DNA from: Vibrio crassostreae
GTDB taxonomy: Bacteria; Pseudomonadota; Gammaproteobacteria; Enterobacterales; Vibrionaceae
NCBI RefSeq assembly: GCF_024347415.1
Contig: NZ_AP025476.1
Coordinates: 3,224,001-3,288,000, forward strand
Length of the DNA: 64,000 nt
Direction of reading: 5' to 3'
Every line of letters starts with the position of its first letter. Positions within the stretch are counted from its first letter, which is position 1. The position numbers and the translations under genes are program-made. Below, in pieces: positions 1 through 64,000 of the stretch. The notes beneath the pieces were generated by a model. That model was not told the DNA's origin. It made no database searches and was given only the letters and a program-made list of their open reading frames with translations.

Positions 1-1
1 A

Positions 2-1291
2 CTTCCCCATTTAGATCCACGTGTAGCACGTGATGTGCCCGCGGATCATCTCAATAAGTTAGAGCGTATCGCTAAATTCACAGAGAAACGCTACGCCAAA
101 GAACCGAATCTGGGCAAAATTGTGTTCCAACTTGAGGCACCACGTAGCCGCAAGGATTCTCGCGCCCGCATCTACTTAACCGACCTTGAAGGAGCAGTCC
201 TTACCTCTAAGAGACATTCAGACTACAAGTTGAAGGCAATTCGAAACTTTGTGACCTCAATTGAGAACCCTGAAGTGCCGAAGCAGAAGCTATACGGGCA
301 CTACATGGTCGCAGGTCCAGTACCGATCAAACTGGCGGGCGAAGAGTTGTTGATGTATGCCGGAGTGAAATGGAATCAACCACCGCCATTCTTGTTACGC
401 CTGTTTGATAAACCTCTGCAGCTTTTGCTTGCCGTGATGTTAGCCAGTACCCCGCTATTATTATGGTTAGCTTGGGCATTGAGCCAACCTGCTCGCAGGC
501 TCGAACGCGCAGCCCAGCGCGTAGCGAAAGGTCAATTTGAAGTCGATCCAACACTTGAAAAAGGCACTTCAGAATTCAGACAAGCGGGTGAGAGCTTTAA
601 CCAGATGGTAGAAGCGGTAAACCAGATGATTTCGGGGCAACAGCGACTGCTCTCTGATATTTCACACGAGCTCCGCTCCCCACTGACACGTCTGCGTATG
701 GCCAATGCACTAGCGATTCGTAAACAAGGCGAGAGCCAAGAGTTAGAACGCATTGACACCGAAGCACAACGTCTGGAACAGATGATCAGTGAGCTACTGA
801 CGCTATCTCGTATGCAAGTCGACAGCCACATTACTCGTGAGGTTCAACCTATCTCGAGCCTATGGGAAGAGATCTTAAAAGACGCACAGTTTGAAGCTGA
901 ACAGATGGGTAAACAACTGACGTTCTCGGAGATCCCTGAGCGTTCTATTTCGGGTAACCCTAAGCTGCTGATGAGTGCGTTAGACAACATTACGCGTAAC
1001 GCCATCTACTACGGCAAAGACCAAGTCGATGTGCAGTTCCACGTTGTACAAGATCAGCTGACAATTTGCGTCAATGATAATGGTGATGGTGTACCTGATG
1101 ATGAATTAGATTCTATCTTCAGACCTTTCTATCGCGTTTCAACTGCCCGTGATCGCAATACCGGAGGTACTGGGCTTGGGTTAACCATTACTGAGAGTGC
1201 GATTCGCCAACACAGCGGCACCATCACGGCAAGCCGAAGCCAGTTAGGTGGATTACAACTCGAAATCACCCTACCTATCTTACCGGTGTAA
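2..1291 (+). CDS. cpxA: Envelope-stress sensor histidine kinase CpxA (5' end outside window)
   Basis: Partial gene: the frame is open from the first bases, so the N-terminal cytoplasmic tail, first membrane helix and start of the periplasmic sensor are missing. Visible in order: the remaining periplasmic domain, a second membrane helix (about 409-480), a HAMP linker, the dimerisation/phosphoacceptor H-box SDISHELRSPLTRLR (about 655-700), the N-box around DNITRNAIYYG, and G-boxes DNGDGVP and GGTGLGLTI. In the family, CpxA autophosphorylates on the H-box histidine and passes phosphate to CpxR when envelope proteins misfold. CpxR would be expected just upstream, outside the window. Catalytic motifs are intact; identity rests on the whole C-terminal half. 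Confidence 0.9.
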   Translation, partial: LPHLDPRVARDVPADHLNKLERIAKFTEKRYAKEPNLGKIVFQLEAPRSRKDSRARIYLTDLEGAVLTSKRHSDYKLKAIRNFVTSIENPEVPKQKLYGHYMVAGPVPIKLAGEELLMYAGVKWNQPPPFLLRLFDKPLQLLLAVMLASTPLLLWLAWALSQPARRLERAAQRVAKGQFEVDPTLEKGTSEFRQAGESFNQMVEAVNQMISGQQRLLSDISHELRSPLTRLRMANALAIRKQGESQELERIDTEAQRLEQMISELLTLSRMQVDSHITREVQPISSLWEEILKDAQFEAEQMGKQLTFSEIPERSISGNPKLLMSALDNITRNAIYYGKDQVDVQFHVVQDQLTICVNDNGDGVPDDELDSIFRPFYRVSTARDRNTGGTGLGLTITESAIRQHSGTITASRSQLGGLQLEITLPILPV

Positions 1292-1313
1292 TACCCCCAC
1301 AAAGATCGCAGTT

Positions 1314-1332
1314 GATAATGATTGTCATTATC
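1314..1332. promoter_or_regulatory. Fur box upstream of sodA
   Basis: GATAATGATTGTCATTATC matches the classical 19-bp Fur consensus at 17 of 19 positions; only the central two bases differ. It lies 35 bp before the sodA start codon, where bound Fe-Fur would block transcription, so sodA should be induced under iron limitation. Confidence 0.88.
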
Positions 1333-1367
1333 ATTATGGTAAATCCTCTAATTAAGGAGGATTTACC

Positions 1368-1985
1368 ATGTCTCACATTTTCCCTGAACTGCCCTACGCT
1401 TACGATGCCCTAGAACCTTACATTGATGCTAAAACGATGGAAGTGCATTACAGTAAACACCATAGAACCTACTACGATAAGTTTGTTGCGGCGGTGTCTG
1501 GCAGCGAACTAGAACAGCAATCTCTGACCGAGATATTCGCAAACATCTCACAGCACAGCCCGGCAGTTCGCAACAATGGTGGCGGCTACTACAATCACAT
1601 CTTGTATTGGAACTGCATGTCGCAAGACGGCGGTGGAGAACCGACAGGCGAACTTGGTGATGCTATCAAGAGCGCATTCGGAGATTTCGAGACGTTCCAA
1701 GAACAGTTCGCTCAAGCGGCAATCAATACCTTTGGTTCAGGCTTTGCGTGGTTAGTAGTAGAACAAGGACAACTGAAAATCATCTCAACCTCAAACCAAG
1801 ATAACCCGTGGATGGATACCATCGCCAGCAAAGGTGAGCCAATTCTTGCGCTGGATGTTTGGGAACACGCTTACTACATCAGCTACCAAAACCGCCGCCC
1901 TGATTACATCAACGCATGGTGGAATGTGGTGAATTGGAATGCGGTTGCTGAAAACTATGCACAGGCACTCGCGAATAAAGCGTAA
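1368..1985 (+). CDS. sodA: Superoxide dismutase, Mn-type
   Basis: 205 aa, normal length for Fe/Mn-SOD; cytosolic enzyme converting superoxide to H2O2 and O2. The metal-ligand histidines and aspartate are visible: H in KHHRTYYDKF, H in NHILYW, and D and H in DVWEHAYYISYQNRRPDY. The Gly before YYNH and the Gln in STSNQDNPW are the residues that mark Mn-type rather than Fe-type enzymes, although LYWNCMS looks FeSOD-like, so cambialistic use is possible. The Shine-Dalgarno AAGGAGG lies 8 bp before the ATG. A Fur box precedes it, fitting use of a Mn enzyme when iron is scarce. Confidence 0.93.
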   Translation: MSHIFPELPYAYDALEPYIDAKTMEVHYSKHHRTYYDKFVAAVSGSELEQQSLTEIFANISQHSPAVRNNGGGYYNHILYWNCMSQDGGGEPTGELGDAIKSAFGDFETFQEQFAQAAINTFGSGFAWLVVEQGQLKIISTSNQDNPWMDTIASKGEPILALDVWEHAYYISYQNRRPDYINAWWNVVNWNAVAENYAQALANKA

Positions 1986-2062
1986 GCGAATGGTGGTGAA
2001 CTGTACTCACTCAGCTTGCCACCGTATACTCTGGCTATCTTTGATTATTCTTGTGAACCAAC

Positions 2063-2542
2063 ATGTTTGATATCGCTCTATACGAACCTGAAATTGCACC
2101 CAATACGGGTAACATCATCCGCCTATGTGCTAACTGCGGCGCAAACCTGCACCTGATTGAACCGCTTGGCTTTGATTTTGAAGAGAAGAAAGTTCGTCGT
2201 GCTGGCTTGGATTACCACGACCTTGCACGAGTTAAGCGTCACAAGAACCTAGAAGCCTTCCTTGAGTATCTAGAAAATGAACGCGAAGGTGACTTCCGTA
2301 TTTTTGCTTGCACAACGAAAACGACAGGTCACCACGTGGATGCAAAATTCCAACAAGGTGATGTGTTGATGTTTGGCCCAGAGACACGCGGCCTGCCTGC
2401 TGAGTTCATCGAAAGCATGCCAATGGAACAACGCATTCGCATTCCAATGATGCCAGACGCACGCAGCCTAAACCTATCTAACGCGGTTGCTATTATTGCA
2501 TTCGAAGCATGGCGACAAATGGGCTTTGAAGGCGCGGTATAA
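2063..2542 (+). CDS. trmL: tRNA (cytidine/uridine-34 2'-O)-methyltransferase TrmL
   Basis: 159 aa, the usual length for this SPOUT-fold enzyme. The SAM-binding trefoil-knot motifs are present: NTGNIIRLC near the N-terminus, FGPETRGLP around residues 112-120 and [15 protein letters not shown] near the C-terminus. In the family it methylates the wobble ribose of tRNA-Leu isoacceptors. It is a single-gene unit: a strong hairpin terminator follows and the next gene, fxsA, is convergent. A possible -10 TATACT lies at 2025-2030. Confidence 0.93.
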
Positions 2543-2621
2543 TACCAATCTCAGTAAATAACCGCTCATTCGACCTGTTACCTGTTCCTGCTAGCAATCG
2601 TAAATAGCCGGTAACATGCAA

Positions 2622-2680
2622 TAAAAAAGGCTCTTACCATTATCACTTGCTTGCGAAGGATAATGGTAAGAGCCTTTTCT
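2622..2680. terminator. Bidirectional terminator between trmL and fxsA
   Basis: A perfect 16-bp stem (2629-2644 with 2659-2674), 14-nt loop, flanked by an A-run on the left and T-rich sequence on the right, between two convergent genes; it can serve both strands. Confidence 0.88.
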
Positions 2681-2715
2681 GTTTTTCCCTCTATATAAAG
2701 AAGAGGGAAAACGGA

Positions 2716-3240
2716 TTAGTTCAAGCGGTTACGATCGTTGTCGTCGTCTTTCTTCTCAAACTCACCCTCAAAGGTGTTGCCATCTTTTGATTGGTTAGAG
2801 GGATCGCGATTGAATGGGTCTTGTCCAAATGGACTCTGACCAAAACCAGCCTGTCCACCCGCATGGAAACCGCCAGACATATTGCTAACCACCATTTTTT
2901 CCATCATTTTCTTAGCAATCATCGCTCTTGGTGCTGGCAGCAATACCAACATACCAAGTGCGTCCGTCATAAAACCCGGAGTCAGCAGTAATACACCTGC
3001 AACCGCAAGCATCACGCCTTCAAGAATCTGCTGTGCTGGCATTTCGCCTTGTTGCAAACGGCCTTGTACAGACATTAGTGTCTGAATGCCTTGACTACGA
3101 ACCAGTGAGGCACCAACAAATGCAGTAATCAACACTAACGCAATAGTTGGCCACAATCCTAAGAAGCCACCAACTTGAATAAATAGCCCAATCTCAATGA
3201 TGGGTACGAAGATAAATAGTAATAATAAGATAGGAAACAC
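2716..3240 (-). CDS. fxsA: Membrane protein FxsA
   Basis: 174 aa inner-membrane protein. Residues 1-100 hold hydrophobic segments typical of FxsA (MFPILLLLFIFVPIIEIGLF, then a second helix around LWPTIALVLITAFVGASLV, then VMLAVAGVLLLTPGFMTDA with the conserved LTPGF(M/F)TD motif). The C-terminal third is a hydrophilic Gly/Asn/Asp-rich tail. In E. coli overproduction of FxsA suppresses F-plasmid exclusion of phage T7; its normal role is unclear. It lies next to aspA as in E. coli, but is divergent from it here. Shine-Dalgarno GGAGGG precedes the start. Confidence 0.92.
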   Translation of the reverse strand: MFPILLLLFIFVPIIEIGLFIQVGGFLGLWPTIALVLITAFVGASLVRSQGIQTLMSVQGRLQQGEMPAQQILEGVMLAVAGVLLLTPGFMTDALGMLVLLPAPRAMIAKKMMEKMVVSNMSGGFHAGGQAGFGQSPFGQDPFNRDPSNQSKDGNTFEGEFEKKDDDNDRNRLN

Positions 3241-3524
3241 ACGCCCTCCTTTGTTGCATTCAGTTTACGCTGAAAGCCCTATCAATCTCAAATTTATCCT
3301 GTAAATAAGCGTGTTTATTGACCGAGAATAACTTTGCAAAATATTGACGAAACAAAACCGAAAAAGGTGATCAACTTAATATTTTTATGCGCTAAGTACA
3401 GTATCATGTGCCACATAAGTCAGGACGGATTTATCAGCCCAATATTCTAGCGAACGGAGTATTTGCACACAGAATAGGCTAATAACTAACTATATAATCA
3501 GAATAATTCTCTAAGGATCCTGTT

Positions 3525-4976
3525 ATGGCTACTCTATCAGAAGCACAAGTTGATGCTCCTCAAGCTACTCGTCTCGAAGAAGATCTTTTAGGTCAACGTC
3601 ATGTTCCGGCTGATGCTTACTACGGCATCCACACTCTACGCGCAGTTGAAAACTTCAACATCTCAAATGTAACGATCTCAGATGTACCTGAATTCGTTCG
3701 CGGTATGGTGATGACAAAGAAAGCTGCGGCTTTAGCAAACAAAGAGTTAGGTGTAATTCCTAGCGAAGTGGCTAAATACATCATCCAAGCTTGTGACCTA
3801 ATTCTAGACACGGGTAAGTGCATGGATCAGTTCCCATCAGACGTTTTCCAAGGTGGTGCTGGTACTTCTGTAAACATGAACGCGAACGAAGTGGTTGCGA
3901 ACGTGGCACTTGAGCTTATGGGCAAAGAAAAAGGCCAATACGAGTTCATCAACCCGAACGACCATGTAAACCGTAGCCAATCTACAAACTGTGCTTACCC
4001 AACTGGCTTCCGTATCTCTGTTTACAACAGCGTACTAAAACTGATCGACGCGATTGAATACCTAAAAGGTGCATTCGAGCTTAAGAGCCAAGAATTCAAC
4101 ACCATTTTGAAGATGGGTCGTACTCAACTTCAAGATGCAGTTCCAATGACGGTTGGCCAAGAGTTTCACGCTTGGGCTGTAACCATCAATGAAGAAATCA
4201 AAAACCTAGAATACACATCAAAGCTACTGCTTGAAGTTAACCTAGGCGCAACAGCTATCGGTACTGGTCTGAATGCAGCTCCTGGCTACCAAGGCCTAGC
4301 AGTTAAACACCTAGCAGAAGTAACGGGCCTTGAGTGTGTAGCGGCTGAAGATCTTATCGAAGCAACGTCTGACTGTGGCGCATACGTAATGACGCACGGT
4401 GCACTTAAACGTCTAGCGGTTAAACTGTCTAAGATTTGTAACGACTTACGTCTTCTTTCTTCAGGCCCACGCACTGGCTTCAACGAGCTAAACCTACCTG
4501 AACTGCAAGCGGGTTCTTCAATCATGCCTGCTAAAGTAAACCCAGTTGTACCTGAAGTAGTAAACCAAGTTTGCTTTAAAGTTCTAGGTAATGACAACAC
4601 GGTTTCTTTCGCAGCAGAAGGCGGTCAGCTTCAATTGAACGTAATGGAACCTGTTATCGCACAAAGCATGTTTGAGTCTTTAGACATCCTAACAAACGCA
4701 TGTGTGAACCTACGCGACAAGTGTGTAGACGGCATTACTGTGAACAAAGAAGTGTGTGAATCTCACGTATTTAACTCTATCGGTATCGTAACTTACCTAA
4801 ACCCATACATTGGCCACCACGAAGGTGACATTGTTGGTAAGATCTGTGCAGAAACAGGTAAGAGCGTGCGTGATGTGGTTCTAGAGCGCGGTTTATTGAG
4901 CGAAGAAGAGCTTGATGACATTTTCTCTGTTGAAAATTTGATGCATCCTCAGTATAAAGCGAAGCGCTACGAATAA
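3525..4976 (+). CDS. aspA: Aspartate ammonia-lyase (aspartase)
   Basis: 483 aa; catalyses L-aspartate to fumarate plus ammonia in the cytosol. It belongs to the fumarase/aspartase superfamily: the signature [11 protein letters not shown] is at about 4513-4545, with substrate-loop motifs [14 protein letters not shown] and [21 protein letters not shown] rather than MPGKVNP (as in the fumC of this window) supports aspartase over fumarase. AAGGAT sits 8 bp before the ATG. A C4-dicarboxylate carrier (dcuA) follows, so fumarate made here can feed fumarate/succinate exchange in anaerobic respiration. An intrinsic terminator follows directly, so dcuA may also have its own promoter. Confidence 0.96.
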
Positions 4977-4986
4977 AGTTAGCGAG

Positions 4987-5013
4987 AAAGGGCTCCAAAC
5001 GGAGCCCTTTTTT
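4987..5013 (+). terminator. aspA terminator
   Basis: AAAGGGCTCC / GGAGCCCTTT stem (4987-4996, 5001-5010), 4-nt loop, followed by a T-run; 10 bp after the aspA stop codon. Confidence 0.9.
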
Positions 5014-5095
5014 AGGCTCCAATACGGTTAACCATGTTTATTTTGTGGATTTCTGTATGTTGCACTTTTGCTTAATTGAACCTAAACCATAGAAC

Positions 5096-5134
5096 TATTA
5101 TGTGAACATTCCAGCGGCGAATGTTCACATAATA
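5096..5134. repeat. Perfect 16-bp inverted repeat between aspA and dcuA
   Basis: TATTATGTGAACATTC at 5096-5111 is exactly mirrored at 5119-5134 around a 7-base GC-rich centre (cagcggc). No T-tract follows, so it is not a classical terminator. It ends 10 bp before the dcuA Shine-Dalgarno. It may act as an operator, an mRNA 5' stabilising hairpin or a copy of a dispersed palindrome. Confidence 0.85.
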
Positions 5135-5156
5135 AAATCTAAATGAGGTGTTACTT

Positions 5157-6464
5157 ATGATTGCAGTAGAACTATTTGTCGTCCTGCTCTTTATCTTTTT
5201 GGGGGCCAGAATTGGCGGTATCGGTATCGGTTTTGCCGGTGGTGCTGGTGTTATTGCCCTTTCACTTATTCTTGGCGTTCCAACAAGCCAATCTTTCATC
5301 CCGATCGACGTAATCTTGATCATCATGTCTGTTATCACCGCAATTGCTTCAATGCAGGTTGCTGGCGGTATGGACTGGTTGGTGCAAATTGCAGAAAACT
5401 TTTTGCGTAAGCACCCTGAACGTATCACCTTTTATGCGCCAATTGTGACCTTTGTAATGACACTAATGGCAGGTACTGGTCACACAGCATTCTCTACACT
5501 GCCTGTTATTGCAGAAGTAGCGAAAGGCCAAGGCGTACGTCCTTCTCGTCCACTGTCTATCGCAGTTGTCGCTTCTCAAATCGCTATCACGGCTTCGCCA
5601 ATCTCGGCAGCGGTTGTGGCTTTCGCAGCAATGCTGGCACCGTTCGGTGTTGATTACCTAACGCTACTGATGGTTTGTATCCCAACAACCTTCATCGCTT
5701 GTATGGTTGGTGCGGTTGTTGCTAACTACATGGGTAGTGAACTGAAAGACGATCCTGTTTACCAAGAGCGTCTTGAGAAAGGCTTAATCAAACTGGCAAC
5801 AGAAGAGAAACGCGAAATCCTTCCAACAGCGAAGAAAGCGACTTACATCTTCCTAGCAGCGATTGGTTTCGTGGTGTGCTACGCAGCAGCTATCTCTAGC
5901 TCTGTTGGCCTAATTGAAAACCCTGCACTAGGTCGTAACGAAGCGATCATGTCTGTGATGCTGGCAGCAGCAGCGGCTATCGTTCTGTTCACTAAGATTG
6001 ATGCAGCTAAGATTTCTTCAGCGCCAACATTCCGCTCTGGTATGACGGCATGTGTATGTGTACTTGGTGTGGCTTGGTTAGGTTCAACATTTGTAAACGC
6101 ACACGTTGCTGAAATCAAAGACGTAGCAGGCGCTCTACTGGCTGACTACCCATGGATGCTGGCTCTTGTTCTGTTCTTCGCTTCGATGCTGCTTTACTCT
6201 CAAGGCGCAACAACGGTTGCACTGATGCCTGCAGCACTAGCGATTGGCGTAGCACCACTAACAGCCGTTGCTTCTTTTGCTGCGGTAAGTGCGCTGTTCG
6301 TACTTCCAACTTACCCTACGCTACTAGCAGCGGTTGAGATGGATGACACAGGCTCAACGCGTATCGGTAACTACGTTTTCAACCACCCATTCTTCATTCC
6401 AGGTGTGGTAACAATCAGTACAGCGGTAGCACTAGGCTTCGCGTTCGGCGGTCTGTTTATCTAA
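5157..6464 (+). CDS. dcuA: Anaerobic C4-dicarboxylate transporter DcuA
   Basis: 435 aa polytopic inner-membrane carrier with about 10-12 hydrophobic segments. It begins MIAVELFVVLLFIFLGARIG and carries the conserved GTGHTAFSTLPVIAEVA region, typical of DcuA/DcuB, which exchange fumarate, aspartate or malate for succinate. The start is placed at ATG 5157 because GAGGTG lies 6 bp upstream; an in-frame GTG at 5148 overlaps that ribosome-binding site. The position after aspA matches E. coli aspA-dcuA. DcuA rather than DcuB is assigned from this context. Confidence 0.92.
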   Translation: MIAVELFVVLLFIFLGARIGGIGIGFAGGAGVIALSLILGVPTSQSFIPIDVILIIMSVITAIASMQVAGGMDWLVQIAENFLRKHPERITFYAPIVTFVMTLMAGTGHTAFSTLPVIAEVAKGQGVRPSRPLSIAVVASQIAITASPISAAVVAFAAMLAPFGVDYLTLLMVCIPTTFIACMVGAVVANYMGSELKDDPVYQERLEKGLIKLATEEKREILPTAKKATYIFLAAIGFVVCYAAAISSSVGLIENPALGRNEAIMSVMLAAAAAIVLFTKIDAAKISSAPTFRSGMTACVCVLGVAWLGSTFVNAHVAEIKDVAGALLADYPWMLALVLFFASMLLYSQGATTVALMPAALAIGVAPLTAVASFAAVSALFVLPTYPTLLAAVEMDDTGSTRIGNYVFNHPFFIPGVVTISTAVALGFAFGGLFI

Positions 6465-6487
6465 TATTCGCTGATGATTGAACATTT

Positions 6488-6513
6488 AAAAGGAAGCTTC
6501 GGCTTCCTTTTTT
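6488..6513 (+). terminator. dcuA terminator
   Basis: 10-bp stem AAAAGGAAGC / GCTTCCTTTT with a TTCG tetraloop and a T-run, 24 bp after the dcuA stop. Confidence 0.92.
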
Positions 6514-6534
6514 ATTTTCTACTCAACGTGTTGT

Positions 6535-6548
6535 TTGATACACATCAA
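6535..6548. promoter_or_regulatory. FNR box (TTGATACACATCAA)
   Basis: Exact match to the FNR consensus TTGATNNNNATCAA. It lies just after the dcuA terminator and about 427 bp before the arginine/ornithine-type transporter, which fits oxygen control of arginine fermentation. The long distance means the leader would be unusually long or a promoter lies close to the box. Confidence 0.72.
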
Positions 6549-6588
6549 ATAACCATTATAAACTTTAAAAACCGCCTAAAAATAAAGT

Positions 6589-6614
6589 TTGAATAAAATT
6601 CCAAGATTATTCAA
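6589..6614. promoter_or_regulatory. Possible ArgR operator (inverted repeat)
   Basis: TTGAATAA and TTATTCAA arms of 8 bp separated by 10 bp. The TGAAT/ATTCA half-sites resemble ARG boxes, but the spacing is wider than the standard 4 bp, so this is tentative. Confidence 0.35.
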
Positions 6615-6974
6615 CCAAACTAGAAACAACACCTATCAAATCAATCCCCCCTCGCTTTCCTTTAATCCATAGCGAATATTAATCCAAGCTAACTAACCAA
6701 AAAACCTTGCCGTTTTTCTGCCATTTTTCAGACCATTCATTAGCGATTATTTTTGTGAACAGCACCAAACTTAAATACTGACGTAAGGAATAAAATAACC
6801 GCAGCTAAATTAAATCTAACTTCATTTGGATTAGTAAATATAAAAACAAACTTAATTTAAAGTCAGCAACTTTATATCGTTGAGTGCTTTATAAGTGTCC
6901 GTGTATTTACAATCTATAAATCATTAGTCGCTAATTCACATCACTTCTATTTAAGATGATGTAAGGAGATAGCC

Positions 6975-8423
6975 ATGACAACTCAAACGATACCAAGCGA
7001 GAAAAAAAAGGGCGGCTTCTTTGCCAACTTTAAATTCCCTTCTGCCTACACCATTCTATTTATTCTGATAGCGTTCGTCGCTCTGCTTACCTGGATTGTT
7101 CCAGCAGGCCAATACGACCGAGCAATGAATGAAGAGCTAGGCCGAGAAGTACCCGTAACCGGAACCTATCAAGCGGTAGAAGGTAACCCTCAAGGCGTGA
7201 TTGACGTACTGCTAGCGCCTATTGACGGCTTCTACGACCACAATAGCTATGAAGCTGCGGCAATCGACGTTTCGCTGTTCATCCTAATCATTGGTGGCTT
7301 CTTAGGACTAGTAACTAAGACGGGGGCGATTGATGCCGGTATCGAACGCGTTACCGCCCGATTAGAAGGGCGAGAAGAGTTGATGATACCAATACTGATG
7401 GCACTGTTCGCCGCAGGCGGTACTGTCTACGGCATGGCGGAAGAATCACTACCATTCTATACATTGTTGGTGCCTGTAATGATGGCTGCTCGCTTTGACC
7501 CTCTGGTGGCTGCTGCGACGGTACTACTTGGCGCAGGGATTGGGGTGCTAGGTTCAACCATTAACCCATTCGCAACCGTGATCGCTGCCAACGCCTCTGG
7601 CATTCCATTTACCGACGGTATCGTGTTGCGTATTGCGATGTTGATTATTGGTTGGGGTATCTGTGTCGCCTACGTGATGCGCTACGCAAGAATGGTTCAA
7701 GCCGATCCAAGCAAATCGATTGTGTACGACAAATACGAAGAGAACAAAGCGCACTTCCTTGGCAACGCAAGTGGCGAAAAACTGGAATTCACCGCAACTC
7801 GTAAACTGATTCTGACCATTTTTGGTGGTTCATTCGCGGTAATGATTTACGGTGTATCCGTTGCTGGGTGGTGGATGGCAGAGATCTCTGCAATGTTCTT
7901 AGCAGCAACCATCATCGTCGGTATTGTGGCTCGTATGAGCGAAGAAGAGTTTACCACCAGCTTTATTGATGGTGCCCGTGACCTACTTGGTGTTGCGCTT
8001 ATCATAGGTATTGCACGTGGTATCGTAGTGGTGATGGACCGCGGTATGATCACCGATACCATTCTGTTCTCTGCAGAACAAATGGTAACGGGGCTTTCTT
8101 CGGTTATCTTCATTAACGTGATGTTCTTCTTAGAGATTCTACTGTCGTTCTTAGTTCCATCGACCTCTGGCTTGGCGGTACTTACCATGCCAATCATGGC
8201 ACCACTGGCTGACTTTGCTGGCGTAGGTCGTGACCTGGTTATCACCGCGTACCAATCAGCATCTGGCTTGGTGAACCTAATTACGCCAACCTCCGCGGTA
8301 GTGATGGGTGGCTTGGCGATTGCTCGCGTCCCTTATGTACGCTGGGTTAAATGGGTAATGCCACTAGTCGGTATCTTGATGGTGTTCTGCATCATTGTTC
8401 TGAGTATTGGTGCGCTTATCTAA
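6975..8423 (+). CDS. YfcC/ArcD-family arginine-ornithine type antiporter
   Basis: 482 aa inner-membrane protein, starting after a charged cytoplasmic tail (KKKGG) with FPSAYTILFILIAFVALLTWIVPAGQY, the hallmark N-terminus of the YfcC/ArcD-like (C4-dicarboxylate carrier superfamily) transporters. Further family signatures are GGTVYGMAEESLPFYTLLVPVM and ITPTSAVVMGGLAIA. About 12 hydrophobic segments are visible. Next to arcA-arcC-argF, the likely role is exchange of arginine for ornithine in the arginine deiminase pathway, but substrate assignment is by context; related proteins are annotated as basic amino-acid or short-chain fatty-acid carriers. An FNR box lies upstream and its own terminator follows. 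Confidence 0.85.
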   Translation: MTTQTIPSEKKKGGFFANFKFPSAYTILFILIAFVALLTWIVPAGQYDRAMNEELGREVPVTGTYQAVEGNPQGVIDVLLAPIDGFYDHNSYEAAAIDVSLFILIIGGFLGLVTKTGAIDAGIERVTARLEGREELMIPILMALFAAGGTVYGMAEESLPFYTLLVPVMMAARFDPLVAAATVLLGAGIGVLGSTINPFATVIAANASGIPFTDGIVLRIAMLIIGWGICVAYVMRYARMVQADPSKSIVYDKYEENKAHFLGNASGEKLEFTATRKLILTIFGGSFAVMIYGVSVAGWWMAEISAMFLAATIIVGIVARMSEEEFTTSFIDGARDLLGVALIIGIARGIVVVMDRGMITDTILFSAEQMVTGLSSVIFINVMFFLEILLSFLVPSTSGLAVLTMPIMAPLADFAGVGRDLVITAYQSASGLVNLITPTSAVVMGGLAIARVPYVRWVKWVMPLVGILMVFCIIVLSIGALI

Positions 8424-8449
8424 AACCTACACACCTCACTTTCTCACTC

Positions 8450-8474
8450 AAAGCCGCTTTCTAGCGGCTTTTTT
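8450..8474 (+). terminator. Terminator after the arcD-like gene
   Basis: 9-bp stem AAAGCCGCT / AGCGGCTTT with loop TTCT and six T residues, 26 bp after the stop codon. Confidence 0.92.
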
Positions 8475-9243
8475 GTCACTATCGATGACCAACAAAACCC
8501 TTCCATCGAAACACCCTCACAAGCTGCACACGCATCATTAAAAGCCTCCCTACCACCCTATCTACCTATCTATCAAAGCAACAAAACGTAAACGAGCTGA
8601 GAGACTTGCTAGAAAGAAAATCTAACCTTTAAGTATCGACGCTAAGGTTAATTAAAAAGCAAATATTCATCGCTACTATATTTAGAGAAATACTTAGTCA
8701 CTTATTAGCGTTAATTATATTTAAAGTAATTTACGCTGTAATAAGCAAAGGACTAGTATTGGCTATTTTCATAGAAAACCGGATTAAAACACTCGATTAT
8801 AAAGTGTGACCGCAATAGCTTTATTCGCATTTAAATTGTTAAGAAATAATTAATTTCACATTCAAAATTAAATATATAAATACTAACATTGCATACTTCC
8901 ACCTTAAGCTCATTCCTATCAATAAATTTAATTTGCATATAAAGCCCTAGAATTTCCATTCTAGTAATACGAGTGAAAAAAGTATGCATAATGTTCCCAA
9001 AGAGTTAACTATTTAGAAGGGATAGCCAATAGTTAAAAGTGCATAAAGTTTGTTAAAACCCTTAATTTTAAAGGGCTGAGGGATAAAAAACGATTTGTGA
9101 TAGATCTCTAAGAATACCTGACTAGCAGGCGTAATATTAATTCCAGACAAGAGATATGAATAAATAATTCATTCTTCTCAACTGAAAATAAATAATTACT
9201 CTTAGCGATAAAAGTAATTCAAATATATAAGAGAGAGACGATC
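8475..9243. other. Long AT-rich, structured region upstream of arcA
   Basis: About 770 bp with no supported gene. It contains several dyads: TAACCTT/AAGGTTA (8625-8651), TGCATACTT/AAGTATGCA (8890-8898 and 8980-8988) enclosing CTAGAAT/ATTCTAG (8947-8953, 8958-8964), and a CCCTT/AAGGG hairpin near 9059-9075. A half CRP-like TTTGTGATAGATC lies at 9094-9106, and an ARG-box-like site at 9157-9171. It is probably the arcA control region. Confidence 0.55.
9157..9171. promoter_or_regulatory. ARG-box-like ArgR site upstream of arcA
   Basis: TGAATAAATAATTCA: both half-sites TGAAT and ATTCA match the ArgR consensus, with a 5-bp A/T spacer instead of the usual 4. It lies 73 bp before the arcA start, consistent with control by an ArgR protein such as the paralogue encoded at 14835. 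Confidence 0.55.
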
Positions 9244-10467
9244 ATGAGTAAGTTCTATGTAGGTTCTGAAATAGGTCAATTACGCCGCGTTCTAGTTCAC
9301 CGTCCAAGACGCGCACTGACTCACCTAACACCCTCTAACTGTCACGATTTACTATTTGATGACGTACTGGCTGTTGAGCGTGCAGGTAAAGAGCATGACG
9401 CATTTACTCAAACGCTACGTGATCAAGGTGTTGAAGTTCTTCTTCTTACTGACCTACTAGCGGACACGCTAGCAGTGCCAGAAGCGAAAGATTGGCTTTT
9501 GAATCATCAAGTTTCTGATTACCGCTTAGGCAAAACTTTTGCTAACGACGTGCGCTGCTACTTGGGCGACTTACCAAACCTAGAGCTAGCAAAAATCCTA
9601 ACGGGCGGCCTGTCTTACGCTGAGATGCCAATGAAATCATCTTCAATGATGCAAGGCATGCACGCACCAACTGACTTCATTATCGAACCTCTACCAAACC
9701 ACCTATTTACTCGTGACACATCTTGCTGGGTATATGGCGGTGTATCAATCAACCCAATGGCGAAACCTGCTCGTCAACGTGAAACCAACCACGTTCGCGC
9801 TATTTACCGCTGGCACCCAACATTCGCAGGCCAAGACTTCATCAAATACTTCGGCGATGAAGAAAACATCAGCTACGACAACTCAACGATTGAAGGCGGT
9901 GACGTTCTTGTTATCGGTCGTGGCACAGTGCTTATCGGTATGTCTGAGCGTACAACAGCACAAGGTGTTGAGCACTTAGCATCTAGCCTATTCAAACACG
10001 GTCAAGCGAAACAAGTTATCGCAATGCAGCTACCAAAACACCGCTCTTGCATGCACCTAGACACCGTGATGACACACATGAACGAAGATACGTTCTCTGT
10101 TTACCCTGAAGTGGTGAGTAAAGACGTGCAGTGCTGGAACTTAACTGGCGATGAGTCTGGTGCGGTAAAAGTGAAAGAGGAAGGCTACTTCGTAACGGCT
10201 ATCGAAAAAGCATTGGGCGTAGACAAGTTAAACCTAATCACGACTGGTGGTGACAACTTCCATGCAGAACGTGAGCAGTGGAACGATGCAAACAACGTTC
10301 TAACGGTTAAACCTGGCGTCGTGATTGGCTACGAAGGCAACACATACACCAATGAAAAATACGACAAAGCAGGCATCACAGTTCTTCCGATTCCAGGCGA
10401 TGAACTTGGCCGCGGTCGCGGTGGCGCACGCTGCATGAGCTGCCCAATTGAACGTGATGGTATCTAA
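9244..10467 (+). CDS. arcA: Arginine deiminase
   Basis: 407 aa, typical length. It converts L-arginine to citrulline and ammonia, the first step of the ADI pathway, in the cytosol. Catalytic features are visible: FTRDTS (substrate-binding Asp), [14 protein letters not shown] with the catalytic His, and the nucleophile Cys397 in [11 protein letters not shown] close to the C-terminus. GAGAGAGACG precedes the ATG. It is first in arcA-arcC-argF; the ArcD-like transporter is a separate unit upstream. This is the Pseudomonas-type ArcA, not the ArcA response regulator. Confidence 0.97.
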
Positions 10468-10482
10468 TCACTAAGACGAAAC

Positions 10483-10520
10483 GGCCAAGTTGAACGATCT
10501 TAAATCATCTCAGCTTGGCC
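10483..10520 (+). other. Intercistronic hairpin between arcA and arcC
   Basis: GGCCAAG at 10483-10489 pairs with CTTGGCC at 10514-10520 (7 bp, 24-nt loop), followed by AAAA rather than T residues. It is probably an mRNA processing or stability element, not a terminator. Confidence 0.5.
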
Positions 10521-10539
10521 AAAATGAGAGAACACAATT

Positions 10540-11451
10540 ATGACTAAGCAAACTGTTGTTGTCGCACTCGGTGGTAATGCCCTACTTCGTCGCGGTGAGC
10601 CGTTAGAAGCCGATGTTCAACGCCGTAATATTGAAACAGCTGTTAAAACCATCTCTGAAATTGCGAAAGTGTACAACGTGGTTCTAGTACACGGTAATGG
10701 CCCACAAGTTGGTTTACTTGCTCTGCAAGGTTTGGAATACAAAAAAGTAAATCCGTACCCGCTAGATGTGTTGGGCAGTGAGACTCAAGGCATGATCGGC
10801 TACATGCTGATGCAAGAGTTCAAGAACTACCTGCCTAACCGCAACATCTCATGCATGTTGACGCAAATGACGGTTGATCCAAATGATCCTGCATTTGCGG
10901 ATCCAACCAAACCGATTGGTCCGATTTACGAAGAAGCTGAAGCGCGTGAATTGGCAGAGAAATTCCACTGGATCGTCAAACCCGACGGCCAACATTTCCG
11001 TCGCGTAGTACCAAGCCCACGCCCTACTGGCATTGTTGAGCACGAAGCGATCACCCAGCTTATCGATGCAGGCCACTTAGTGATTTGTACTGGCGGCGGC
11101 GGTATCCCAGTGAAAAAAGAAAATGGCAAATTAGTGGGTGTGGAAGCGGTTATTGACAAAGACATGTCAGCGGCTTTCTTGGCGAAACAACTGGATGCGG
11201 ATGCACTGCTTATTTTAACCGACGCGGACGCTGTTTACCTTGATTGGGGCAAACCGACTCAACACGCATTGCGCAGCACCACGCCAAGCGAGTTAGCAAT
11301 GTTCGAATTCGATGCGGGTTCAATGGGGCCAAAAATCGAAGCATCGTGCGAATTCATTGAGCAAGGCGGCAAGGTTGTGGGTATCGGCGCACTCGAAGAT
11401 GGCTTGCAAATCCTGCAAGGCCAAGCGGGTACCAATATCACCAAAGGTTAA
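10540..11451 (+). CDS. arcC: Carbamate kinase
   Basis: 303 aa. It transfers phosphate from carbamoyl phosphate to ADP, giving ATP, CO2 and ammonia, the energy-yielding last step of the ADI pathway. Amino-acid kinase-fold motifs are visible: VVALGGNALLRRGEP at the N-terminus, VLVHGNGPQVG around residue 48, VICTGGGGIPV around 182 and a LILTDADAVYLDWGKP stretch near 225-240. It follows arcA by 72 bp and precedes the ornithine carbamoyltransferase by 147 bp on the same strand, so the three are probably co-transcribed. Confidence 0.96.
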   Translation: MTKQTVVVALGGNALLRRGEPLEADVQRRNIETAVKTISEIAKVYNVVLVHGNGPQVGLLALQGLEYKKVNPYPLDVLGSETQGMIGYMLMQEFKNYLPNRNISCMLTQMTVDPNDPAFADPTKPIGPIYEEAEARELAEKFHWIVKPDGQHFRRVVPSPRPTGIVEHEAITQLIDAGHLVICTGGGGIPVKKENGKLVGVEAVIDKDMSAAFLAKQLDADALLILTDADAVYLDWGKPTQHALRSTTPSELAMFEFDAGSMGPKIEASCEFIEQGGKVVGIGALEDGLQILQGQAGTNITKG

Positions 11452-11538
11452 CGCACAAATAAGTTTCTATGTCCTTGTAAACACAGAATCAAATGAAACA
11501 AACAGAACCGAACAAATTTAACTAAATATTGAATCGCA

Positions 11539-11572
11539 CTTTCTTGAATTTTCTTTCCCTGTAACAAGAAAG
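11539..11572 (+). other. Intercistronic hairpin between arcC and argF
   Basis: CTTTCTTG at 11539-11546 pairs with CAAGAAAG at 11565-11572 (8 bp, 18-nt loop), not followed by a T-tract. It ends shortly before the argF Shine-Dalgarno (AAGGA at 11587-11591). Confidence 0.45.
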
Positions 11573-11598
11573 CGCCTAAATCTAAGAAGGAATACATC

Positions 11599-12609
11599 AT
11601 GGCTTTTAACCTACGCAATCGTAACTTCCTAAAACTACTAGATTTCACTCCACGCGAAATTCAACACTTGTTAGATCTTTCTATGGAGCTAAAAAAAGCG
11701 AAGTACAACGGTTACGAACAGCCAACACTGACTGGCAAAAACATCGCACTTATCTTTGAGAAAACCTCAACTCGTACTCGCTGTGCATTTGAAGTTGCTG
11801 CATTCGACCAAGGTGCTCGAGTTTCTTACTTAGGCCCATCTGGCTCTCAAATTGGCCACAAAGAATCAATGAAAGATACCGCTCGCGTTCTTGGCCGTAT
11901 GTACGATGGCATTGAATACCGCGGCTTCGGTCAAGAGATCGTTGAAGAGCTAGGCGCTTACGCTGGCGTACCAGTATGGAATGGCCTGACTGACGAATTC
12001 CACCCAACACAAATCCTGGCTGACTTCCTAACTATGACGGAATACGGCCGTGGTAAACAACTGCATGAAATCAGCTTTGCTTACCTAGGTGATGCTCGTA
12101 ACAACATGGGTAACTCTCTAATGGTTGGCGCTGCGAAAATGGGCATGGACATTCGCCTTGTTGCTCCAAAACAATTCTGGCCACAAGAAGAGCTATTAGC
12201 TGAATGTCGTGAAATTGCTGAACACACAGGCGGCAAAATCACGCTAACAGAAGATGTTCAAGAAGGCGTGCAAGGTTGTGACTTCCTATACACCGATGTT
12301 TGGGTATCGATGGGCGAAGCAAAAGAAGCGTGGGCTGAGCGCATCAACCTAATGATGCCTTACCAAGTCAACATGGACATGATCAAAGCGACTGGCAACC
12401 CACATGTGAAATTCATGCACTGCCTACCGGCTTTCCACGGCGAAGATACCACCGTAGGCAAACAACTTGCTGCTGAATATCCACAACTAAAAGACGGCGT
12501 TGAAGTGACAGATGAAGTGGTTGAGTCTGAATACTCTATCGTGTTCGACGAAGCTGAAAACCGCATGCACACCATCAAAGCAGTAATGGTTGCGACACTA
12601 GGCAGCTAA
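11599..12609 (+). CDS. argF: Ornithine carbamoyltransferase
   Basis: 336 aa, close to E. coli ArgI/ArgF. The carbamoyl-phosphate site STRTR is at residues 57-61 and the ornithine/catalytic motif HCLPAFH near the C-terminus; [14 protein letters not shown] is also typical. In the anabolic direction it makes citrulline for arginine synthesis; behind arcA and arcC it could act catabolically (as ArcB), splitting citrulline to ornithine and carbamoyl phosphate. Sequence alone does not settle direction. Its stop codon is embedded in an 8-bp tandem repeat. Confidence 0.93.
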
Positions 12610-12650
12610 TAAGTTAATAAGTTAATAAGTTAATAAGTTAATAAGTTAAG
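12607..12650. repeat. Tandem repeat TAATAAGT x5 over the argF stop codon
   Basis: Five exact direct copies of TAATAAGT (12607-12646) plus TAAG. The first TAA is the argF stop codon, so every unit carries in-phase or out-of-phase stops. Length changes by slippage would leave the protein unaffected but alter the 3' UTR. Confidence 0.93.
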
Positions 12651-12697
12651 CACTCACTTGTTCGCAAGACGTTGACAAGTTAAGTGCAATAACAGGG

Positions 12698-12752
12698 AAA
12701 TGCGGGTGGCGTTCTTGGGATTTTGACCTTGGATAAAACCCGCATTTTTTTT
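12698..12752 (+). terminator. Probable argF terminator
   Basis: AAATGCGGGT / ACCCGCATTT, a 10-bp perfect stem with a long 30-nt loop, followed by a T-run (ten T residues with the stem's last three). Confidence 0.65.
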
Positions 12753-12880
12753 CATGTACTAGAAAGGATTATTACCTGAAAAAACCTGAGATTCGCAGTT
12801 CCGACAAAGGCTTAAATGAAAGCTAAAAACGGACGCAATTCCGCATAAAAATCCATTAAATGAATACTTTACAGAAAGTA

Positions 12881-12908
12881 TTGCATGGTCTTTTTATCTG
12901 AGTATAAT
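12881..12908 (+). promoter_or_regulatory. pyrLBI promoter
   Basis: -35 TTGCAT (12881-12886), 16-bp spacer, -10 TATAAT (12903-12908); the pyrL leader ATG follows at 12939. Confidence 0.75.
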
Positions 12909-12938
12909 CCTCCGCAATTTGTCTAAAGAGAGCAAAAA

Positions 12939-13046
12939 ATGAACCGCAATTCTGTCGCACATAATTGTCAAACCACACGCCAAAGAGTGGCGTTGGTGTC
13001 ATTTTTATTTTGCTCTATTGATCGTTTCGAAGCCTCCTATTTTTAG
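12939..13046 (+). CDS. pyrL: pyrBI operon leader peptide
   Basis: 35-codon reading frame, MNRNSVAHN... ending ...EASYF, whose stop codon lies in the 3' arm of the attenuator. The coding stretch passes through a U-rich tract (about 13000-13017), the hallmark of UTP-sensing attenuation: when UTP is low, polymerase pauses there and the trailing ribosome blocks the terminator hairpin. An imperfect pause hairpin around CGCC/GGCG (12979-12993) lies just before the U-rich run. The sequence differs from the E. coli peptide, as expected, because only position and U content matter. No strong Shine-Dalgarno beyond AAGAGAG at 12926-12932. Confidence 0.82.
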
Positions 13047-13060
13047 GGGGCTTTTTTTTG
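13031..13060 (+). terminator. pyrBI attenuator
   Basis: AGCCTCCT (13031-13038) pairs with AGGGGGCT (13045-13052) with one G-U pair, followed by eight T residues; located between the leader peptide and pyrB. Confidence 0.88.
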
Positions 13061-13098
13061 TCCGCAATTTGACTGTATGCATAGAAGGAAGACCCGTT

Positions 13099-14028
13099 AT
13101 GGCGCATTCGTTATTTAACAAGCACATCATCTCCATACCTGAGCTCACTCGTAATGAACTAGAGCTTATCGTCGACACAGCAGCAAGACTCAAGGCCGAG
13201 CCAAACCCAGAGTTGCTGAAAAATAAAGTCGTTGCGAGCTGCTTCTTTGAGCCTTCAACTCGAACTCGTCTTTCATTTGAAACCGCCGTTCAACGCCTTG
13301 GTGGCACGGTCATCGGCTTTGATAATGGCGGTAACACATCACTGGCGAAAAAAGGCGAAACGCTTGCCGACTCAGTGCAGGTTATTTCATCTTACGTGGA
13401 TGCCTTTGTGATGCGTCACCCACAAGAAGGCGCAGCACGTTTAGCGTCTGAATTCTCTAACGGTGTTCCGGTGGTAAATGGCGGCGATGGTGCCAACCAA
13501 CACCCAACTCAGACCTTGCTGGATCTGTTCTCGATTTACGAAACGCAGGGCACGCTTGATAACCTCAATGTCGCATTCGTCGGCGACCTAAAATATGGCC
13601 GTACTGTGCACTCACTAACCCAAGCGCTATCAAAATTCAATAACGTACGTTTCTTCTTTATCGCACCAGAAGTATTAGAGATGCCAGATTACATCTGTGA
13701 AGAGCTAGAAGAGATGGGGATCCAATACAGCACTCACAGCAGCATTGAAGAAGTCGTGCCAGAACTGGATGTTTTATACATGACTCGCGTACAGAAAGAG
13801 CGCTTTGATGCGTCGGAATACGCACACATGAAATCGGCTTACATCCTAACCGCCGATACATTGAAAGACGCTCGTCAAAATATGAAGGTCCTTCACCCAC
13901 TGCCACGCGTCGACGAAATCACCACCGACGTCGATAAAACGCCACACGCTTACTACTTCGAACAGGCTGAAAACGGTGTGTACGCACGTGAAGCTTTATT
14001 AGCCCTAGTTCTAAACGACACTTTATAA
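13099..14028 (+). CDS. pyrB: Aspartate carbamoyltransferase catalytic subunit
   Basis: 309 aa from ATG 13099, which has GAAGGAAG upstream; the frame stays open to 13018 through the attenuator but those codons are leader. It makes carbamoyl-aspartate, the committed step of pyrimidine synthesis. The carbamoyl-phosphate motif STRTR is at residues 53-57; HPLPRVDEI near the C-terminus contributes to the aspartate site. The regulatory subunit pyrI follows 15 bp later, so this is a class B (PyrBI dodecamer) enzyme. Expression is controlled by the pyrL attenuator. Confidence 0.97.
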
Positions 14029-14043
14029 GCAGGAGATATAGTC

Positions 14044-14508
14044 ATGGTTAAACAAACTCAGCTACAAGTAGAAGCGATCCGTAATGGCAGCGTGATTGAC
14101 CACATCCCTGCTCATCTTGGGATTAAAATTCTCAAACTGTTCAAGCTGCATAAAACAGAACAACGCATCACGATGGGCTTAAACCTGCCATCATCAGCGC
14201 TCGGCAACAAAGACCTAATCAAAATTGAGAACATCTTTCTGACCAAGGAACAAGCCAACCAATTGGCTCTGTACGCTCCACAAGCGACAGTGAATCAGAT
14301 TGAAGAGTACAAAGTGGTCAACAAGCTAACCCTTGTGCTGCCAGAACAAATCAACAGTGTGTTCGCCTGCCCAAATAGCAACTGTATTTCACACGGTGAA
14401 CCTGTCGAAAGTAGCTTTAAAGTGCAGCTAAAACACGAAAACGTACAGTTAAAATGTCACTATTGTGAAAAAGTATTCTCTCGCGAGATCATGAGTGAAA
14501 TTCGCTAA
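14044..14508 (+). CDS. pyrI: Aspartate carbamoyltransferase regulatory subunit
   Basis: 154 aa. The N-terminal allosteric domain (binding CTP/ATP) contains [13 protein letters not shown] and a [10 protein letters not shown] stretch; the C-terminal zinc domain has the four-cysteine set in CPNSNC and CHYCEKVF, which hold Zn and contact PyrB. GGAG lies before the ATG. Co-transcribed with pyrB (15-bp gap). Confidence 0.97.
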
Positions 14509-14537
14509 CCCTTAGCGGTATTACCTTCGCAACAAAA

Positions 14538-14676
14538 ACCACTAAAGTAACATGGATATTTATTCCCAAGCCGGAATAAATATCCATTAGCCAAAGAATA
14601 AAACCCCAAAATAAAAGCAACAAACCAGAATATTATTTGGTGATCGCCTTCAAAAAGATAACTATCCTTTAGTGGT
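14538..14676. repeat. 10-bp outer inverted repeats bracketing a palindrome
   Basis: ACCACTAAAG (14538-14547) and CTTTAGTGGT (14667-14676) are exact reverse complements about 120 bp apart and bracket the 15-bp hairpin. The layout resembles a small non-coding element, but no target-site duplication is obvious. Confidence 0.5.
14552..14587. repeat. Perfect 15-bp inverted repeat after pyrI
   Basis: ATGGATATTTATTCC (14552-14566) is mirrored exactly at 14573-14587 with a 6-nt loop (caagcc). It sits where a pyrBI terminator would be expected, but there is no T-tract. Confidence 0.82.
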
Positions 14677-14834
14677 AGACTCAATGCATAGATGATCATA
14701 CATCTCGCATACCCTTCCTTCTCTACTTCGGGATTCATCGGTAAGCCTAATTAATAATCGTACTCTACGGCTTTGGGAGTGCGTTCTGCGCTATGGACAA
14801 GCGATATCCACACGTTGACCTTAAGGAGTTGTTC

Positions 14835-15323
14835 ATGAACGAAATCACTGAGCACGGTTGCTTGTATTCAGCTGAAGATAAAACACTGACTGCGGCGTGC
14901 AAACGCTTACTACAACAACAAAGCTTCTCGACCCAAAATCAACTGCGCGAGAAACTGGTCGAGATCGGTTATACAGGCATTAGCCAATCGACTGTCTCTC
15001 GCATTTTGTCACAGCTTGGCGTTGTCAAAATTCAGAATGCCTGTGGTAAAAAGGTTTACTGCATTACAGTTGAAAGCGCGCCTGTGCGTGTCGATGCCTC
15101 CATCTCATCGCAAATCGAATTAATTACTCACAACCAAGCGATGGTGATCGTCAAAACAAACCCTGGTTGTGCGCAGTTGGTCGCAAGGTTAGTCGATATC
15201 GACCCACATACAGAGATTATCGGTACTGTTGGCGGCAATGACACTGTGCTCATTATTCCAAAAGATACGATGAACATTGATGCTTGCGAACAAGTAGTAA
15301 GAGCACGCTTAGGTGTTGCCTAA
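14835..15323 (+). CDS. argR: ArgR-family transcriptional regulator (divergent paralogue)
   Basis: 162 aa. The start is placed at ATG 14835 because AAGGAG lies 6 bp upstream; the frame stays open 14 codons further. The N-terminal winged HTH (about residues 10-75) contains GYTGISQSTVSRILSQLG, close to the ArgR DNA-recognition motif. The C-terminal oligomerisation/arginine domain has TNPGCAQLVARLVD and GTVGGNDTVLII, matching the ArgR motifs TxPGxAQ and GTxxGxDT. The sequence is clearly more divergent than a housekeeping ArgR, which in gammaproteobacteria usually sits beside mdh. Position after arcACargF-pyrBI suggests arginine-dependent control of the ADI genes. The symbol is by family only; an ArcR-like name could be equally apt. 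Confidence 0.85.
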   Translation: MNEITEHGCLYSAEDKTLTAACKRLLQQQSFSTQNQLREKLVEIGYTGISQSTVSRILSQLGVVKIQNACGKKVYCITVESAPVRVDASISSQIELITHNQAMVIVKTNPGCAQLVARLVDIDPHTEIIGTVGGNDTVLIIPKDTMNIDACEQVVRARLGVA

Positions 15324-15498
15324 ATGTCTTACTGGCAAGGGCTGTTCACTGCAGTTGCGCAGCTAACCCTCTCTCGACTGCCTAGCAAAGTGGCTCACCC
15401 GCCCTAGCGGATATTTGCTGGTCGATGAAACTAATCACAAACTATTACGGTCTGATTGAGTTAAGATACCTTCAACTCTAATTTGATGACTAAATAGT

Positions 15499-17364
15499 AT
15501 GCGACGACTTGCCACATTACTTTTTGTTTGTGTTTCCCTGTTCACCCAGCCTGCGTGGGCGCTTTTTGGAAATGACAACGCCGAGCCAAGCTTCGGAGGC
15601 AATAACAACGGTTTTGTCCCTGTAGACCAAGCTTTCCCTTTCAATTACTACCAGCAAGACGGCAAGGTGCTTCTCGACTGGCAAGTAAAAGAAGGCTACT
15701 ACCTCTACCAACATAGCCTCTCTTTCACTGGGCAAAATATCGCGATCGGTAACGTTGAATTAGAAGATGGTAAGCCACACCAAGATGAATTCTTTGGTGA
15801 GGTGAGCATTTATACCCAGCCGCTATTCGTTCAAGTTCCCCTACAGAGTTACCAAGATGGCTCACAGCTGATCGTTAAATATCAAGGCTGTGCGGATGCG
15901 GGTTTCTGCTATCCACCCGAAACTCGAATCATCGACATTGAACCATTTGCGGCTACAGATTTTGGTTCTGGTTCAGGCGACTCTCAAGCTAATGCGTTAT
16001 CGCAAGAGTCATCGGCTGCAAACAATGAAACCGATGTTTCAACGCAACAAGCTTCTCTAAAAGCAGACGTTGCAACTAACACCACTCCACAATCAAGTGC
16101 ACCCGTTTCAAAAGAAGTGAGCCTAGCCGATAAGCTCGGTGACAGTTGGTGGACGCCATTATTATTCTTAGCACTTGGTGTTGGCTTAGCCTTTACACCG
16201 TGTGTTCTGCCGATGTACCCAATTCTAACGGGTATCGTTTTAGGTGGCGGCAAGCTCAGCCAAGGTCGTGCGCTGATGTTGTCGTTCATCTATGTGCAAG
16301 GTATGGCGCTAACCTACACCCTGTTAGGTTTAGTGGTTGCCTCTGCAGGTATGCAGTTCCAAGCGGCGATGCAACACCCTTACGTATTGATTGCGTTGAG
16401 CGTTCTATTCGTGGCGTTAGCCATGTCGATGTTTGGCGTTTATAACCTGCAACTGCCAAGCAGCATTCAAACTTGGCTCAACAACCAAAGTAACAAGCAA
16501 CAAGGTGGCAATACCTTGGGCGTGTTCGCGATGGGTGCTATCTCTGGCTTGGTGTGTTCGCCTTGTACCACAGCGCCACTATCGGGTGCGCTGTTGTATG
16601 TGGCTCAAAGTGGTGACCTGTTTACTGGCGCGATCGCTCTATACTCATTGGCGATGGGTATGGGTATCCCGCTGATCTTAGTTGCGGTATTTGGTAATAA
16701 GCTACTACCGAAAGCGGGCAGCTGGATGGACAAGGTAAAAATCGTATTCGGCTTTATCTTGCTGGCAGCACCAATCTTCCTGCTAGAGCGTATTATCCCT
16801 GAGTTATGGGCAACCGTACTTTGGTCTGGCCTTGGCTTCATCGCCTTCGGTTGGCTGTACCACAGCAAGAATGCACTGCCATTCGGCGGCTGGAAGCAAA
16901 GTGCGGTCGGTATCATCGCAATGCTTGGCTTGTTTGCTTCCGCACAGCCTGCATTGAACTATTGGTTTGCGGAGAAGAGCGTAACGGTAGAACAACAGCA
17001 TATCCAATTTGCACGCATCAATACCGTTGAAGAGCTAGAAATCCAGCTCATCGAAGCGAAAAAGCTGGGTAAACCAGTGATGCTCGATTTCTACGCAGAT
17101 TGGTGTGTGGCGTGTAAAGAGTTCGAGAAGTACACCTTCCATCAAGCTGATGTTGAGAACAAACTTTCTGACTTCGTACTGCTTCAGGCTGACGTAACAA
17201 GAAACATGCCTCAAGATATTGAACTGCTTAAACAATTACAGGTACTCGGCTTACCAACGATTGAGTTTTGGGATGGCGAGGGTAACCATGTTCCAAATGC
17301 TCGTGTCACTGGTTTTATGCCTGCCGATGTATTCTTAAAACACATGCAAGACCACCAGCTATAA
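15499..17364 (+). CDS. dsbD: Thiol:disulfide interchange protein DsbD
   Basis: 621 aa. Order: signal peptide 1-21 (ending PAWA), periplasmic alpha domain with the cysteine pair in [11 protein letters not shown] (about 133-140), a Ser/Thr/Gln-rich linker, the eight-helix membrane domain with the redox cysteines in [10 protein letters not shown] and [11 protein letters not shown], and a C-terminal thioredoxin-like domain with Cys536 and Cys539 in WCVACKEFE. It carries electrons from cytosolic thioredoxin to periplasmic DsbC, DsbE and other partners. All six cysteines are present. Strong terminator downstream. Confidence 0.97.
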
Positions 17365-17397
17365 CGACGACATTCGTCTAAATACAAGCTCTAACGC

Positions 17398-17441
17398 AAG
17401 CCGCACTGCTCCTCATAACGAGATGGCAGTGCGGCTTTTTT
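17398..17441 (+). terminator. dsbD terminator
   Basis: 12-bp stem AAGCCGCACTGC / GCAGTGCGGCTT (17398-17409, 17426-17437) followed by a T-run. Confidence 0.92.
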
Positions 17442-17566
17442 GTGATTATAGGAAACGCTTTCCAAGAACAGGGATAAAAGTCGATATGGTTCAGACTTTT
17501 AATGCATAGATATTGTCCACATACTCAATCAGGATGATAATAAATATTAACTAAATTGTTAAAAGT

Positions 17567-18205
17567 ATGAACGTCATGGACTCGACCTATACCATCATCA
17601 TTGCTGATGACCACCCTCTCTTCCGTAACGCCCTATTTCAGTCAGTTCATATGGCGATCAGCGGTGCGAACCTGCTTGAGGCTGATTCTCTCGACGCCTT
17701 ACTGACTCTGCTTAAGAAAGAAGATGAACCCGACCTGCTGCTGCTCGACCTGAAAATGCCGGGTGCCAATGGCATGTCAGGCTTAATTCAACTGCGCGCT
17801 GAATACCCAGATCTACCGATTGTGGTGATTTCTGCCAGTGAAGATGCCAGCGTAGTGACTCAAGTAAAGAGCCACGGTGCGTTTGGCTTCATTCCTAAGT
17901 CGAGTGATATGCGTGAATTGGTGAGTGCACTGAATCAAGTGCTGAATGGCGACCCGTTCTTCCCTGAAGGACTGATTACCAACAATGCTGCCTGTAGCGA
18001 CCTTGCAGAAAAGATTTCCACACTGACGCCTCAGCAGTACAAGGTATTAGGGATGCTTTCTGACGGCTTGCTGAACAAGCAAATCGCCTATGAATTGAAT
18101 GTTTCGGAAGCGACCATCAAGGCACATATGACGGCCATCTTCCGTAAACTGGATGTGAAAAATCGTACTCAAGCGGTTATCTTGCTACAAGAAGTCCACA
18201 ATTAG
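17567..18205 (+). CDS. crbR: Response regulator, CrbR type (acetate switch)
   Basis: 212 aa NarL/LuxR-type response regulator. The receiver domain spans about 8-125: acidic pocket ADDH (14-17), phosphoacceptor Asp61 in [10 protein letters not shown] and conserved Lys111 in GFIPK. A LuxR-type HTH spans about 150-208 ([22 protein letters not shown], split here by residue limits: [10 protein letters not shown] then [18 protein letters not shown]). In V. cholerae the CrbS/CrbR pair activates acs. Assignment rests on the sequence type and the symporter, crbS and acs nearby. No clear Shine-Dalgarno; ATG 17576 is an alternative start. The 3' end overlaps nhaP2 by 4 bp, tail to tail. Confidence 0.83.
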
Positions 18206-19953
18206 GCTTCGCTCATATCCTCTTCTAAAGTCGTCTTGGGTAAACATAAACCCAACCTGACGACTTTATGATCATCTATCTCTGCGACTACCCAAGTGAT
18301 GTCATGCCACTCGAAGCTATCGCCCAATACTGGGTGCGCGCCAAGTTCTCGCTCAGCCAATTGTTTTAGCGTCATGTCGCGCTCTTCTTCCGAGCCAAGT
18401 TCAATGCCATAGCAGTCACTCACGGCAGCAATCGATAACCCAACCTCAAGGAAGAAATCACCAAAGAATCGAGCTGCATCTTCGGCTAAAGGTGCCTCAC
18501 TGAATAGCTCACTTAGGCTATCTAGGTCTTTATCTTGACCAAGCACACAGAGAATATCGTTCGCCTCTAGCACGGTACTGCCCGATGGGTGAAGCAAGGT
18601 ATCCTTTCTAAACAGTGCAGTAATGCGCGTTCCTTCCGGCATAGACAAACGCTTCAGTGGTTCGCCCACACACCATTTCTCTTCTTTCAGCTTGTAGACA
18701 AACATCTCCCACTCACTGGCAGGGTAGATTTCAATGCCTGTACGAGAAATCGGTGTCGGTGTTGGAGGTAAAGTCACTTGAGCCAATCTCGCGACTTTCA
18801 TCAAGCTGCCGCCTTGAACAATCAGCGACACCATAACCACGAAGAAAGCGATATTGAAGTAAAGCTGAGCATTAGGCAGGCCAGCCATCATCGGGAACAC
18901 GGCCAGAATGATCGGCACCGCACCACGTAAACCGACCCAAGAAACAAACCAACGCTCCTTGGTGGTAAAGCTTCTGAACGGCAGCAAACCCAACCAAACC
19001 GACAGCGGACGAGCAAACAAAATCATACCGAAGGCCAGTGCTAACGCAGGCAGAGCAATGTCCATCAGCGTCGATGGCGTCACCAGTAAACCCAATACCA
19101 AGAACATCACGATTTGGCTTAACCACGTCATGCCATCAAGGACATTAAGAATCGAGTGTCGAGAGCGTGTCGGACGATTACCAATGAACAAGCCCACTAA
19201 GTAAATCGATAAGATACCGCTGCCGCCAAGCATGTTAGAGAAGGCAAACAGAGCTACACCGCCACTGAGCACCAGAATCGAATACAGGCCATCAGCCAGC
19301 TGCACTCGATTGATTAGACTCCACAGAACCCAACCGCCACCAAGGCCGATAAGCGTGCCGACACCAAACTGCATCGCGAAACTTTTCAGTAGGAAGTTCA
19401 TTCCCATCTCGGCATCTGGGGTGCCAAGTAGCGCAATTAAGGTCACTGTCAGGAAGACTGCCATTGGGTCGTTGGTACCCGATTCGATCTCTAAGGTTGA
19501 GCCAACACGCTCATTGAGGCTTTGCCCTTTCAACAAAGAGAATACCGCTGCCGCATCGGTGGAGCCGACAATCGCACCCACCAAAATGCCCTGCATCAGT
19601 GACAGGTCGAACAGCCAAGAAGCCATAAGTCCAGTTAAGGTCGCAGTACAGGCCACGCCTATTGTGGCTAGTGACAGTGACGGCCAGAAAGCGACCTTGA
19701 AGCTTGCAACCTTGGTCCGCATACCGCCATCAAGCAGGATCACGGCAAGCGCAAGATTACTCACCAAATAAGTTAGGGAGTAGTCATCGAAATTGATGCC
19801 ACCGGGCCCATCTTCACCAGCTAACATGCCAACGAAAAGGAAGATCAAAAGAATAGGAACGCCCAAGCGAGAGGAGACTTGCGAAAAAAGCACACTGATG
19901 GCGATGAGCACCGCACCAGTTAAAAATAAATGGTTAATAGTTATTGCGTCCAA
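18202..19953 (-). CDS. nhaP2: K+(Na+)/H+ antiporter NhaP2 (CvrA)
   Basis: 583 aa CPA1-family antiporter. The first about 390 residues are a membrane domain with roughly 12 hydrophobic segments, including [13 protein letters not shown] and [13 protein letters not shown] with the ion-binding Asp residues. The C-terminal cytosolic part has a TrkA-C-type regulatory domain (around [18 protein letters not shown]) and a CorC_HlyC-like end. In Vibrio, NhaP2 expels K+ or Na+ for protons and protects against K+ at low pH. It is convergent with crbR (4-bp overlap) and divergent from the symporter operon. A functional link to acetate is inferred only from position. Confidence 0.93.
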
Positions 19954-20369
19954 TTCGTCCCCCCAAAGAATAAAACCCGAGCTTTAAGCATGTTGATCTT
20001 CTGCCGTTAAGCAAGGCGCGGTCGGTAAAAGTGCCGCTGATACTATAACAAACTTATGTTTCGCTTCGTGTCATATGCAGGACTAAATACCGTTTCTCGG
20101 TCATTTAGTTGTTAAATTTTATGACTCGCACCCTAATTCATGCGTTTTTGTTAGACCTTAGGCTAATTTAACAACATTGTAACATCACATTTTCCTATGG
20201 TTATGTCTTCCAACTCCCATATTTCAGTGGATTAGCGCTAATCGCGTCCCGACTAAAGTTGCACAGATCCCTTTACTTATCCTTGCTACATTCTAAATCG
20301 TAACATTACGTTAACACGATAATTTTCTACAGAAACAGTTTCTACGGAAACGAAATAAAGGAGAAGGCA
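19954..20369. other. Divergent control region between nhaP2 and the DUF4212/symporter operon
   Basis: 416 bp without a gene. It contains GACTAAAGTT at 20251-20260, sharing the core CTAAAGT with sequences upstream of the nucleotidyltransferase gene and acs. Shine-Dalgarno AAGGAGAAGG precedes the downstream start. No certain promoter could be picked by eye. Confidence 0.5.
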
Positions 20370-20636
20370 ATGGCGTTCGAATCTACGGAACATGCTCAAG
20401 CCTACTGGAAGGAAAACTTGGGAATTATGGGAACACTGCTCGCGGTCTGGTTTGCAGTGTCTTACGGCGCTGGCATCTTATTTGTGGATGCCCTCAATAC
20501 CGTTCAGTTTGGCGGGTTCAAGCTAGGATTTTGGTTCGCTCAGCAAGGTTCGATATACACCTTCGTGGCGCTGATATTTATTTACGTTGTTCGCATGAAT
20601 GCGCTCGACAAAAAATACAACGTACAGGAAGACTAG
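20370..20636 (+). CDS. DUF4212 sodium:solute symporter small subunit
   Basis: 88 aa with two hydrophobic segments (about 20-40, IMGTLLAVWFAVSYGAGILF; and 58-75, GSIYTFVALIFIYVV). It matches the small-subunit family that always precedes an SSS-family large subunit of the VC_2705 type. The N-terminal AYWKENLGIMGTLLAVW motif is typical. It is separated by only 10 bp from the symporter gene and translated from a strong AAGGAGAAGG site. It probably assembles with, or helps fold, the acetate/cation symporter. Confidence 0.9.
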   Translation: MAFESTEHAQAYWKENLGIMGTLLAVWFAVSYGAGILFVDALNTVQFGGFKLGFWFAQQGSIYTFVALIFIYVVRMNALDKKYNVQED

Positions 20637-20646
20637 AGGCTAGAAC

Positions 20647-22350
20647 ATGGATATTCAAACTTGGACGTTTATTCTCGTCGGTATTACTTTCGCGGTATAT
20701 ATCGGCATCGCAATCTGGGCTCGTGCAGGGTCTACGAGTGAGTTCTACGTTGCTGGCGGTGGTGTACACCCAGTGGCAAACGGCATGGCGACCGCCGCTG
20801 ACTGGATGTCGGCAGCATCATTCATCTCAATGGCAGGTATCATCTCATTCGTTGGTTACGATGGTGCGGTTTACCTAATGGGTTGGACAGGTGGTTATGT
20901 ACTACTTGCGCTATGTTTAGCACCTTACCTACGTAAGTTCGGTCAGTTTACGGTTCCTGATTTCATCGGTGAGCGTTACTACTCGAAAACAGCCCGTATG
21001 GTAGCGGTATTCTGTGCAATCTTCGTATCATTTACGTACGTTGCAGGTCAGATGCGTGGTGTAGGCGTTGTATTCTCTCGTTTCCTAGAAGTCGACATTA
21101 ACCTAGGTATCATCATTGGTATGGGTATTGTGTTCTTCTACGCAGTGCTTGGTGGCATGAAAGGCATCACTTATACGCAGGTAGCTCAATTCTGTGTCCT
21201 CATTTTCGCCTTCCTTGTTCCAGCAATCTTTACGTCAATCATGATGACAGGTAACCCACTTCCACAAGTTGGTATGGGCTCTACGCTATCAGGCACAGAT
21301 GTTTACTTACTTGATAAACTGGATGGACTCACCGAAGAACTCGGATTTACCGCCTATACCGAAGGTAACAAGAGCATGGTGGATGTATTCTTCATCTGTG
21401 CGGCTCTAATGGTAGGTACTGCGGGTCTTCCACACGTAATCATTCGTTTCTTCACTGTACCCAAAGTACGTGATGCTCGTATCTCAGCGGGTTGGGCTCT
21501 ACTGTTCATCTCATTGCTATACACAACAGCACCAGGTGTTGCAGCATTCGCTCGTGTAAACATGATCGAAACAATCAACGGCCCTGACATGCAAGGTGTA
21601 GCAGCAGCAGACGCACCAAGCTGGTACAAAAACTGGGAAAGCACTGGCCTAGTTGGTTGGGAAGATAAGAACGGCGATGGCAAAATGTTCTACTCGGGCG
21701 ATGAGCGCAACGAGATGAAGATTAACCGTGACATCATCGTACTGGCTTCTCCAGAGCTAGCGAAACTACCAAACTGGGTTGTAGCACTGCTTGCAGCCGG
21801 TGGCCTAGCAGCCGCACTATCAACTGCCGCAGGTCTACTACTGGTAATCTCTACGTCGATTTCACATGACTTGTTGAAGAAAGGCTTCAGACCAAACATG
21901 ACCGACAAGCAGGAGCTGTTAGCCGCTCGTTTGGCAGCTATGGTCGCGATTGTAGGTGCAGGTTACTTGGGGATTAACCCACCAGGCTTCGTAGCACAGG
22001 TAGTAGCGTTTGCCTTCGGCTTAGCTGCAGCATCCTTCTTCCCAGCGATTATCCTAGGTATCTTCTACAAGAAGATGAACAAGGAAGGCGCAATTGCAGG
22101 TATGTTGTCAGGTATTGCCTTCACAGCAAGCTACATCATCTACTTCAAGTTCATTAACCCAGCAGCAAGCACACCTGAAAACTGGTGGTTTGGTATCAGC
22201 CCAGAAGGCATCGGTACGCTAGGTATGTGTCTAAACTTCGTAGTATCGATTGCTGTAAACAAAGTAACTGCTGAAGTACCACAAGATGTACAAGATATGG
22301 TTGAGAACATCCGTTACCCGAAAGGTGCTGGTGAAGCTCACGACCACTAA
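20647..22350 (+). CDS. actP: Acetate/cation symporter, SSS family (ActP-like large subunit)
   Basis: 567 aa sodium:solute symporter of the VC_2705 type. Typical N-terminus with SEFYVAGGGVHPVANGMATA (around 31-50), about 13 membrane segments, and a family-specific hydrophilic insertion (WESTGLVGWEDKNGDGKMFY, around residues 325-345) absent from E. coli ActP. Likely imports acetate or another short monocarboxylate with Na+ or H+. It is translationally close to the DUF4212 gene. With CrbR, CrbS and Acs in the same window, acetate is the most plausible substrate; the symbol is given on that basis. Confidence 0.82.
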   Translation: MDIQTWTFILVGITFAVYIGIAIWARAGSTSEFYVAGGGVHPVANGMATAADWMSAASFISMAGIISFVGYDGAVYLMGWTGGYVLLALCLAPYLRKFGQFTVPDFIGERYYSKTARMVAVFCAIFVSFTYVAGQMRGVGVVFSRFLEVDINLGIIIGMGIVFFYAVLGGMKGITYTQVAQFCVLIFAFLVPAIFTSIMMTGNPLPQVGMGSTLSGTDVYLLDKLDGLTEELGFTAYTEGNKSMVDVFFICAALMVGTAGLPHVIIRFFTVPKVRDARISAGWALLFISLLYTTAPGVAAFARVNMIETINGPDMQGVAAADAPSWYKNWESTGLVGWEDKNGDGKMFYSGDERNEMKINRDIIVLASPELAKLPNWVVALLAAGGLAAALSTAAGLLLVISTSISHDLLKKGFRPNMTDKQELLAARLAAMVAIVGAGYLGINPPGFVAQVVAFAFGLAAASFFPAIILGIFYKKMNKEGAIAGMLSGIAFTASYIIYFKFINPAASTPENWWFGISPEGIGTLGMCLNFVVSIAVNKVTAEVPQDVQDMVENIRYPKGAGEAHDH

Positions 22351-22425
22351 GCACGACTACTAAGCAGAGATGTTTAGAAAAATGAATCAGTACTTACATT
22401 GTAGGGATTAGGTACTGAATCTCAG

Positions 22426-22458
22426 AAAGCCGATACGTTATGTATCGGCTTTTTCTTT
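22426..22458 (+). terminator. Symporter operon terminator
   Basis: 11-bp stem AAAGCCGATAC / GTATCGGCTTT (22426-22436, 22442-22452) followed by T-rich sequence. Confidence 0.92.
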
Positions 22459-22512
22459 TCCCGTTTCATTTTATAAAAAGACAAACAAAGGGTTGTTTTT
22501 AAAGTTTCATTT

Positions 22513-22531
22513 GATAATAATTATCATTAAC
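22513..22531. promoter_or_regulatory. Fur box upstream of the FagA-like gene and fumC
   Basis: GATAATAATTATCATTAAC matches the 19-bp Fur consensus at 16 positions. It ends 13 bp before the first possible start codon of the operon, so it probably overlaps the promoter or start of transcription. Confidence 0.8.
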
Positions 22532-22544
22532 ATCCAATAAAGAG

Positions 22545-22937
22545 ATGCAATTGATGATGAAAGAACAGCAGGGTCTCTATTCGAGGTTTTACAAAGCACA
22601 AGATCGCTTTGCTTCATTAGAACAAGTTCAAGGCCATGAGCCATTTGTGATTCGAGACTACATCGAGTGCGCACTGACGCTTTCCGCTTACTATGAAAAG
22701 CACGCCGCCCAAGAAAACATCTTGTTGTGCGAGCTGTACCTGCGCCAAGTTTTCTTCCATCTGATTGAAGCGATTGAGTCTCCTGAGCGCAGTTTCGCCT
22801 TTCGTCATATCTGCCTAGACTCTATTCACTCACCACTATTTTATTTGAAACGCCACTACTGCCAGCAGCCTCAAGGCCAAGCGCGTTTTTTGAATCTCAG
22901 CCAAACACTACAACAAGTCCAAGCCCCACTTGGCTAA
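22545..22937 (+). CDS. FagA-like protein in a Fur-box operon with fumC
   Basis: 130 aa, function unknown, no signal peptide or membrane segment; helical, rich in His, Cys and aromatic residues (YYEKHAAQENILLCELYLRQVFFHLIEAIE in two halves: YYEKHAAQENILL and YLRQVFFHLIEAIE). Its place directly before an iron-independent fumC, behind a Fur box, parallels Pseudomonas fagA-fumC-orfX-sodA, and the length fits FagA. Identity is by context and general character, not by a motif I can name. The start is uncertain: ATG 22545, 22554 and 22557 are all possible; AAGAGA at 22539-22544 favours one of the later two. It is followed by fumC after 12 bp. Confidence 0.72.
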   Translation: MQLMMKEQQGLYSRFYKAQDRFASLEQVQGHEPFVIRDYIECALTLSAYYEKHAAQENILLCELYLRQVFFHLIEAIESPERSFAFRHICLDSIHSPLFYLKRHYCQQPQGQARFLNLSQTLQQVQAPLG

Positions 22938-22949
22938 CAAGGATAGAAC

Positions 22950-24335
22950 ATGACCCTACAATATCGAATTGAGAAAGACAGCATGGGGGAAGTGAAAGTC
23001 CCTGCTGATGCGCTATACCAAGCACAAACTCAACGTGCTGCAGATAACTTTGCTTTTAGTTCACACAAGATGCCAACCAGCTTCATTCAAGCATTGGCAT
23101 TCATTAAACAGGCCGCCGCAGACACCAACGCTCAGTTGGGTTTATTGGAAGGTGATATCGCCAACGCGATTGCCGAAGCGAGCCAAGAGATCATCGATGG
23201 TAAATACCTCGATCAATTCCCGATCGATGTTTATCAAACTGGCTCTGGTACTAGCTCCAACATGAATGCCAACGAAGTAATTGCCACGCTCGCTTCAAGA
23301 AGCTTACAAGGCGACGTAAACCCGAATGATCATGTCAATATGGGCCAAAGCAGCAATGATGTGGTACCAACTGCAATTCAAGTCAGTGTCGCTCTTATGG
23401 CTGAAAACAAACTGCTGCCTGCATTAACTCACCTTTCTGAAGCACTTACCGTTAAACAGCAAGAGCTTGCTGAGGTAGTGAAAACCGGTCGTACTCATCT
23501 AATGGATGCGATGCCAATTACCTTTGCTCAAGAGCTTGGTGGCTGGAAGTTCCAGATTGAACACGCCAAGCAAGCCATTGAAAGCACCCTGCCCGCAATT
23601 AAAGCACTTGCTCAAGGTGGAACAGCGGTGGGCACAGGCATCAATGCCGACCCACGCTTTGCCGATAAGTTTGCAAGTCACCTATCTCAATCGACAAAGA
23701 TCAGTTTTAACTCGAGTGAGAACTTCTTTTTCAACCTCAGCAGCCAAGATGCGATCGTTGCCTTTTCAGGGCAGCTCAAAACTGCAGCAGTTGCGATCAT
23801 GAAGATCTCAAACGATCTTCGCTGGATGAACTCAGGCCCGCTAGCAGGTTTAGGTGAGATCGAATTGCAGGCGCTACAGCCGGGTTCTTCTATCATGCCG
23901 GGCAAAGTGAACCCTGTGATTCCAGAAGCCGCAGCGATGGCAGCAGCACAAGTGATTGGTAACGACACGACGATTACTGTGGCAGGCCAATCAGGCAACT
24001 TCCAACTGAATGTGATGCTGCCAGTCATTGCTCATAACGTATTAGAAAGTATCGAGCTTTTAGCTAACAGCTCCATCGCATTGGCTGATAAAGCCGTTGC
24101 GACCTTTACTGTGCGCCAAGACAATCTTGATTTAGCACTTTCAAAGAATCCAATTCTGGTCACGGCACTCAACCCTGTGATTGGTTACTTGAAAGCTGCG
24201 GATATTGCTAAGAAAGCCTACAAAGAGGGTTTGCCAATCCTTGAGGTTGCAGAAAGAGAAACCGATCTCAGCCGAGAAGAACTCAGCAAACTGCTTGATC
24301 CAACCACACTGACGCAGGGTGGTATTGCTGGTTAA
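22950..24335 (+). CDS. fumC: Fumarate hydratase class II
   Basis: 461 aa; converts fumarate to malate. It is a class II, iron-independent enzyme of the aspartase/fumarase superfamily. Visible: SGTSSNMNANEV, NPNDHVNMGQSSNDVVPTAI, GRTHLMDAMPIT and the signature GSSIMPGKVNP. It differs from the aspA in this window in having MPGK rather than MPAK. It is co-transcribed with the FagA-like gene behind a Fur box, so it should replace Fe-S fumarases when iron is low. Confidence 0.96.
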   Translation: MTLQYRIEKDSMGEVKVPADALYQAQTQRAADNFAFSSHKMPTSFIQALAFIKQAAADTNAQLGLLEGDIANAIAEASQEIIDGKYLDQFPIDVYQTGSGTSSNMNANEVIATLASRSLQGDVNPNDHVNMGQSSNDVVPTAIQVSVALMAENKLLPALTHLSEALTVKQQELAEVVKTGRTHLMDAMPITFAQELGGWKFQIEHAKQAIESTLPAIKALAQGGTAVGTGINADPRFADKFASHLSQSTKISFNSSENFFFNLSSQDAIVAFSGQLKTAAVAIMKISNDLRWMNSGPLAGLGEIELQALQPGSSIMPGKVNPVIPEAAAMAAAQVIGNDTTITVAGQSGNFQLNVMLPVIAHNVLESIELLANSSIALADKAVATFTVRQDNLDLALSKNPILVTALNPVIGYLKAADIAKKAYKEGLPILEVAERETDLSREELSKLLDPTTLTQGGIAG

Positions 24336-24366
24336 AACCAGTAACTCATAGCAAGTCTATCGGATC

Positions 24367-24393
24367 AAAAAAAGGCCTCATCTGAGGCCTTTT
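24367..24393. terminator. Bidirectional terminator between fumC and crbS
   Basis: AAAGGCCTC / GAGGCCTTT (24371-24379, 24384-24392) with a 4-nt loop, an A-run upstream and a short T-run downstream, between convergent genes. Confidence 0.82.
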
Positions 24394-24428
24394 AGTCTCT
24401 AATAGTTAATTAAAAATAGTGATTTGAA

Positions 24429-27400
24429 TTAACTCACGCGATTCAATACCGCTCTGAGTTTTAGCGGCTTCACAGGCTTGGCAATAAAACTAAAGCTGTT
24501 GGCCTTTATCGCTGCCAACATGTCATCTGTTCTATCGGCACTGATGATGACCCCTTCAAAAGAGTCTCCAAGGCGCAGTCGACACTGTTGCAACACCTCA
24601 AGTCCCGTTCGACCATTGTCGAGACGATAATCAGAGAAGATCACATCCGGCTGCCAGTCGTCATCGAGACACTTCAAGCTTTCAACCAGATCAACCGCGG
24701 TCTTAACCTCACAACCCCAACGACCAATCAGGTTCTCCATCCCGACCAAAATTTCGCGCTCATTATCGACACACAATATTTTCAGATGTTCGATGTCGCT
24801 GGTCGCCATTGGCGCTGAAGCTTGCACAACTGGAGCCACTTTTTCCGCTCGAGCTAAGGTGATGGAAAAGACACTACCTTGACCCGGCCATGAGCGCATC
24901 GAAATTTGATGACCAAGTACATGAGCAATACCTTTCGAGATGGCTAACCCTAACCCCAACCCTTGATCAGAACGCACTTGGCTGCCACGAGTAAATTCTT
25001 CGAAGATCTCTTGTTGCTTGTCTTCATCGATACCGGTTCCGTTATCCCACACATCGATTCGCACTTGCCCGTTCACTCGCCTTGCACCCAGAACCACTTT
25101 ACCTTCCGGGTTATAGCGAAAGGCGTTGGTCAAAAAGTTCTGAATCACACGTCTCAATAACTTAGGATCAGAGTGAATGAACAATGACGATGGGATCATC
25201 TTGAACTCAATTTTTTGTTGTCTCGCTAAGGCACTAAATTCCGCATTTAAGTTGGTTAGCACATCGTGTACAGCAATCGCATGAATGTTGGTTTCTAGCT
25301 TCCCTGATTCCAGTCGAGAGATATCCAGTAAGTCACCAATCAGATCTTCAGCAGCACCAAGCGCACTCTCGATGTGAGATGACAGCTGCTTCACCTCTTG
25401 CTCTTTCGCCACCTCAGAAAGTGACGAAGCAAACAAGCGCGCAGCATTCAATGGCTGCATCAAGTCGTGGCTTACCGCGGCTAAAAAACGACTCTTGGAT
25501 TGGGACTCTTGATCCGAAATCTGAGTTGCTTTTACCAAGCGATGATTCAGTTTCTCGAGCTCTTGAGTTCGCTCATGCACTCTTGATTCCAAGCTTTCAT
25601 TGGCATCTTTTAGCGCTTGCTCTGCTTGTCGGAATACCGTGATGTCGGTAAAGCTCATGACGAAACCACCACTTGGCATCGGGTTACCCTGCACCTCAAT
25701 CACTCGACCATCAGGACGAATACGAGAAGAGGTGTGTCGAGTGCCTTGTTCAAGGTGATAAACACGGCGGCGAACGTGATCTTCTGGGTCACCCGGGCCA
25801 CACAAACCTTGTTCAGCATTATGACGAATCACATCTGAAATGGGTCGTCCAACCTGAATCAAACCCGCAGGGAATTCAAACAGCTCTAAGTAACGTTGAT
25901 TCCACGCCACCAGCCTCATTTGTTTGTCTATTACTGCAATGCCTTGGCCAATATGTTCAATCGCGCCTTGCAATAAACCACGGCTGAAATCGTACAGTTC
26001 AGAGGCTTCATCAACGATGGTCGCTACTTCTTCAAGCTGCATGTTCCTGCCCTGTAAAGCAGAAGTAAGTACTAACTTAGCAGAAGAGGCACCGAATACA
26101 CCGGCGAGTACACGCTCTGCGTGTCGAATCAAACTCGCAGGTGCTTGTTGATTAGGAAGTAACGGCTGCCCGTGTTGTTGCCAGTAGCTGTGTAAGGCAC
26201 TTTTCGCTCGCTTTCGACCGACAAAACGCGACGCCAACATCTCTAATTCAGCCACGGTTACACGGCTTTGATAAAGGCTAATGTTCTCATTTTCAGGCAG
26301 TGGCGTGCCAACAAATGCTGCTGATTGTAAGCGCTCACTTAGGCTTGGCCTGGTCGACATCGAAACCACGGCATAGCACAAGGTATTAAGTACAATACTC
26401 AGCACAATGCCCCAGTTCGAACTGCTGATATTCCAGCTACTGAGCAGTTCTGGCGGCGTGATCATCCACAGCAAAAGGTTACTTTCACTATCGCCTGCCA
26501 ACATGCTGGTTTGACTCATCAGGGTAATCAGCCAAATCACAGAACCGACCATTAAACCGACATACACACCCTTTCGGTTACCCGGACGCCAGTACAAACC
26601 ACCAATCAGTGCCGGAGCAAATTGAGCAATAGCCGCAAACGAAAGGAAGCCGATCGCAGACAAGGAGTGAATGGTGTCGAGCGCCTGATAGAACAACCAA
26701 GCACCAAGCAGAAGCAATAAAATAAGCCCGCGACGAATTACGAGTAGCAGCCCCGAAAAATGACGATGGGTTCTTTGAGTTAGGCGCATGCGACGCAGAA
26801 GCAATGGCATCACTAAATCGTTCGAAACCATGATCGCCAATGCGATAGTCGATACGATCACCATACCACTTGCGGCAGACGTACCACCAAGGAACGCGAG
26901 CAAGGCAATATGATTGGCGCCTTCAGCCATCGGCAGGCTAATCACATACGTATCTGCAGGCATGCTTGGAAGCAGCCCTTGCCCCGCCCATGCGATAGGA
27001 AGAACAAACAGCCCCATCAAAATCAGATAAAGCGGAAATAACCAACGTGCTGTGTGTAGATCTTGAGGACGTTCGTTCTCTACCACCATGGTATGGAATT
27101 GGCGCGGCAGACAAACAATCGCCAACATGGTTAAAACGGTATGAATAATTAGAGTCGGAATATTCGGTGATTCGTAGGTGGAAGCCGCCACATCAAGCAA
27201 GTCGATTTTGTCGCTGCTCATCGCCAAGTACATAATAAACAGACCAACAATCAGGAATGCCGCCAGCTTAACGATGGACTCAAATGCCACCGCCATCATC
27301 ATGCCACGGTGATGTTCCGTGTTATCTATATGCCTGGTACCAAATAACATCGTAAAGATGGCCAGCGCGCCAACCACAAACCAAGAAACATGATAATCCT

Positions 27401-27860
27401 GATAGCCAAAATCTTGAGCCAGACTCGGAGCAACAATATCCAGCCCCATGGTAATACCGCGCAGTTGTAGCGCGATATAAGGAAGAATACCAACCACAGC
27501 GATAACCGTAACAGCTACCGCTAAGCCCTGAGATTTTCCGTAACGAGCCGCGATAAAGTCGGCAATCGAGGTGATGTGTTCTCGCTTCGCAATCAGGATC
27601 AACCGCGCCAAGATCCGCCACCCTAGTGTAAAGACCAGAATCGGGGCGAGATAAATGGGTAAAAAAGACCAAGGGTTATTGCTCGCCTGACCAACAGTTC
27701 CATAGAAGGTCCAAGAGGTACAATACACCGCAATCGAAAGGCTATAGATCCACGGGCGCCAACGCGATAGCCAACGAACCTGTCTGTCTCCATACCAAGC
27801 GATCAGAAATAACACGCCCAAGTAGGCTAAAGAGACAGGAATTACTATCCATCCTTGCAT
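24429..27860 (-). CDS. crbS: Hybrid sensor kinase CrbS with SLC5/SSS transporter domain
   Basis: 1143 aa from the start chosen here. Order: an SSS (SLC5) transporter domain with about 13 membrane helices (1-510), a STAC-type linker (about 540-650), a PAS domain (about 660-760, GIAVIDKQMRLVAWNQRYLE), a coiled coil, HisKA with His798 in AAVSHDLMQPLNAARLF, HATPase (DNGTGI; GLGLGLAISKG) and a C-terminal receiver (Asp in FSDYRLDNGRTG, Lys in IAKPVKP). In V. cholerae this sensor acts through CrbR on acs. The frame is open 18 codons further, to 27914, but that stretch is the hairpin and T-run of the upstream gene's terminator, so the shorter start (AAAGGG before ATG 27860) is preferred. Confidence 0.9.
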   Translation of the reverse strand: MQGWIVIPVSLAYLGVLFLIAWYGDRQVRWLSRWRPWIYSLSIAVYCTSWTFYGTVGQASNNPWSFLPIYLAPILVFTLGWRILARLILIAKREHITSIADFIAARYGKSQGLAVAVTVIAVVGILPYIALQLRGITMGLDIVAPSLAQDFGYQDYHVSWFVVGALAIFTMLFGTRHIDNTEHHRGMMMAVAFESIVKLAAFLIVGLFIMYLAMSSDKIDLLDVAASTYESPNIPTLIIHTVLTMLAIVCLPRQFHTMVVENERPQDLHTARWLFPLYLILMGLFVLPIAWAGQGLLPSMPADTYVISLPMAEGANHIALLAFLGGTSAASGMVIVSTIALAIMVSNDLVMPLLLRRMRLTQRTHRHFSGLLLVIRRGLILLLLLGAWLFYQALDTIHSLSAIGFLSFAAIAQFAPALIGGLYWRPGNRKGVYVGLMVGSVIWLITLMSQTSMLAGDSESNLLLWMITPPELLSSWNISSSNWGIVLSIVLNTLCYAVVSMSTRPSLSERLQSAAFVGTPLPENENISLYQSRVTVAELEMLASRFVGRKRAKSALHSYWQQHGQPLLPNQQAPASLIRHAERVLAGVFGASSAKLVLTSALQGRNMQLEEVATIVDEASELYDFSRGLLQGAIEHIGQGIAVIDKQMRLVAWNQRYLELFEFPAGLIQVGRPISDVIRHNAEQGLCGPGDPEDHVRRRVYHLEQGTRHTSSRIRPDGRVIEVQGNPMPSGGFVMSFTDITVFRQAEQALKDANESLESRVHERTQELEKLNHRLVKATQISDQESQSKSRFLAAVSHDLMQPLNAARLFASSLSEVAKEQEVKQLSSHIESALGAAEDLIGDLLDISRLESGKLETNIHAIAVHDVLTNLNAEFSALARQQKIEFKMIPSSLFIHSDPKLLRRVIQNFLTNAFRYNPEGKVVLGARRVNGQVRIDVWDNGTGIDEDKQQEIFEEFTRGSQVRSDQGLGLGLAISKGIAHVLGHQISMRSWPGQGSVFSITLARAEKVAPVVQASAPMATSDIEHLKILCVDNEREILVGMENLIGRWGCEVKTAVDLVESLKCLDDDWQPDVIFSDYRLDNGRTGLEVLQQCRLRLGDSFEGVIISADRTDDMLAAIKANSFSFIAKPVKPLKLRAVLNRVS

Positions 27861-27882
27861 TGAAAACCCTTTTTTCATCCAT

Positions 27883-27911
27883 AAAAAAACCTCTCCATAA
27901 GAGAGAGGTTT
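27883..27911 (-). terminator. Terminator of the MFS gene, abutting crbS
   Basis: On the minus strand AAACCTCTC (27911-27903) pairs with GAGAGGTTT (27895-27887), followed by a seven-T run. It lies between the MFS gene and the crbS start. Confidence 0.85.
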
Positions 27912-27978
27912 CATTTAACTAAGGATGGGTGATTAACTCAATCGCATCGCTTAAATTCTGTGCTTTAGACTCTAATTA

Positions 27979-29175
27979 TCAGCATTTGCTGTGAGATTCT
28001 GACCGTTCTGAATCTGATTGATTAATCTCAACCACCGAACTTCTTTCATCCAACTTAATGAACAAAGCAAGTGCACCCATTGCAGCCATACCCCAGAAGA
28101 TATTTGCACCCCAAAGCTCATAACCCCAACCACTTAAGGTGGTCATTAGTGCGATAAAGGCACCCAATGGAATCGCGTTATACAAAGCTTGTAGCGCAAC
28201 CATCTTGTTTTGTTCTTCAGATTGGATGTATTGAATAGCGGCAATATGTGCCATCGCAAACGTCACACCGTGCAGCAACTGCACCATAACCAGAGCAAAA
28301 ATCGCTGTGGTTGATGCGGTAATACCCCAACGCGCCATCACTCCAATAGCCGCGACGACAAACAAAGTACGTAGTGACCAGCCAGAGAATAATCGCTTAC
28401 TCAGAGCAAATACTGCCACCTCAGCGACAACACCTAGGCTCCACAAATAACCGATGATCGCTTCTGAGTGACCCGCTTCTTTCCAATAAATCGCACTAAA
28501 ACTGTAGTAAGCCGCATGACTACCTTGCAGCAGCGCCATCAAGGCTAAAAATTTCACCACTGACGGCTCACGCAACAGTTTACCTAACTTTGGTCGCACT
28601 GCTTGTTGCTCAGATTGCGTTACTGGCATCACGTTCGGGTTTCTCATCGCCAGAATCAATGACAGCAACACCCCCGCTAGTGCAGTATACAAAATCATGT
28701 CGGTGCCAAATTGTGCCACCAAATAACCGACAACCGTTGAACCTGCGATAAAGGCAACTGAACCCCAAAGGCGAGTTCGGCCATAGTCGAGCATTTTCAA
28801 GCGGCTATAATGATTAGCCATGGCATCAGAAAGAGGAATGATCGGCCCACAACACAGGTTAAACAGCACCGTTGCCAACAACATCAGTATAAAACTGCCA
28901 CCGGTGAAGAAGTGGAAGCCGACAAACAGCAGTGCGGCGAAACTCAAACAACGCAGAGCTGGCATCAAATGTTCAACTTTATGGATGCGCGGAGTAATCA
29001 CTAGGTTGGCCACACAACGCGTCGCAAAGCCAATACCAATCAATACGCCAATGTCCCCTGCAGAAACGCCTTGGTCTTCAAACCACAACGCCCAAAATGG
29101 CAAATACACGCCATACGCAAAAAAGAAACCAAGAAAATACTGAGAGATCCAGCCATAGGGTGAAGGGCTAAACAT
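27979..29175 (-). CDS. MFS transporter, HcaT (3-phenylpropionate permease)-like
   Basis: 398 aa major-facilitator protein with about 12 hydrophobic segments. The N-terminus SPYGWISQYFLGFFFAYGVY followed by LPFWALWFEDQGVSAGDIG is the signature of the HcaT/LacY-like (nucleoside/phenylpropionate) subgroup; DYGRTRLWGSVAFI between helices 4 and 5 is the typical MFS loop motif. Substrate is not evident. It stands between crbS (same strand, separated by a terminator) and the divergent nucleotidyltransferase gene. The C-terminus is hydrophilic and Ser/Glu-rich. Confidence 0.85.
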   Translation of the reverse strand: MFSPSPYGWISQYFLGFFFAYGVYLPFWALWFEDQGVSAGDIGVLIGIGFATRCVANLVITPRIHKVEHLMPALRCLSFAALLFVGFHFFTGGSFILMLLATVLFNLCCGPIIPLSDAMANHYSRLKMLDYGRTRLWGSVAFIAGSTVVGYLVAQFGTDMILYTALAGVLLSLILAMRNPNVMPVTQSEQQAVRPKLGKLLREPSVVKFLALMALLQGSHAAYYSFSAIYWKEAGHSEAIIGYLWSLGVVAEVAVFALSKRLFSGWSLRTLFVVAAIGVMARWGITASTTAIFALVMVQLLHGVTFAMAHIAAIQYIQSEEQNKMVALQALYNAIPLGAFIALMTTLSGWGYELWGANIFWGMAAMGALALFIKLDERSSVVEINQSDSERSESHSKC

Positions 29176-29371
29176 AAATAACCTATAAAGTGTGCAGAAA
29201 AAGGCAGCACCAATTATGCCTATCTCACATACGATGAAAAAGGGAATAATTACGGTGATAGTATTCCTATATTCAATTAGTTTGAATATCGCATTTAGAC
29301 TAAAGTCGTCTGGAGCTTCGCTGGTATTTTGTCAGACTGATTAAAGACTCCCACTTCTTCTTGTGATGCTT

Positions 29372-31198
29372 ATGCCTGACAAATTTAATATGCAGCACCC
29401 ACCCTTCGATAGCCTGTCCGACACCGAACAGTTGAAGCTGCGATCTTCATTAGACGTGGTGTATTACCGTTCTCAAGAAGTGATACTAGAAGCCGATAGG
29501 CCAAGTCGACACCTGCACATTTTGATCAAAGGGGCCGTTGAAGAACGCGCCAGCAGTGACGGTGAGATTTACGCACATTATGCCAATGACGACATTTTTG
29601 ATGTACGCAGCCAGTTTGAACCCCACACCAAACACCAATATATCGCGCTCGAAGACACATTAAGTTACCTGCTGCCCACCGATACTTTTCTCGAGCTTTA
29701 CCACGCCAATGGCCAATTCGCGGCTTACTTTGATAGTAACCTATCGACCCGAAAGGCACTGATTGAAGCCGCTCAGCAGCAACAGAATCTTGCCGAGTTC
29801 ATACTGACCAAAGTAGACGACTCAATTTATCACCCACCACTGATACTTGAACCGAACCAACCTATCAACCAAGTCACTCAAACCCTTAAAGAACAAGGGT
29901 TGGACTCGGCTCTAGTTCATTTGGAACATAATGATCCAAAAGCTATTAGATCATCATGTTCCTTCCCGTATGGAATCGTCACTCGAACCAATTTATTGCA
30001 TGCTGTGATGCTCGATAATTTCCCATTGGATGCGCCTGTCGGTGAGATCGCAACCTTCCCGGTGATGCACGTGAACCAAGGCGATTTCTTATTTAATGCC
30101 ATGATTACCATGACCAGAAACCGGGTAAAAAGGTTGATGGTTTGTGACGGTCTAGATGCTGTCGGCATGGTGGATATGACACAAATCCTCAGTGCATTCT
30201 CCACTCACTCTCACGTTCTCACTTTGCGTATTGCTCGTGCCACCAGCGTTGAAGAGTTGGCCATGGCCTCTAACAAACAGCGTCAACTGGTCGAGAGCTT
30301 ACTCAGTAATGGGATTCGCACACGCTTTATCATGGAACTGATTTCTGCGGTCAACGAACAGATCATAGAGAAGGCTTTTGAGTTGATTATCCCTCCTGCA
30401 CTGCATAACCACTGCTGCCTAATTGTGTTGGGTTCAGAAGGTCGCGGAGAGCAAATTCTCAAAACCGATCAAGACAACGCTCTGATTATTCAAGATGGTT
30501 TGGAGTGGCATCAATGCCAAAGTGCCATGAACGACCTAACCCATACATTGCAGCAATTGGGTTACCCACTATGTCCGGGCAACGTGATGGTCAACAACCC
30601 GAAATGGGTTCATTCAGAACAAGAGTGGAAGCAAACCCTCACCAGCTGGGTAAGCAAAGCAACGCCAGAGACAGTGATGGATATCGCGATCATGGCGGAC
30701 GCACACGCTGTGGCGGGTAATAGGGAACTATTAAAACCAGTGAAGCAGCACCTCAGTGATTTAATGCTAGGACAAGAGTTGATTTTGACGGAATTCTGCC
30801 GCCCAGCGCTGAACTTCTCAGTACCCCTCACTCTATTTGGCAATGTGAAGCAATCCAAGTCAGGGCTCGATATCAAACAAGGCGGTATTTTCCCTATCGT
30901 GCATGGTGTGAGAGCACTTTGTCTTGAGCATGGTGTCACCGTAAACAACACCTTCGAACGCATTGAGCAGCTGGTCAGCAAGAAGGTATTAGAGCAAAGC
31001 ACCGCGGATAATCTCAGTGAAGCACTCAAGCAATTCTTTAAGTGGCGCTTAGCCCAAAGGCTTTCTCAACAGCACAGCAGCAACAAAATTAACGTCAAAC
31101 TGATGGAGCGAGCAGACAGAGATTTGCTTCGTCATAGCCTGCACGTGGTGAAGAAATTCAAGCAATGGCTCGGCTACCACTATCAGATACGAGATTAG
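29372..31198 (+). CDS. cNMP-binding / CBS / DUF294 nucleotidyltransferase protein
   Basis: 608 aa from ATG 29372 (GTG 29363 is an alternative; neither has a strong Shine-Dalgarno). Order: an N-terminal cyclic-nucleotide-binding-like domain (about 10-120), a CBS pair (about 150-270; GLDSALVHLEHN, GIVTRTNLLHAV, VKRLMVCDGLDAVGMVDM), a GlnD-like nucleotidyltransferase domain (about 315-440) with motif GSEGRGEQ from residue 354 and the acid pair in KTDQDNALI, and a DUF294 C-terminal helical domain. The active-site residues are intact. It is presumed to be a signal-transduction nucleotidyltransferase; the target is unknown. It forms an operon with the exonuclease 11 bp downstream, and acs follows. 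Confidence 0.88.
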   Translation: MPDKFNMQHPPFDSLSDTEQLKLRSSLDVVYYRSQEVILEADRPSRHLHILIKGAVEERASSDGEIYAHYANDDIFDVRSQFEPHTKHQYIALEDTLSYLLPTDTFLELYHANGQFAAYFDSNLSTRKALIEAAQQQQNLAEFILTKVDDSIYHPPLILEPNQPINQVTQTLKEQGLDSALVHLEHNDPKAIRSSCSFPYGIVTRTNLLHAVMLDNFPLDAPVGEIATFPVMHVNQGDFLFNAMITMTRNRVKRLMVCDGLDAVGMVDMTQILSAFSTHSHVLTLRIARATSVEELAMASNKQRQLVESLLSNGIRTRFIMELISAVNEQIIEKAFELIIPPALHNHCCLIVLGSEGRGEQILKTDQDNALIIQDGLEWHQCQSAMNDLTHTLQQLGYPLCPGNVMVNNPKWVHSEQEWKQTLTSWVSKATPETVMDIAIMADAHAVAGNRELLKPVKQHLSDLMLGQELILTEFCRPALNFSVPLTLFGNVKQSKSGLDIKQGGIFPIVHGVRALCLEHGVTVNNTFERIEQLVSKKVLEQSTADNLSEALKQFFKWRLAQRLSQQHSSNKINVKLMERADRDLLRHSLHVVKKFKQWLGYHYQIRD

Positions 31199-31209
31199 GC
31201 AATTGAACG

Positions 31210-31842
31210 ATGAATAGGTTGGTTCGCTATTACTGGCATCACAAGCTCAAAGGCTCTCTTTACCAGCCTCTATTTACTGCGCCTATTGATCATGAATATG
31301 TATCACTCGATTGTGAAACCACCAGCCTAGACCCCAATCAGGCGGAATTAGTCACTATTGCCGCGACCAAGATCATCGGTAACCGAATCATTACTAGCCA
31401 ACCTTTTGAAGTCCGATTGCGCGCCCCGCAATCGCTCGATTGCAATTCAATAAAAATCCACCGCATTCGTCATCAAGATCTAAAGCACGGCATCGAAGAA
31501 AAACAGGCTTTAGTTGAGCTACTGAACTTCATTGGTAATCGTCCTTTAGTCGGCTATCACATCCGCTATGATAAAAAAATTCTCGACCGCGCCTGTTTAA
31601 AACAACTTGGATTTCCACTGCCTAACCGATTAGTCGAAGTGAGCCAACTCTATCAAGACAAACTCGAAAGACAGCTGCCCAATGCCTATTTTGATCTCAG
31701 TATGGATGCGATTTGTCGCCAGCTCGATTTACCGATTCCAGTCAATAAACATGATGCATTACAAGACGCTATCTCCGCTGCGCTGATCTTTGTACGCCTT
31801 AAACATGGTGACCTGCCCCGTTTCAACTCTTCTTATTCTTAA
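31210..31842 (+). CDS. DEDDh 3'-5' exonuclease (DnaQ/PolC-like)
   Basis: 210 aa. Exonuclease motifs are complete: ExoI LDCETTSLDP (Asp and Glu, about 34-43), ExoII VGYHIRYDKKIL (Asp, about 116-127), ExoIII NKHDALQDA (His and Asp, about 180-190). It resembles the epsilon-subunit exonuclease fold but lacks other DNA polymerase III features, so it is a stand-alone DNA or RNA 3'-5' exonuclease. It is coupled to the nucleotidyltransferase gene (11-bp gap) and sits before acs; this pairing next to acetate genes is also what I recall from V. cholerae. Confidence 0.87.
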   Translation: MNRLVRYYWHHKLKGSLYQPLFTAPIDHEYVSLDCETTSLDPNQAELVTIAATKIIGNRIITSQPFEVRLRAPQSLDCNSIKIHRIRHQDLKHGIEEKQALVELLNFIGNRPLVGYHIRYDKKILDRACLKQLGFPLPNRLVEVSQLYQDKLERQLPNAYFDLSMDAICRQLDLPIPVNKHDALQDAISAALIFVRLKHGDLPRFNSSYS

Positions 31843-32060
31843 TTCAACCACTGGCGCTTCACATAGAGAGCAATATCTCAAAAATGAACTTAACTCGCTA
31901 TTTTGTAAGTGAAAAGCAGCGTCTCATCCTAAAGTCTAATTGTGGAAATCGCCGTCCTAGCCGAGAGTGATAACACAAAGATGGTTCTGTAATAGACCTA
32001 GAAACTGAACACAAAGGAAGTTGCCAGTTCATTAGGAATGTAGGCACAAGGAGAGATGCA
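31843..32060. other. acs control region
   Basis: 218 bp between the exonuclease gene and acs. It holds TCCTAAAGTC at 31927-31936, sharing the CTAAAGT core found upstream of two other genes in this region. No certain promoter was picked. Shine-Dalgarno AAGGAGAG is at 32048-32055. Confidence 0.5.
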
Positions 32061-34010
32061 ATGAGTGAAGCCCACGTTTATCCGGTAAAAGAAAATATTA
32101 AATCAACCACACACGCGGATAATGACACTTACCTAGCCATGTACCAGCAATCTGTTTCTGACCCTGAAGGCTTTTGGGGTGAACACGGAAAAATCGTTGA
32201 TTGGATTAAACCTTTCACACAGGTAAAAAACACCTCTTTCGACCCTGGCCACATCGACATCCGCTGGTTTGAAGATGGCACGCTTAACGTTTCGGCTAAC
32301 TGTATCGACCGCCACCTTGCTGAACGCGGTGATGAAGTCGCTATCATCTGGGAAGGCGATGACCCGGCAGATGATAAAACTCTAACTTTTAATGAACTGC
32401 ACAAAGAAGTGTGCCTGTTTTCGAATGCTCTAAAAGAGCAAGGCGTACGCAAAGGTGATGTGGTTTGTTTATACATGCCAATGGTGCCAGAAGCGGCAGT
32501 AGCAATGCTGGCATGTACCCGTATCGGTGCGGTTCACACGGTAGTATTTGGTGGTTTCTCACCAGAAGCACTGTCTGGTCGTATTATCGATTCAAATTCT
32601 AAAGTCGTTATCACTGCCGATGAAGGCGTGCGTGGCGGCCGTGCGGTTCCACTGAAGAAAAACGTCGATGAAGCTCTGACCAACCCTGAAGTGAAGAACA
32701 TCGAGAAGGTTGTAGTATTCAAGCGTACTGGCGGTGATGTGGCTTGGCATGAACACCGTGATGTGTGGTGGCATGATGCTATTGCAAACGTATCGGCAGA
32801 TTGCCCACCAGAAGAGATGAACGCAGAAGATCCACTATTCATCCTTTATACGTCAGGCTCAACGGGTAAACCTAAAGGTGTTATGCACACCACAGGTGGT
32901 TACCTGGTTTATGCAGCGATGACATTCAAATACGTATTCGATTACCAAGAAGGCGAGACGTTTTGGTGTACTGCGGATGTGGGCTGGATTACGGGTCACA
33001 CATACCTTGTATACGGGCCACTAGCTAATGGTGCAAAAACTATTTTGTTTGAAGGCGTGCCAAACTACCCGAACACAAGCCGTATGAGTGAAGTGGTCGA
33101 TAAGCACCAAGTGAATATTCTTTACACAGCACCAACTGCGATTCGTGCATTGATGGCGAAAGGCAATGAAGCCGTTGAAGGCACATCTCGTGACAGCCTA
33201 AGAATCATGGGCTCAGTAGGCGAACCTATTAACCCTGAAGCTTGGGAGTGGTACTACAAAACGATTGGTAACGAACAGTCTCCAATTGTCGATACTTGGT
33301 GGCAAACAGAAACGGGCGGCATCTTAATCGCACCGCTACCGGGCGCAACCGATCTAAAACCAGGTTCAGCGACGCGTCCATTCTTTGGTGTGCAACCTGC
33401 GTTAGTTGATAACATGGGTAATATCATTGAGGGTGCAACAGACGGCAACCTAGTCATTCTAGACTCTTGGCCGGGCCAAATGCGTACCGTTCATGGCGAT
33501 CATGACCGCTTCGAACAGACTTACTTCTCTACATTTAAGGGCATGTACTTCACCAGTGACGGCGCTCGTCGCGATGAAGACGGTTACTACTGGATTACTG
33601 GTCGTGTTGATGACGTACTTAATGTCTCTGGTCACCGTATGGGTACTGCTGAGATTGAATCTGCTCTAGTAGCGTTCGATAAGATTGCAGAGGCTGCGAT
33701 TGTCGGTATCCCTCATGATATTAAAGGCCAAGCCATTTACGCTTACATCACGCTGAATGATGGTGAGTTCCCAACCGCAGAGCTTCATAAAGAGGTGAAA
33801 GACTGGGTACGTAAAGAAATTGGACCAATTGCAACGCCAGATGTACTGCACTGGACTGACTCTCTGCCAAAAACTCGTTCAGGTAAAATCATGCGTCGTA
33901 TCCTACGTAAGATTGCTACCGGAGATACAGGTAACCTAGGTGATACCTCAACACTAGCCGACCCAAGCGTGGTTGATAAGCTGATTGCTGAGAAAGCAGA
34001 ACTGGCATAA
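32061..34010 (+). CDS. acs: Acetyl-CoA synthetase
   Basis: 649 aa, usual family length. It activates acetate to acetyl-CoA via acetyl-AMP, the high-affinity acetate assimilation route. Visible: P-loop [16 protein letters not shown], the A8 hinge region [18 protein letters not shown] and the catalytic, acetylation-regulated Lys609 in [12 protein letters not shown]. The start ATG follows AAGGAGAG. In Vibrio it is a target of CrbS/CrbR; both regulators and a putative acetate symporter are in this window. A terminator follows. Confidence 0.97.
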
Positions 34011-34055
34011 GCAACCCGTTACACCCTGAATTACTGTTTAAAACAGACCTTACCT

Positions 34056-34085
34056 AAACCGTCACCTATGTGGCGGTTTTTTTAT
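34056..34085 (+). terminator. acs terminator
   Basis: AAACCGTCAC / GTGGCGGTTT (one G-U pair), 4-nt loop, T-run. Confidence 0.9.
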
Positions 34086-34216
34086 GGCTGATCTTGATCT
34101 CAAATATCCTCGACAAAATTAAGGCTATGACGCTTTTTTGTTAAGTTGGTAACAATTCCACGCTGTATCAATAGGAGATTAGACCAGTAAATTGCTGCGA
34201 TTTGCGCTGAATTAGC

Positions 34217-34222
34217 TATAAT
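34217..34222 (+). promoter_or_regulatory. Possible -10 of the aroQ-accBC promoter
   Basis: Consensus TATAAT at 34217-34222 upstream of aroQ; the best -35 candidate TTGCTG (34192-34197) has a long 19-bp spacer, so the promoter call is tentative. The region 34086-34332 holds no gene. Confidence 0.45.
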
Positions 34223-34332
34223 CTGGTTCTAATTTTTAAATTTGGGTTTTTCTCACTGGAAATTAACCCCAAATTTTCAATAAAATGGCAACATTCACGT
34301 TCGTAAACACGATAAAGGAAGATAGCCCCACG

Positions 34333-34782
34333 ATGTCTACAAAGTTTCGCATTCTAGTTTTAAATGGCCCAAACCTTAACCTGTTAGGCCTTAGAGAGCC
34401 TGCACACTACGGTTCTCAAACACTTGACCAGATTATTAGCTCACTGACCGAGCAGGCGAAAGCACACGATGTTGAGCTATCTCACTTACAGTCAAATCGC
34501 GAGTATGAACTGATTGAAGCGATCCATAGTGCTTATCAAAATGTTGATTTTATTATTATCAACCCAGCAGCCTTTACACACACCAGTGTGGCACTGCGTG
34601 ATGCACTACTTGGCGTTGCAATCCCATTTATTGAGGTCCATCTATCGAATGTTCACGCGCGTGAGTCATTCCGTCACCACTCTTACCTATCTGATAAAGC
34701 AGAAGGTGTGATTTGTGGCTTAGGTGCCCAAGGTTATCAATTTGCTTTGACCGCTGCGCTCAGCAAGCTCAACTCAAAGTAA
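34333..34782 (+). CDS. aroQ: 3-dehydroquinate dehydratase, type II
   Basis: 149 aa from ATG 34333 (AAGGAAG 11 bp upstream); the frame is open to 34285, but the extra 16 residues are not usual for the family. It removes water from 3-dehydroquinate in the shikimate pathway; type II enzymes are dodecamers. Visible: [15 protein letters not shown] at the N-terminus, the flexible catalytic loop [10 protein letters not shown] with the conserved Tyr, [16 protein letters not shown], and [18 protein letters not shown] with the catalytic His. It sits upstream of accBC, as in many gammaproteobacteria. Confidence 0.95.
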
Positions 34783-34856
34783 ACATAAACAACGAACTAT
34801 TACTAACCTACTCAGTCAAAGAGTAAGTTCAATTAACAGATAAAGAGAAAGAAACA

Positions 34857-35312
34857 ATGGATATTCGCAAAATCAAAAAGCTAATCGAATTGGTTGAAGA
34901 GTCTGGTATTTCTGAGCTAGAAATCTCTGAAGGTGAAGAGTCAGTACGAATCAGTCGTAACAGCACTGCACCTGTAGCACCTGTTCAATATGCAGCAGCT
35001 CCAGCTCCTGTAGCAGCGGCAGCAGCTCCTGCGGCGGCACCTGTAGCAGCAGAAGCAGCGGCTCCTGCAGTTCCAGCGGGCCACCAAGTTCTTTCTCCAA
35101 TGGTTGGTACTTTCTACGGCGCTCCAAGCCCAGACGCAAAACCATTCGTTAAAGTTGGTCAATCTGTAACTGCTGGCGAAACTCTATGTATCGTTGAAGC
35201 AATGAAAATGATGAACCAAATCGAAGCTGATAAATCTGGTGTTGTAACAGCTATCCTAGTTGAAGACGGTCAACCAGTAGAATTCGACCAAGCTCTAGTA
35301 ATTATCGAATAA
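34857..35312 (+). CDS. accB: Biotin carboxyl carrier protein of acetyl-CoA carboxylase
   Basis: 151 aa. An N-terminal AccC-binding helical region (1-35), an Ala/Pro/Val-rich flexible linker (about 38-75), and a C-terminal biotinyl domain with the biotin-carrying Lys117 in [11 protein letters not shown] and the thumb-like region [19 protein letters not shown]. It carries carboxybiotin between AccC and AccAD in fatty acid synthesis. accC follows after 15 bp. AAAGAGAAAG precedes the start. Confidence 0.97.
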
Positions 35313-35327
35313 TAGAGAGCACTCATT

Positions 35328-36671
35328 ATGTTAGATAAATTAGTAATCGCGAACCGTGGTGAGATTGCACTACGTATTCTGCGTGCATGTAAAGAGCTTG
35401 GCATTAAAACGGTAGCGGTTCACTCAACTGCTGACCGTGATCTTAAGCACGTACTACTTGCAGACGAAACCATTTGTATCGGTCCAGCTCGTGGTATCGA
35501 TAGCTACCTAAACATCCCTCGTATCATCAGCGCAGCTGAAGTTACAGGTGCAGTAGCAGTTCACCCTGGCTACGGCTTCCTATCTGAAAATGCAGACTTC
35601 GCAGAACAGGTAGAACGCAGTGGCTTTATCTTCGTTGGCCCTAAAGCTGAAACCATTCGCATGATGGGTGACAAAGTGTCAGCTATCACGTCAATGAAGA
35701 AAGCTGGCGTACCTTGTGTACCAGGTTCTGACGGTCCTCTTGATGACGACGAAGCGAAAAACAAAGCGCACGCTAAGCGTATTGGCTTCCCAGTAATCAT
35801 CAAGGCATCTGGCGGCGGCGGCGGTCGTGGTATGCGTGTTGTTCGTTCTGAAGCAGAGCTAACAGAAGCTATCGCGATGACTCGCGCTGAAGCAAAAGCA
35901 TGTTTCAACAACGACATGGTTTACATGGAGAAATTCCTAGAAAACCCACGTCACATTGAAGTACAAGTGCTTGCAGATGGCCAAGGTAATGCTATCCACC
36001 TAGGTGAGCGTGACTGTTCAATGCAGCGTCGTCACCAGAAAGTTGTGGAAGAAGCGCCAGCTCCAGGTATCACTGAAGAGATGCGTAAGTACATCGGCGA
36101 ACGCTGTACACGTGCATGTATTGAGATCGGTTACCGCGGTGCAGGTACATTTGAATTCCTATACGAGAACGGTGAGTTCTACTTCATCGAAATGAACACT
36201 CGTATTCAGGTTGAGCACACGATTACTGAAATGGTAACGGGTATCGACCTAGTGAAAGAACAGCTACGTATTGCAGCTGGTCAGCCTCTATCATTCACTC
36301 AGGATGATATTAAGCTGCGCGGCCACTCAATCGAATGTCGTATCAATGCTGAAGATCCAGTTCGTTTCCTACCTTCACCAGGTAAGATTGAACGTTTCCA
36401 CGCACCAGGCGGCATGGGCGTACGTTGGGAATCTCACATCTACACTGGTTACACAGTGCCACCACACTACGATTCAATGATTGGTAAGCTGATCACTTAC
36501 GGTGAGAACCGTGATGTGGCTATCGCTCGTATGAAGAACGCATTGGGTGAAATGATTGTTGAAGGTATTAACGTTAATACTGAGCTTCAACTGTCTATTA
36601 TGAACGACGAAAACTTCCAACACGGTGGTGCAAACATCCACTACCTTGAGAAGAAACTTGGTTTGTCATAA
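35328..36671 (+). CDS. accC: Biotin carboxylase subunit of acetyl-CoA carboxylase
   Basis: 447 aa; ATP-dependent carboxylation of the biotin on AccB. It has an N-terminal biotin-carboxylase domain ([20 protein letters not shown]), a central ATP-grasp domain with the Gly-rich loop [12 protein letters not shown] (about 160-172) and the catalytic region [20 protein letters not shown], and a C-terminal domain with [20 protein letters not shown]. Full length. Co-transcribed with accB; a terminator follows. Confidence 0.97.
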
Positions 36672-36692
36672 TCCGTTCGTTTAAGAACAGTC

Positions 36693-36719
36693 AAAATGCT
36701 CACTTCGGTGAGCATTTTT
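36693..36719 (+). terminator. accC terminator
   Basis: 11-bp stem AAAATGCTCAC / GTGAGCATTTT with a TTCG tetraloop and T-run. Confidence 0.9.
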
Positions 36720-36841
36720 GTTTTTGAGCCGCCGAAAAACTCAATCTTTAATCCCCATTATATTCCGTGGGGTTTTGGTGAATTTGCTCATATTTTCTGC
36801 TAGACTCGCCATCCAATTTTTCTCATATAGAAGATGCAGCC

Positions 36842-37729
36842 ATGCCTTGGATTCAAATCAAGCTTAATGCTACCAATGAAAATGCCGAACAAATCGGCGA
36901 CATGTTAATGGAAGAGACTGGTGCTCTTTCTGTAACTTTCCTGGATGCACAAGATACCCCTGTATTTGAGCCTCTGCCGGGCGAAACTCGCCTTTGGGGT
37001 GATACTGACATTCTCGCGCTTTACGACGCTGAGACTGATACTGGTGTCGTTCTAGCGCAGATTAAAGCAAGTAACATGTTCCCTGCAGACTTTGCTCATA
37101 AAGTAGAGCAAATTGAAGACAAGGATTGGGAACGTGAATGGATGGACAACTTCCACCCAATGAAGTTTGGTGAGCGTTTATGGATCTGCCCTAGCTGGCG
37201 CGATATCCCTGAACCTGACGCTGTCAACGTAATGCTAGACCCAGGCCTTGCATTTGGTACCGGTACTCACCCGACAACGGCACTGTGTCTTGAGTGGCTT
37301 GAAGGCTTAGACCTGACAGGCAAAACCGTAATCGACTTCGGTTGTGGCTCAGGCATCCTAGCGATCGCGGCGATCAAACTAGGCGCGGCAAAAGTTATCG
37401 GGATCGATATTGATCCTCAAGCTCTGCTTGCATCAAAAGACAACGCACAACGCAATGGCGTTGCTGAACAACTCGAAGTGTTCTTACCACAAGATCAACC
37501 GGAAGGTTTGCTGGCTGACGTTGTTGTTGCCAACATTCTTGCAGGTCCATTACGCGACCTTTCTGGCATCATCAAAGGCCTAGTTAAGCCAAATGGTGTG
37601 CTTGCGATGTCGGGTGTTTTAGATACACAAGCGGAAGATGTGGCGACTTATTATCGTGATGAGCTTCACATTGATCCGATCATTGAACAACAAGAATGGT
37701 GCCGAATCTCAGGTCGCAAGCAAGGCTAG
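36842..37729 (+). CDS. prmA: Ribosomal protein L11 methyltransferase
   Basis: 295 aa. An N-terminal substrate-recognition domain (1-60; [19 protein letters not shown]) and a class I SAM-methyltransferase domain with motif [16 protein letters not shown] (about 163-177) and the NPPY-like segment [13 protein letters not shown]. It trimethylates L11, whose gene rplK is also in this window at 61.8-62.2 kb. It lies upstream of dusB-fis, the usual order in vibrios and E. coli relatives. Confidence 0.96.
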
Positions 37730-37804
37730 ACAAGACTTTGGGCGCTAATTGACTGAAATTTAAACAAATTACAAAAACAAATTGTAAATGCTCAAATATT
37801 AGTC

Positions 37805-37833
37805 TTTTCACGCAGCGAAAAAATGCGTAAAAT
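37805..37833 (+). promoter_or_regulatory. dusB-fis promoter with GC-rich discriminator
   Basis: -35 TTTTCA (37805-37810), 17-bp spacer, -10 TAAAAT (37828-37833), then discriminator GCGCGCCC. A GC-rich discriminator is the hallmark of ppGpp/DksA-repressed, growth-rate-controlled promoters such as E. coli fis. The leader would be only about 20 nt. Confidence 0.7.
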
Positions 37834-37860
37834 GCGCGCCCTTGCTGGTACAGAACTGTG

Positions 37861-38838
37861 ATGACATTTTTGAAAATCGGAAATTATCAACTTAAGAACA
37901 ATCTAATCGTCGCTCCTATGGCTGGCGTAACGGATAGACCATTCCGTGAGTTGTGTCTTCGCTACGGTGCGGGGATGGCAGTCAGTGAAATGATGTCCTC
38001 CAATCCGAAAGTTTGGAAAACGTCAAAGTCTCAGCAGCGTATGGTACATGAAGGCGAATCGGGCATTCGTTCAGTACAAATCGCTGGTGCAGATCCACAG
38101 CTTATGGCCGAGGCTGCTCAATTTAATGTCGATAACGGTGCGCAAATCATCGATATCAACATGGGTTGTCCAGCTAAAAAAGTGAATAAAAAGCTTGCGG
38201 GCTCAGCCCTACTGCAGCATCCAGAACTCATTGAAGACATTCTGAAGGCGGTGGTAAATGCTGTCGACGTTCCAGTAACGTTGAAAACGCGCACAGGCTG
38301 GGATACAGACAATAGAAACTGTGTCCAAATCGCGAAAATAGCCGAAGACTGCGGCATACAAGCTCTTGCGCTCCATGGAAGAACTCGCGCTTGTATGTAC
38401 AAAGGTGAGGCAGAATACAAACACATTAAAGCAGCGAAACAAGCAGTATCTATTCCGGTTATCGCTAACGGTGATATCGATAGTCCGGAAAAAGCGAAGT
38501 TTGTGCTGGAGTACACCGGCGCTGATGCTTTAATGATAGGTCGACCTGCCCAAGGACGTCCTTGGATTTTTAACGAAATCCTACACTATTTGGAAAACGG
38601 CACCACGATGGACCCACTCCCGATTTCGGAAGTGAAAGACATCATGCTTGGTCATGTGCACGCTCTACATGAATTTTATGGAGAGTTTTTAGGCCCTCGC
38701 ATCGCTCGTAAGCATGTGGGTTGGTATCTAAAAGAACATGAACAAGCGAGTGAGTTTCGCCGTACCTTCAACGCATTCGAAGCAGGTGATCTGCAGCTTG
38801 AAGCGCTAGAAGGTTTTTTTGATAACGTTGCACCATAA
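37861..38838 (+). CDS. dusB: tRNA-dihydrouridine synthase B
   Basis: 325 aa; FMN enzyme reducing uridine in the tRNA D-loop. TIM-barrel motifs: [15 protein letters not shown] near the N-terminus, the catalytic Cys in [19 protein letters not shown], and [13 protein letters not shown] with active-site residues. ATG 37861 is preferred over the adjacent in-frame GTG 37858. No Shine-Dalgarno is apparent, as in E. coli dusB, where poor translation reflects its role as the first gene of the fis operon. fis follows 23 bp later. Confidence 0.95.
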
Positions 38839-38861
38839 TTACGAGAAGAGCTAGACCGAAT

Positions 38862-39158
38862 ATGTTCGAACAAAATCTGACTTCAGAAGCATTGACAGTA
38901 ACTACAGTTACATCACAAGACCAAATCACGCAGAAGCCACTACGTGACTCAGTTAAAGCATCATTGAAAAATTACCTTGCTCAATTAAACGGTCAAGAAG
39001 TCAGCGAGTTATACGAATTAGTATTAGCTGAAGTTGAACAGCCACTACTAGACACTATCATGCAGTACACTCGCGGTAACCAAACTCGTGCAGCAACCAT
39101 GATGGGTATTAACCGCGGTACTCTTCGCAAGAAACTTAAAAAATACGGCATGAACTAA
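38862..39158 (+). CDS. fis: DNA-binding protein Fis
   Basis: 98 aa, standard size. N-terminal beta-hairpin and helical dimer region, then the C-terminal HTH ([20 protein letters not shown], about 73-92) ending KKYGMN, identical in character to E. coli Fis. A nucleoid protein and growth-phase regulator of rRNA, tRNA and recombination. Second gene of the dusB-fis operon with the GC-discriminator promoter; a strong terminator follows. Confidence 0.98.
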
Positions 39159-39184
39159 TCGTTCTTTCGTAATTTATTGAATTG

Positions 39185-39219
39185 AAAGCCAAGCTCATTT
39201 TTGAGTTTGGCTTTTTTTT
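39185..39219 (+). terminator. fis terminator
   Basis: AAGCCAAGCTCA / TGAGTTTGGCTT stem with one G-U pair, followed by an eight-T run. Confidence 0.93.
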
Positions 39220-39247
39220 GGCTTGTCGAACCGTGATAGGTAGCTGA

Positions 39248-39688
39248 TTACTCTCCAGTGCGACAACAGCGCCCTTTGTCGACGTTTGCTGAATCCAAGG
39301 CTGCCAGAATAGAACAATGGCTTGCATCGTCGTCCACGTGGCCACAACACGCATCATTAATCTTTTTAAGTGCGGTGCGAATCTTAGTTAACTCGGTAAT
39401 CTTCTCATCAATCATCTCTAGTTTTGCTGAGGTAATCGACTTCACTTCGGCGCAACTGTGCTGTGTGGCCTCGAGACGAATCTCAAGCAATTCTTTGATT
39501 TCATCTAAACTCAGCCCTAACTCTTTAGATTTGAGAATAAACGTCACCTGCTTTTGGTTATTTTCATCATATAAGCGATAACCCGACTCACTGCGACTGG
39601 CTGGCGCGATCAGGTTATTCTTCTCATAAAATCGCAAGGTATCGGCTGTTACACCGCATCGTTTCGCTAATTCACCGATCTGAAACAT
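39248..39688 (-). CDS. zntR: MerR-family Zn(II)-responsive regulator (ZntR-like)
   Basis: 146 aa from MFQIGELAKRCG at 39688, which has TAGGAA 7 bp upstream; the frame stays open 8 codons further. N-terminal MerR HTH (FQIGELAKRCGVTADTLRFY, 1-20) and wing, a long dimerisation helix, and metal-ligand cysteines in QHSCAEV, DACCGHV, HCSIL and GRCCRTGE. The CC and terminal Cys pattern fits ZntR (Zn efflux control) better than CueR. No zntA is adjacent. It is convergent with fis. Confidence 0.85.
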   Translation of the reverse strand: MFQIGELAKRCGVTADTLRFYEKNNLIAPASRSESGYRLYDENNQKQVTFILKSKELGLSLDEIKELLEIRLEATQHSCAEVKSITSAKLEMIDEKITELTKIRTALKKINDACCGHVDDDASHCSILAALDSANVDKGRCCRTGE

Positions 39689-40013
39689 GTTTTTTCCTAC
39701 TGTTTCGTCCATTCCACAATTAACCTTATCGTTACTTTTCAGGCTGAAATGGCACTTTTCATAATTAATTTTGAGATGCCAAACGATTGCGCGAGCTTTT
39801 TTGTAATAAATTAGTTAGAATCTGCGCCATCAAATTTGGAGTTGGTTATCTTATAGATTAATCATAAGACTAACCCAAAAGGTCTTTACCAAAACTGGCC
39901 AATATTTTATCTCTTACTGGTATCTAAGATAATCCACGCTAAGAAGATAGAAACAAGTTCTTTTTTGGCAAATATCTTTATTTTAACCCCATGAATTTGA
40001 GGAAGATGGAAGC
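39689..40013. other. Divergent region between zntR and purH
   Basis: 325 bp without a gene. It holds a PurR-like site (39777-39792) and a -10-like TAGAAT at 39816-39821 with no convincing -35. Shine-Dalgarno GAGGAAG is at 39999-40005. Confidence 0.5.
39777..39792. promoter_or_regulatory. PurR-like operator upstream of purH
   Basis: TGCCAAACGATTGCGC matches 11 of 16 positions of ACGCAAACGTTTGCGT, including the central AAACG and TTGCG. Located upstream of purHD, a known PurR target in enterobacteria. Confidence 0.55.
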
Positions 40014-41606
40014 ATGAATAACGCTCGTCCAATTCGCCGCGCTCTAATCAGCGTATCAGACAAAACTGGTATCGTTGAATTTGCACAAGCTCTTGCTAAC
40101 CGTGGTGTAGATATCCTATCTACCGGTGGCACTGCTCGCCTGCTTGCTGAAAAAGGCATCTCTGTTACAGAAGTATCTGACTACACTGGTTTCCCAGAAA
40201 TGATGGATGGCCGTGTTAAGACTCTGCACCCAAAAGTTCATGGTGGTGTTCTAGGCCGTCGTGGTCAAGATGATGACGTGATGGAAACTCACGGTATCAA
40301 CCCTATCGATATGGTTGTTGTAAACCTATACCCATTCGCAGAAACCGTTGCTAAAGAAGGTTGTACCCTTGCTGACGCTGTTGAGAACATCGACATCGGT
40401 GGCCCAACAATGGTTCGCTCTGCAGCGAAAAACCACAAAGACGTCACTATCGTTGTTAACGCACACGACTACGAGCGCGTTGTGGCTGAAATGGACGCGA
40501 ACGAGAAATCTCTAACGCTAGAGACTCGCTTCGACCTAGCTATCGCGGCATTCGAGCACACCGCTTCTTACGACGGCATGATCGCTAACTACTTCGGCAC
40601 TATGGTTCCATCTTACGGTGAGAACAAAGAAGGTGACGAAGAGTCTAAATTCCCTCGCACGTTCAACCAACAGTTCGAGAAAAAACAAGACATGCGCTAC
40701 GGTGAGAACAGCCACCAAGCAGCAGCATTCTACGTTGAAGCAAACCCTGAAGAAGCGTCAGTGTCTACTGCTCGCCAAATTCAAGGTAAAGCGCTTTCTT
40801 ACAATAACATCGCTGACACTGACGCAGCGCTTGAGTGTGTGAAAGAGTTCGACCAGCCAGCATGTGTGATTGTTAAGCACGCTAACCCATGTGGTGTAGC
40901 ACTAGGTGAAGACATCCTAGAAGCTTACGACCGTGCATTCAAAACAGACCCAACGTCTGCATTTGGCGGCATCATCGCTTTCAACCGTGAACTAGACGCA
41001 GCAACAGCAACGGCTATCACTGAGCGTCAATTCGTTGAAGTTATCATTGCACCATCAGTTTCTGCTGAGGCAGTAGAAATCGTAGCGGCTAAGAAAAACC
41101 TTCGCCTACTTGAGTGTGGTGAGTGGACAACTAAGACAACTGGTTTTGACGTGAAACGCGTTAACGGTGGCTTGCTAGTTCAAGACCGCGATCAAGGCAT
41201 GGTGTCTGAAGATGACCTTAAAGTGGTTTCTAAGCGTCAACCAACAGCTGAAGAGTTGAAAGATGCTCTATTCTGCTGGAAAGTAGCGAAATACGTTAAA
41301 TCTAACGCTATCGTTTACTCGAAAGGCGACATGACAATTGGTGTTGGCGCTGGCCAAATGAGCCGCGTTTACTCTGCGAAAATTGCAGGCATCAAAGCTG
41401 CAGACGAAGGTCTACAGGTTGAAGGTTGTGTAATGGCATCAGATGCGTTCTTCCCATTCCGTGACGGTATCGACGCGGCAGCAGAAGCTGGCATCAAGTG
41501 TGTTATCCAACCGGGCGGCTCTATGCGTGATGACGAAGTTATCGCTGCAGCAGACGAACACGGCATGGCGATGATCTTCACAGGCATGCGTCACTTCCGC
41601 CACTAA
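40014..41606 (+). CDS. purH: Bifunctional AICAR transformylase / IMP cyclohydrolase
   Basis: 530 aa; last two steps of IMP synthesis. N-terminal MGS-like IMP cyclohydrolase domain ([30 protein letters not shown]) and C-terminal AICAR transformylase domain with [13 protein letters not shown] (about residue 227) and [11 protein letters not shown] with the catalytic His. Complete. First gene of purHD, with a PurR-like operator upstream. Confidence 0.97.
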
Positions 41607-41627
41607 TTTCCTCTTCGTATTTGGCAC

Positions 41628-41712
41628 TGTGGCGTCGTTAGCTGCTTTCGTCCACCCCGGTCACATAGCGCGCTATGCTCCCGGGGATGGGCTCAATTGC
41701 TGCCTAGCCACA
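41628..41712. repeat. Long imperfect palindrome between purH and purD
   Basis: Nested symmetry: outer TGTGGC/GCCACA (41628-41633, 41707-41712), CCCCGG/CCGGGG (41655-41660, 41681-41686) and a perfect 14-bp core CATAGCGCGCTATG (41664-41677). GC-rich compared with its surroundings. It looks like a dispersed REP-like element or a structured intercistronic RNA; no T-tract follows. Confidence 0.7.
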
Positions 41713-41889
41713 TCACCAACTACTTTGAGCAGAATTTATAATTTTGTTTTTTTAAATATTCCGATATTTGAAATACGTAGAGCAAGTCAGTGACTTTAGT
41801 TCAAGGAAAACACGCGGAGCTTATGACTATAAGTGAGCATGTTTGGCACAGAAATAAAGGCTCTGAAGCAGCTATAAGGATTTTAAAAC

Positions 41890-43179
41890 ATGAATGTATT
41901 AATTATCGGTGCCGGCGGTCGTGAGCATGCACTAGGTTGGAAAGCAGCACAAAACCCAAACGTTGAAACGGTATTCATTGCTCCAGGTAACGCAGGTACT
42001 GCACTTGAGCCGAAACTTGAGAACGTAAACATCGGTGTTGAAGACATCGCTGGTTTAGTCGCGTTTGCTCAAGAGAAAAAAATCGAACTGACTATCGTGG
42101 GCCCTGAAGCACCACTAGTTATTGGTGTGGTTGACGCATTCCGCGAAGTGGGTCTGCCTATCTTTGGTCCAACTCAAGCGGCAGCACAGCTTGAAGGTTC
42201 GAAAGCATTCACTAAAGATTTCCTAGCTCGTCATGACATCCCAACGGGTTACTACGCGAACTTTACTGAGATTGAGCCGGCTATCGCTTACGTACGTGAG
42301 CAAGGTGCGCCAATCGTAGTAAAAGCTGACGGTCTTGCGGCAGGTAAAGGCGTTATCGTTGCGATGACACTTGAAGAAGCTGAAGACGCAATCAAAGACA
42401 TGCTAGCGGGCAACGCATTTGGCGAAGCTGGCAGCCGCGTGGTTATCGAAGAGTTCCTTGAAGGCGAAGAAGCAAGCTTCATCGTAATGGTTGACGGTTC
42501 TAGCGTGCTTCCTATGGCCACCAGCCAAGATCACAAACGTGTTGGCGACAAAGACACTGGTCCTAATACTGGCGGTATGGGTGCTTACTCTCCTGCTCCA
42601 GTTGTGACGCCTGAAATCCACAACCGTATCCTTGAGGAAGTTATCTACCCAACGGTACGTGGTATGGACGCAGAGGGCGCACCTTACACTGGTTTCCTTT
42701 ACGCTGGCCTAATGATCGATGCTGACGGCACACCTAAGGTTATCGAATACAACTGCCGCTTCGGCGATCCAGAAACGCAACCTATCATGATGCGTATGGA
42801 GTCAGACCTTGTTGAGCTTTGCCTAATGGCTATCGACGAGAAACTAGACGAAGCAGAATCGAAGTGGGATCCACGCGCTTCTATCGGTGTTGTTCTTGCG
42901 GCTGGCGGTTACCCTGCTGACTACGCAAAAGGTGACGTAATTTCACTACCAACAAGCGAAGTTGAAGGCCAAAAGGTTTTCCACGCAGGTACGACAAATA
43001 ACGAAGCTGGCGACGTGGTGACAAACGGTGGTCGTGTACTTTGTGCAACGGCACTGGGTAACACGGTTTCTGAAGCTCAAGAGCGTGCTTACGCGTTGAC
43101 GAAGCAAGTTAGCTGGAATGGTATGTTCCACCGCAATGACATTGGTTACCGTGCGATTGCGCGCGAGCAAGAGCAGTAA
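41890..43179 (+). CDS. purD: Phosphoribosylamine-glycine ligase (GAR synthetase)
   Basis: 429 aa. ATP-grasp enzyme joining glycine to 5-phosphoribosylamine. N-terminal MNVLIIGAGGREHALGWKAA, the ATP-binding loop KADGLAAGKGVIVA (about 145-158), SQDHKRVGDKDTGPNTGGMG, and ATP-grasp metal ligands in EYNCRFGDPETQ. The 283-bp gap from purH contains the palindromic element and perhaps a promoter, so co-transcription with purH is likely but not certain. A strong terminator follows. Confidence 0.97.
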   Translation: MNVLIIGAGGREHALGWKAAQNPNVETVFIAPGNAGTALEPKLENVNIGVEDIAGLVAFAQEKKIELTIVGPEAPLVIGVVDAFREVGLPIFGPTQAAAQLEGSKAFTKDFLARHDIPTGYYANFTEIEPAIAYVREQGAPIVVKADGLAAGKGVIVAMTLEEAEDAIKDMLAGNAFGEAGSRVVIEEFLEGEEASFIVMVDGSSVLPMATSQDHKRVGDKDTGPNTGGMGAYSPAPVVTPEIHNRILEEVIYPTVRGMDAEGAPYTGFLYAGLMIDADGTPKVIEYNCRFGDPETQPIMMRMESDLVELCLMAIDEKLDEAESKWDPRASIGVVLAAGGYPADYAKGDVISLPTSEVEGQKVFHAGTTNNEAGDVVTNGGRVLCATALGNTVSEAQERAYALTKQVSWNGMFHRNDIGYRAIAREQEQ

Positions 43180-43242
43180 TCAATTTTGTTACTCGCTTAC
43201 TTTCCATAACAGTAAGCAAATAGCAGTAAGCGAATAACAGCA

Positions 43243-43272
43243 AAAGGCGCCTCGATAGGCGCCTTTTTTATT
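43243..43272. terminator. Terminator between purD and yjaH
   Basis: AAGGCGCCT / AGGCGCCTT (43244-43252, 43257-43265) with loop CGAT and a T-run on the plus strand, between convergent genes. Confidence 0.9.
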
Positions 43273-43361
43273 ACTCAATCTTTCTAGGAATCTGCGCCTG
43301 TACAGACAAATTAGCACTTGGCCTGCAGTAGGCCAAATACTCTCAAACCTTTGATTGTTAG

Positions 43362-44060
43362 CTATTCTTTCAACAATGATGGCCTAACGACACAATCATG
43401 GCTGTCTTCAGCCAGCATCAGTAACTCTTTCACGCTCATCTTACCCAGTGAATCACTGCCAAGAAACGCCGCATAGCTTTCCACAGATGCCAATCGGTCG
43501 ATCACGAAGCTTGGTAAAGTCTGGTTAAATTCAATGCGATCAAATTCACCACCAGCGCACGTCTTAAAAGAGCTGCCATCCCAGTAACCCTGAACCAATC
43601 TTAGCCCTTCGTCATTCTGCTTCATCGTAGTCTCTAGAACCGATTTAGCTTCTTTCTGGTAGTTTTCAAGCTGCTTAGCTTGGATAGGTAAGATTTTGCT
43701 GTCGATACGATACTGTTGATACACAGCTTCGCCCGACTTATTGAAACGCACATGGACACGATAAGGAACCAGCTTATTAGAAGAGTTACGCTGCTCGCCT
43801 TCACGAATGAATTCACGAAGCACACTTTCTGACCAAGCATAGTCAGTTTGGTACCAGCCGTAATCGCCTACAGTGACGTAGTCAGCTGAAGTATGAGGTT
43901 GTGTTAGCTTGTTTGTAACCCAGTAAAAACTTGTCGCGTCGCCCATGACTTGGCCGCCGGTGTGAGTTTCAAATTGCTCTAGGTTTTTGCGAGGGCTTGT
44001 TGAAGAACAGCCAATAAGAAATGTAGATAATAGTGAAACGAGAAGAAATGCTTTTTTCAT
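43362..44060 (-). CDS. yjaH: DUF1481 (YjaH) lipoprotein
   Basis: 232 aa. Lipoprotein signal peptide MKKAFLLVSLLSTFLIGC with the lipobox cysteine at 18. The rest is soluble, with YYWVT-like aromatic stretches and a Cys in KTCAGGEF; no enzyme motif recognised. It matches the DUF1481 protein encoded next to hupA in E. coli. It is immediately preceded by the hupA terminator hairpin: the start codon directly follows its T-run, and the only AGG available for ribosome binding lies at the edge of the hairpin, implying low or conditional translation. Confidence 0.87.
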   Translation of the reverse strand: MKKAFLLVSLLSTFLIGCSSTSPRKNLEQFETHTGGQVMGDATSFYWVTNKLTQPHTSADYVTVGDYGWYQTDYAWSESVLREFIREGEQRNSSNKLVPYRVHVRFNKSGEAVYQQYRIDSKILPIQAKQLENYQKEAKSVLETTMKQNDEGLRLVQGYWDGSSFKTCAGGEFDRIEFNQTLPSFVIDRLASVESYAAFLGSDSLGKMSVKELLMLAEDSHDCVVRPSLLKE

Positions 44061-44101
44061 AAAAACCTGTACCGAGGTGGAATACGACTACCTCGGTACA
44101 G
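44061..44101 (-). terminator. hupA terminator overlapping the yjaH ribosome-binding site
   Basis: 12-bp perfect stem CTGTACCGAGGT / ACCTCGGTACAG (44067-44078, 44090-44101) with an 11-nt loop. On the minus strand five T residues follow and run directly into the yjaH ATG. Confidence 0.85.
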
Positions 44102-44107
44102 TTTAGA

Positions 44108-44380
44108 TTATTTCACTGAATCTTTCAGCGCTTTACCTGCAACAAATGCTGGAACATTTGCAGCAGCGATTTGGATCTCATCACCAGTTTTTGGGTTACG
44201 ACCAGTGCGAGCTGCACGGTGGTTTACTTTAAAAGTACCAAAACCAATTAGCTGAACTTGATCGCCATCTTTAAGAGCATCTGTAACACCGCCAAGAGTC
44301 GCTTCTAGAGCAGCTTTAGCTTGTGCTTTAGAAAGGTCCGCTTTTTCAGCAATAAAGTCGATTAATTGAGTCTTGTTCAT
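44108..44380 (-). CDS. hupA: DNA-binding protein HU-alpha
   Basis: 90 aa, standard HU length. N-terminal [20 protein letters not shown] dimer core, [21 protein letters not shown] with the DNA-intercalating proline arm, and the terminal KALKDSVK. The nucleoid-associated HU protein bends DNA non-specifically. The yjaG-hupA-yjaH neighbourhood of E. coli is partly kept: yjaH follows, and yjaG lies 1.5 kb away beyond a CNNM gene. Good ribosome-binding site AAGGGAAAC. Confidence 0.97.
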
Positions 44381-44650
44381 TTTAGGTTTCCCTTCTTTGT
44401 ATTTTTGAATTCAATTCACTCTAAAACATAAATGCCCCATCTGGCAAAGGTTTGTCGTCGATCTTTAGCTCTAATGCCGTAGTTTTAGCCATAATATGAG
44501 TAATAACTCACAATTTGTTACTGATTTTATTAAGCAAGCCCTTGTTTAAAAGGGGCTGAGAGCAAAATTAATGATGACCTAGCCACTACTTTTTCACTAT
44601 AATCCACGCTGAATCGCTGCTAAAGCGTACAATTTAATTTAAGGGCAAAC

Positions 44651-45817
44651 ATGCTGCTGCTAACTATTTACGTCTCCATTGCTATTGGAGTTTCTTTCAT
44701 TTGTTCTGTTTTGGAAGCTGTACTTTTGAGTATTAGTCCGAGCTACATTGCTCAACTAAAACAAAATGGGCACCCTGCAGCAGAGTCTTTAGACAAACTG
44801 AAAACAGATATTGACCGCCCGCTTGCGTCAATTTTAACGCTCAACACCATCGCGCATACTATCGGTGCTGCGACAGCAGGTGCACAAGCGGCTGTCGTTT
44901 TTGGTAGCCAATGGTTAGGTGTCTTCTCTGCCGTGCTAACGCTAGGTATTTTGGTGTTGTCTGAGATTGTTCCAAAAACCATTGGTGCAACCTACTGGCG
45001 TCAACTTGCTCCTACTTCAGCAAGTGTGCTGCGTTGGATGGTGTTCTTCCTAACACCGTTTGTATGGTTCTCAGAACAGATCACCAAACGTCTTGCTCGT
45101 GGCCACCAAGCACCAAAAATGCGTGATGAACTATCTGCAATGGCGATTTTGGCAAAAGAGAGCGGCGAGTTTGCAGAAGGCGAATCAAAAATCCTGAGCA
45201 ACCTACTGGGTATTCAAGATGTACCCGTGACTCAGGTAATGACGCCGCGCCCAGTGGTATTCCGTGTTGATGCGGAAATGAGTGTGAATACCTTCCTAGA
45301 ACAACATAAAGATACGCCATTCTCACGCCCGCTGGTTTACAGCGAGCAGAGTGACAACATCATCGGTTTTGTTCACCGCTTAGAGCTGTTTAGATTGCAG
45401 CAAGCCGGTTGTGGTGAGAAAGCTCTGGGTGAGGTAATGCGCCCTATCCACGTGTTGCTGAACAACATGGGCTTGGCTAAGGCCTTTGACCAGATGATGG
45501 CAAACCGCCTGCAACTGTCTTTAGTTGTGGACGAGTACGGCACCATTCAGGGCATCATCACCCTAGAAGATATCTTTGAACACCTAGTGGGTGAAGAGAT
45601 TGTCGACGAAGCAGATAAGACGACTGACATGCAAGAACTGGCGTTCCAACGCTGGGAAAAGTGGAAAGAGACACACGGTGTTATCGAAAACCGCGATGAC
45701 GAGGACGAGCTAGAGGAAGAAACTCCAGCAGACAACGATTCCTCAGATTCAACATCAGCGGATGACGACGACGCATCAAAAGACAAAGCGCAGAACGAAG
45801 ACAAAAAAGACGCTTAA
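44651..45817 (+). CDS. CNNM/DUF21 and CBS-domain membrane protein
   Basis: 388 aa. N-terminal DUF21/CNNM membrane domain (1-about 140; four hydrophobic segments, motif LVLSEIVPKTIGATY with the conserved EIxPK), a CBS pair (about 195-320; TQVMTPRPVVFRVDAEMS, LQLSLVVDEYGTIQGIITLE), and a strongly acidic low-complexity tail (about 345-388, Asp/Glu/Ser-rich). The CorC_HlyC domain that usually ends this family is missing. Relatives are linked to Mg/Co transport or hemolysin III-like annotation; the actual role is unknown. Divergent from hupA. Confidence 0.85.
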   Translation: MLLLTIYVSIAIGVSFICSVLEAVLLSISPSYIAQLKQNGHPAAESLDKLKTDIDRPLASILTLNTIAHTIGAATAGAQAAVVFGSQWLGVFSAVLTLGILVLSEIVPKTIGATYWRQLAPTSASVLRWMVFFLTPFVWFSEQITKRLARGHQAPKMRDELSAMAILAKESGEFAEGESKILSNLLGIQDVPVTQVMTPRPVVFRVDAEMSVNTFLEQHKDTPFSRPLVYSEQSDNIIGFVHRLELFRLQQAGCGEKALGEVMRPIHVLLNNMGLAKAFDQMMANRLQLSLVVDEYGTIQGIITLEDIFEHLVGEEIVDEADKTTDMQELAFQRWEKWKETHGVIENRDDEDELEEETPADNDSSDSTSADDDDASKDKAQNEDKKDA

Positions 45818-45844
45818 TCTAAATTTGATATCGTCAGATACAAT

Positions 45845-45872
45845 AAAGGCTCCCTAGGGAGCCTTTGTTTTT
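45845..45872. terminator. Terminator between the CNNM gene and yjaG
   Basis: AAAGGCTCCC / GGGAGCCTTT (45845-45854, 45857-45866) followed by T-rich sequence; convergent genes. Confidence 0.9.
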
Positions 45873-45897
45873 ATTCGTACCTTGGTGCGATAGCGAA

Positions 45898-46491
45898 TTA
45901 TAACGCAACACCAATGTTACTGACTGAGTCTTCACGCAGTTCGTGGCGTAGGTCTTTGATCAACTCTAAGTCACGCTCAGTCGTTTCACGTAGAGGTCGG
46001 AAAATGGCCCACTGAACGTCCCACTCTTCACACACCGCTTCGTTTTCTTTCTGATTTTCGTTGGTCACTTCTTCAGCGCCTTGAGCAAACTCAAGCTCAG
46101 CAACCGTCTTCACCGATTGTTGACTCACTTTAATTACCGCTTCCAACATATGTTCACGGTCAAGCAGGCCATGAATTAGTGTTGCTAGGCCTTGGCATGC
46201 GTCCATTGCTGGGTAAACACCATAAAAATCAAAATCATCACCGCTAGGGAATAGCTCTTCAACCTTCTCAAGTTGACGCTCAAAGTTCACCTTTGCTGTT
46301 TTAACCGTCAGGATTTCCCAAATGCTATCCAAAACATCACGATAGATTCGAGCTTCCGCAAATTCTGTATTCTCACAAAACATGGCATAGTTAGGGTACA
46401 TACGCTCACATAGACACGCCATAAAGGTAATTTGTTGCCAAGGTTCTAACTTTTCAAGACGAACCTGCAGTGGATTCTGAAGCATAGTCAC
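45898..46491 (-). CDS. yjaG: DUF416 protein YjaG
   Basis: 197 aa soluble helical protein of the DUF416 family, which in E. coli stands next to hupA. Characteristic N-terminal region LEKLEPWQQITFMACLCERM and YPAMDACQGLATLIHGLLDR. Function unknown. ATG 46485 is an alternative start two codons in. Convergent with the CNNM gene and divergent from the dehydrogenase gene. Confidence 0.88.
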   Translation of the reverse strand: MTMLQNPLQVRLEKLEPWQQITFMACLCERMYPNYAMFCENTEFAEARIYRDVLDSIWEILTVKTAKVNFERQLEKVEELFPSGDDFDFYGVYPAMDACQGLATLIHGLLDREHMLEAVIKVSQQSVKTVAELEFAQGAEEVTNENQKENEAVCEEWDVQWAIFRPLRETTERDLELIKDLRHELREDSVSNIGVAL

Positions 46492-46556
46492 TCAATAATT
46501 GCAGAAAAAGACAGCGAAAGTGTACTTGATAAACCCTGGGGGGAAAAGGTAAGCCG

Positions 46557-47483
46557 ATGAACAATTTTACGAATAAGCTCTATATTCTTACTGAGCATGA
46601 CGATACCTATACGCAACTGATTCTAAACCAGGATTTACCCGACCTAGAAATCACTCAATACCCCGAATCAGCACAGATTGTCTTGGCGTCACCACCTCTA
46701 ATCGCAGAGCGCCTCGGCGAGTTTAAAGAGCTAGATTGGGTACAGAGTACCTATGCCGGAATCAATAAACTCACTCAGCCAGATCTGCGTCAGGACTATA
46801 CGCTAACCAACGTTAAAGGCATCTTTGGCCCGGCTATCGCAGAATACGTATTGGGTTACACAATCAGTCACTGTAGACACTTCCCTCATTACCACCAGCA
46901 TCAACAACAACGAAACTGGCAGCCACAGCTTTATACTAGCCTAACTGACAAAACTATGGTGATTTTAGGAACAGGTTCAATCGGCAGTCATTTGGCAAAA
47001 ACCGCGGCGGCTTTTGGCATTCATACCATAGGTGTCAACCGTACGGGCATCCCATCCAAACAAGAAACCTTTAAAGAGACTTTCCACATCAATGAGATAG
47101 AGGCTGCCCTTAAGCAGGCCGATATTGTGGTCAACACCTTGCCATCAACCGCTGAAACCTATCAGCTGTTGAACCAAACCACGTTAGGTTACTGCTCTAA
47201 TGTGTTGCTGTTTAATGTCGGTCGAGGGGAAAGCATCGACAATAAAGCCTTGTTGCTCGCCTTAAAAAACAGATGGGTAGAACACGCATTTTTAGATGTG
47301 TTTGAAAGTGAACCCCTCTCTCAGGAACATCCTTTCTGGAAACTACCGCAAGTCACCATCACTCCACACATCGCTGCACTCAGTGAGCCAAGACAAGTCG
47401 TCGAGATCTTCGCAGAGAATTATCAACAGTGGCGAGATGGCTTTACGCTTAATCATGTCATCGATTTTGATAAAGGTTACTGA
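46557..47483 (+). CDS. D-isomer 2-hydroxyacid dehydrogenase (GhrA-like)
   Basis: 308 aa. A two-domain NAD(P)-dependent dehydrogenase: nucleotide-binding motif VILGTGSIGSHLAKTAAAFG (about 138-157), NVGRGESIDN with the catalytic Arg, and TITPHIAALSEP with the catalytic His (about 265); the Glu of the catalytic triad is in DVFESEPL. Likely reduces glyoxylate, hydroxypyruvate or a related 2-oxoacid; exact substrate unclear. Coupled to the next gene: its stop codon overlaps the next ATG (TGATG). Confidence 0.9.
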   Translation: MNNFTNKLYILTEHDDTYTQLILNQDLPDLEITQYPESAQIVLASPPLIAERLGEFKELDWVQSTYAGINKLTQPDLRQDYTLTNVKGIFGPAIAEYVLGYTISHCRHFPHYHQHQQQRNWQPQLYTSLTDKTMVILGTGSIGSHLAKTAAAFGIHTIGVNRTGIPSKQETFKETFHINEIEAALKQADIVVNTLPSTAETYQLLNQTTLGYCSNVLLFNVGRGESIDNKALLLALKNRWVEHAFLDVFESEPLSQEHPFWKLPQVTITPHIAALSEPRQVVEIFAENYQQWRDGFTLNHVIDFDKGY

Positions 47484-48076
47484 TGTCCTCTTCGTTACTT
47501 AAAGAGATTCGACAATGCCGAGCTTGTGAGCCTCACCTATCACACGGTGTTAACCCGGTGATTCAAGCACATCAAAACGCGCGCTTGCTGATCATAGGTC
47601 AAGCGCCGGGTATCAAGGTGCATGAGTCGTCCATCCCTTGGAATGACGCGAGTGGCGAACGATTAAGAGGATGGTTAGGGATAGATAGCGATACTTTTTA
47701 CGACGAGCAAAAAGTCGCGATTGTGCCTATGGGGTTTTGTTATCCGGGGAAAGGGAAAAGTGGTGATCTTCCACCACGCAAAGAGTGCGCGGAGCTTTGG
47801 CATAACAAAGTGCTGCAATCTCTACCCAATATTCAAATGACATTGCTGATTGGCCAGTACGCACAAAACCATTACCTAACAAACAAAACCACCAGCACAT
47901 TGACCGAAACCGTGCGTGATTGGCAAAGGTGGGCGCCTGAGTTTTTGCCATTACCCCACCCTTCGCCACGCAATAATATCTGGCTCAAGAAGAACCCTTG
48001 GTTTGAAAATGAAGTCATTCCTTATATCAGGAAACACATCTCAGAGCATTTGGCCTACCATGATCCAAATACCTAA
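47483..48076 (+). CDS. Uracil-DNA glycosylase superfamily protein
   Basis: 197 aa of the small UDG-like group. N-terminal CRAC cysteine pair, the catalytic-loop motif LLIIGQAPG (about 35-43), and the C-terminal HPSPRN motif (about 153-158), which resembles the active-site histidine region of family 4-type glycosylases. It lacks the four-cysteine Fe-S cluster of true family 4 enzymes as far as I can see. Role: possible base-excision repair; activity not assured. Translationally coupled to the dehydrogenase by a 1-bp overlap. Confidence 0.82.
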   Translation: MSSSLLKEIRQCRACEPHLSHGVNPVIQAHQNARLLIIGQAPGIKVHESSIPWNDASGERLRGWLGIDSDTFYDEQKVAIVPMGFCYPGKGKSGDLPPRKECAELWHNKVLQSLPNIQMTLLIGQYAQNHYLTNKTTSTLTETVRDWQRWAPEFLPLPHPSPRNNIWLKKNPWFENEVIPYIRKHISEHLAYHDPNT

Positions 48077-48126
48077 TTAACTGCACACAACAAGATTAAA
48101 CCGCCATCAAATGCCAATTTCAGGCA

Positions 48127-48160
48127 ATAAAAAAGCGCCGTTGGTTTCCCAACAGCGCTT
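48127..48160 (-). terminator. hemE terminator (convergent with the UDG-like gene)
   Basis: Stem 48131-48143 with 48148-48160, perfect on the minus strand allowing one G-U pair, followed there by a T-run (A-run 48128-48133 on the plus strand). Confidence 0.85.
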
Positions 48161-48179
48161 TCAATCATCTTACTCAGAA

Positions 48180-49247
48180 TTACTTGTGGTAAGGCTTAGA
48201 CAATTCGTGAACAGCGTCAACGAATACACCAGCGTTCTCTGGCGGTACATCTAAGTGGATACCGTGGCCTAGGTTAAATACATGACCTGTACCACCGTCG
48301 CCGAAGCCTTCAAGGATGCTGCCCACTTCTTCGCGAATACGTTCAGGCTGAGCGTAAAGCATTGAAGGATCCATGTTACCTTGCAGAGCAACTTTGTCGC
48401 CGATGCGAGCTTTTGCATCTGCGATGTTGATTGTCCAGTCTAGACCAACCGCATCACAACCTGTTGCTGCGATAGACTCAAGCCACATGCCACCGTTCTT
48501 AGTGAACAAAGTAACCGGTACACGACGACCTTCGTTTTCACGGATTAAGCCATCAACGATTTTGTGCATGTATTGCAGTGAGAATAGGTTGTAGTCACGA
48601 GGAGTCAGTACACCACCCCATGTATCAAATACCATTACTGATTGAGCACCCGCTTTAATTTGCGCGTTCAGGTATTCGATAACACTGTCAGCCAGCTTGT
48701 CTAGAAGCAGGTGCAGTGTTTGTGGTTCTGCGTACATCATCTTTTTGATCTTAGTGAATGCTTTAGAGCTCCCACCTTCAACCATGTATGTCGCTAGAGT
48801 CCATGGGCTACCAGAGAAACCAATCAGCGGCACTTCGCCTTTCAGGTCTTTACGGATCTGACGAACGGCATTCATTACGTATTGAAGCTCACCTTCTGGA
48901 TCGGGTAAGCCAATCTTCTCTACGTCAGCTTTACACGTGATAGGACGCTCAAACTTAGGACCTTCACCTGTTTCAAAGTACAAACCTAAGCCCATTGCAT
49001 CAGGGATAGTTAGGATGTCTGAGAACAAGATTGCCGCATCAAGCGGGAAACGACGTAAAGGTTGAAGTGTTACTTCTGATGCCAGTTCCGCGTTTTTGCA
49101 CAAAGACATGAAATCGCCCGCTTCAGCGCGCGTTGCTTTGTACTCAGGAAGATATCGGCCAGCTTGGCGCATCATCCATACCGGTGTGTAATCAACAGGC
49201 TGTTTTAAAAGTGCGCGTAAATAGCGATCGTTTTTTAATTCGGTCAT
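48180..49247 (-). CDS. hemE: Uroporphyrinogen decarboxylase
   Basis: 355 aa from [18 protein letters not shown] at 49247, the normal start for the family; the frame is open to 49301. It removes four carboxyl groups from uroporphyrinogen III in haem synthesis. Signature [15 protein letters not shown] (about 24-38) with the essential Arg residues, [12 protein letters not shown] with the catalytic Asp, and [16 protein letters not shown]. Complete. Convergent with the UDG-family gene. Confidence 0.96.
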
Positions 49248-49402
49248 TCCGTTAAATTCCAATTCAATCTTGTCTAGTTTTGATGGCAAGTATTCTAACA
49301 CTGATTGAAGGGTAAAAGCTGTGTGCTTTGCAACCTAGATCAAGTTATTAACTTTTAAATCAATGCTTAATTTGCACCCAATTACGGGAGCATGTTAAAA
49401 AT

Positions 49403-49432
49403 TTGTTCGCTAGCGAAAATTACAATTATAAC
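49403..49432 (+). promoter_or_regulatory. Candidate promoter of a plus-strand transcript
   Basis: -35 TTGTTC (49403-49408), 18-bp spacer, -10 TATAAC (49427-49432). Confidence 0.5.
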
Positions 49433-49434
49433 AT

Positions 49435-49505
49435 CTGAGTAGTCACTACTCAGCATCTCATAACGACATCTTACTTACCCCCTCCACTTGTGGAGGGTTT
49501 TTTTT
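49435..49505 (+). ncRNA. Candidate small RNA between hemE and nudC
   Basis: About 70 nt. It starts near a perfect hairpin CTGAGTAG-tca-CTACTCAG (49435-49453), followed by an unstructured C/A/U-rich linker (49454-49478), and ends in a terminator CCCTCCA-CTTG-TGGAGGG with eight T residues (49480-49505). There is no plus-strand gene upstream for that terminator to serve; flanking genes are both on the minus strand. The predicted start (about 49439) falls inside the first hairpin, so the dyad may instead be an operator. Confidence 0.5.
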
Positions 49506-49546
49506 AGCTTTTGACCACCCATAGCCCAAATACTATCACAGGTAAA

Positions 49547-50356
49547 TTAGCGCTCTAGCATCTGCTCCGTAACACCAACTTTTACCACGTCATTAACTGT
49601 TTTCTCAATCAACTGTCTCGCAATAGTTCCAACAGGAGCAACATCAGGCAGACTTGTTACGTCAAACCATTGAGCATCCGAAAGCTCACTGTAGTCTGGC
49701 TTAAGCGTGCCACCCGCATAATCTGCGAGAAAGCCCATCATCATACTCGATGGAAACGCCCATGGTTGGCTGCCAAAGTAACGAATATTACCGACATCGA
49801 TACCCGTTTCTTCTTTGACTTCCCTTGCCACACACTGCTCTAGAGTCTCTCCAACCTCTAGGAAGCCCGCTATCACGGTATACATGCCTGTTTTATGTCT
49901 TGGGTGCTGCGCAAGCAATATCTTGTTGTGGTTTCGTACAGCGACAATGATGCACGGGAAGATACGAGGATAATGAAGCGTGCGGCAATCTCCACACTGC
50001 ATCGCCACCTGGTTATGATTGAGGTGATTACGGCCGCCACATTGAGGGCAAAAGCGCATACTTTGAGTCATATGCCCATATTGGATGGCTTTGCTTGCAG
50101 TCAAGAAACTCGCTTCAGGCCAGTGCAGCAACTCTCTTAGGCTGACCATGCTCAACTTATTCTCCACATCACAATCGTTGAGCCAATACACCTTGCGACC
50201 TTGATGTTGACCAATACAGATTGCATGCTCAATACTCAGCCCTAGCTCTTCAGCAGAGCCAAACGGAAACTGATCATTATTAACCCAAATATCACTACCA
50301 GAAACGACGCACCAATAAGCTTGCTCTGTCATTTTTTTATCACTTTTTTTTAACAT
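49547..50356 (-). CDS. nudC: NAD-capped RNA hydrolase / NADH pyrophosphatase NudC
   Basis: 269 aa. Zinc ribbon with [11 protein letters not shown] and CGDC (about 103-123), Nudix box [20 protein letters not shown] (about 168-187; first 20 residues shown) and the NADH-specific downstream motif SQPWAFPSS. It removes NAD caps from RNA and hydrolyses NADH. The start ATG 50356 has GAGG 7 bp upstream; MTEQ at 50332 is an alternative. Located between hemE and rsd as in E. coli. Confidence 0.95.
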
Positions 50357-50489
50357 CCCTATGCCTCATTGCTTGCAGTTCGTTCATTTTACTGGCAATC
50401 TAATTTCATACTAGAGTTGTAGCAGAGAATATTTCAAGCTATTACTTTTAGTAGCTACCAATAAAACGGACCCTGCTTAGGCAATTACT

Positions 50490-50509
50490 TGATCACAAGG
50501 TTGTGATCA
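50490..50509. repeat. 20-bp perfect palindrome upstream of rsd
   Basis: TGATCACAAGGTTGTGATCA reads identically on both strands apart from the two central bases, which form GG/CC. It lies 4 bp before the rsd Shine-Dalgarno. It could be an operator or an mRNA hairpin limiting ribosome access. Confidence 0.8.
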
Positions 50510-50527
50510 GATCATGAGGACATGGTC

Positions 50528-51019
50528 ATGCTAAATAAATTCAAACAAATACAAGAACAATGGGGTGGCTCTAATGAGGTCATCGATCATTGGCTCGAAA
50601 CTCGACAGTCTCTAATCGTTGAGTATTGTAAGCTTGCCGCGCTGCAGCCTTCATCGTCGAAAGCAACTGCAATCACCGAACTGCCTTCTCCAGAAGAGCT
50701 CCAAAAATTCAGCCAACACCTTGTTGATTACATCTCTGAAGGTCATTTCAAAATCTATGACATGGTGATGGATAAATGGCAGTCTACTGGCTTCAAAGCA
50801 ACAGACGAAATCAACCAATCTTATGGTCATATCGTTCTTACCACAGATCCACTGCTCAACTTCACCGATAAATACGCTGCCATTGAAGCGACCGATACAT
50901 TAGAAAGCTTTGATAGTGAGCTATCACTCGTTGGTGAGATTCTTGAGGCGAGATTTGCGGTTGAAGACCAACTGATACAACAAATTGCCGACAGCCTAGC
51001 GGTCCCACCAGGAGCGTAA
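50528..51019 (+). CDS. rsd: Anti-sigma-70 factor Rsd
   Basis: 163 aa from ATG 50528 (MLNKFKQIQEQWGGS), which has TGAGGA 7 bp upstream; the ATG at 50522 is too close to it. Helical bundle of the Rsd/AlgQ family, with GHFKIYDMVM typical of the family. It binds RpoD and lowers sigma-70 use in stationary phase. Its neighbour nudC is divergent, as in E. coli. A palindrome sits in the leader and a terminator follows. Confidence 0.93.
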   Translation: MLNKFKQIQEQWGGSNEVIDHWLETRQSLIVEYCKLAALQPSSSKATAITELPSPEELQKFSQHLVDYISEGHFKIYDMVMDKWQSTGFKATDEINQSYGHIVLTTDPLLNFTDKYAAIEATDTLESFDSELSLVGEILEARFAVEDQLIQQIADSLAVPPGA

Positions 51020-51035
51020 TGGCTTAACATCTTCT

Positions 51036-51060
51036 AAGCTTGCCTCTGTGCAAGCTTTTT
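51036..51060 (+). terminator. rsd terminator
   Basis: AAGCTTGC / GCAAGCTT (51036-51043, 51050-51057), 6-nt loop, T-run. Confidence 0.88.
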
Positions 51061-51313
51061 GTTTTGTCTGTATCGTTACCTAAAACATCCAACTCTTCTA
51101 CCAGAGGTTATTGGTTCGTCCCTACTCTGATGTTTTGCGATAACCAGACTTAACACTTGTCACCAGTTTCACCCTCATGCTCTTGCTGCAAACACTCAAA
51201 ACTACCTTCGAAAAAGTACTCGTGACTAAGTCCACCAGCCAAGCAATCAAGCAATCAAGCAAACCTATCAAATTCTAATCTATAGGCCCTCGTTAAACAC
51301 CAATACGCCAGAT
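51061..51313. other. Non-coding stretch between rsd and rpoC
   Basis: No supported gene. It contains a short direct repeat AAGCAATC x2 followed by AAGCAAAC (51241-51264). Confidence 0.6.
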
Positions 51314-51343
51314 ACAAAAAAGGCACCCAAAGGTGCCTTTTTC
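51314..51343. terminator. rpoBC operon terminator (bidirectional)
   Basis: AAAAAGGCACC / GGTGCCTTTTT (51317-51327, 51332-51342) with a 4-nt loop; T-runs on both strands. Confidence 0.92.
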
Positions 51344-51370
51344 TTATCTCTTAGAGACTACTCGTAGAGC

Positions 51371-54300
51371 TTACTCTTCTGAAGAGAAACCAGCGTTTAG
51401 AAGTGCTGCTAGGTTGTCAGTAGCTTGTTCAGCTGAAGGACCTTCTTGCTCTTCTTCACGTTGCTTTTGACGCTCTTGGTGGTATGCGAAACCAGTACCA
51501 GCTGGGATCAGACGACCAACAATTACGTTCTCTTTCAGACCGCGAAGGTCATCACGCTTACCAGAAACCGCAGCTTCTGTTAGTACGCGAGTCGTTTCTT
51601 GGAACGATGCAGCTGAGATGAATGACTCAGTTGCAAGAGATGCTTTAGTAATACCTAGTAGATCACGTTCGAAACGTACTAGTTCTTTACCTTCAGCTTC
51701 TAGCTTACGGTTAGCAATCTTAACATTGTGGTACTCAACTTGTTCGCCAGGTAGGAACGGAGAGTCACCAGAATGAGTGATTGTACACTTACGTAGCATT
51801 TGACGAACGATAGTCTCGATGTGCTTATCGTTAATCTTTACGCCTTGTAAGCGGTAAACTTCTTGAACTTCGTTCGCGATGTACTGAGTTACTGCGTGGA
51901 TACCACGTAGACGCAGGATATCGTGTGGAGTTTCAGGACCGTCGGCGATTACATCACCACGTTCAATCTTCTCACCTTCGAACACGTTCAATTGACGATG
52001 CTTAGGAATCATCTCTTCGTAAGCGTCACCGCCTTCACGAGTGATTACTAGACGACGCTTACCTTTCGTTTCTTTACCGAAAGACACAGTACCTGTGTGC
52101 TCAGCAAGGATCGCAGGCTCTTTAGGCTTACGAGCTTCGAATAGGTCAGCTACGCGTGGTAGACCACCGGTGATATCTTTGTTTCCGCTCGATTTTTGAG
52201 GGATACGAGATAGTGTGTCACCAATGCCAACTTCAGCGCCATCTTCAATGTTTACAATCGCTTTGCCAGGTAGGAAGTAGTGAGCTGGCATATCAGTACC
52301 AGGGATCATTACGTCGTTACCTTGCTCATCAACAAGTTTGATAGCTGGACGCATATCTTTACCTGCTGCTGGGCGAGCTGCTGCGTCTGTAACTTCACTT
52401 GAAGAAAGACCCGTTAGATCGTCAGTTTGACGAGAAACTGTAATACCATCGATCATATCTACGAATTGGATACGACCTGCCACTTCAGTGATGATTGGCA
52501 TGGTATGCGCTTCCCAGTTAGCTACAACTTCACCAGTAGTAACTGCTGCGTTGTCGCCTTTGGTTAGCATCGAGCCGTAAGGAAGTTTGTGCTTCTCTTT
52601 AGTACGGCCGAATTCATCAATAATCGTCATCTCAGATGCACGAGAAGTGATAACCAGTTTCTTATCTTTGTTAACTACGAACTTAGCATTGTGAAGTTTC
52701 ACAGTACCAGTTGTCTTAGCTTGGATGCTGTTCTCTGCTGCTGCAGTAGATGCCGCACCACCGATGTGGAACGTACGCATCGTTAGCTGTGTACCCGGTT
52801 CACCGATAGATTGTGCAGCGATAACACCAACTGCTTCACCTTGGTTCACTAGGTGACCACGTGCTAGGTCACGACCGTAACACTGCGCACAACAACCGAA
52901 GTCTGCATCACAGGTAACAACAGAGCGCACTTTCATGCTATCTACTGAGTTGTCTTCCATGATTTGACACCACTTCTCATCAATCAGAGTATTACGTGGA
53001 ATCAGTACATCTTCAGTACCAGGCTTAAGAACGTCTTCAGCTACTACACGACCTAGAGCAAGCTCAGAAAGTGCAACTTTAACGTCACCACCTTCGATGT
53101 GAGGCATCATGTCGATACCTTCATGCGTGCCACAGTCATGTTCGTGTACTACAACGTCTTGAGCAACGTCTACTAGACGACGAGTTAGGTAACCCGAGTT
53201 TGCTGTTTTCAGTGCTGTATCCGCAAGACCCTTACGAGCACCGTGCGTTGAGATAAAGTACTGAAGGACGTTTAGGCCTTCTTTAAAGTTCGCTGTGATC
53301 GGCGTTTCGATGATTGAACCATCTGGACGCGCCATCAGACCACGCATACCTGCTAGCTGACGAATCTGAGCTGCAGAACCACGTGCGCCCGAGTCGGCCA
53401 TCATGTAGATGCTGTTGAACGATTCTTGCTGTTCTTCTTCGCCGTCACGGTTGATAACTGTTTCAGAAGATAGGTTATCCATCATTGCTTTCGCAACGCG
53501 GTCATTCGTAGATGCCCAGATATCGATAACTTTGTTGTAACGCTCACCCGCAGTAACAAGACCAGATTGGAATTGCTCTTGGATTTCGCGAACTTCTTCT
53601 TCAGCAGATTCAATTTCATCGTATTTCGCTTGAGGTACAACCATATCGTCGATACCTACAGAAACACCAGAAAGTGCAGCGTATGCAAAACCTGCGTACA
53701 TGATTTGGTCAGCAAATACTACTGTATCTTTTAGACCAAGCTTACGGTAACACTCGTTAAGAAGAGTAGAGATCTGCTTCTTACCTAACTTTTGGTTAAC
53801 GATGCTGTACGGTAGACCAGCTGGAACGATTTGCCATAGCATTGCACGGCCGACAGTTGTATCAACCATCTTCGTTTCAGTAGTGCTGTTACCATCTTCG
53901 TCTACTACAGTCTCGGTGATACGTACTTTAACGCGAGCGTGTAACTCAGCAGTCTTAGTACGGTATGCCTTTTCAGCCTCAGCAGGGCCAGCAAGGTACA
54001 TACCTTCGCCTTTCACGTTGATCTTGTCACGTGTCATGTAGTAAAGACCCAATACAACGTCCTGAGAAGGTACGATGATCGGATCACCTGACGCTGGCGA
54101 CAGAATGTTATTCGTCGACATCATCAGTGTACGTGCTTCAAGCTGTGCTTCTAGAGTTAGAGGCACGTGTACCGCCATTTGGTCACCATCGAAGTCGGCG
54201 TTGTATGCCGCACACACTAGTGGGTGAAGCTGAATCGCTTTACCTTCGATTAGTACTGGTTCAAACGCTTGGATACCTAGACGGTGAAGTGTAGGTGCAC

Positions 54301-55573
54301 GGTTAAGCAGTACTGGGTGTTCGCGGATTACTTCGTCTAGGATATCCCAAACGATAGCTTCTTCGCGCTCTACCATCTTCTTAGCAGCTTTGATTGTCGT
54401 AGCCATGCCACGAGTTTCTAGCTTGCTGTAGATGAACGGCTTAAATAGCTCAAGTGCCATCTTCTTAGGAAGACCACACTGATGTAGACGAAGGTATGGA
54501 CCTACTGTGATTACAGAACGGCCAGAGTAGTCTACACGTTTACCTAGAAGGTTCTGACGGAAACGACCCTGTTTACCCTTGATCATATCAGCAAGAGATT
54601 TCAGAGGACGCTTGTTCGAACCAGTGATAGCACGACCACGACGACCGTTATCTAGAAGTGCATCAACAGACTCTTGCAGCATACGTTTTTCGTTACGTAC
54701 GATGATGTCCGGAGCAGCTAGCTCTAGAAGACGCTTCAAACGGTTGTTACGGTTGATCACACGACGGTAAAGGTCGTTCAGATCTGAAGTCGCAAAACGA
54801 CCGCCATCTAGTGGTACTAGAGGACGTAGATCTGGCGGCAGAACCGGAAGTACAGTCAGAATCATCCATTGCGGATCGTTACCCGATGCAATGAACGCTT
54901 CAACTAGCTTCAGGCGCTTAGTAACTTTTTTACGCTTAGTTTCTGAGTTAGTTGTTTCTAACTCTTCGCGCATTTCTTCCACTTCTTGATGAAGGTCCAT
55001 TGTTGCAAGCAGATCTTTGATCGCTTCAGCACCCATCTTAGCAGTGAATTCGTCACCCCACTCTTCTAGACGATCCAGATACTCTTCTTCAGTAAGCATC
55101 TGAGATTTTTCTAGATCAGTCATACCTGGTTCAGTTACTACGTACATCTCGAAGTAAAGAACACGTTCGATATCACGTAGAGGGATATCCATTAGTAGAC
55201 CGATACGAGACGGTAGTGATTTTAGGAACCAGATGTGAGCAACTGGTGAAGCTAGCTCGATGTGGCCCATGCGGTCACGACGAACTTTAGTTTGTGTAAC
55301 TTCAACGCCACACTTCTCACAGATAACACCACGGTGCTTCAGGCGCTTGTATTTGCCACAAAGACATTCGTAGTCTTTAACTGGACCAAAAATACGTGCA
55401 CAGAACAGACCATCTCGTTCAGGTTTGAACGTACGATAGTTAATTGTTTCCGGCTTTTTAACTTCACCAAAAGACCATGAACGGATCATGTCTGGTGAAG
55501 ATAGACCGATTTTGATTGCATCAAATTCTTCGGTCTTATGCTGTGCTTTTAGAAAGTTTAATAAGTCTTTCAC
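51371..55573 (-). CDS. rpoC: RNA polymerase beta' subunit
   Basis: 1400 aa, usual Vibrio length, if GTG 55573 is the start ([20 protein letters not shown]), supported by CAGGAG 6 bp upstream and by the family N-terminus; the frame stays open 11 codons further. Zinc-binding [19 protein letters not shown] (about 70-88), catalytic NADFDGD, the trigger loop/bridge region around [18 protein letters not shown], and the second zinc site [13 protein letters not shown]. It is co-transcribed with rpoB. GTG start noted. Confidence 0.97.
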
Positions 55574-55665
55574 ATTCAGCTCCTGTAAGGAGTTAAAGGA
55601 GCTCACTGCTGTAGCAAGCTCCCTTTTACCAAATAATCCTATCTTCTTTTAAAAAAGAGGAGGGA

Positions 55666-58600
55666 TTACTCTTCGTCTTCTAGCTCGATGTTGATACCTA
55701 GCGAGCGAATCTCTTTCAACAGTACGTTGAACGACTCAGGCATACCAGGTTCCATGCTATGGTTACCGTCTACGATGTTCTTATACATCTTAGTACGGCC
55801 GTTAACGTCATCCGACTTAACTGTTAGCATTTCTTGTAGAGTATATGCAGCACCGTATGCTTCTAGTGCCCATACTTCCATCTCACCGAAACGCTGACCA
55901 CCGAACTGAGCTTTACCACCAAGTGGTTGCTGAGTTACTAGGCTGTAAGAACCAGTTGAACGAGCGTGCATCTTGTCATCAACCAAGTGGTTCAGTTTCA
56001 GCATGTACATGTAACCAACAGTTACAGGACGCTCAAACGAATCACCAGTACGACCATCAAACAGTTTAAGCTGACCAGATTCTGGCAGATCACCCAGTTT
56101 AAGTAGTTCTTTGATTAGAGACTCAGAAGCACCGTCGAACACAGGAGTAGCAATCGGTAGACCGCCACGTAGGTTCTTGATCAGTGTACGAACTTGATCA
56201 TCAGACAGTTCAGCAATATCAACTTTCTGACGAGTATCACCAAGATCGTAAACCTTCTGTAGGAACTCACGGAACTTATGCAGTTCTTGTTGTTCCTTAA
56301 CCATTTGGTTGATCTTGTCACCGATACCTTTCGCAGCCAAACCTAAGTGAACTTCTAGGATCTGACCGATGTTCATACGCGATGGTACACCCAGCGGGTT
56401 AAGTACGATGTCTACAGGCTGACCTTTCTCATCGTATGGCATGTCTTCAACAGGGTTAATCTTAGAGATTACACCTTTGTTACCGTGACGACCGGCCATC
56501 TTATCACCAGGCTGGATACGACGTTTAACCGCTAGGTAAACTTTAACAATCTTAAGAACGCCAGGCGCTAGATCATCACCTTGAGTGATTTTACGACGCT
56601 TAGTTTCAAACTTCTTATCGAAGTCTGCTTTTAGCTCATCCCACTGCTCAGCAAGTTGCTCAAGCTGTGTTTGTAGCGCATCGTCTTCTAGAACTTGCTC
56701 TAGCCATTGCTTACGACCGATAGTATCAAGCTTAGCTTCAGAGTAACCACCAGACAGAAGTACAGCTTTAACACGGTTAAGAAGGCCACCCTCAAGAATT
56801 TGGAACTCTTCAGTTAGGTCTTTCTTAGCTTCTTTAAGCTGCATCTGTTCGATTTCAAGTGCACGCTTGTCTTTCTCTACGCCATCGCGAGTGAAGACTT
56901 GTACATCGATGATAGTACCCGAAACAGAGTTTGGTACACGTAGAGAAGTATCTTTAACATCAGATGCTTTCTCACCGAAGATAGCACGTAGTAGCTTCTC
57001 TTCAGGAGTCAGTTGAGTTTCACCTTTAGGGGTTACTTTACCAACTAGGATGTCGCCACCCTTAACTTCAGCACCAATGTAAACGATACCTGACTCGTCT
57101 AGTTTAGACAGAGCAGACTCACCTACGTTTGGAATATCAGCTGTGATCTCTTCAGAACCCAGCTTAGTATCACGAGCCACACAAGATAGTTCTTGGATGT
57201 GGATTGTCGTGAAACGGTCTTCTTGAACTACGCGCTCAGATACTAAGATCGAGTCTTCGAAGTTGTAACCGTTCCAAGGCATGAATGCGATACGCATGTT
57301 TTGGCCAAGAGCAAGTTCACCGAGGTCTGTTGAAGGACCATCAGCAAGAACATCGCCGCGTGCAACTGGTTCACCTGGAAGTACAGTTGGACGTTGGTTA
57401 ATACATGTGTTTTGGTTCGAACGCGTGTACTTAGTTAGGTTGTAGATATCGATACCAGCTTCGCCAGGTACCAATTCATCTTCGTTAACCTTAACTACGA
57501 TACGAGAAGCGTCTACAGACTGAACTTGACCACCACGTTTAGCAACTGCTGTAACACCAGAGTCAACTGCGATGTTACGTTCGATACCCGTACCTACTAG
57601 AGGCTTATCAGCCTTAAGTGTTGGTACAGCTTGACGTTGCATGTTGGCACCCATCAATGCACGGTTCGCATCATCGTGTTCTAGGAACGGGATAAGCGAA
57701 GCAGCGATAGATACAACTTGGTTTGTCGCAACGTCCATGTAGTCAACGTGATCGCGTGGGTGAAGACCAGATTCACCTTTTTGACGAGCTGTGATTAGCT
57801 CATCTGCAAACGTACCTTCTTCAGTAAGAATGGTGTTTGCTTGCGCGATTACGAATTGACCTTCCTGGATTGCAGACAGGTAATCAACTTCTTCTGTTAC
57901 TACACCATCAACTACACGACGGTACGGAGTTTCTAGGAAACCGTAATCGTTACAACGTGCAAACGCAGATAGCGAGTTAATTAGACCGATGTTTGGACCT
58001 TCAGGCGTTTCGATCGGACATAGACGACCGTAGTGAGTTACGTGAACGTCACGTACTTCGAAGCCTGCGCGCTCACGAGTAAGACCACCAGGACCTAAAG
58101 CAGAGATACGACGTTTGTGCGTAACTTCTGACAATGGGTTGTTTTGGTCCATGAACTGTGAAAGCTGTGAAGAGCCAAAGAATTCTTTAACTGCAGCAGA
58201 GATCGGCTTAGCGTTGATAAGATCTTGAGGCATGATTGCATCAAGGTCACCAAGGCTTAGGCGTTCTTTAACGGCACGTTCTACACGAACTAGACCAACA
58301 CGGAATTGGTTTTCTGCCATTTCACCTACAGAACGGATACGACGGTTGCCAAGGTGGTCGATATCGTCCACTTCACCAATACCGTTACGGATACCAATCA
58401 GTTTCTTCATCACTTCGATGATGTCTGATTCATCCAGAGTACCGCGCTCTTCTTCTTCTTCACGCTCGATAGAGCTGTTGAACTTCATACGACCTACAGT
58501 TGATAGGTCGTAACGTTCTTCAGAGAAGAATAGGCTTTCGAATAGAGACTCTGCAGCTTCTTTCGTTGGTGGCTCGCCAGGACGCATCATGCGGTAGATT

Positions 58601-59694
58601 TCTACCAATGCAGAGATGCGATCTACTGTGCTATCTGCACGTAGAGTGTCTGACATGAATGGACCGTGATCTAGGTCATTCGTGAACAGAGTTTGTAGAG
58701 CCTTGTGGCCTGCTTGAGACAGGTTAGCAAGTGCTTCTAGGCTAATCTCTTGGTTCGCGCCAACGATGATCTCGCCAGTTGCTTCATTGATGTAATCTTT
58801 AGATGCAACTTTACCAACGATGTACTCTACTGGTACTTCGATGTGCTCAACGCCATCTTTTTCAAGTTGACGGATATGGCGAGCAGTAACACGACGACCA
58901 GTCTCAACGTAAGTTTTGCCGTTTGCTTCGATGTCGAATGACGCAGTTTCACCACGTAGACGATCAGGAACCAACTCCATAAGAAGAGTTTGGTCTTTAA
59001 CTTCGAAGTTCACTTTGTCGAAGAACAGATCAAGGATCTCTTCAGTCGATTTACCAAGTGCACGAAGAATAATCGATGCTGGTAGCTTACGACGACGGTC
59101 GATACGTACGAATAAGTTATCCTTAGGATCGAACTCAAAGTCTAACCATGAGCCACGGTAAGGAATTACACGTGCGTTATAAAGAACTTTACCTGATGAG
59201 TGGGTCTTACCCTTATCACTGTCGAAGAACACGCCTGGGCTTCGGTGCAGCTGGGATACGATAACCCTCTCGGTACCATTAATTACGAAAGTACCATTGT
59301 CTGTCATAAGCGGAATTTCGCCCATGTAGACTTCTTGTTCTTTAATGTCTTTTACAGTACCTGCTGGTGCATCTCGATCAAAGATAACTAGACGTAGTTT
59401 TACGCGTAGTGGCTTTGAGTAAGTAACACCGCGGATTTGACATTCTTTAACGTCAAAAACTGGCTCACCAAGACGGTAGCTAACGTATTGCAGCTCAGAA
59501 TTGCCGTTGTAGCTCTGAATTGGAAATACAGAACGGAAAGCAGCTTCAAGACCGTATTGACCTTCTGGATCCTGTTCGATGAATTTGTCGAAAGAATCAA
59601 GCTGGATCGATAACAGGTATGGAATGTCCAAAACTTGTGGACGAGTACCAAAATCCTTACGGATGCGCTTTTTCTCGGTATAAGAGTAAACCAT
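55666..59694 (-). CDS. rpoB: RNA polymerase beta subunit
   Basis: 1342 aa from [19 protein letters not shown] at 59694, with GAGGAA 5 bp upstream; the frame is open 31 codons further into the leader but that is not homologous. The rifampicin region [20 protein letters not shown] and [10 protein letters not shown] are wild type by eye. The C-terminal clamp connector ([20 protein letters not shown]) is intact. It is followed by rpoC (92 bp) and preceded by the rplL attenuator. Confidence 0.97.
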
Positions 59695-59820
59695 GGGGTT
59701 CCTCAGCTCGCTGATAAGTGACCCAAACCACCCAAAACACTCTTCAGAGGGGGTGGTGACAAACAGCTGTTTAGTGGTAGTGAACAATCATTTCGAAAAA
59801 ATGACTGTTTTTTTGCTCGG

Positions 59821-59866
59821 ATTATGACGGTTAAACAGCGGAAATTTCGTCATAGCCCTACAGCGC
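59821..59866 (-). other. Dyad in the rplL-rpoB leader
   Basis: ATGACG (minus strand, from 59853) and CGTCAT (59829-59824) can pair around a 18-nt loop. By analogy with E. coli this region is where RNase III cuts, but no cleavage site can be fixed from sequence. Confidence 0.35.
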
Positions 59867-59897
59867 AAAAAGGCCGGTGGTTAATAAACCACCAGCC
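59867..59897 (-). terminator. rplL-rpoB attenuator
   Basis: On the minus strand GGCTGGTGGTT (59897-59887) pairs with AACCACCGGCC (59882-59872) with one U-G pair, followed by five T residues. It lies between rplL and rpoB, where E. coli has its partial terminator. Confidence 0.82.
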
Positions 59898-59929
59898 ATT
59901 AGCCTTGCGGCTATGAAATTAAGTAATAA

Positions 59930-60298
59930 TTACTTGATTTCAACAGAAGCGCCAGCTTCTTCTAGCTGTGCTTTAAGAGCTTCAGCTTCAGCTTTGTCAA
60001 CGCCTTCTTTAAGCGCTGCAGGAGCTGAGTCTACAAGACCTTTAGCTTCTTTAAGACCTAGGCCAGTTGCGCCACGTACAGCTTTGATAACTTGTACTTT
60101 GTTAGCGCCAGCAGCAGTTAGGATAACGTCGAATTCAGTTTGCTCAGCAGCAGCGTCACCGCCAGCTGCGCCGCCAGCTACAACAGCAGCAGCTGCAGTA
60201 ACGCCGAATTTCTCTTCCATAGCTTCGATAAGCTCAACAACTTGCATTACAGACATTTCTGCAACTGCGTCTAGGATTTGCTCGTTAGTAATAGACAT
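59930..60298 (-). CDS. rplL: 50S ribosomal protein L7/L12
   Basis: 122 aa. N-terminal dimer domain [20 protein letters not shown], an Ala/Gly-rich hinge (about 38-52), and a C-terminal factor-binding domain with [24 protein letters not shown] sequence ([20 protein letters not shown]) and [12 protein letters not shown]. It forms the stalk recruiting EF-Tu, EF-G and others. It follows rplJ by 57 bp; an attenuator separates it from rpoB. Confidence 0.98.
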
Positions 60299-60355
60299 AA
60301 CAATTCTCTTTTAAGTCAACAATAAGTTTAAATAGCAACCAGTGAAAAGCAAGGC

Positions 60356-60850
60356 TTATGCCGCAGCTTCTTCTTTTTGGTCGCGAACAGCAGCGATAGT
60401 ACGAACCAGCTTGCCAGCAGAAGCTTCTTTCATGCACATCATTAGGCGTGCGATAGCTTCGTCGTAAGTTGGTAGTGTCGCTAGTACTTCAGCATCAGTA
60501 ACTGCGCCTTCAAATGCAGCAGCTTTGATCTCGAAATCTTTATTCTCTTTAGCGAAGTCTTTGAAAAGACGCGCTGCAGCACCTGGGTGCTCATTAGAGA
60601 ATGCGATCAGAGTTGGACCAGTGAAAGTGTCTACTAGACACTCGTAGTCTGTACCCTGAACCGCACGGCGTGCTAGTGTGTTACGAACAACTTTCATGTA
60701 AACACCCGCTTCGCGAGCTTGTTTACGTAGAGAAGTCATTGCGCCAACTTCAACGCCACGAGAATCAGCTACAACTGCAGAAAGTGCACCACTGGCAGCT
60801 TCGTTGACTTCAGCAACAATTGCTTTTTTGTCTTGAAGATTTAAAGCCAT
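60356..60850 (-). CDS. rplJ: 50S ribosomal protein L10
   Basis: 164 aa. Starts [21 protein letters not shown]-terminal rRNA-binding domain with [12 protein letters not shown], and a C-terminal helix that binds L12 dimers. In the family, L10-L12 binds its own leader and represses translation. A 200-nt leader precedes it, starting at the hairpin-embedded promoter after rplA. Confidence 0.97.
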
Positions 60851-61060
60851 TTGGATTAACCTCTGGTTGTGATTACAGCACTCAATACAAAATGTAATGA
60901 GCGTTTACGATGTTATTTAAAAATGAATAAATTCACTTCAAACCACAACATCGCCTACGTAGGTTTTATTAAGCTATCAATAATCTAATGAAAATCGACA
61001 GCGCCTACGGTCTTGGGATAGATGATTTCAAATTGCTTCAAAACCACCCAACCACAAATA
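60851..61060 (-). promoter_or_regulatory. L10 leader of rplJL-rpoBC
   Basis: About 210 nt of untranslated leader between the rplJ promoter and rplJ. In E. coli the equivalent RNA binds L10-(L12)4 for autoregulation; this stretch has the right place and length and includes the palindrome CCTACGTAGG (60954-60963) and a second GCCTACG at 61002-61008. I have not folded it. Confidence 0.6.
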
Positions 61061-61099
61061 TTAGGCGCAGAAGTATACACTAAATCTGCGCCTAAGCAA
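61061..61099 (-). promoter_or_regulatory. rplJ promoter inside a hairpin
   Basis: On the minus strand: -35 TTGCTT (61099-61094) or TTTGCT one base earlier, 16-17 bp spacer, -10 TATACT (61077-61072), then a GC-rich discriminator TCTGCGCC. TTAGGCGCAGA (61095-61085) and TCTGCGCCTAA (61071-61061) are exact reverse complements, 11-bp arms around a 13-nt loop, and the -10 is the last six bases of that loop. The -35 directly follows the rplA stop codon. Confidence 0.72.
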
Positions 61100-61100
61100 A

Positions 61101-61805
61101 TTAGTTTGCTTGAGTGTCAAGACTAGCTTGATCAACAGCAACACCAGCACCCATCGTAGTAGAGATGCTTACTTTCTTCAGGTAAGTACCCTTAGCTGAA
61201 GAAGGCTTAGCTTTCTTAAGAGCAACTAGAAGAGCTTCTAGGTTCTCTTGAAGCTGGTTAGCTTCGAAAGATGCTTTACCGATAGTAGTGTGGATGATGC
61301 CGTTCTTGTCGTTACGGTAACGAACCTGACCAGCTTTAGCGTTCTTAACCGCTTCAGCAACGTTAGGAGTTACAGTACCAACTTTAGGGTTTGGCATAAG
61401 GCCGCGTGGACCTAGGATTGTACCTAGTTGACCAACAACACGCATTGCATCTGGAGAAGCAACAACAACGTCGAAGTTCATTTCGCCTTTTTTCACTTGC
61501 TCAGCAAGATCTTCCATACCAACGATATCTGCGCCAGCTGCTTTAGCTGCTTCTGCGTTTGCACCTTGAGTGAACACAGCAACACGGATGTCACGGCCAG
61601 TACCGTGAGGTAGCACAGTTGCGCCACGAACGTTTTGGTCAGATTTACGAGCATCGATGCCTAGGTTAACAGCAACATCTACAGACTCAACGAATTTAGC
61701 AGTCGCTAGTTCTTTAAGAAGAGCAACAGCTTCGTTGATTTCGTATTCTTTAGTCGCGTCAACTTTGTCGCGGATTACGCGCATACGCTTAGTAAGTTTA
61801 GCCAT
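61101..61805 (-). CDS. rplA: 50S ribosomal protein L1
   Basis: 234 aa. Begins [16 protein letters not shown]; two-domain L1 fold with the conserved [18 protein letters not shown] (about 128-145) and [10 protein letters not shown] near the C-terminus. It binds 23S rRNA at the E-site stalk and, in E. coli, its own operon leader to repress rplKA. rplK is 4 bp upstream on the same strand. The rplJ promoter lies immediately after it. Confidence 0.98.
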
Positions 61806-61809
61806 GATC

Positions 61810-62238
61810 TTATCCCTCTACCACTAGGCCCATTGAACGAGCAGTACCAGCAATAGAACGCTTCATTGCTTCGATGTCAGCACCAGTCATATCAGCAGCT
61901 TTAGTTTCTGCGATTTCCTGTACTTGAGCGTCAGTTACAGTACCAACTTTCTCAGTGTTTGGACGACCTGAACCAGACTTAACGCCAGCAGCTTTCTTAA
62001 GAAGAACAGCAGCAGGTGGAGTCTTAGTTACGAACGTGAAAGAACGGTCGTTGTAAACAGTAATAACTACTGGAGTAGGTAGACCTTTCTCAACAGACTC
62101 TGTTTTTGCGTTGAACGCTTTACAGAATTCCATGATGTTCACGCCGTGTTGACCTAGAGCAGGACCAACCGGTGGACTTGGGTTTGCCATACCAGCTGCA
62201 ACTTGCAGTTTGATATAAGCTTCAACTTTCTTAGCCAT
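61810..62238 (-). CDS. rplK: 50S ribosomal protein L11
   Basis: 142 aa. Starts [20 protein letters not shown] followed by [20 protein letters not shown], the conserved N-terminal domain, and has the C-terminal rRNA-binding domain with [12 protein letters not shown]. It forms the GTPase-associated centre and is required for RelA activation; it is methylated by PrmA (gene at 36.8 kb). Its leader starts at the hairpin-embedded promoter and would carry the L1 autoregulatory site. Confidence 0.98.
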
Positions 62239-62328
62239 GATATTTCCTAATATTTTGGGTACATGCGCTAGCCGTAAGGCGAGCTCCCCATAAATTCAAT
62301 TAACTCTTTTTTACTTCCGAAGAAGCAA

Positions 62329-62368
62329 AAAGGCGCGAAATTATAATCATAATTCGCGCCTTTAACAA
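62329..62368 (-). promoter_or_regulatory. rplK promoter inside a hairpin, also a possible nusG terminator
   Basis: On the minus strand: -35 TTGTTA (62368-62363), 17-bp spacer, -10 TATAAT (62345-62340), discriminator TTCGCGCC. AAAGGCGCGAA (62363-62353) and TTCGCGCCTTT (62339-62329) pair perfectly: 11-bp arms, 13-nt loop, the -10 being the last six bases of the loop. Five T residues follow (62331-62327), so the same hairpin can end the secE-nusG transcript. Confidence 0.75.
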
Positions 62369-62451
62369 CCCTAAAAAGGTGATTTTTTATACTCTTTTAT
62401 TTTGAACAACTTATGAAGTATTTATCCACAGCTTGCTCAAAGGTCAGAGTT

Positions 62452-63000
62452 TTAGTCCAGTTTTTCAACCTGACCAAATTCAAGCTCAACTGGTGTTGCA
62501 CGACCAAAGATCGATACAGATACCTTAATGCGGCTTTTCTCGTAATCTACTTCTTCAACAGTACCGTTGAAGTCAGCAAATGGACCATCGTTCACACGAA
62601 CCACTTCACCCGCTTCGAACATTGTCTTAGGACGTGGAGACTCGCTCGCTTTCTCTAGACGGTTCAAGATAGCATCAGCTTCTTTATCAGTGATTGGTGC
62701 AGGACGATCAGAGGTACCACCAATGAAGCCCATAACACGCGGAATGCTGCGTACTAAGTGCCATGATTCATCATTCATGATCATTTGAACTAATACGTAG
62801 CCAGGGAAGAATTTACGTTCACTTTTACGACGTTGGCCAGCACGCATTTCCACTACTTCTTCAGTAGGTACTAGCACATCGCCAAATAGTTCTTCCATGT
62901 TGTGCATTTTAATATGCTCGCGTAGCGACTGTGCAACACGACCTTCAAAGCCAGAAAAGGCTTGAACTACATACCAACGTTTTTTTGGAGCTTCACTCAT
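62452..63000 (-). CDS. nusG: Transcription termination/antitermination protein NusG
   Basis: 182 aa. N-terminal NGN domain ([40 protein letters not shown]) that binds RNA polymerase beta', and a C-terminal KOW domain ([20 protein letters not shown]) that binds Rho or S10. Complete. Follows secE by 13 bp; a hairpin element separates it from rplK. Confidence 0.98.
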
Positions 63001-63013
63001 GAATCAGAACCCT

Positions 63014-63391
63014 CTACACCCCAGTTGCTAGAGAAACTAGACGGACCATAATGCCGTCAATTCCCCAAAGCACTAGAGACATAACAATACATACAGCTAA
63101 AACGATCAATGTAGTTTGCATAGTTTCTTGGCGAGTAGGCCAAACAACTTTACGAATCTCCATACGAGATTCTTTTGCAAAATCGATCGCAGCTTTACCT
63201 TTAGTTGTTGTTGCTGCAACGCCTAGTGCGGCAGCAATCAGCACAACTACACCTGCAGCGCGAATTACAACAGACAATTCACCATACAGGTAATTACCCA
63301 CAACAGCAGCAGCCAACAGAACAAAAGCGACAATCCACTTCATTGTATCTGCTGCACCTGAGCTATCAGGAGTTTCAGCGTTTGCTTTCAT
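63014..63391 (-). CDS. secE: Protein translocase subunit SecE
   Basis: 125 aa inner-membrane protein with three hydrophobic segments (about 17-36, 42-60 and 93-118) and the conserved amphipathic [20 protein letters not shown] before the last helix, which is essential for SecYEG. The three-helix form is the enterobacterial type. Co-transcribed with nusG. Confidence 0.97.
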
Positions 63392-63614
63392 AAAACCAAC
63401 CTGTGATAAGTCTTAAATATAGACGACAATAACCCCGCTGTTGCAGGGCACATTCCTTTGCGTTGCAAAACAACACATCTAACAGTCATTTTAGTCAAAA
63501 AGACCGTTTAATTCTTTGCTAAGAGCAAAAATCGATGTCAAAACATCCAACTCTTTTTTTAGCGCAGAAAAAGGGCATCAAATGATGCCCTTTTTACTAG
63601 TGGTTCGTCAAATC
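63392..63614. other. tuf-secE intergenic region
   Basis: 223 bp. It holds the tuf terminator and, on the minus strand, a TTGACA (-35-like) near 63541-63536 without a convincing -10. No tRNA gene was found here. Confidence 0.5.
63568..63595. terminator. tuf terminator
   Basis: AAAAAGGGCATCA / TGATGCCCTTTTT (63568-63580, 63583-63595), T-runs on both strands. Confidence 0.9.
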
Positions 63615-64000
63615 TTATGCAAAGATTTTAGCTACAACACCAGCACCAACTGTACGGCCACCTTCGCGGATTGCGAAACGTAGACCTTCGTCCATTGCGA
63701 TTGGAGCGATTAGCTCAACAGTCATTTGAACGTTGTCACCTGGCATTACCATTTCTACGCCTTCTGGTAGAGTGATGTCGCCTGTTACGTCAGTTGTACG
63801 GAAGTAGAACTGTGGACGGTAACCTTTGAAGAAAGGAGTGTGACGGCCGCCTTCGTCTTTAGAAAGTACGTATACTTCAGACTCAAACTTAGTGTGTGGG
63901 TTGATAGAACCTTTCGCAGAAAGTACTTGACCACGTTCAACGTCATCACGCTTAGTACCACGTAGAAGTGCACCAACGTTCTCACCTGCACGACCTTCGT
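63615..64000 (-). CDS. tuf: Elongation factor Tu (5' part outside window)
   Basis: The last about 128 residues of EF-Tu, in frame up to the window end. Visible: [20 protein letters not shown] (end of domain 2), domain 3 with [40 protein letters not shown] and the C-terminus [14 protein letters not shown] followed by Ala and the TAA stop. It delivers aminoacyl-tRNA to the ribosome. The order tuf-secE-nusG-rplKAJL-rpoBC identifies it as the tufB-position copy; vibrios usually have a second one elsewhere. Confidence 0.97.

Follow-up and report, generated by a model that had tools for sequence, protein, structure and literature searches.

In a 64 kb stretch of Vibrio crassostreae DNA (the window), the promoters of the ribosomal-protein genes rplK and rplJ each lie inside a perfect inverted repeat, and the question is whether these repeats serve the promoter, the message that ends in front of it, or both. 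The two sites are on the minus strand, one in the gap between nusG (62452..63000), the last gene of the upstream secE-nusG unit, and rplK (L11; 61810..62238), the other between rplA (L1; 61101..61805) and rplJ (L10; 60356..60850). Gene coordinates are from the ORF list, and the names are those we assume from recognising the proteins and their order. In both repeats the arms are 11 nt long, 100% complementary and 13 nt apart (rplK, 62329-62363, with arms at 62329-62339 and 62353-62363; rplJ, 61061-61095, with arms at 61061-61071 and 61085-61095). Read in the transcript sense they are AAAGGCGCGAA-ttatgatTATAAT-TTCGCGCCTTT followed by TTGC, and TTAGGCGCAGA-tttagtgTATACT-TCTGCGCCTAA followed by TATTTG. 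The -10 hexamers, TATAAT for rplK (62340..62345) and TATACT for rplJ (61072..61077; TATAAT in most of the Vibrionaceae rows aligned), form the 3′ edge of the loop and end exactly where the right arm begins. The -35 candidates, TTGTTA (62363..62368, 17 nt spacer) and TTGCTT (61094..61099, 16 nt spacer, a weak match found at a similar place in relatives), share one and two bases, respectively, with the left arm. The left arms, paired in relatives, would be at rplK (AAAGGCGCGAA) both promoter spacer and first half of a nusG terminator hairpin, and at rplJ (TTAGGCGCAGA) the first half of a hairpin that follows rplA. The right arms, TTCGCGCCTTT and TCTGCGCCTAA, correspond to a GC-rich discriminator (TTCGCGCC and TCTGCGCC) and the start region, with the rplK transcript predicted to begin at about 62334. 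With hexamers 16–18 nt apart, both sites fit the layout of a sigma70 promoter; that of rplK matches the consensus at 10 of 12 positions, while that of rplJ is weaker and falls below the consensus-scan rule, yet is similarly placed in relatives.

This layout of arms, loops, hexamers and discriminators is as given in a preliminary description of the locus, two details of which need adjusting. Five T residues were said to follow the rplK hairpin; the run exists (TTTTT, 62327..62331), but three of its five bases lie within the arm. The two arm sequences were called unrelated; across relatives the arms do vary widely, but in the window both contain GGCGC/GCGCC. The lack of a T-tract after the rplJ hairpin was confirmed. 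The five-T run at rplK would be the T-tract of a putative intrinsic terminator and would also be among the first transcribed bases of the rplK mRNA, falling at about +3 to +8 (62331-62327). A run of T at the start site can give reiterative, UTP-sensitive initiation, as in promoters of the pyrBI type.

Just these two sites show the 11/13 geometry among the 19 perfect inverted repeats of the 64 kb window (arms of at least 10 nt, loops of 3–30 nt). Folded as RNA, the rplK hairpin has a predicted energy of −19.9 kcal/mol (z −4.9) and the rplJ hairpin one of −19.0 kcal/mol (z −4.2), and none of 200 dinucleotide shuffles was as stable in either case. In the rplK fold, an additional four bases of the loop are paired on either side, next to a one-base bulge, which would make the working loop shorter than 13 nt. 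Neither hairpin matched Rfam at the gathering threshold; the sole match in the window at that threshold is P26 (59.1 bits), on the minus strand in the rplL-rpoB gap (59871-59926). Elsewhere in the window, a 13 bp perfect inverted repeat (1336-1369) reaches the start codon of a superoxide-dismutase-like ORF at 1368 and in RNA would base-pair across the ribosome-binding site, a perfect 16 bp repeat (5096-5134) lies just upstream of an ORF start at 5148, and a perfect AT-rich repeat of 15 bp (14552-14587) is found in the gap before an arginine-repressor-like ORF at 14793.

The window was compared with 198 loci, one of which (L103) is from its own genome. These were rplK loci from 80 named genome contigs, E. 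coli K-12, 30 loci from matches in 242 of 247 Vibrionaceae genomes, 27 further loci from matches in 137 of 138 genomes of the order, and 60 regions hand-chosen for variety from those Vibrionaceae and order-wide matches. Grouped by label or name by the analyst, 158 belong to the Enterobacterales (the GTDB order), 84 of them to the Vibrionaceae, and 40 are outgroups. At each locus the best-scoring sigma70-like site of the intergenic region was taken as the promoter (for rplJ, within the first 110 nt past the rplA stop codon), and an enclosing stem was then sought. In the Enterobacterales, a promoter scored above the cut-off in 153 of 158 loci at rplK and 146 of 158 at rplJ, and a hairpin surrounded it in 137 and 138 of these, respectively. 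The same hairpin rule picked out 59 of 2026 promoter-like sites (2.9%) on the window's chromosome, where the promoter cut-off was stricter (11, compared with 9.5 in relatives). The sample leans towards the Vibrionaceae, but outside this family hairpins occur in 12 (rplK) and 13 (rplJ) other families designated by letters, and in named Enterobacteriaceae, Shewanella, Aeromonas, Pseudoalteromonas and Psychromonas.

Both promoters share one register, in which the dyad axis lies a single base 5′ of the -10 hexamer. Over the 11 columns downstream of the -10, the Watson-Crick fraction at this register is 0.74 for rplK and 0.69 for rplJ, against 0.16–0.36 at 17 other registers. At least 9 of 11 pairs form in 96 of 128 distinct rplK segments (at most 4 at any of the other 17 registers) and in 79 of 117 distinct rplJ segments (at most 15, from the neighbouring register). 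The arms differ widely between groups while pairing stays, as in AGGGGCAGCGA, GCGGGTGCGAATT and AAAAAGGCCGCTGATTA for rplK, or GAAGCGAG, AAAGTGCG and AGTTCGACG for rplJ, and stems span some 7 to 23 columns. In a phylogeny of rplA and rplK built with FastTree from all 158 Enterobacterales loci, with 16 other registers as control, two-sided changes from one pair to another fell on 40 branches at the rplK register (3–16 elsewhere) and on 60 at the rplJ register (5–29 elsewhere). When the tree was limited to the 144 loci that carry at least one of the two hairpins, the values were 33 (1–14) and 63 (3–27). All two-sided changes, paired or unpaired, also peak at the register on the 158-locus tree, although less sharply. 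Compensatory changes exceed those of slid registers at both promoters, which is the pattern of a structure under selection, and the arms are conserved as pairs, one of the points on which the preliminary description had said it could be refuted.

The pairing also carries information about which molecule folds. With the register set on Watson-Crick pairs alone, and counting distinct stems that have no fewer than 7 of 10 such pairs, G.U outnumbered A.C in the sense strand by 47 to 10 at rplK and 75 to 26 at rplJ, under a scoring with no preference for G.U. Register-shifted controls drawn on the same sequences gave ratios of 0.78–2.04, from a count whose scoring does favour G.U, and the rplJ ratio of 2.9 is just moderately above them. 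An excess of G.U over A.C is expected if the folding strand is the sense RNA; the base changes point clearly to this at rplK, and at rplJ the sense RNA is probably the folding strand.

What follows the stem differs between the two sites. In the 8 nt past the last G/C of the arm, rplK has a mean of 5.9 T (138 hairpin-bearing loci) and rplJ 4.2 (139 loci); most rplJ tails are poor in T, such as TAATATTT, found in 46 of the 139. The suggestion that the rplK hairpin resembles a nusG terminator is therefore supported by both stem and T-tract; a consensus terminator scan with loops limited to 3–8 nt called no terminator at this site. In E. coli K-12, the rplK site (GCACAAGGCGTGAGATTG-gaata-CAATTTCGCGCCTTTTGT-ttttatg) has a 14-pair stem, including two G.U pairs, followed by TTGTTTTTATG, and reads as an intrinsic terminator. 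The promoter scorer is less decisive in this species, where a TATAAT beside the rplK start codon scores 12.2 versus 12.1, and at rplJ another TATAAT downstream of the hairpin is favoured (15.7 versus 13.0). E. coli is consequently counted as hairpin-less at rplJ, although the homologous TACAAT sits in a hairpin.

Many outgroup loci carry such hairpins, with hardly any recognisable promoters. A sigma70-like site exceeded the cut-off in one of 40 loci at rplK and in none of 40 at rplJ, but the nusG-rplK gap contained a terminator-like site in 24 of 40 loci, against 0.2 in shuffles. Near the rplA stop codon, a stem of at least 7 bp occurred in 22 of 40 loci (4.4 in mononucleotide shuffles), although by dinucleotide shuffles just 16 of 40 fell below z = −2, and the terminator rule was met there in 2 of 40 loci (1.4 in shuffles). 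Hairpins without a recognisable promoter indicate that those at both places are independent of the promoter, and the division into a probable terminator at rplK and a plain hairpin at rplJ holds beyond the Enterobacterales.

The best explanation, to which we assign a probability of about 0.7, is that each site holds two signals on the same 35–40 bases, a hairpin of the upstream message that would act as RNA and a promoter of the next operon that would act as DNA. Since the nested layout is kept by compensating mutations in many relatives, a single piece of DNA probably closes one message and opens the next. As RNA, the rplK site would be the intrinsic terminator of secE-nusG, with a strong hairpin and a U-tract, while the rplJ site would form a strong hairpin without a U-tract just past the rplA stop codon. 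As DNA, the left arm would be the spacer between -35 and -10, the apex the -10, and the right arm the GC-rich discriminator and start region. Initiation would occur inside the right arm, so that the left arm would be missing from primary rplK and rplJ RNAs and only read-through RNA could fold into the hairpin. Start sites, termination and RNA protection are all inferred here from sequence. The simplest account of the origin of this arrangement is that a hairpin ending the message existed first and came to hold the next operon's promoter; the 3′ half of a terminator, with its AT-rich apex, GC-rich arm and T-tract, is similar in composition to a -10 with GC-rich discriminator and start region, which may have eased the merger. 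At rplJ, the likeliest role of the hairpin is to protect or define the 3′ end of the rplKA mRNA, and it may also slow polymerase or weakly attenuate it.

Promoters that lack the hairpin agree in part with this dual-signal reading. Nine of the 16 such rplK promoters of the order are accompanied by a separate terminator-like site, compared with 2.7 in shuffles. In L067, L068, L182 (where it is a dedicated terminator) and L138 (one of two, since this locus has terminator-like sites on both sides of the promoter) the site precedes the promoter; in L024, L025, L134, L136 and L185 it occurs only downstream of the predicted rplK start. The downstream-only group is not accounted for by the dual-signal reading, and at the other seven (L027, L040, L071, L128, L129, L176 and L187) the terminator rule found no site. 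In three Pasteurellaceae loci (L025, L134 and L138), a T-tract hairpin begins a few bases downstream of the predicted rplK start; it would be carried by the rplK RNA and is possibly an attenuator. Of eight hairpin-less rplJ promoters, L134 alone has a terminator in front of the promoter, and L189 has a weaker one after it. At rplJ, L025 and L189 fall narrowly below the stem cut-off, and the strong stem of L133 is in another register. The L134 terminator, between rplA and the promoter, is AAACCGCACTTT-ttt-AAAGTGCGGTTT-TTTG. It is built on AAAGTGCGGT in inverted orientation, a sequence resembling the DNA uptake sequence of Pasteurellaceae.

The alternative that survives best concerns the rplJ hairpin only, and holds that its main role is to attenuate read-through from rplKA, perhaps assisted by NusA or NusG, rather than to stabilise RNA. 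The full intrinsic-terminator-like site at the same place in L134, the CTTTTAG that follows the arm in L023, and the terminator-like appearance of the sister site at rplK all favour it, and we regard it as a possible, though less likely, role: most rplJ tails are T-poor (4.2 of 8), and outgroups meet the terminator rule after rplA no more often than shuffles do. RNase processing, 3′-end protection and weak attenuation would fit the evidence at rplJ equally.

A bolder version joins the two signals in a relay, in which the polymerase that ends nusG at the T-tract releases its RNA, rebinds sigma and restarts at rplK. From the geometry, a polymerase terminating at the rplK site would come to rest over the promoter, some ten bases beyond the start, where it would either block initiation briefly or favour a restart; the proposal that termination and initiation exclude each other there is thus plausible. 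As reported in PMC6978380, RNA polymerase often stays on the DNA after intrinsic termination and can restart nearby in vitro on other templates, and such retention means that restart at rplK may be favoured. By analogy the relay is conceivable, but we consider it unlikely. If true, upstream-unit output would pass straight into the ribosomal-protein operon with read-through of nusG blocked, and the rplJ hairpin would be a softer version acting through pausing.

Less probable still is a device at the level of DNA, in which a cruciform responding to supercoiling, or a mirrored discriminator tuning ppGpp control as the preliminary description had proposed, governs initiation. The dyad axis is fixed relative to the -10 in both promoters, and the AT-rich centre and GC-rich discriminator are suggestive, but a cruciform involves both strands and should tolerate G.T and A.C equally, which is not what the mismatches show, and many outgroup loci have hairpins at both places with no recognisable sigma70 promoter. 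The separate terminator-like sites at some hairpin-less rplK promoters further weaken a supercoiling or ppGpp role.

Nor is the register enriched among promoter-like sites in 2.45 Mb of chromosome 1. A general promoter feature was rejected on this ground (2959 or 4705 sites), and the search for further copies that had been proposed thus shows that the layout is not general on this chromosome. In a scan of 1.65 Mb, two of 1355 promoter-like sites had at least 9 of 10 pairs at the register; they were rplK and rplJ, both with 10 of 10 Watson-Crick pairs. Across 2.45 Mb, four sites had a stem score of at least 10 in register, and in three of them, rplK, rplJ and rpsP, all ribosomal-protein operons, the stem covered the discriminator. 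The strictest rule gave one further same-register copy, the rpsP promoter, and a looser rule found 14 of 4705 sites in register, with 3–25 in other registers.

The rpsP promoter follows ffh on the minus strand, with the hairpin GCCCCGGAAT/ATTCCGGGGC (L235:18225-18270; G000 C1 ~2942225-2942270). Its arms compensate within the genus (GCTCCGG/CCGGAGC, CCTCGG/CCGAGG) and a T-rich stretch comes next. A stem of at least 7 at r = −2 was found in nine of nine loci of the window's genus, and a stem of at least 7 in just two of 42 other loci (L362 and L377); being nearly confined to the genus, it is a local case. At rpsM (alpha operon), stems of at least 7 occurred in 7 of 31 loci, six of the seven in a different register. 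There the promoter after rpmJ has a hairpin of the type AGCTGGCT-aga-TTAGCCAGC with the -10 in the apex, again in a different register, in several families (E. coli K-12, L350:5050-5110; several of L378-L396; L404). Several of these 'promoters' are probably leader RNA, which makes rpsM a lead only. Among 15 upstream regions of E. coli, taking the four best sites of each, rplK had the strongest stem (15.8), rplJ had 9.5 at TACAAT, and weaker stems were seen at rplN, rpsM, rplU, rpsJ, pnp and others.

The perfect symmetry and 11+13+11 layout would also suit an operator bound by a dimeric transcription factor, but this is very improbable, as half-site sequences are not conserved across relatives whereas pairing is, and stem lengths vary; the variation of the arms thus disfavours a protein operator, as the G.U bias over A.C disfavours a cruciform. 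Accidental pairing of an AT-rich -10 and GC-rich discriminator with the spacer can be dismissed, as the preliminary description had anticipated, for although GGCGC/GCGCC is common to both sites in this genome and some pairing between ATTA and the -10 is inherent, on the right-hand side the columns counted do not include the -10, and both the genome background, set against the hairpin counts in relatives, and the register controls reject it.

Compared with known systems, the rplK site is like an intrinsic terminator in its GC-rich stem, T-tract and position directly after a gene end, but differs in that a whole sigma70 core promoter is enclosed in it, the -10 being at the apex; a U-tract, part of such terminators, is lacking at the rplJ site. 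In E. coli, the frd terminator/ampC attenuator overlaps the expression signals of ampC, and the terminator acts in the ampC leader. There, too, the end signals of one operon share DNA with the start signals of the next, whereas here the start lies inside the 3′ arm, and the new RNA would escape the hairpin. Some 3′ stem-loops protect mRNA ends without terminating. The rplJ site resembles these in being a stable hairpin past a stop codon with no U-tract, and hairpins at this place are also found in outgroup loci with no recognisable promoter; it differs in the promoter nested inside. The E. coli secE-nusG and rplKAJL-rpoBC cluster has the same genes, its PL11 and PL10 are presumably the same two promoters by homology, and both hairpins were found in K-12. 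A 1990 paper in J Bacteriol on E. coli secE-nusG may already have reported a nusG terminator beside or over the rplK promoter (PL11); of the present findings, we judge earlier publication least likely for the rplJ hairpin, the register common to both sites and the covariation. Titles and abstract openings of the best matches in the open-licence literature describe no promoter nested in a hairpin after nusG or rplA, and excerpts of PMC5371410, PMC10931766, PMC7815308 and PMC10687069 contain nothing on a promoter nested in a hairpin.

In at least a dozen families, then, a hairpin kept by compensating mutations overlaps both promoters of the cluster at the same offset. The rplKAJL-rpoBC cluster is among the classic systems of bacterial gene regulation. 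If the dual-signal reading is right, one stretch of DNA can end one message and start the next, and mutations in the spacer or discriminator of rplK or rplJ may alter two things at once. The sites also offer a natural template for asking whether a polymerase, once released at a terminator, restarts in place.
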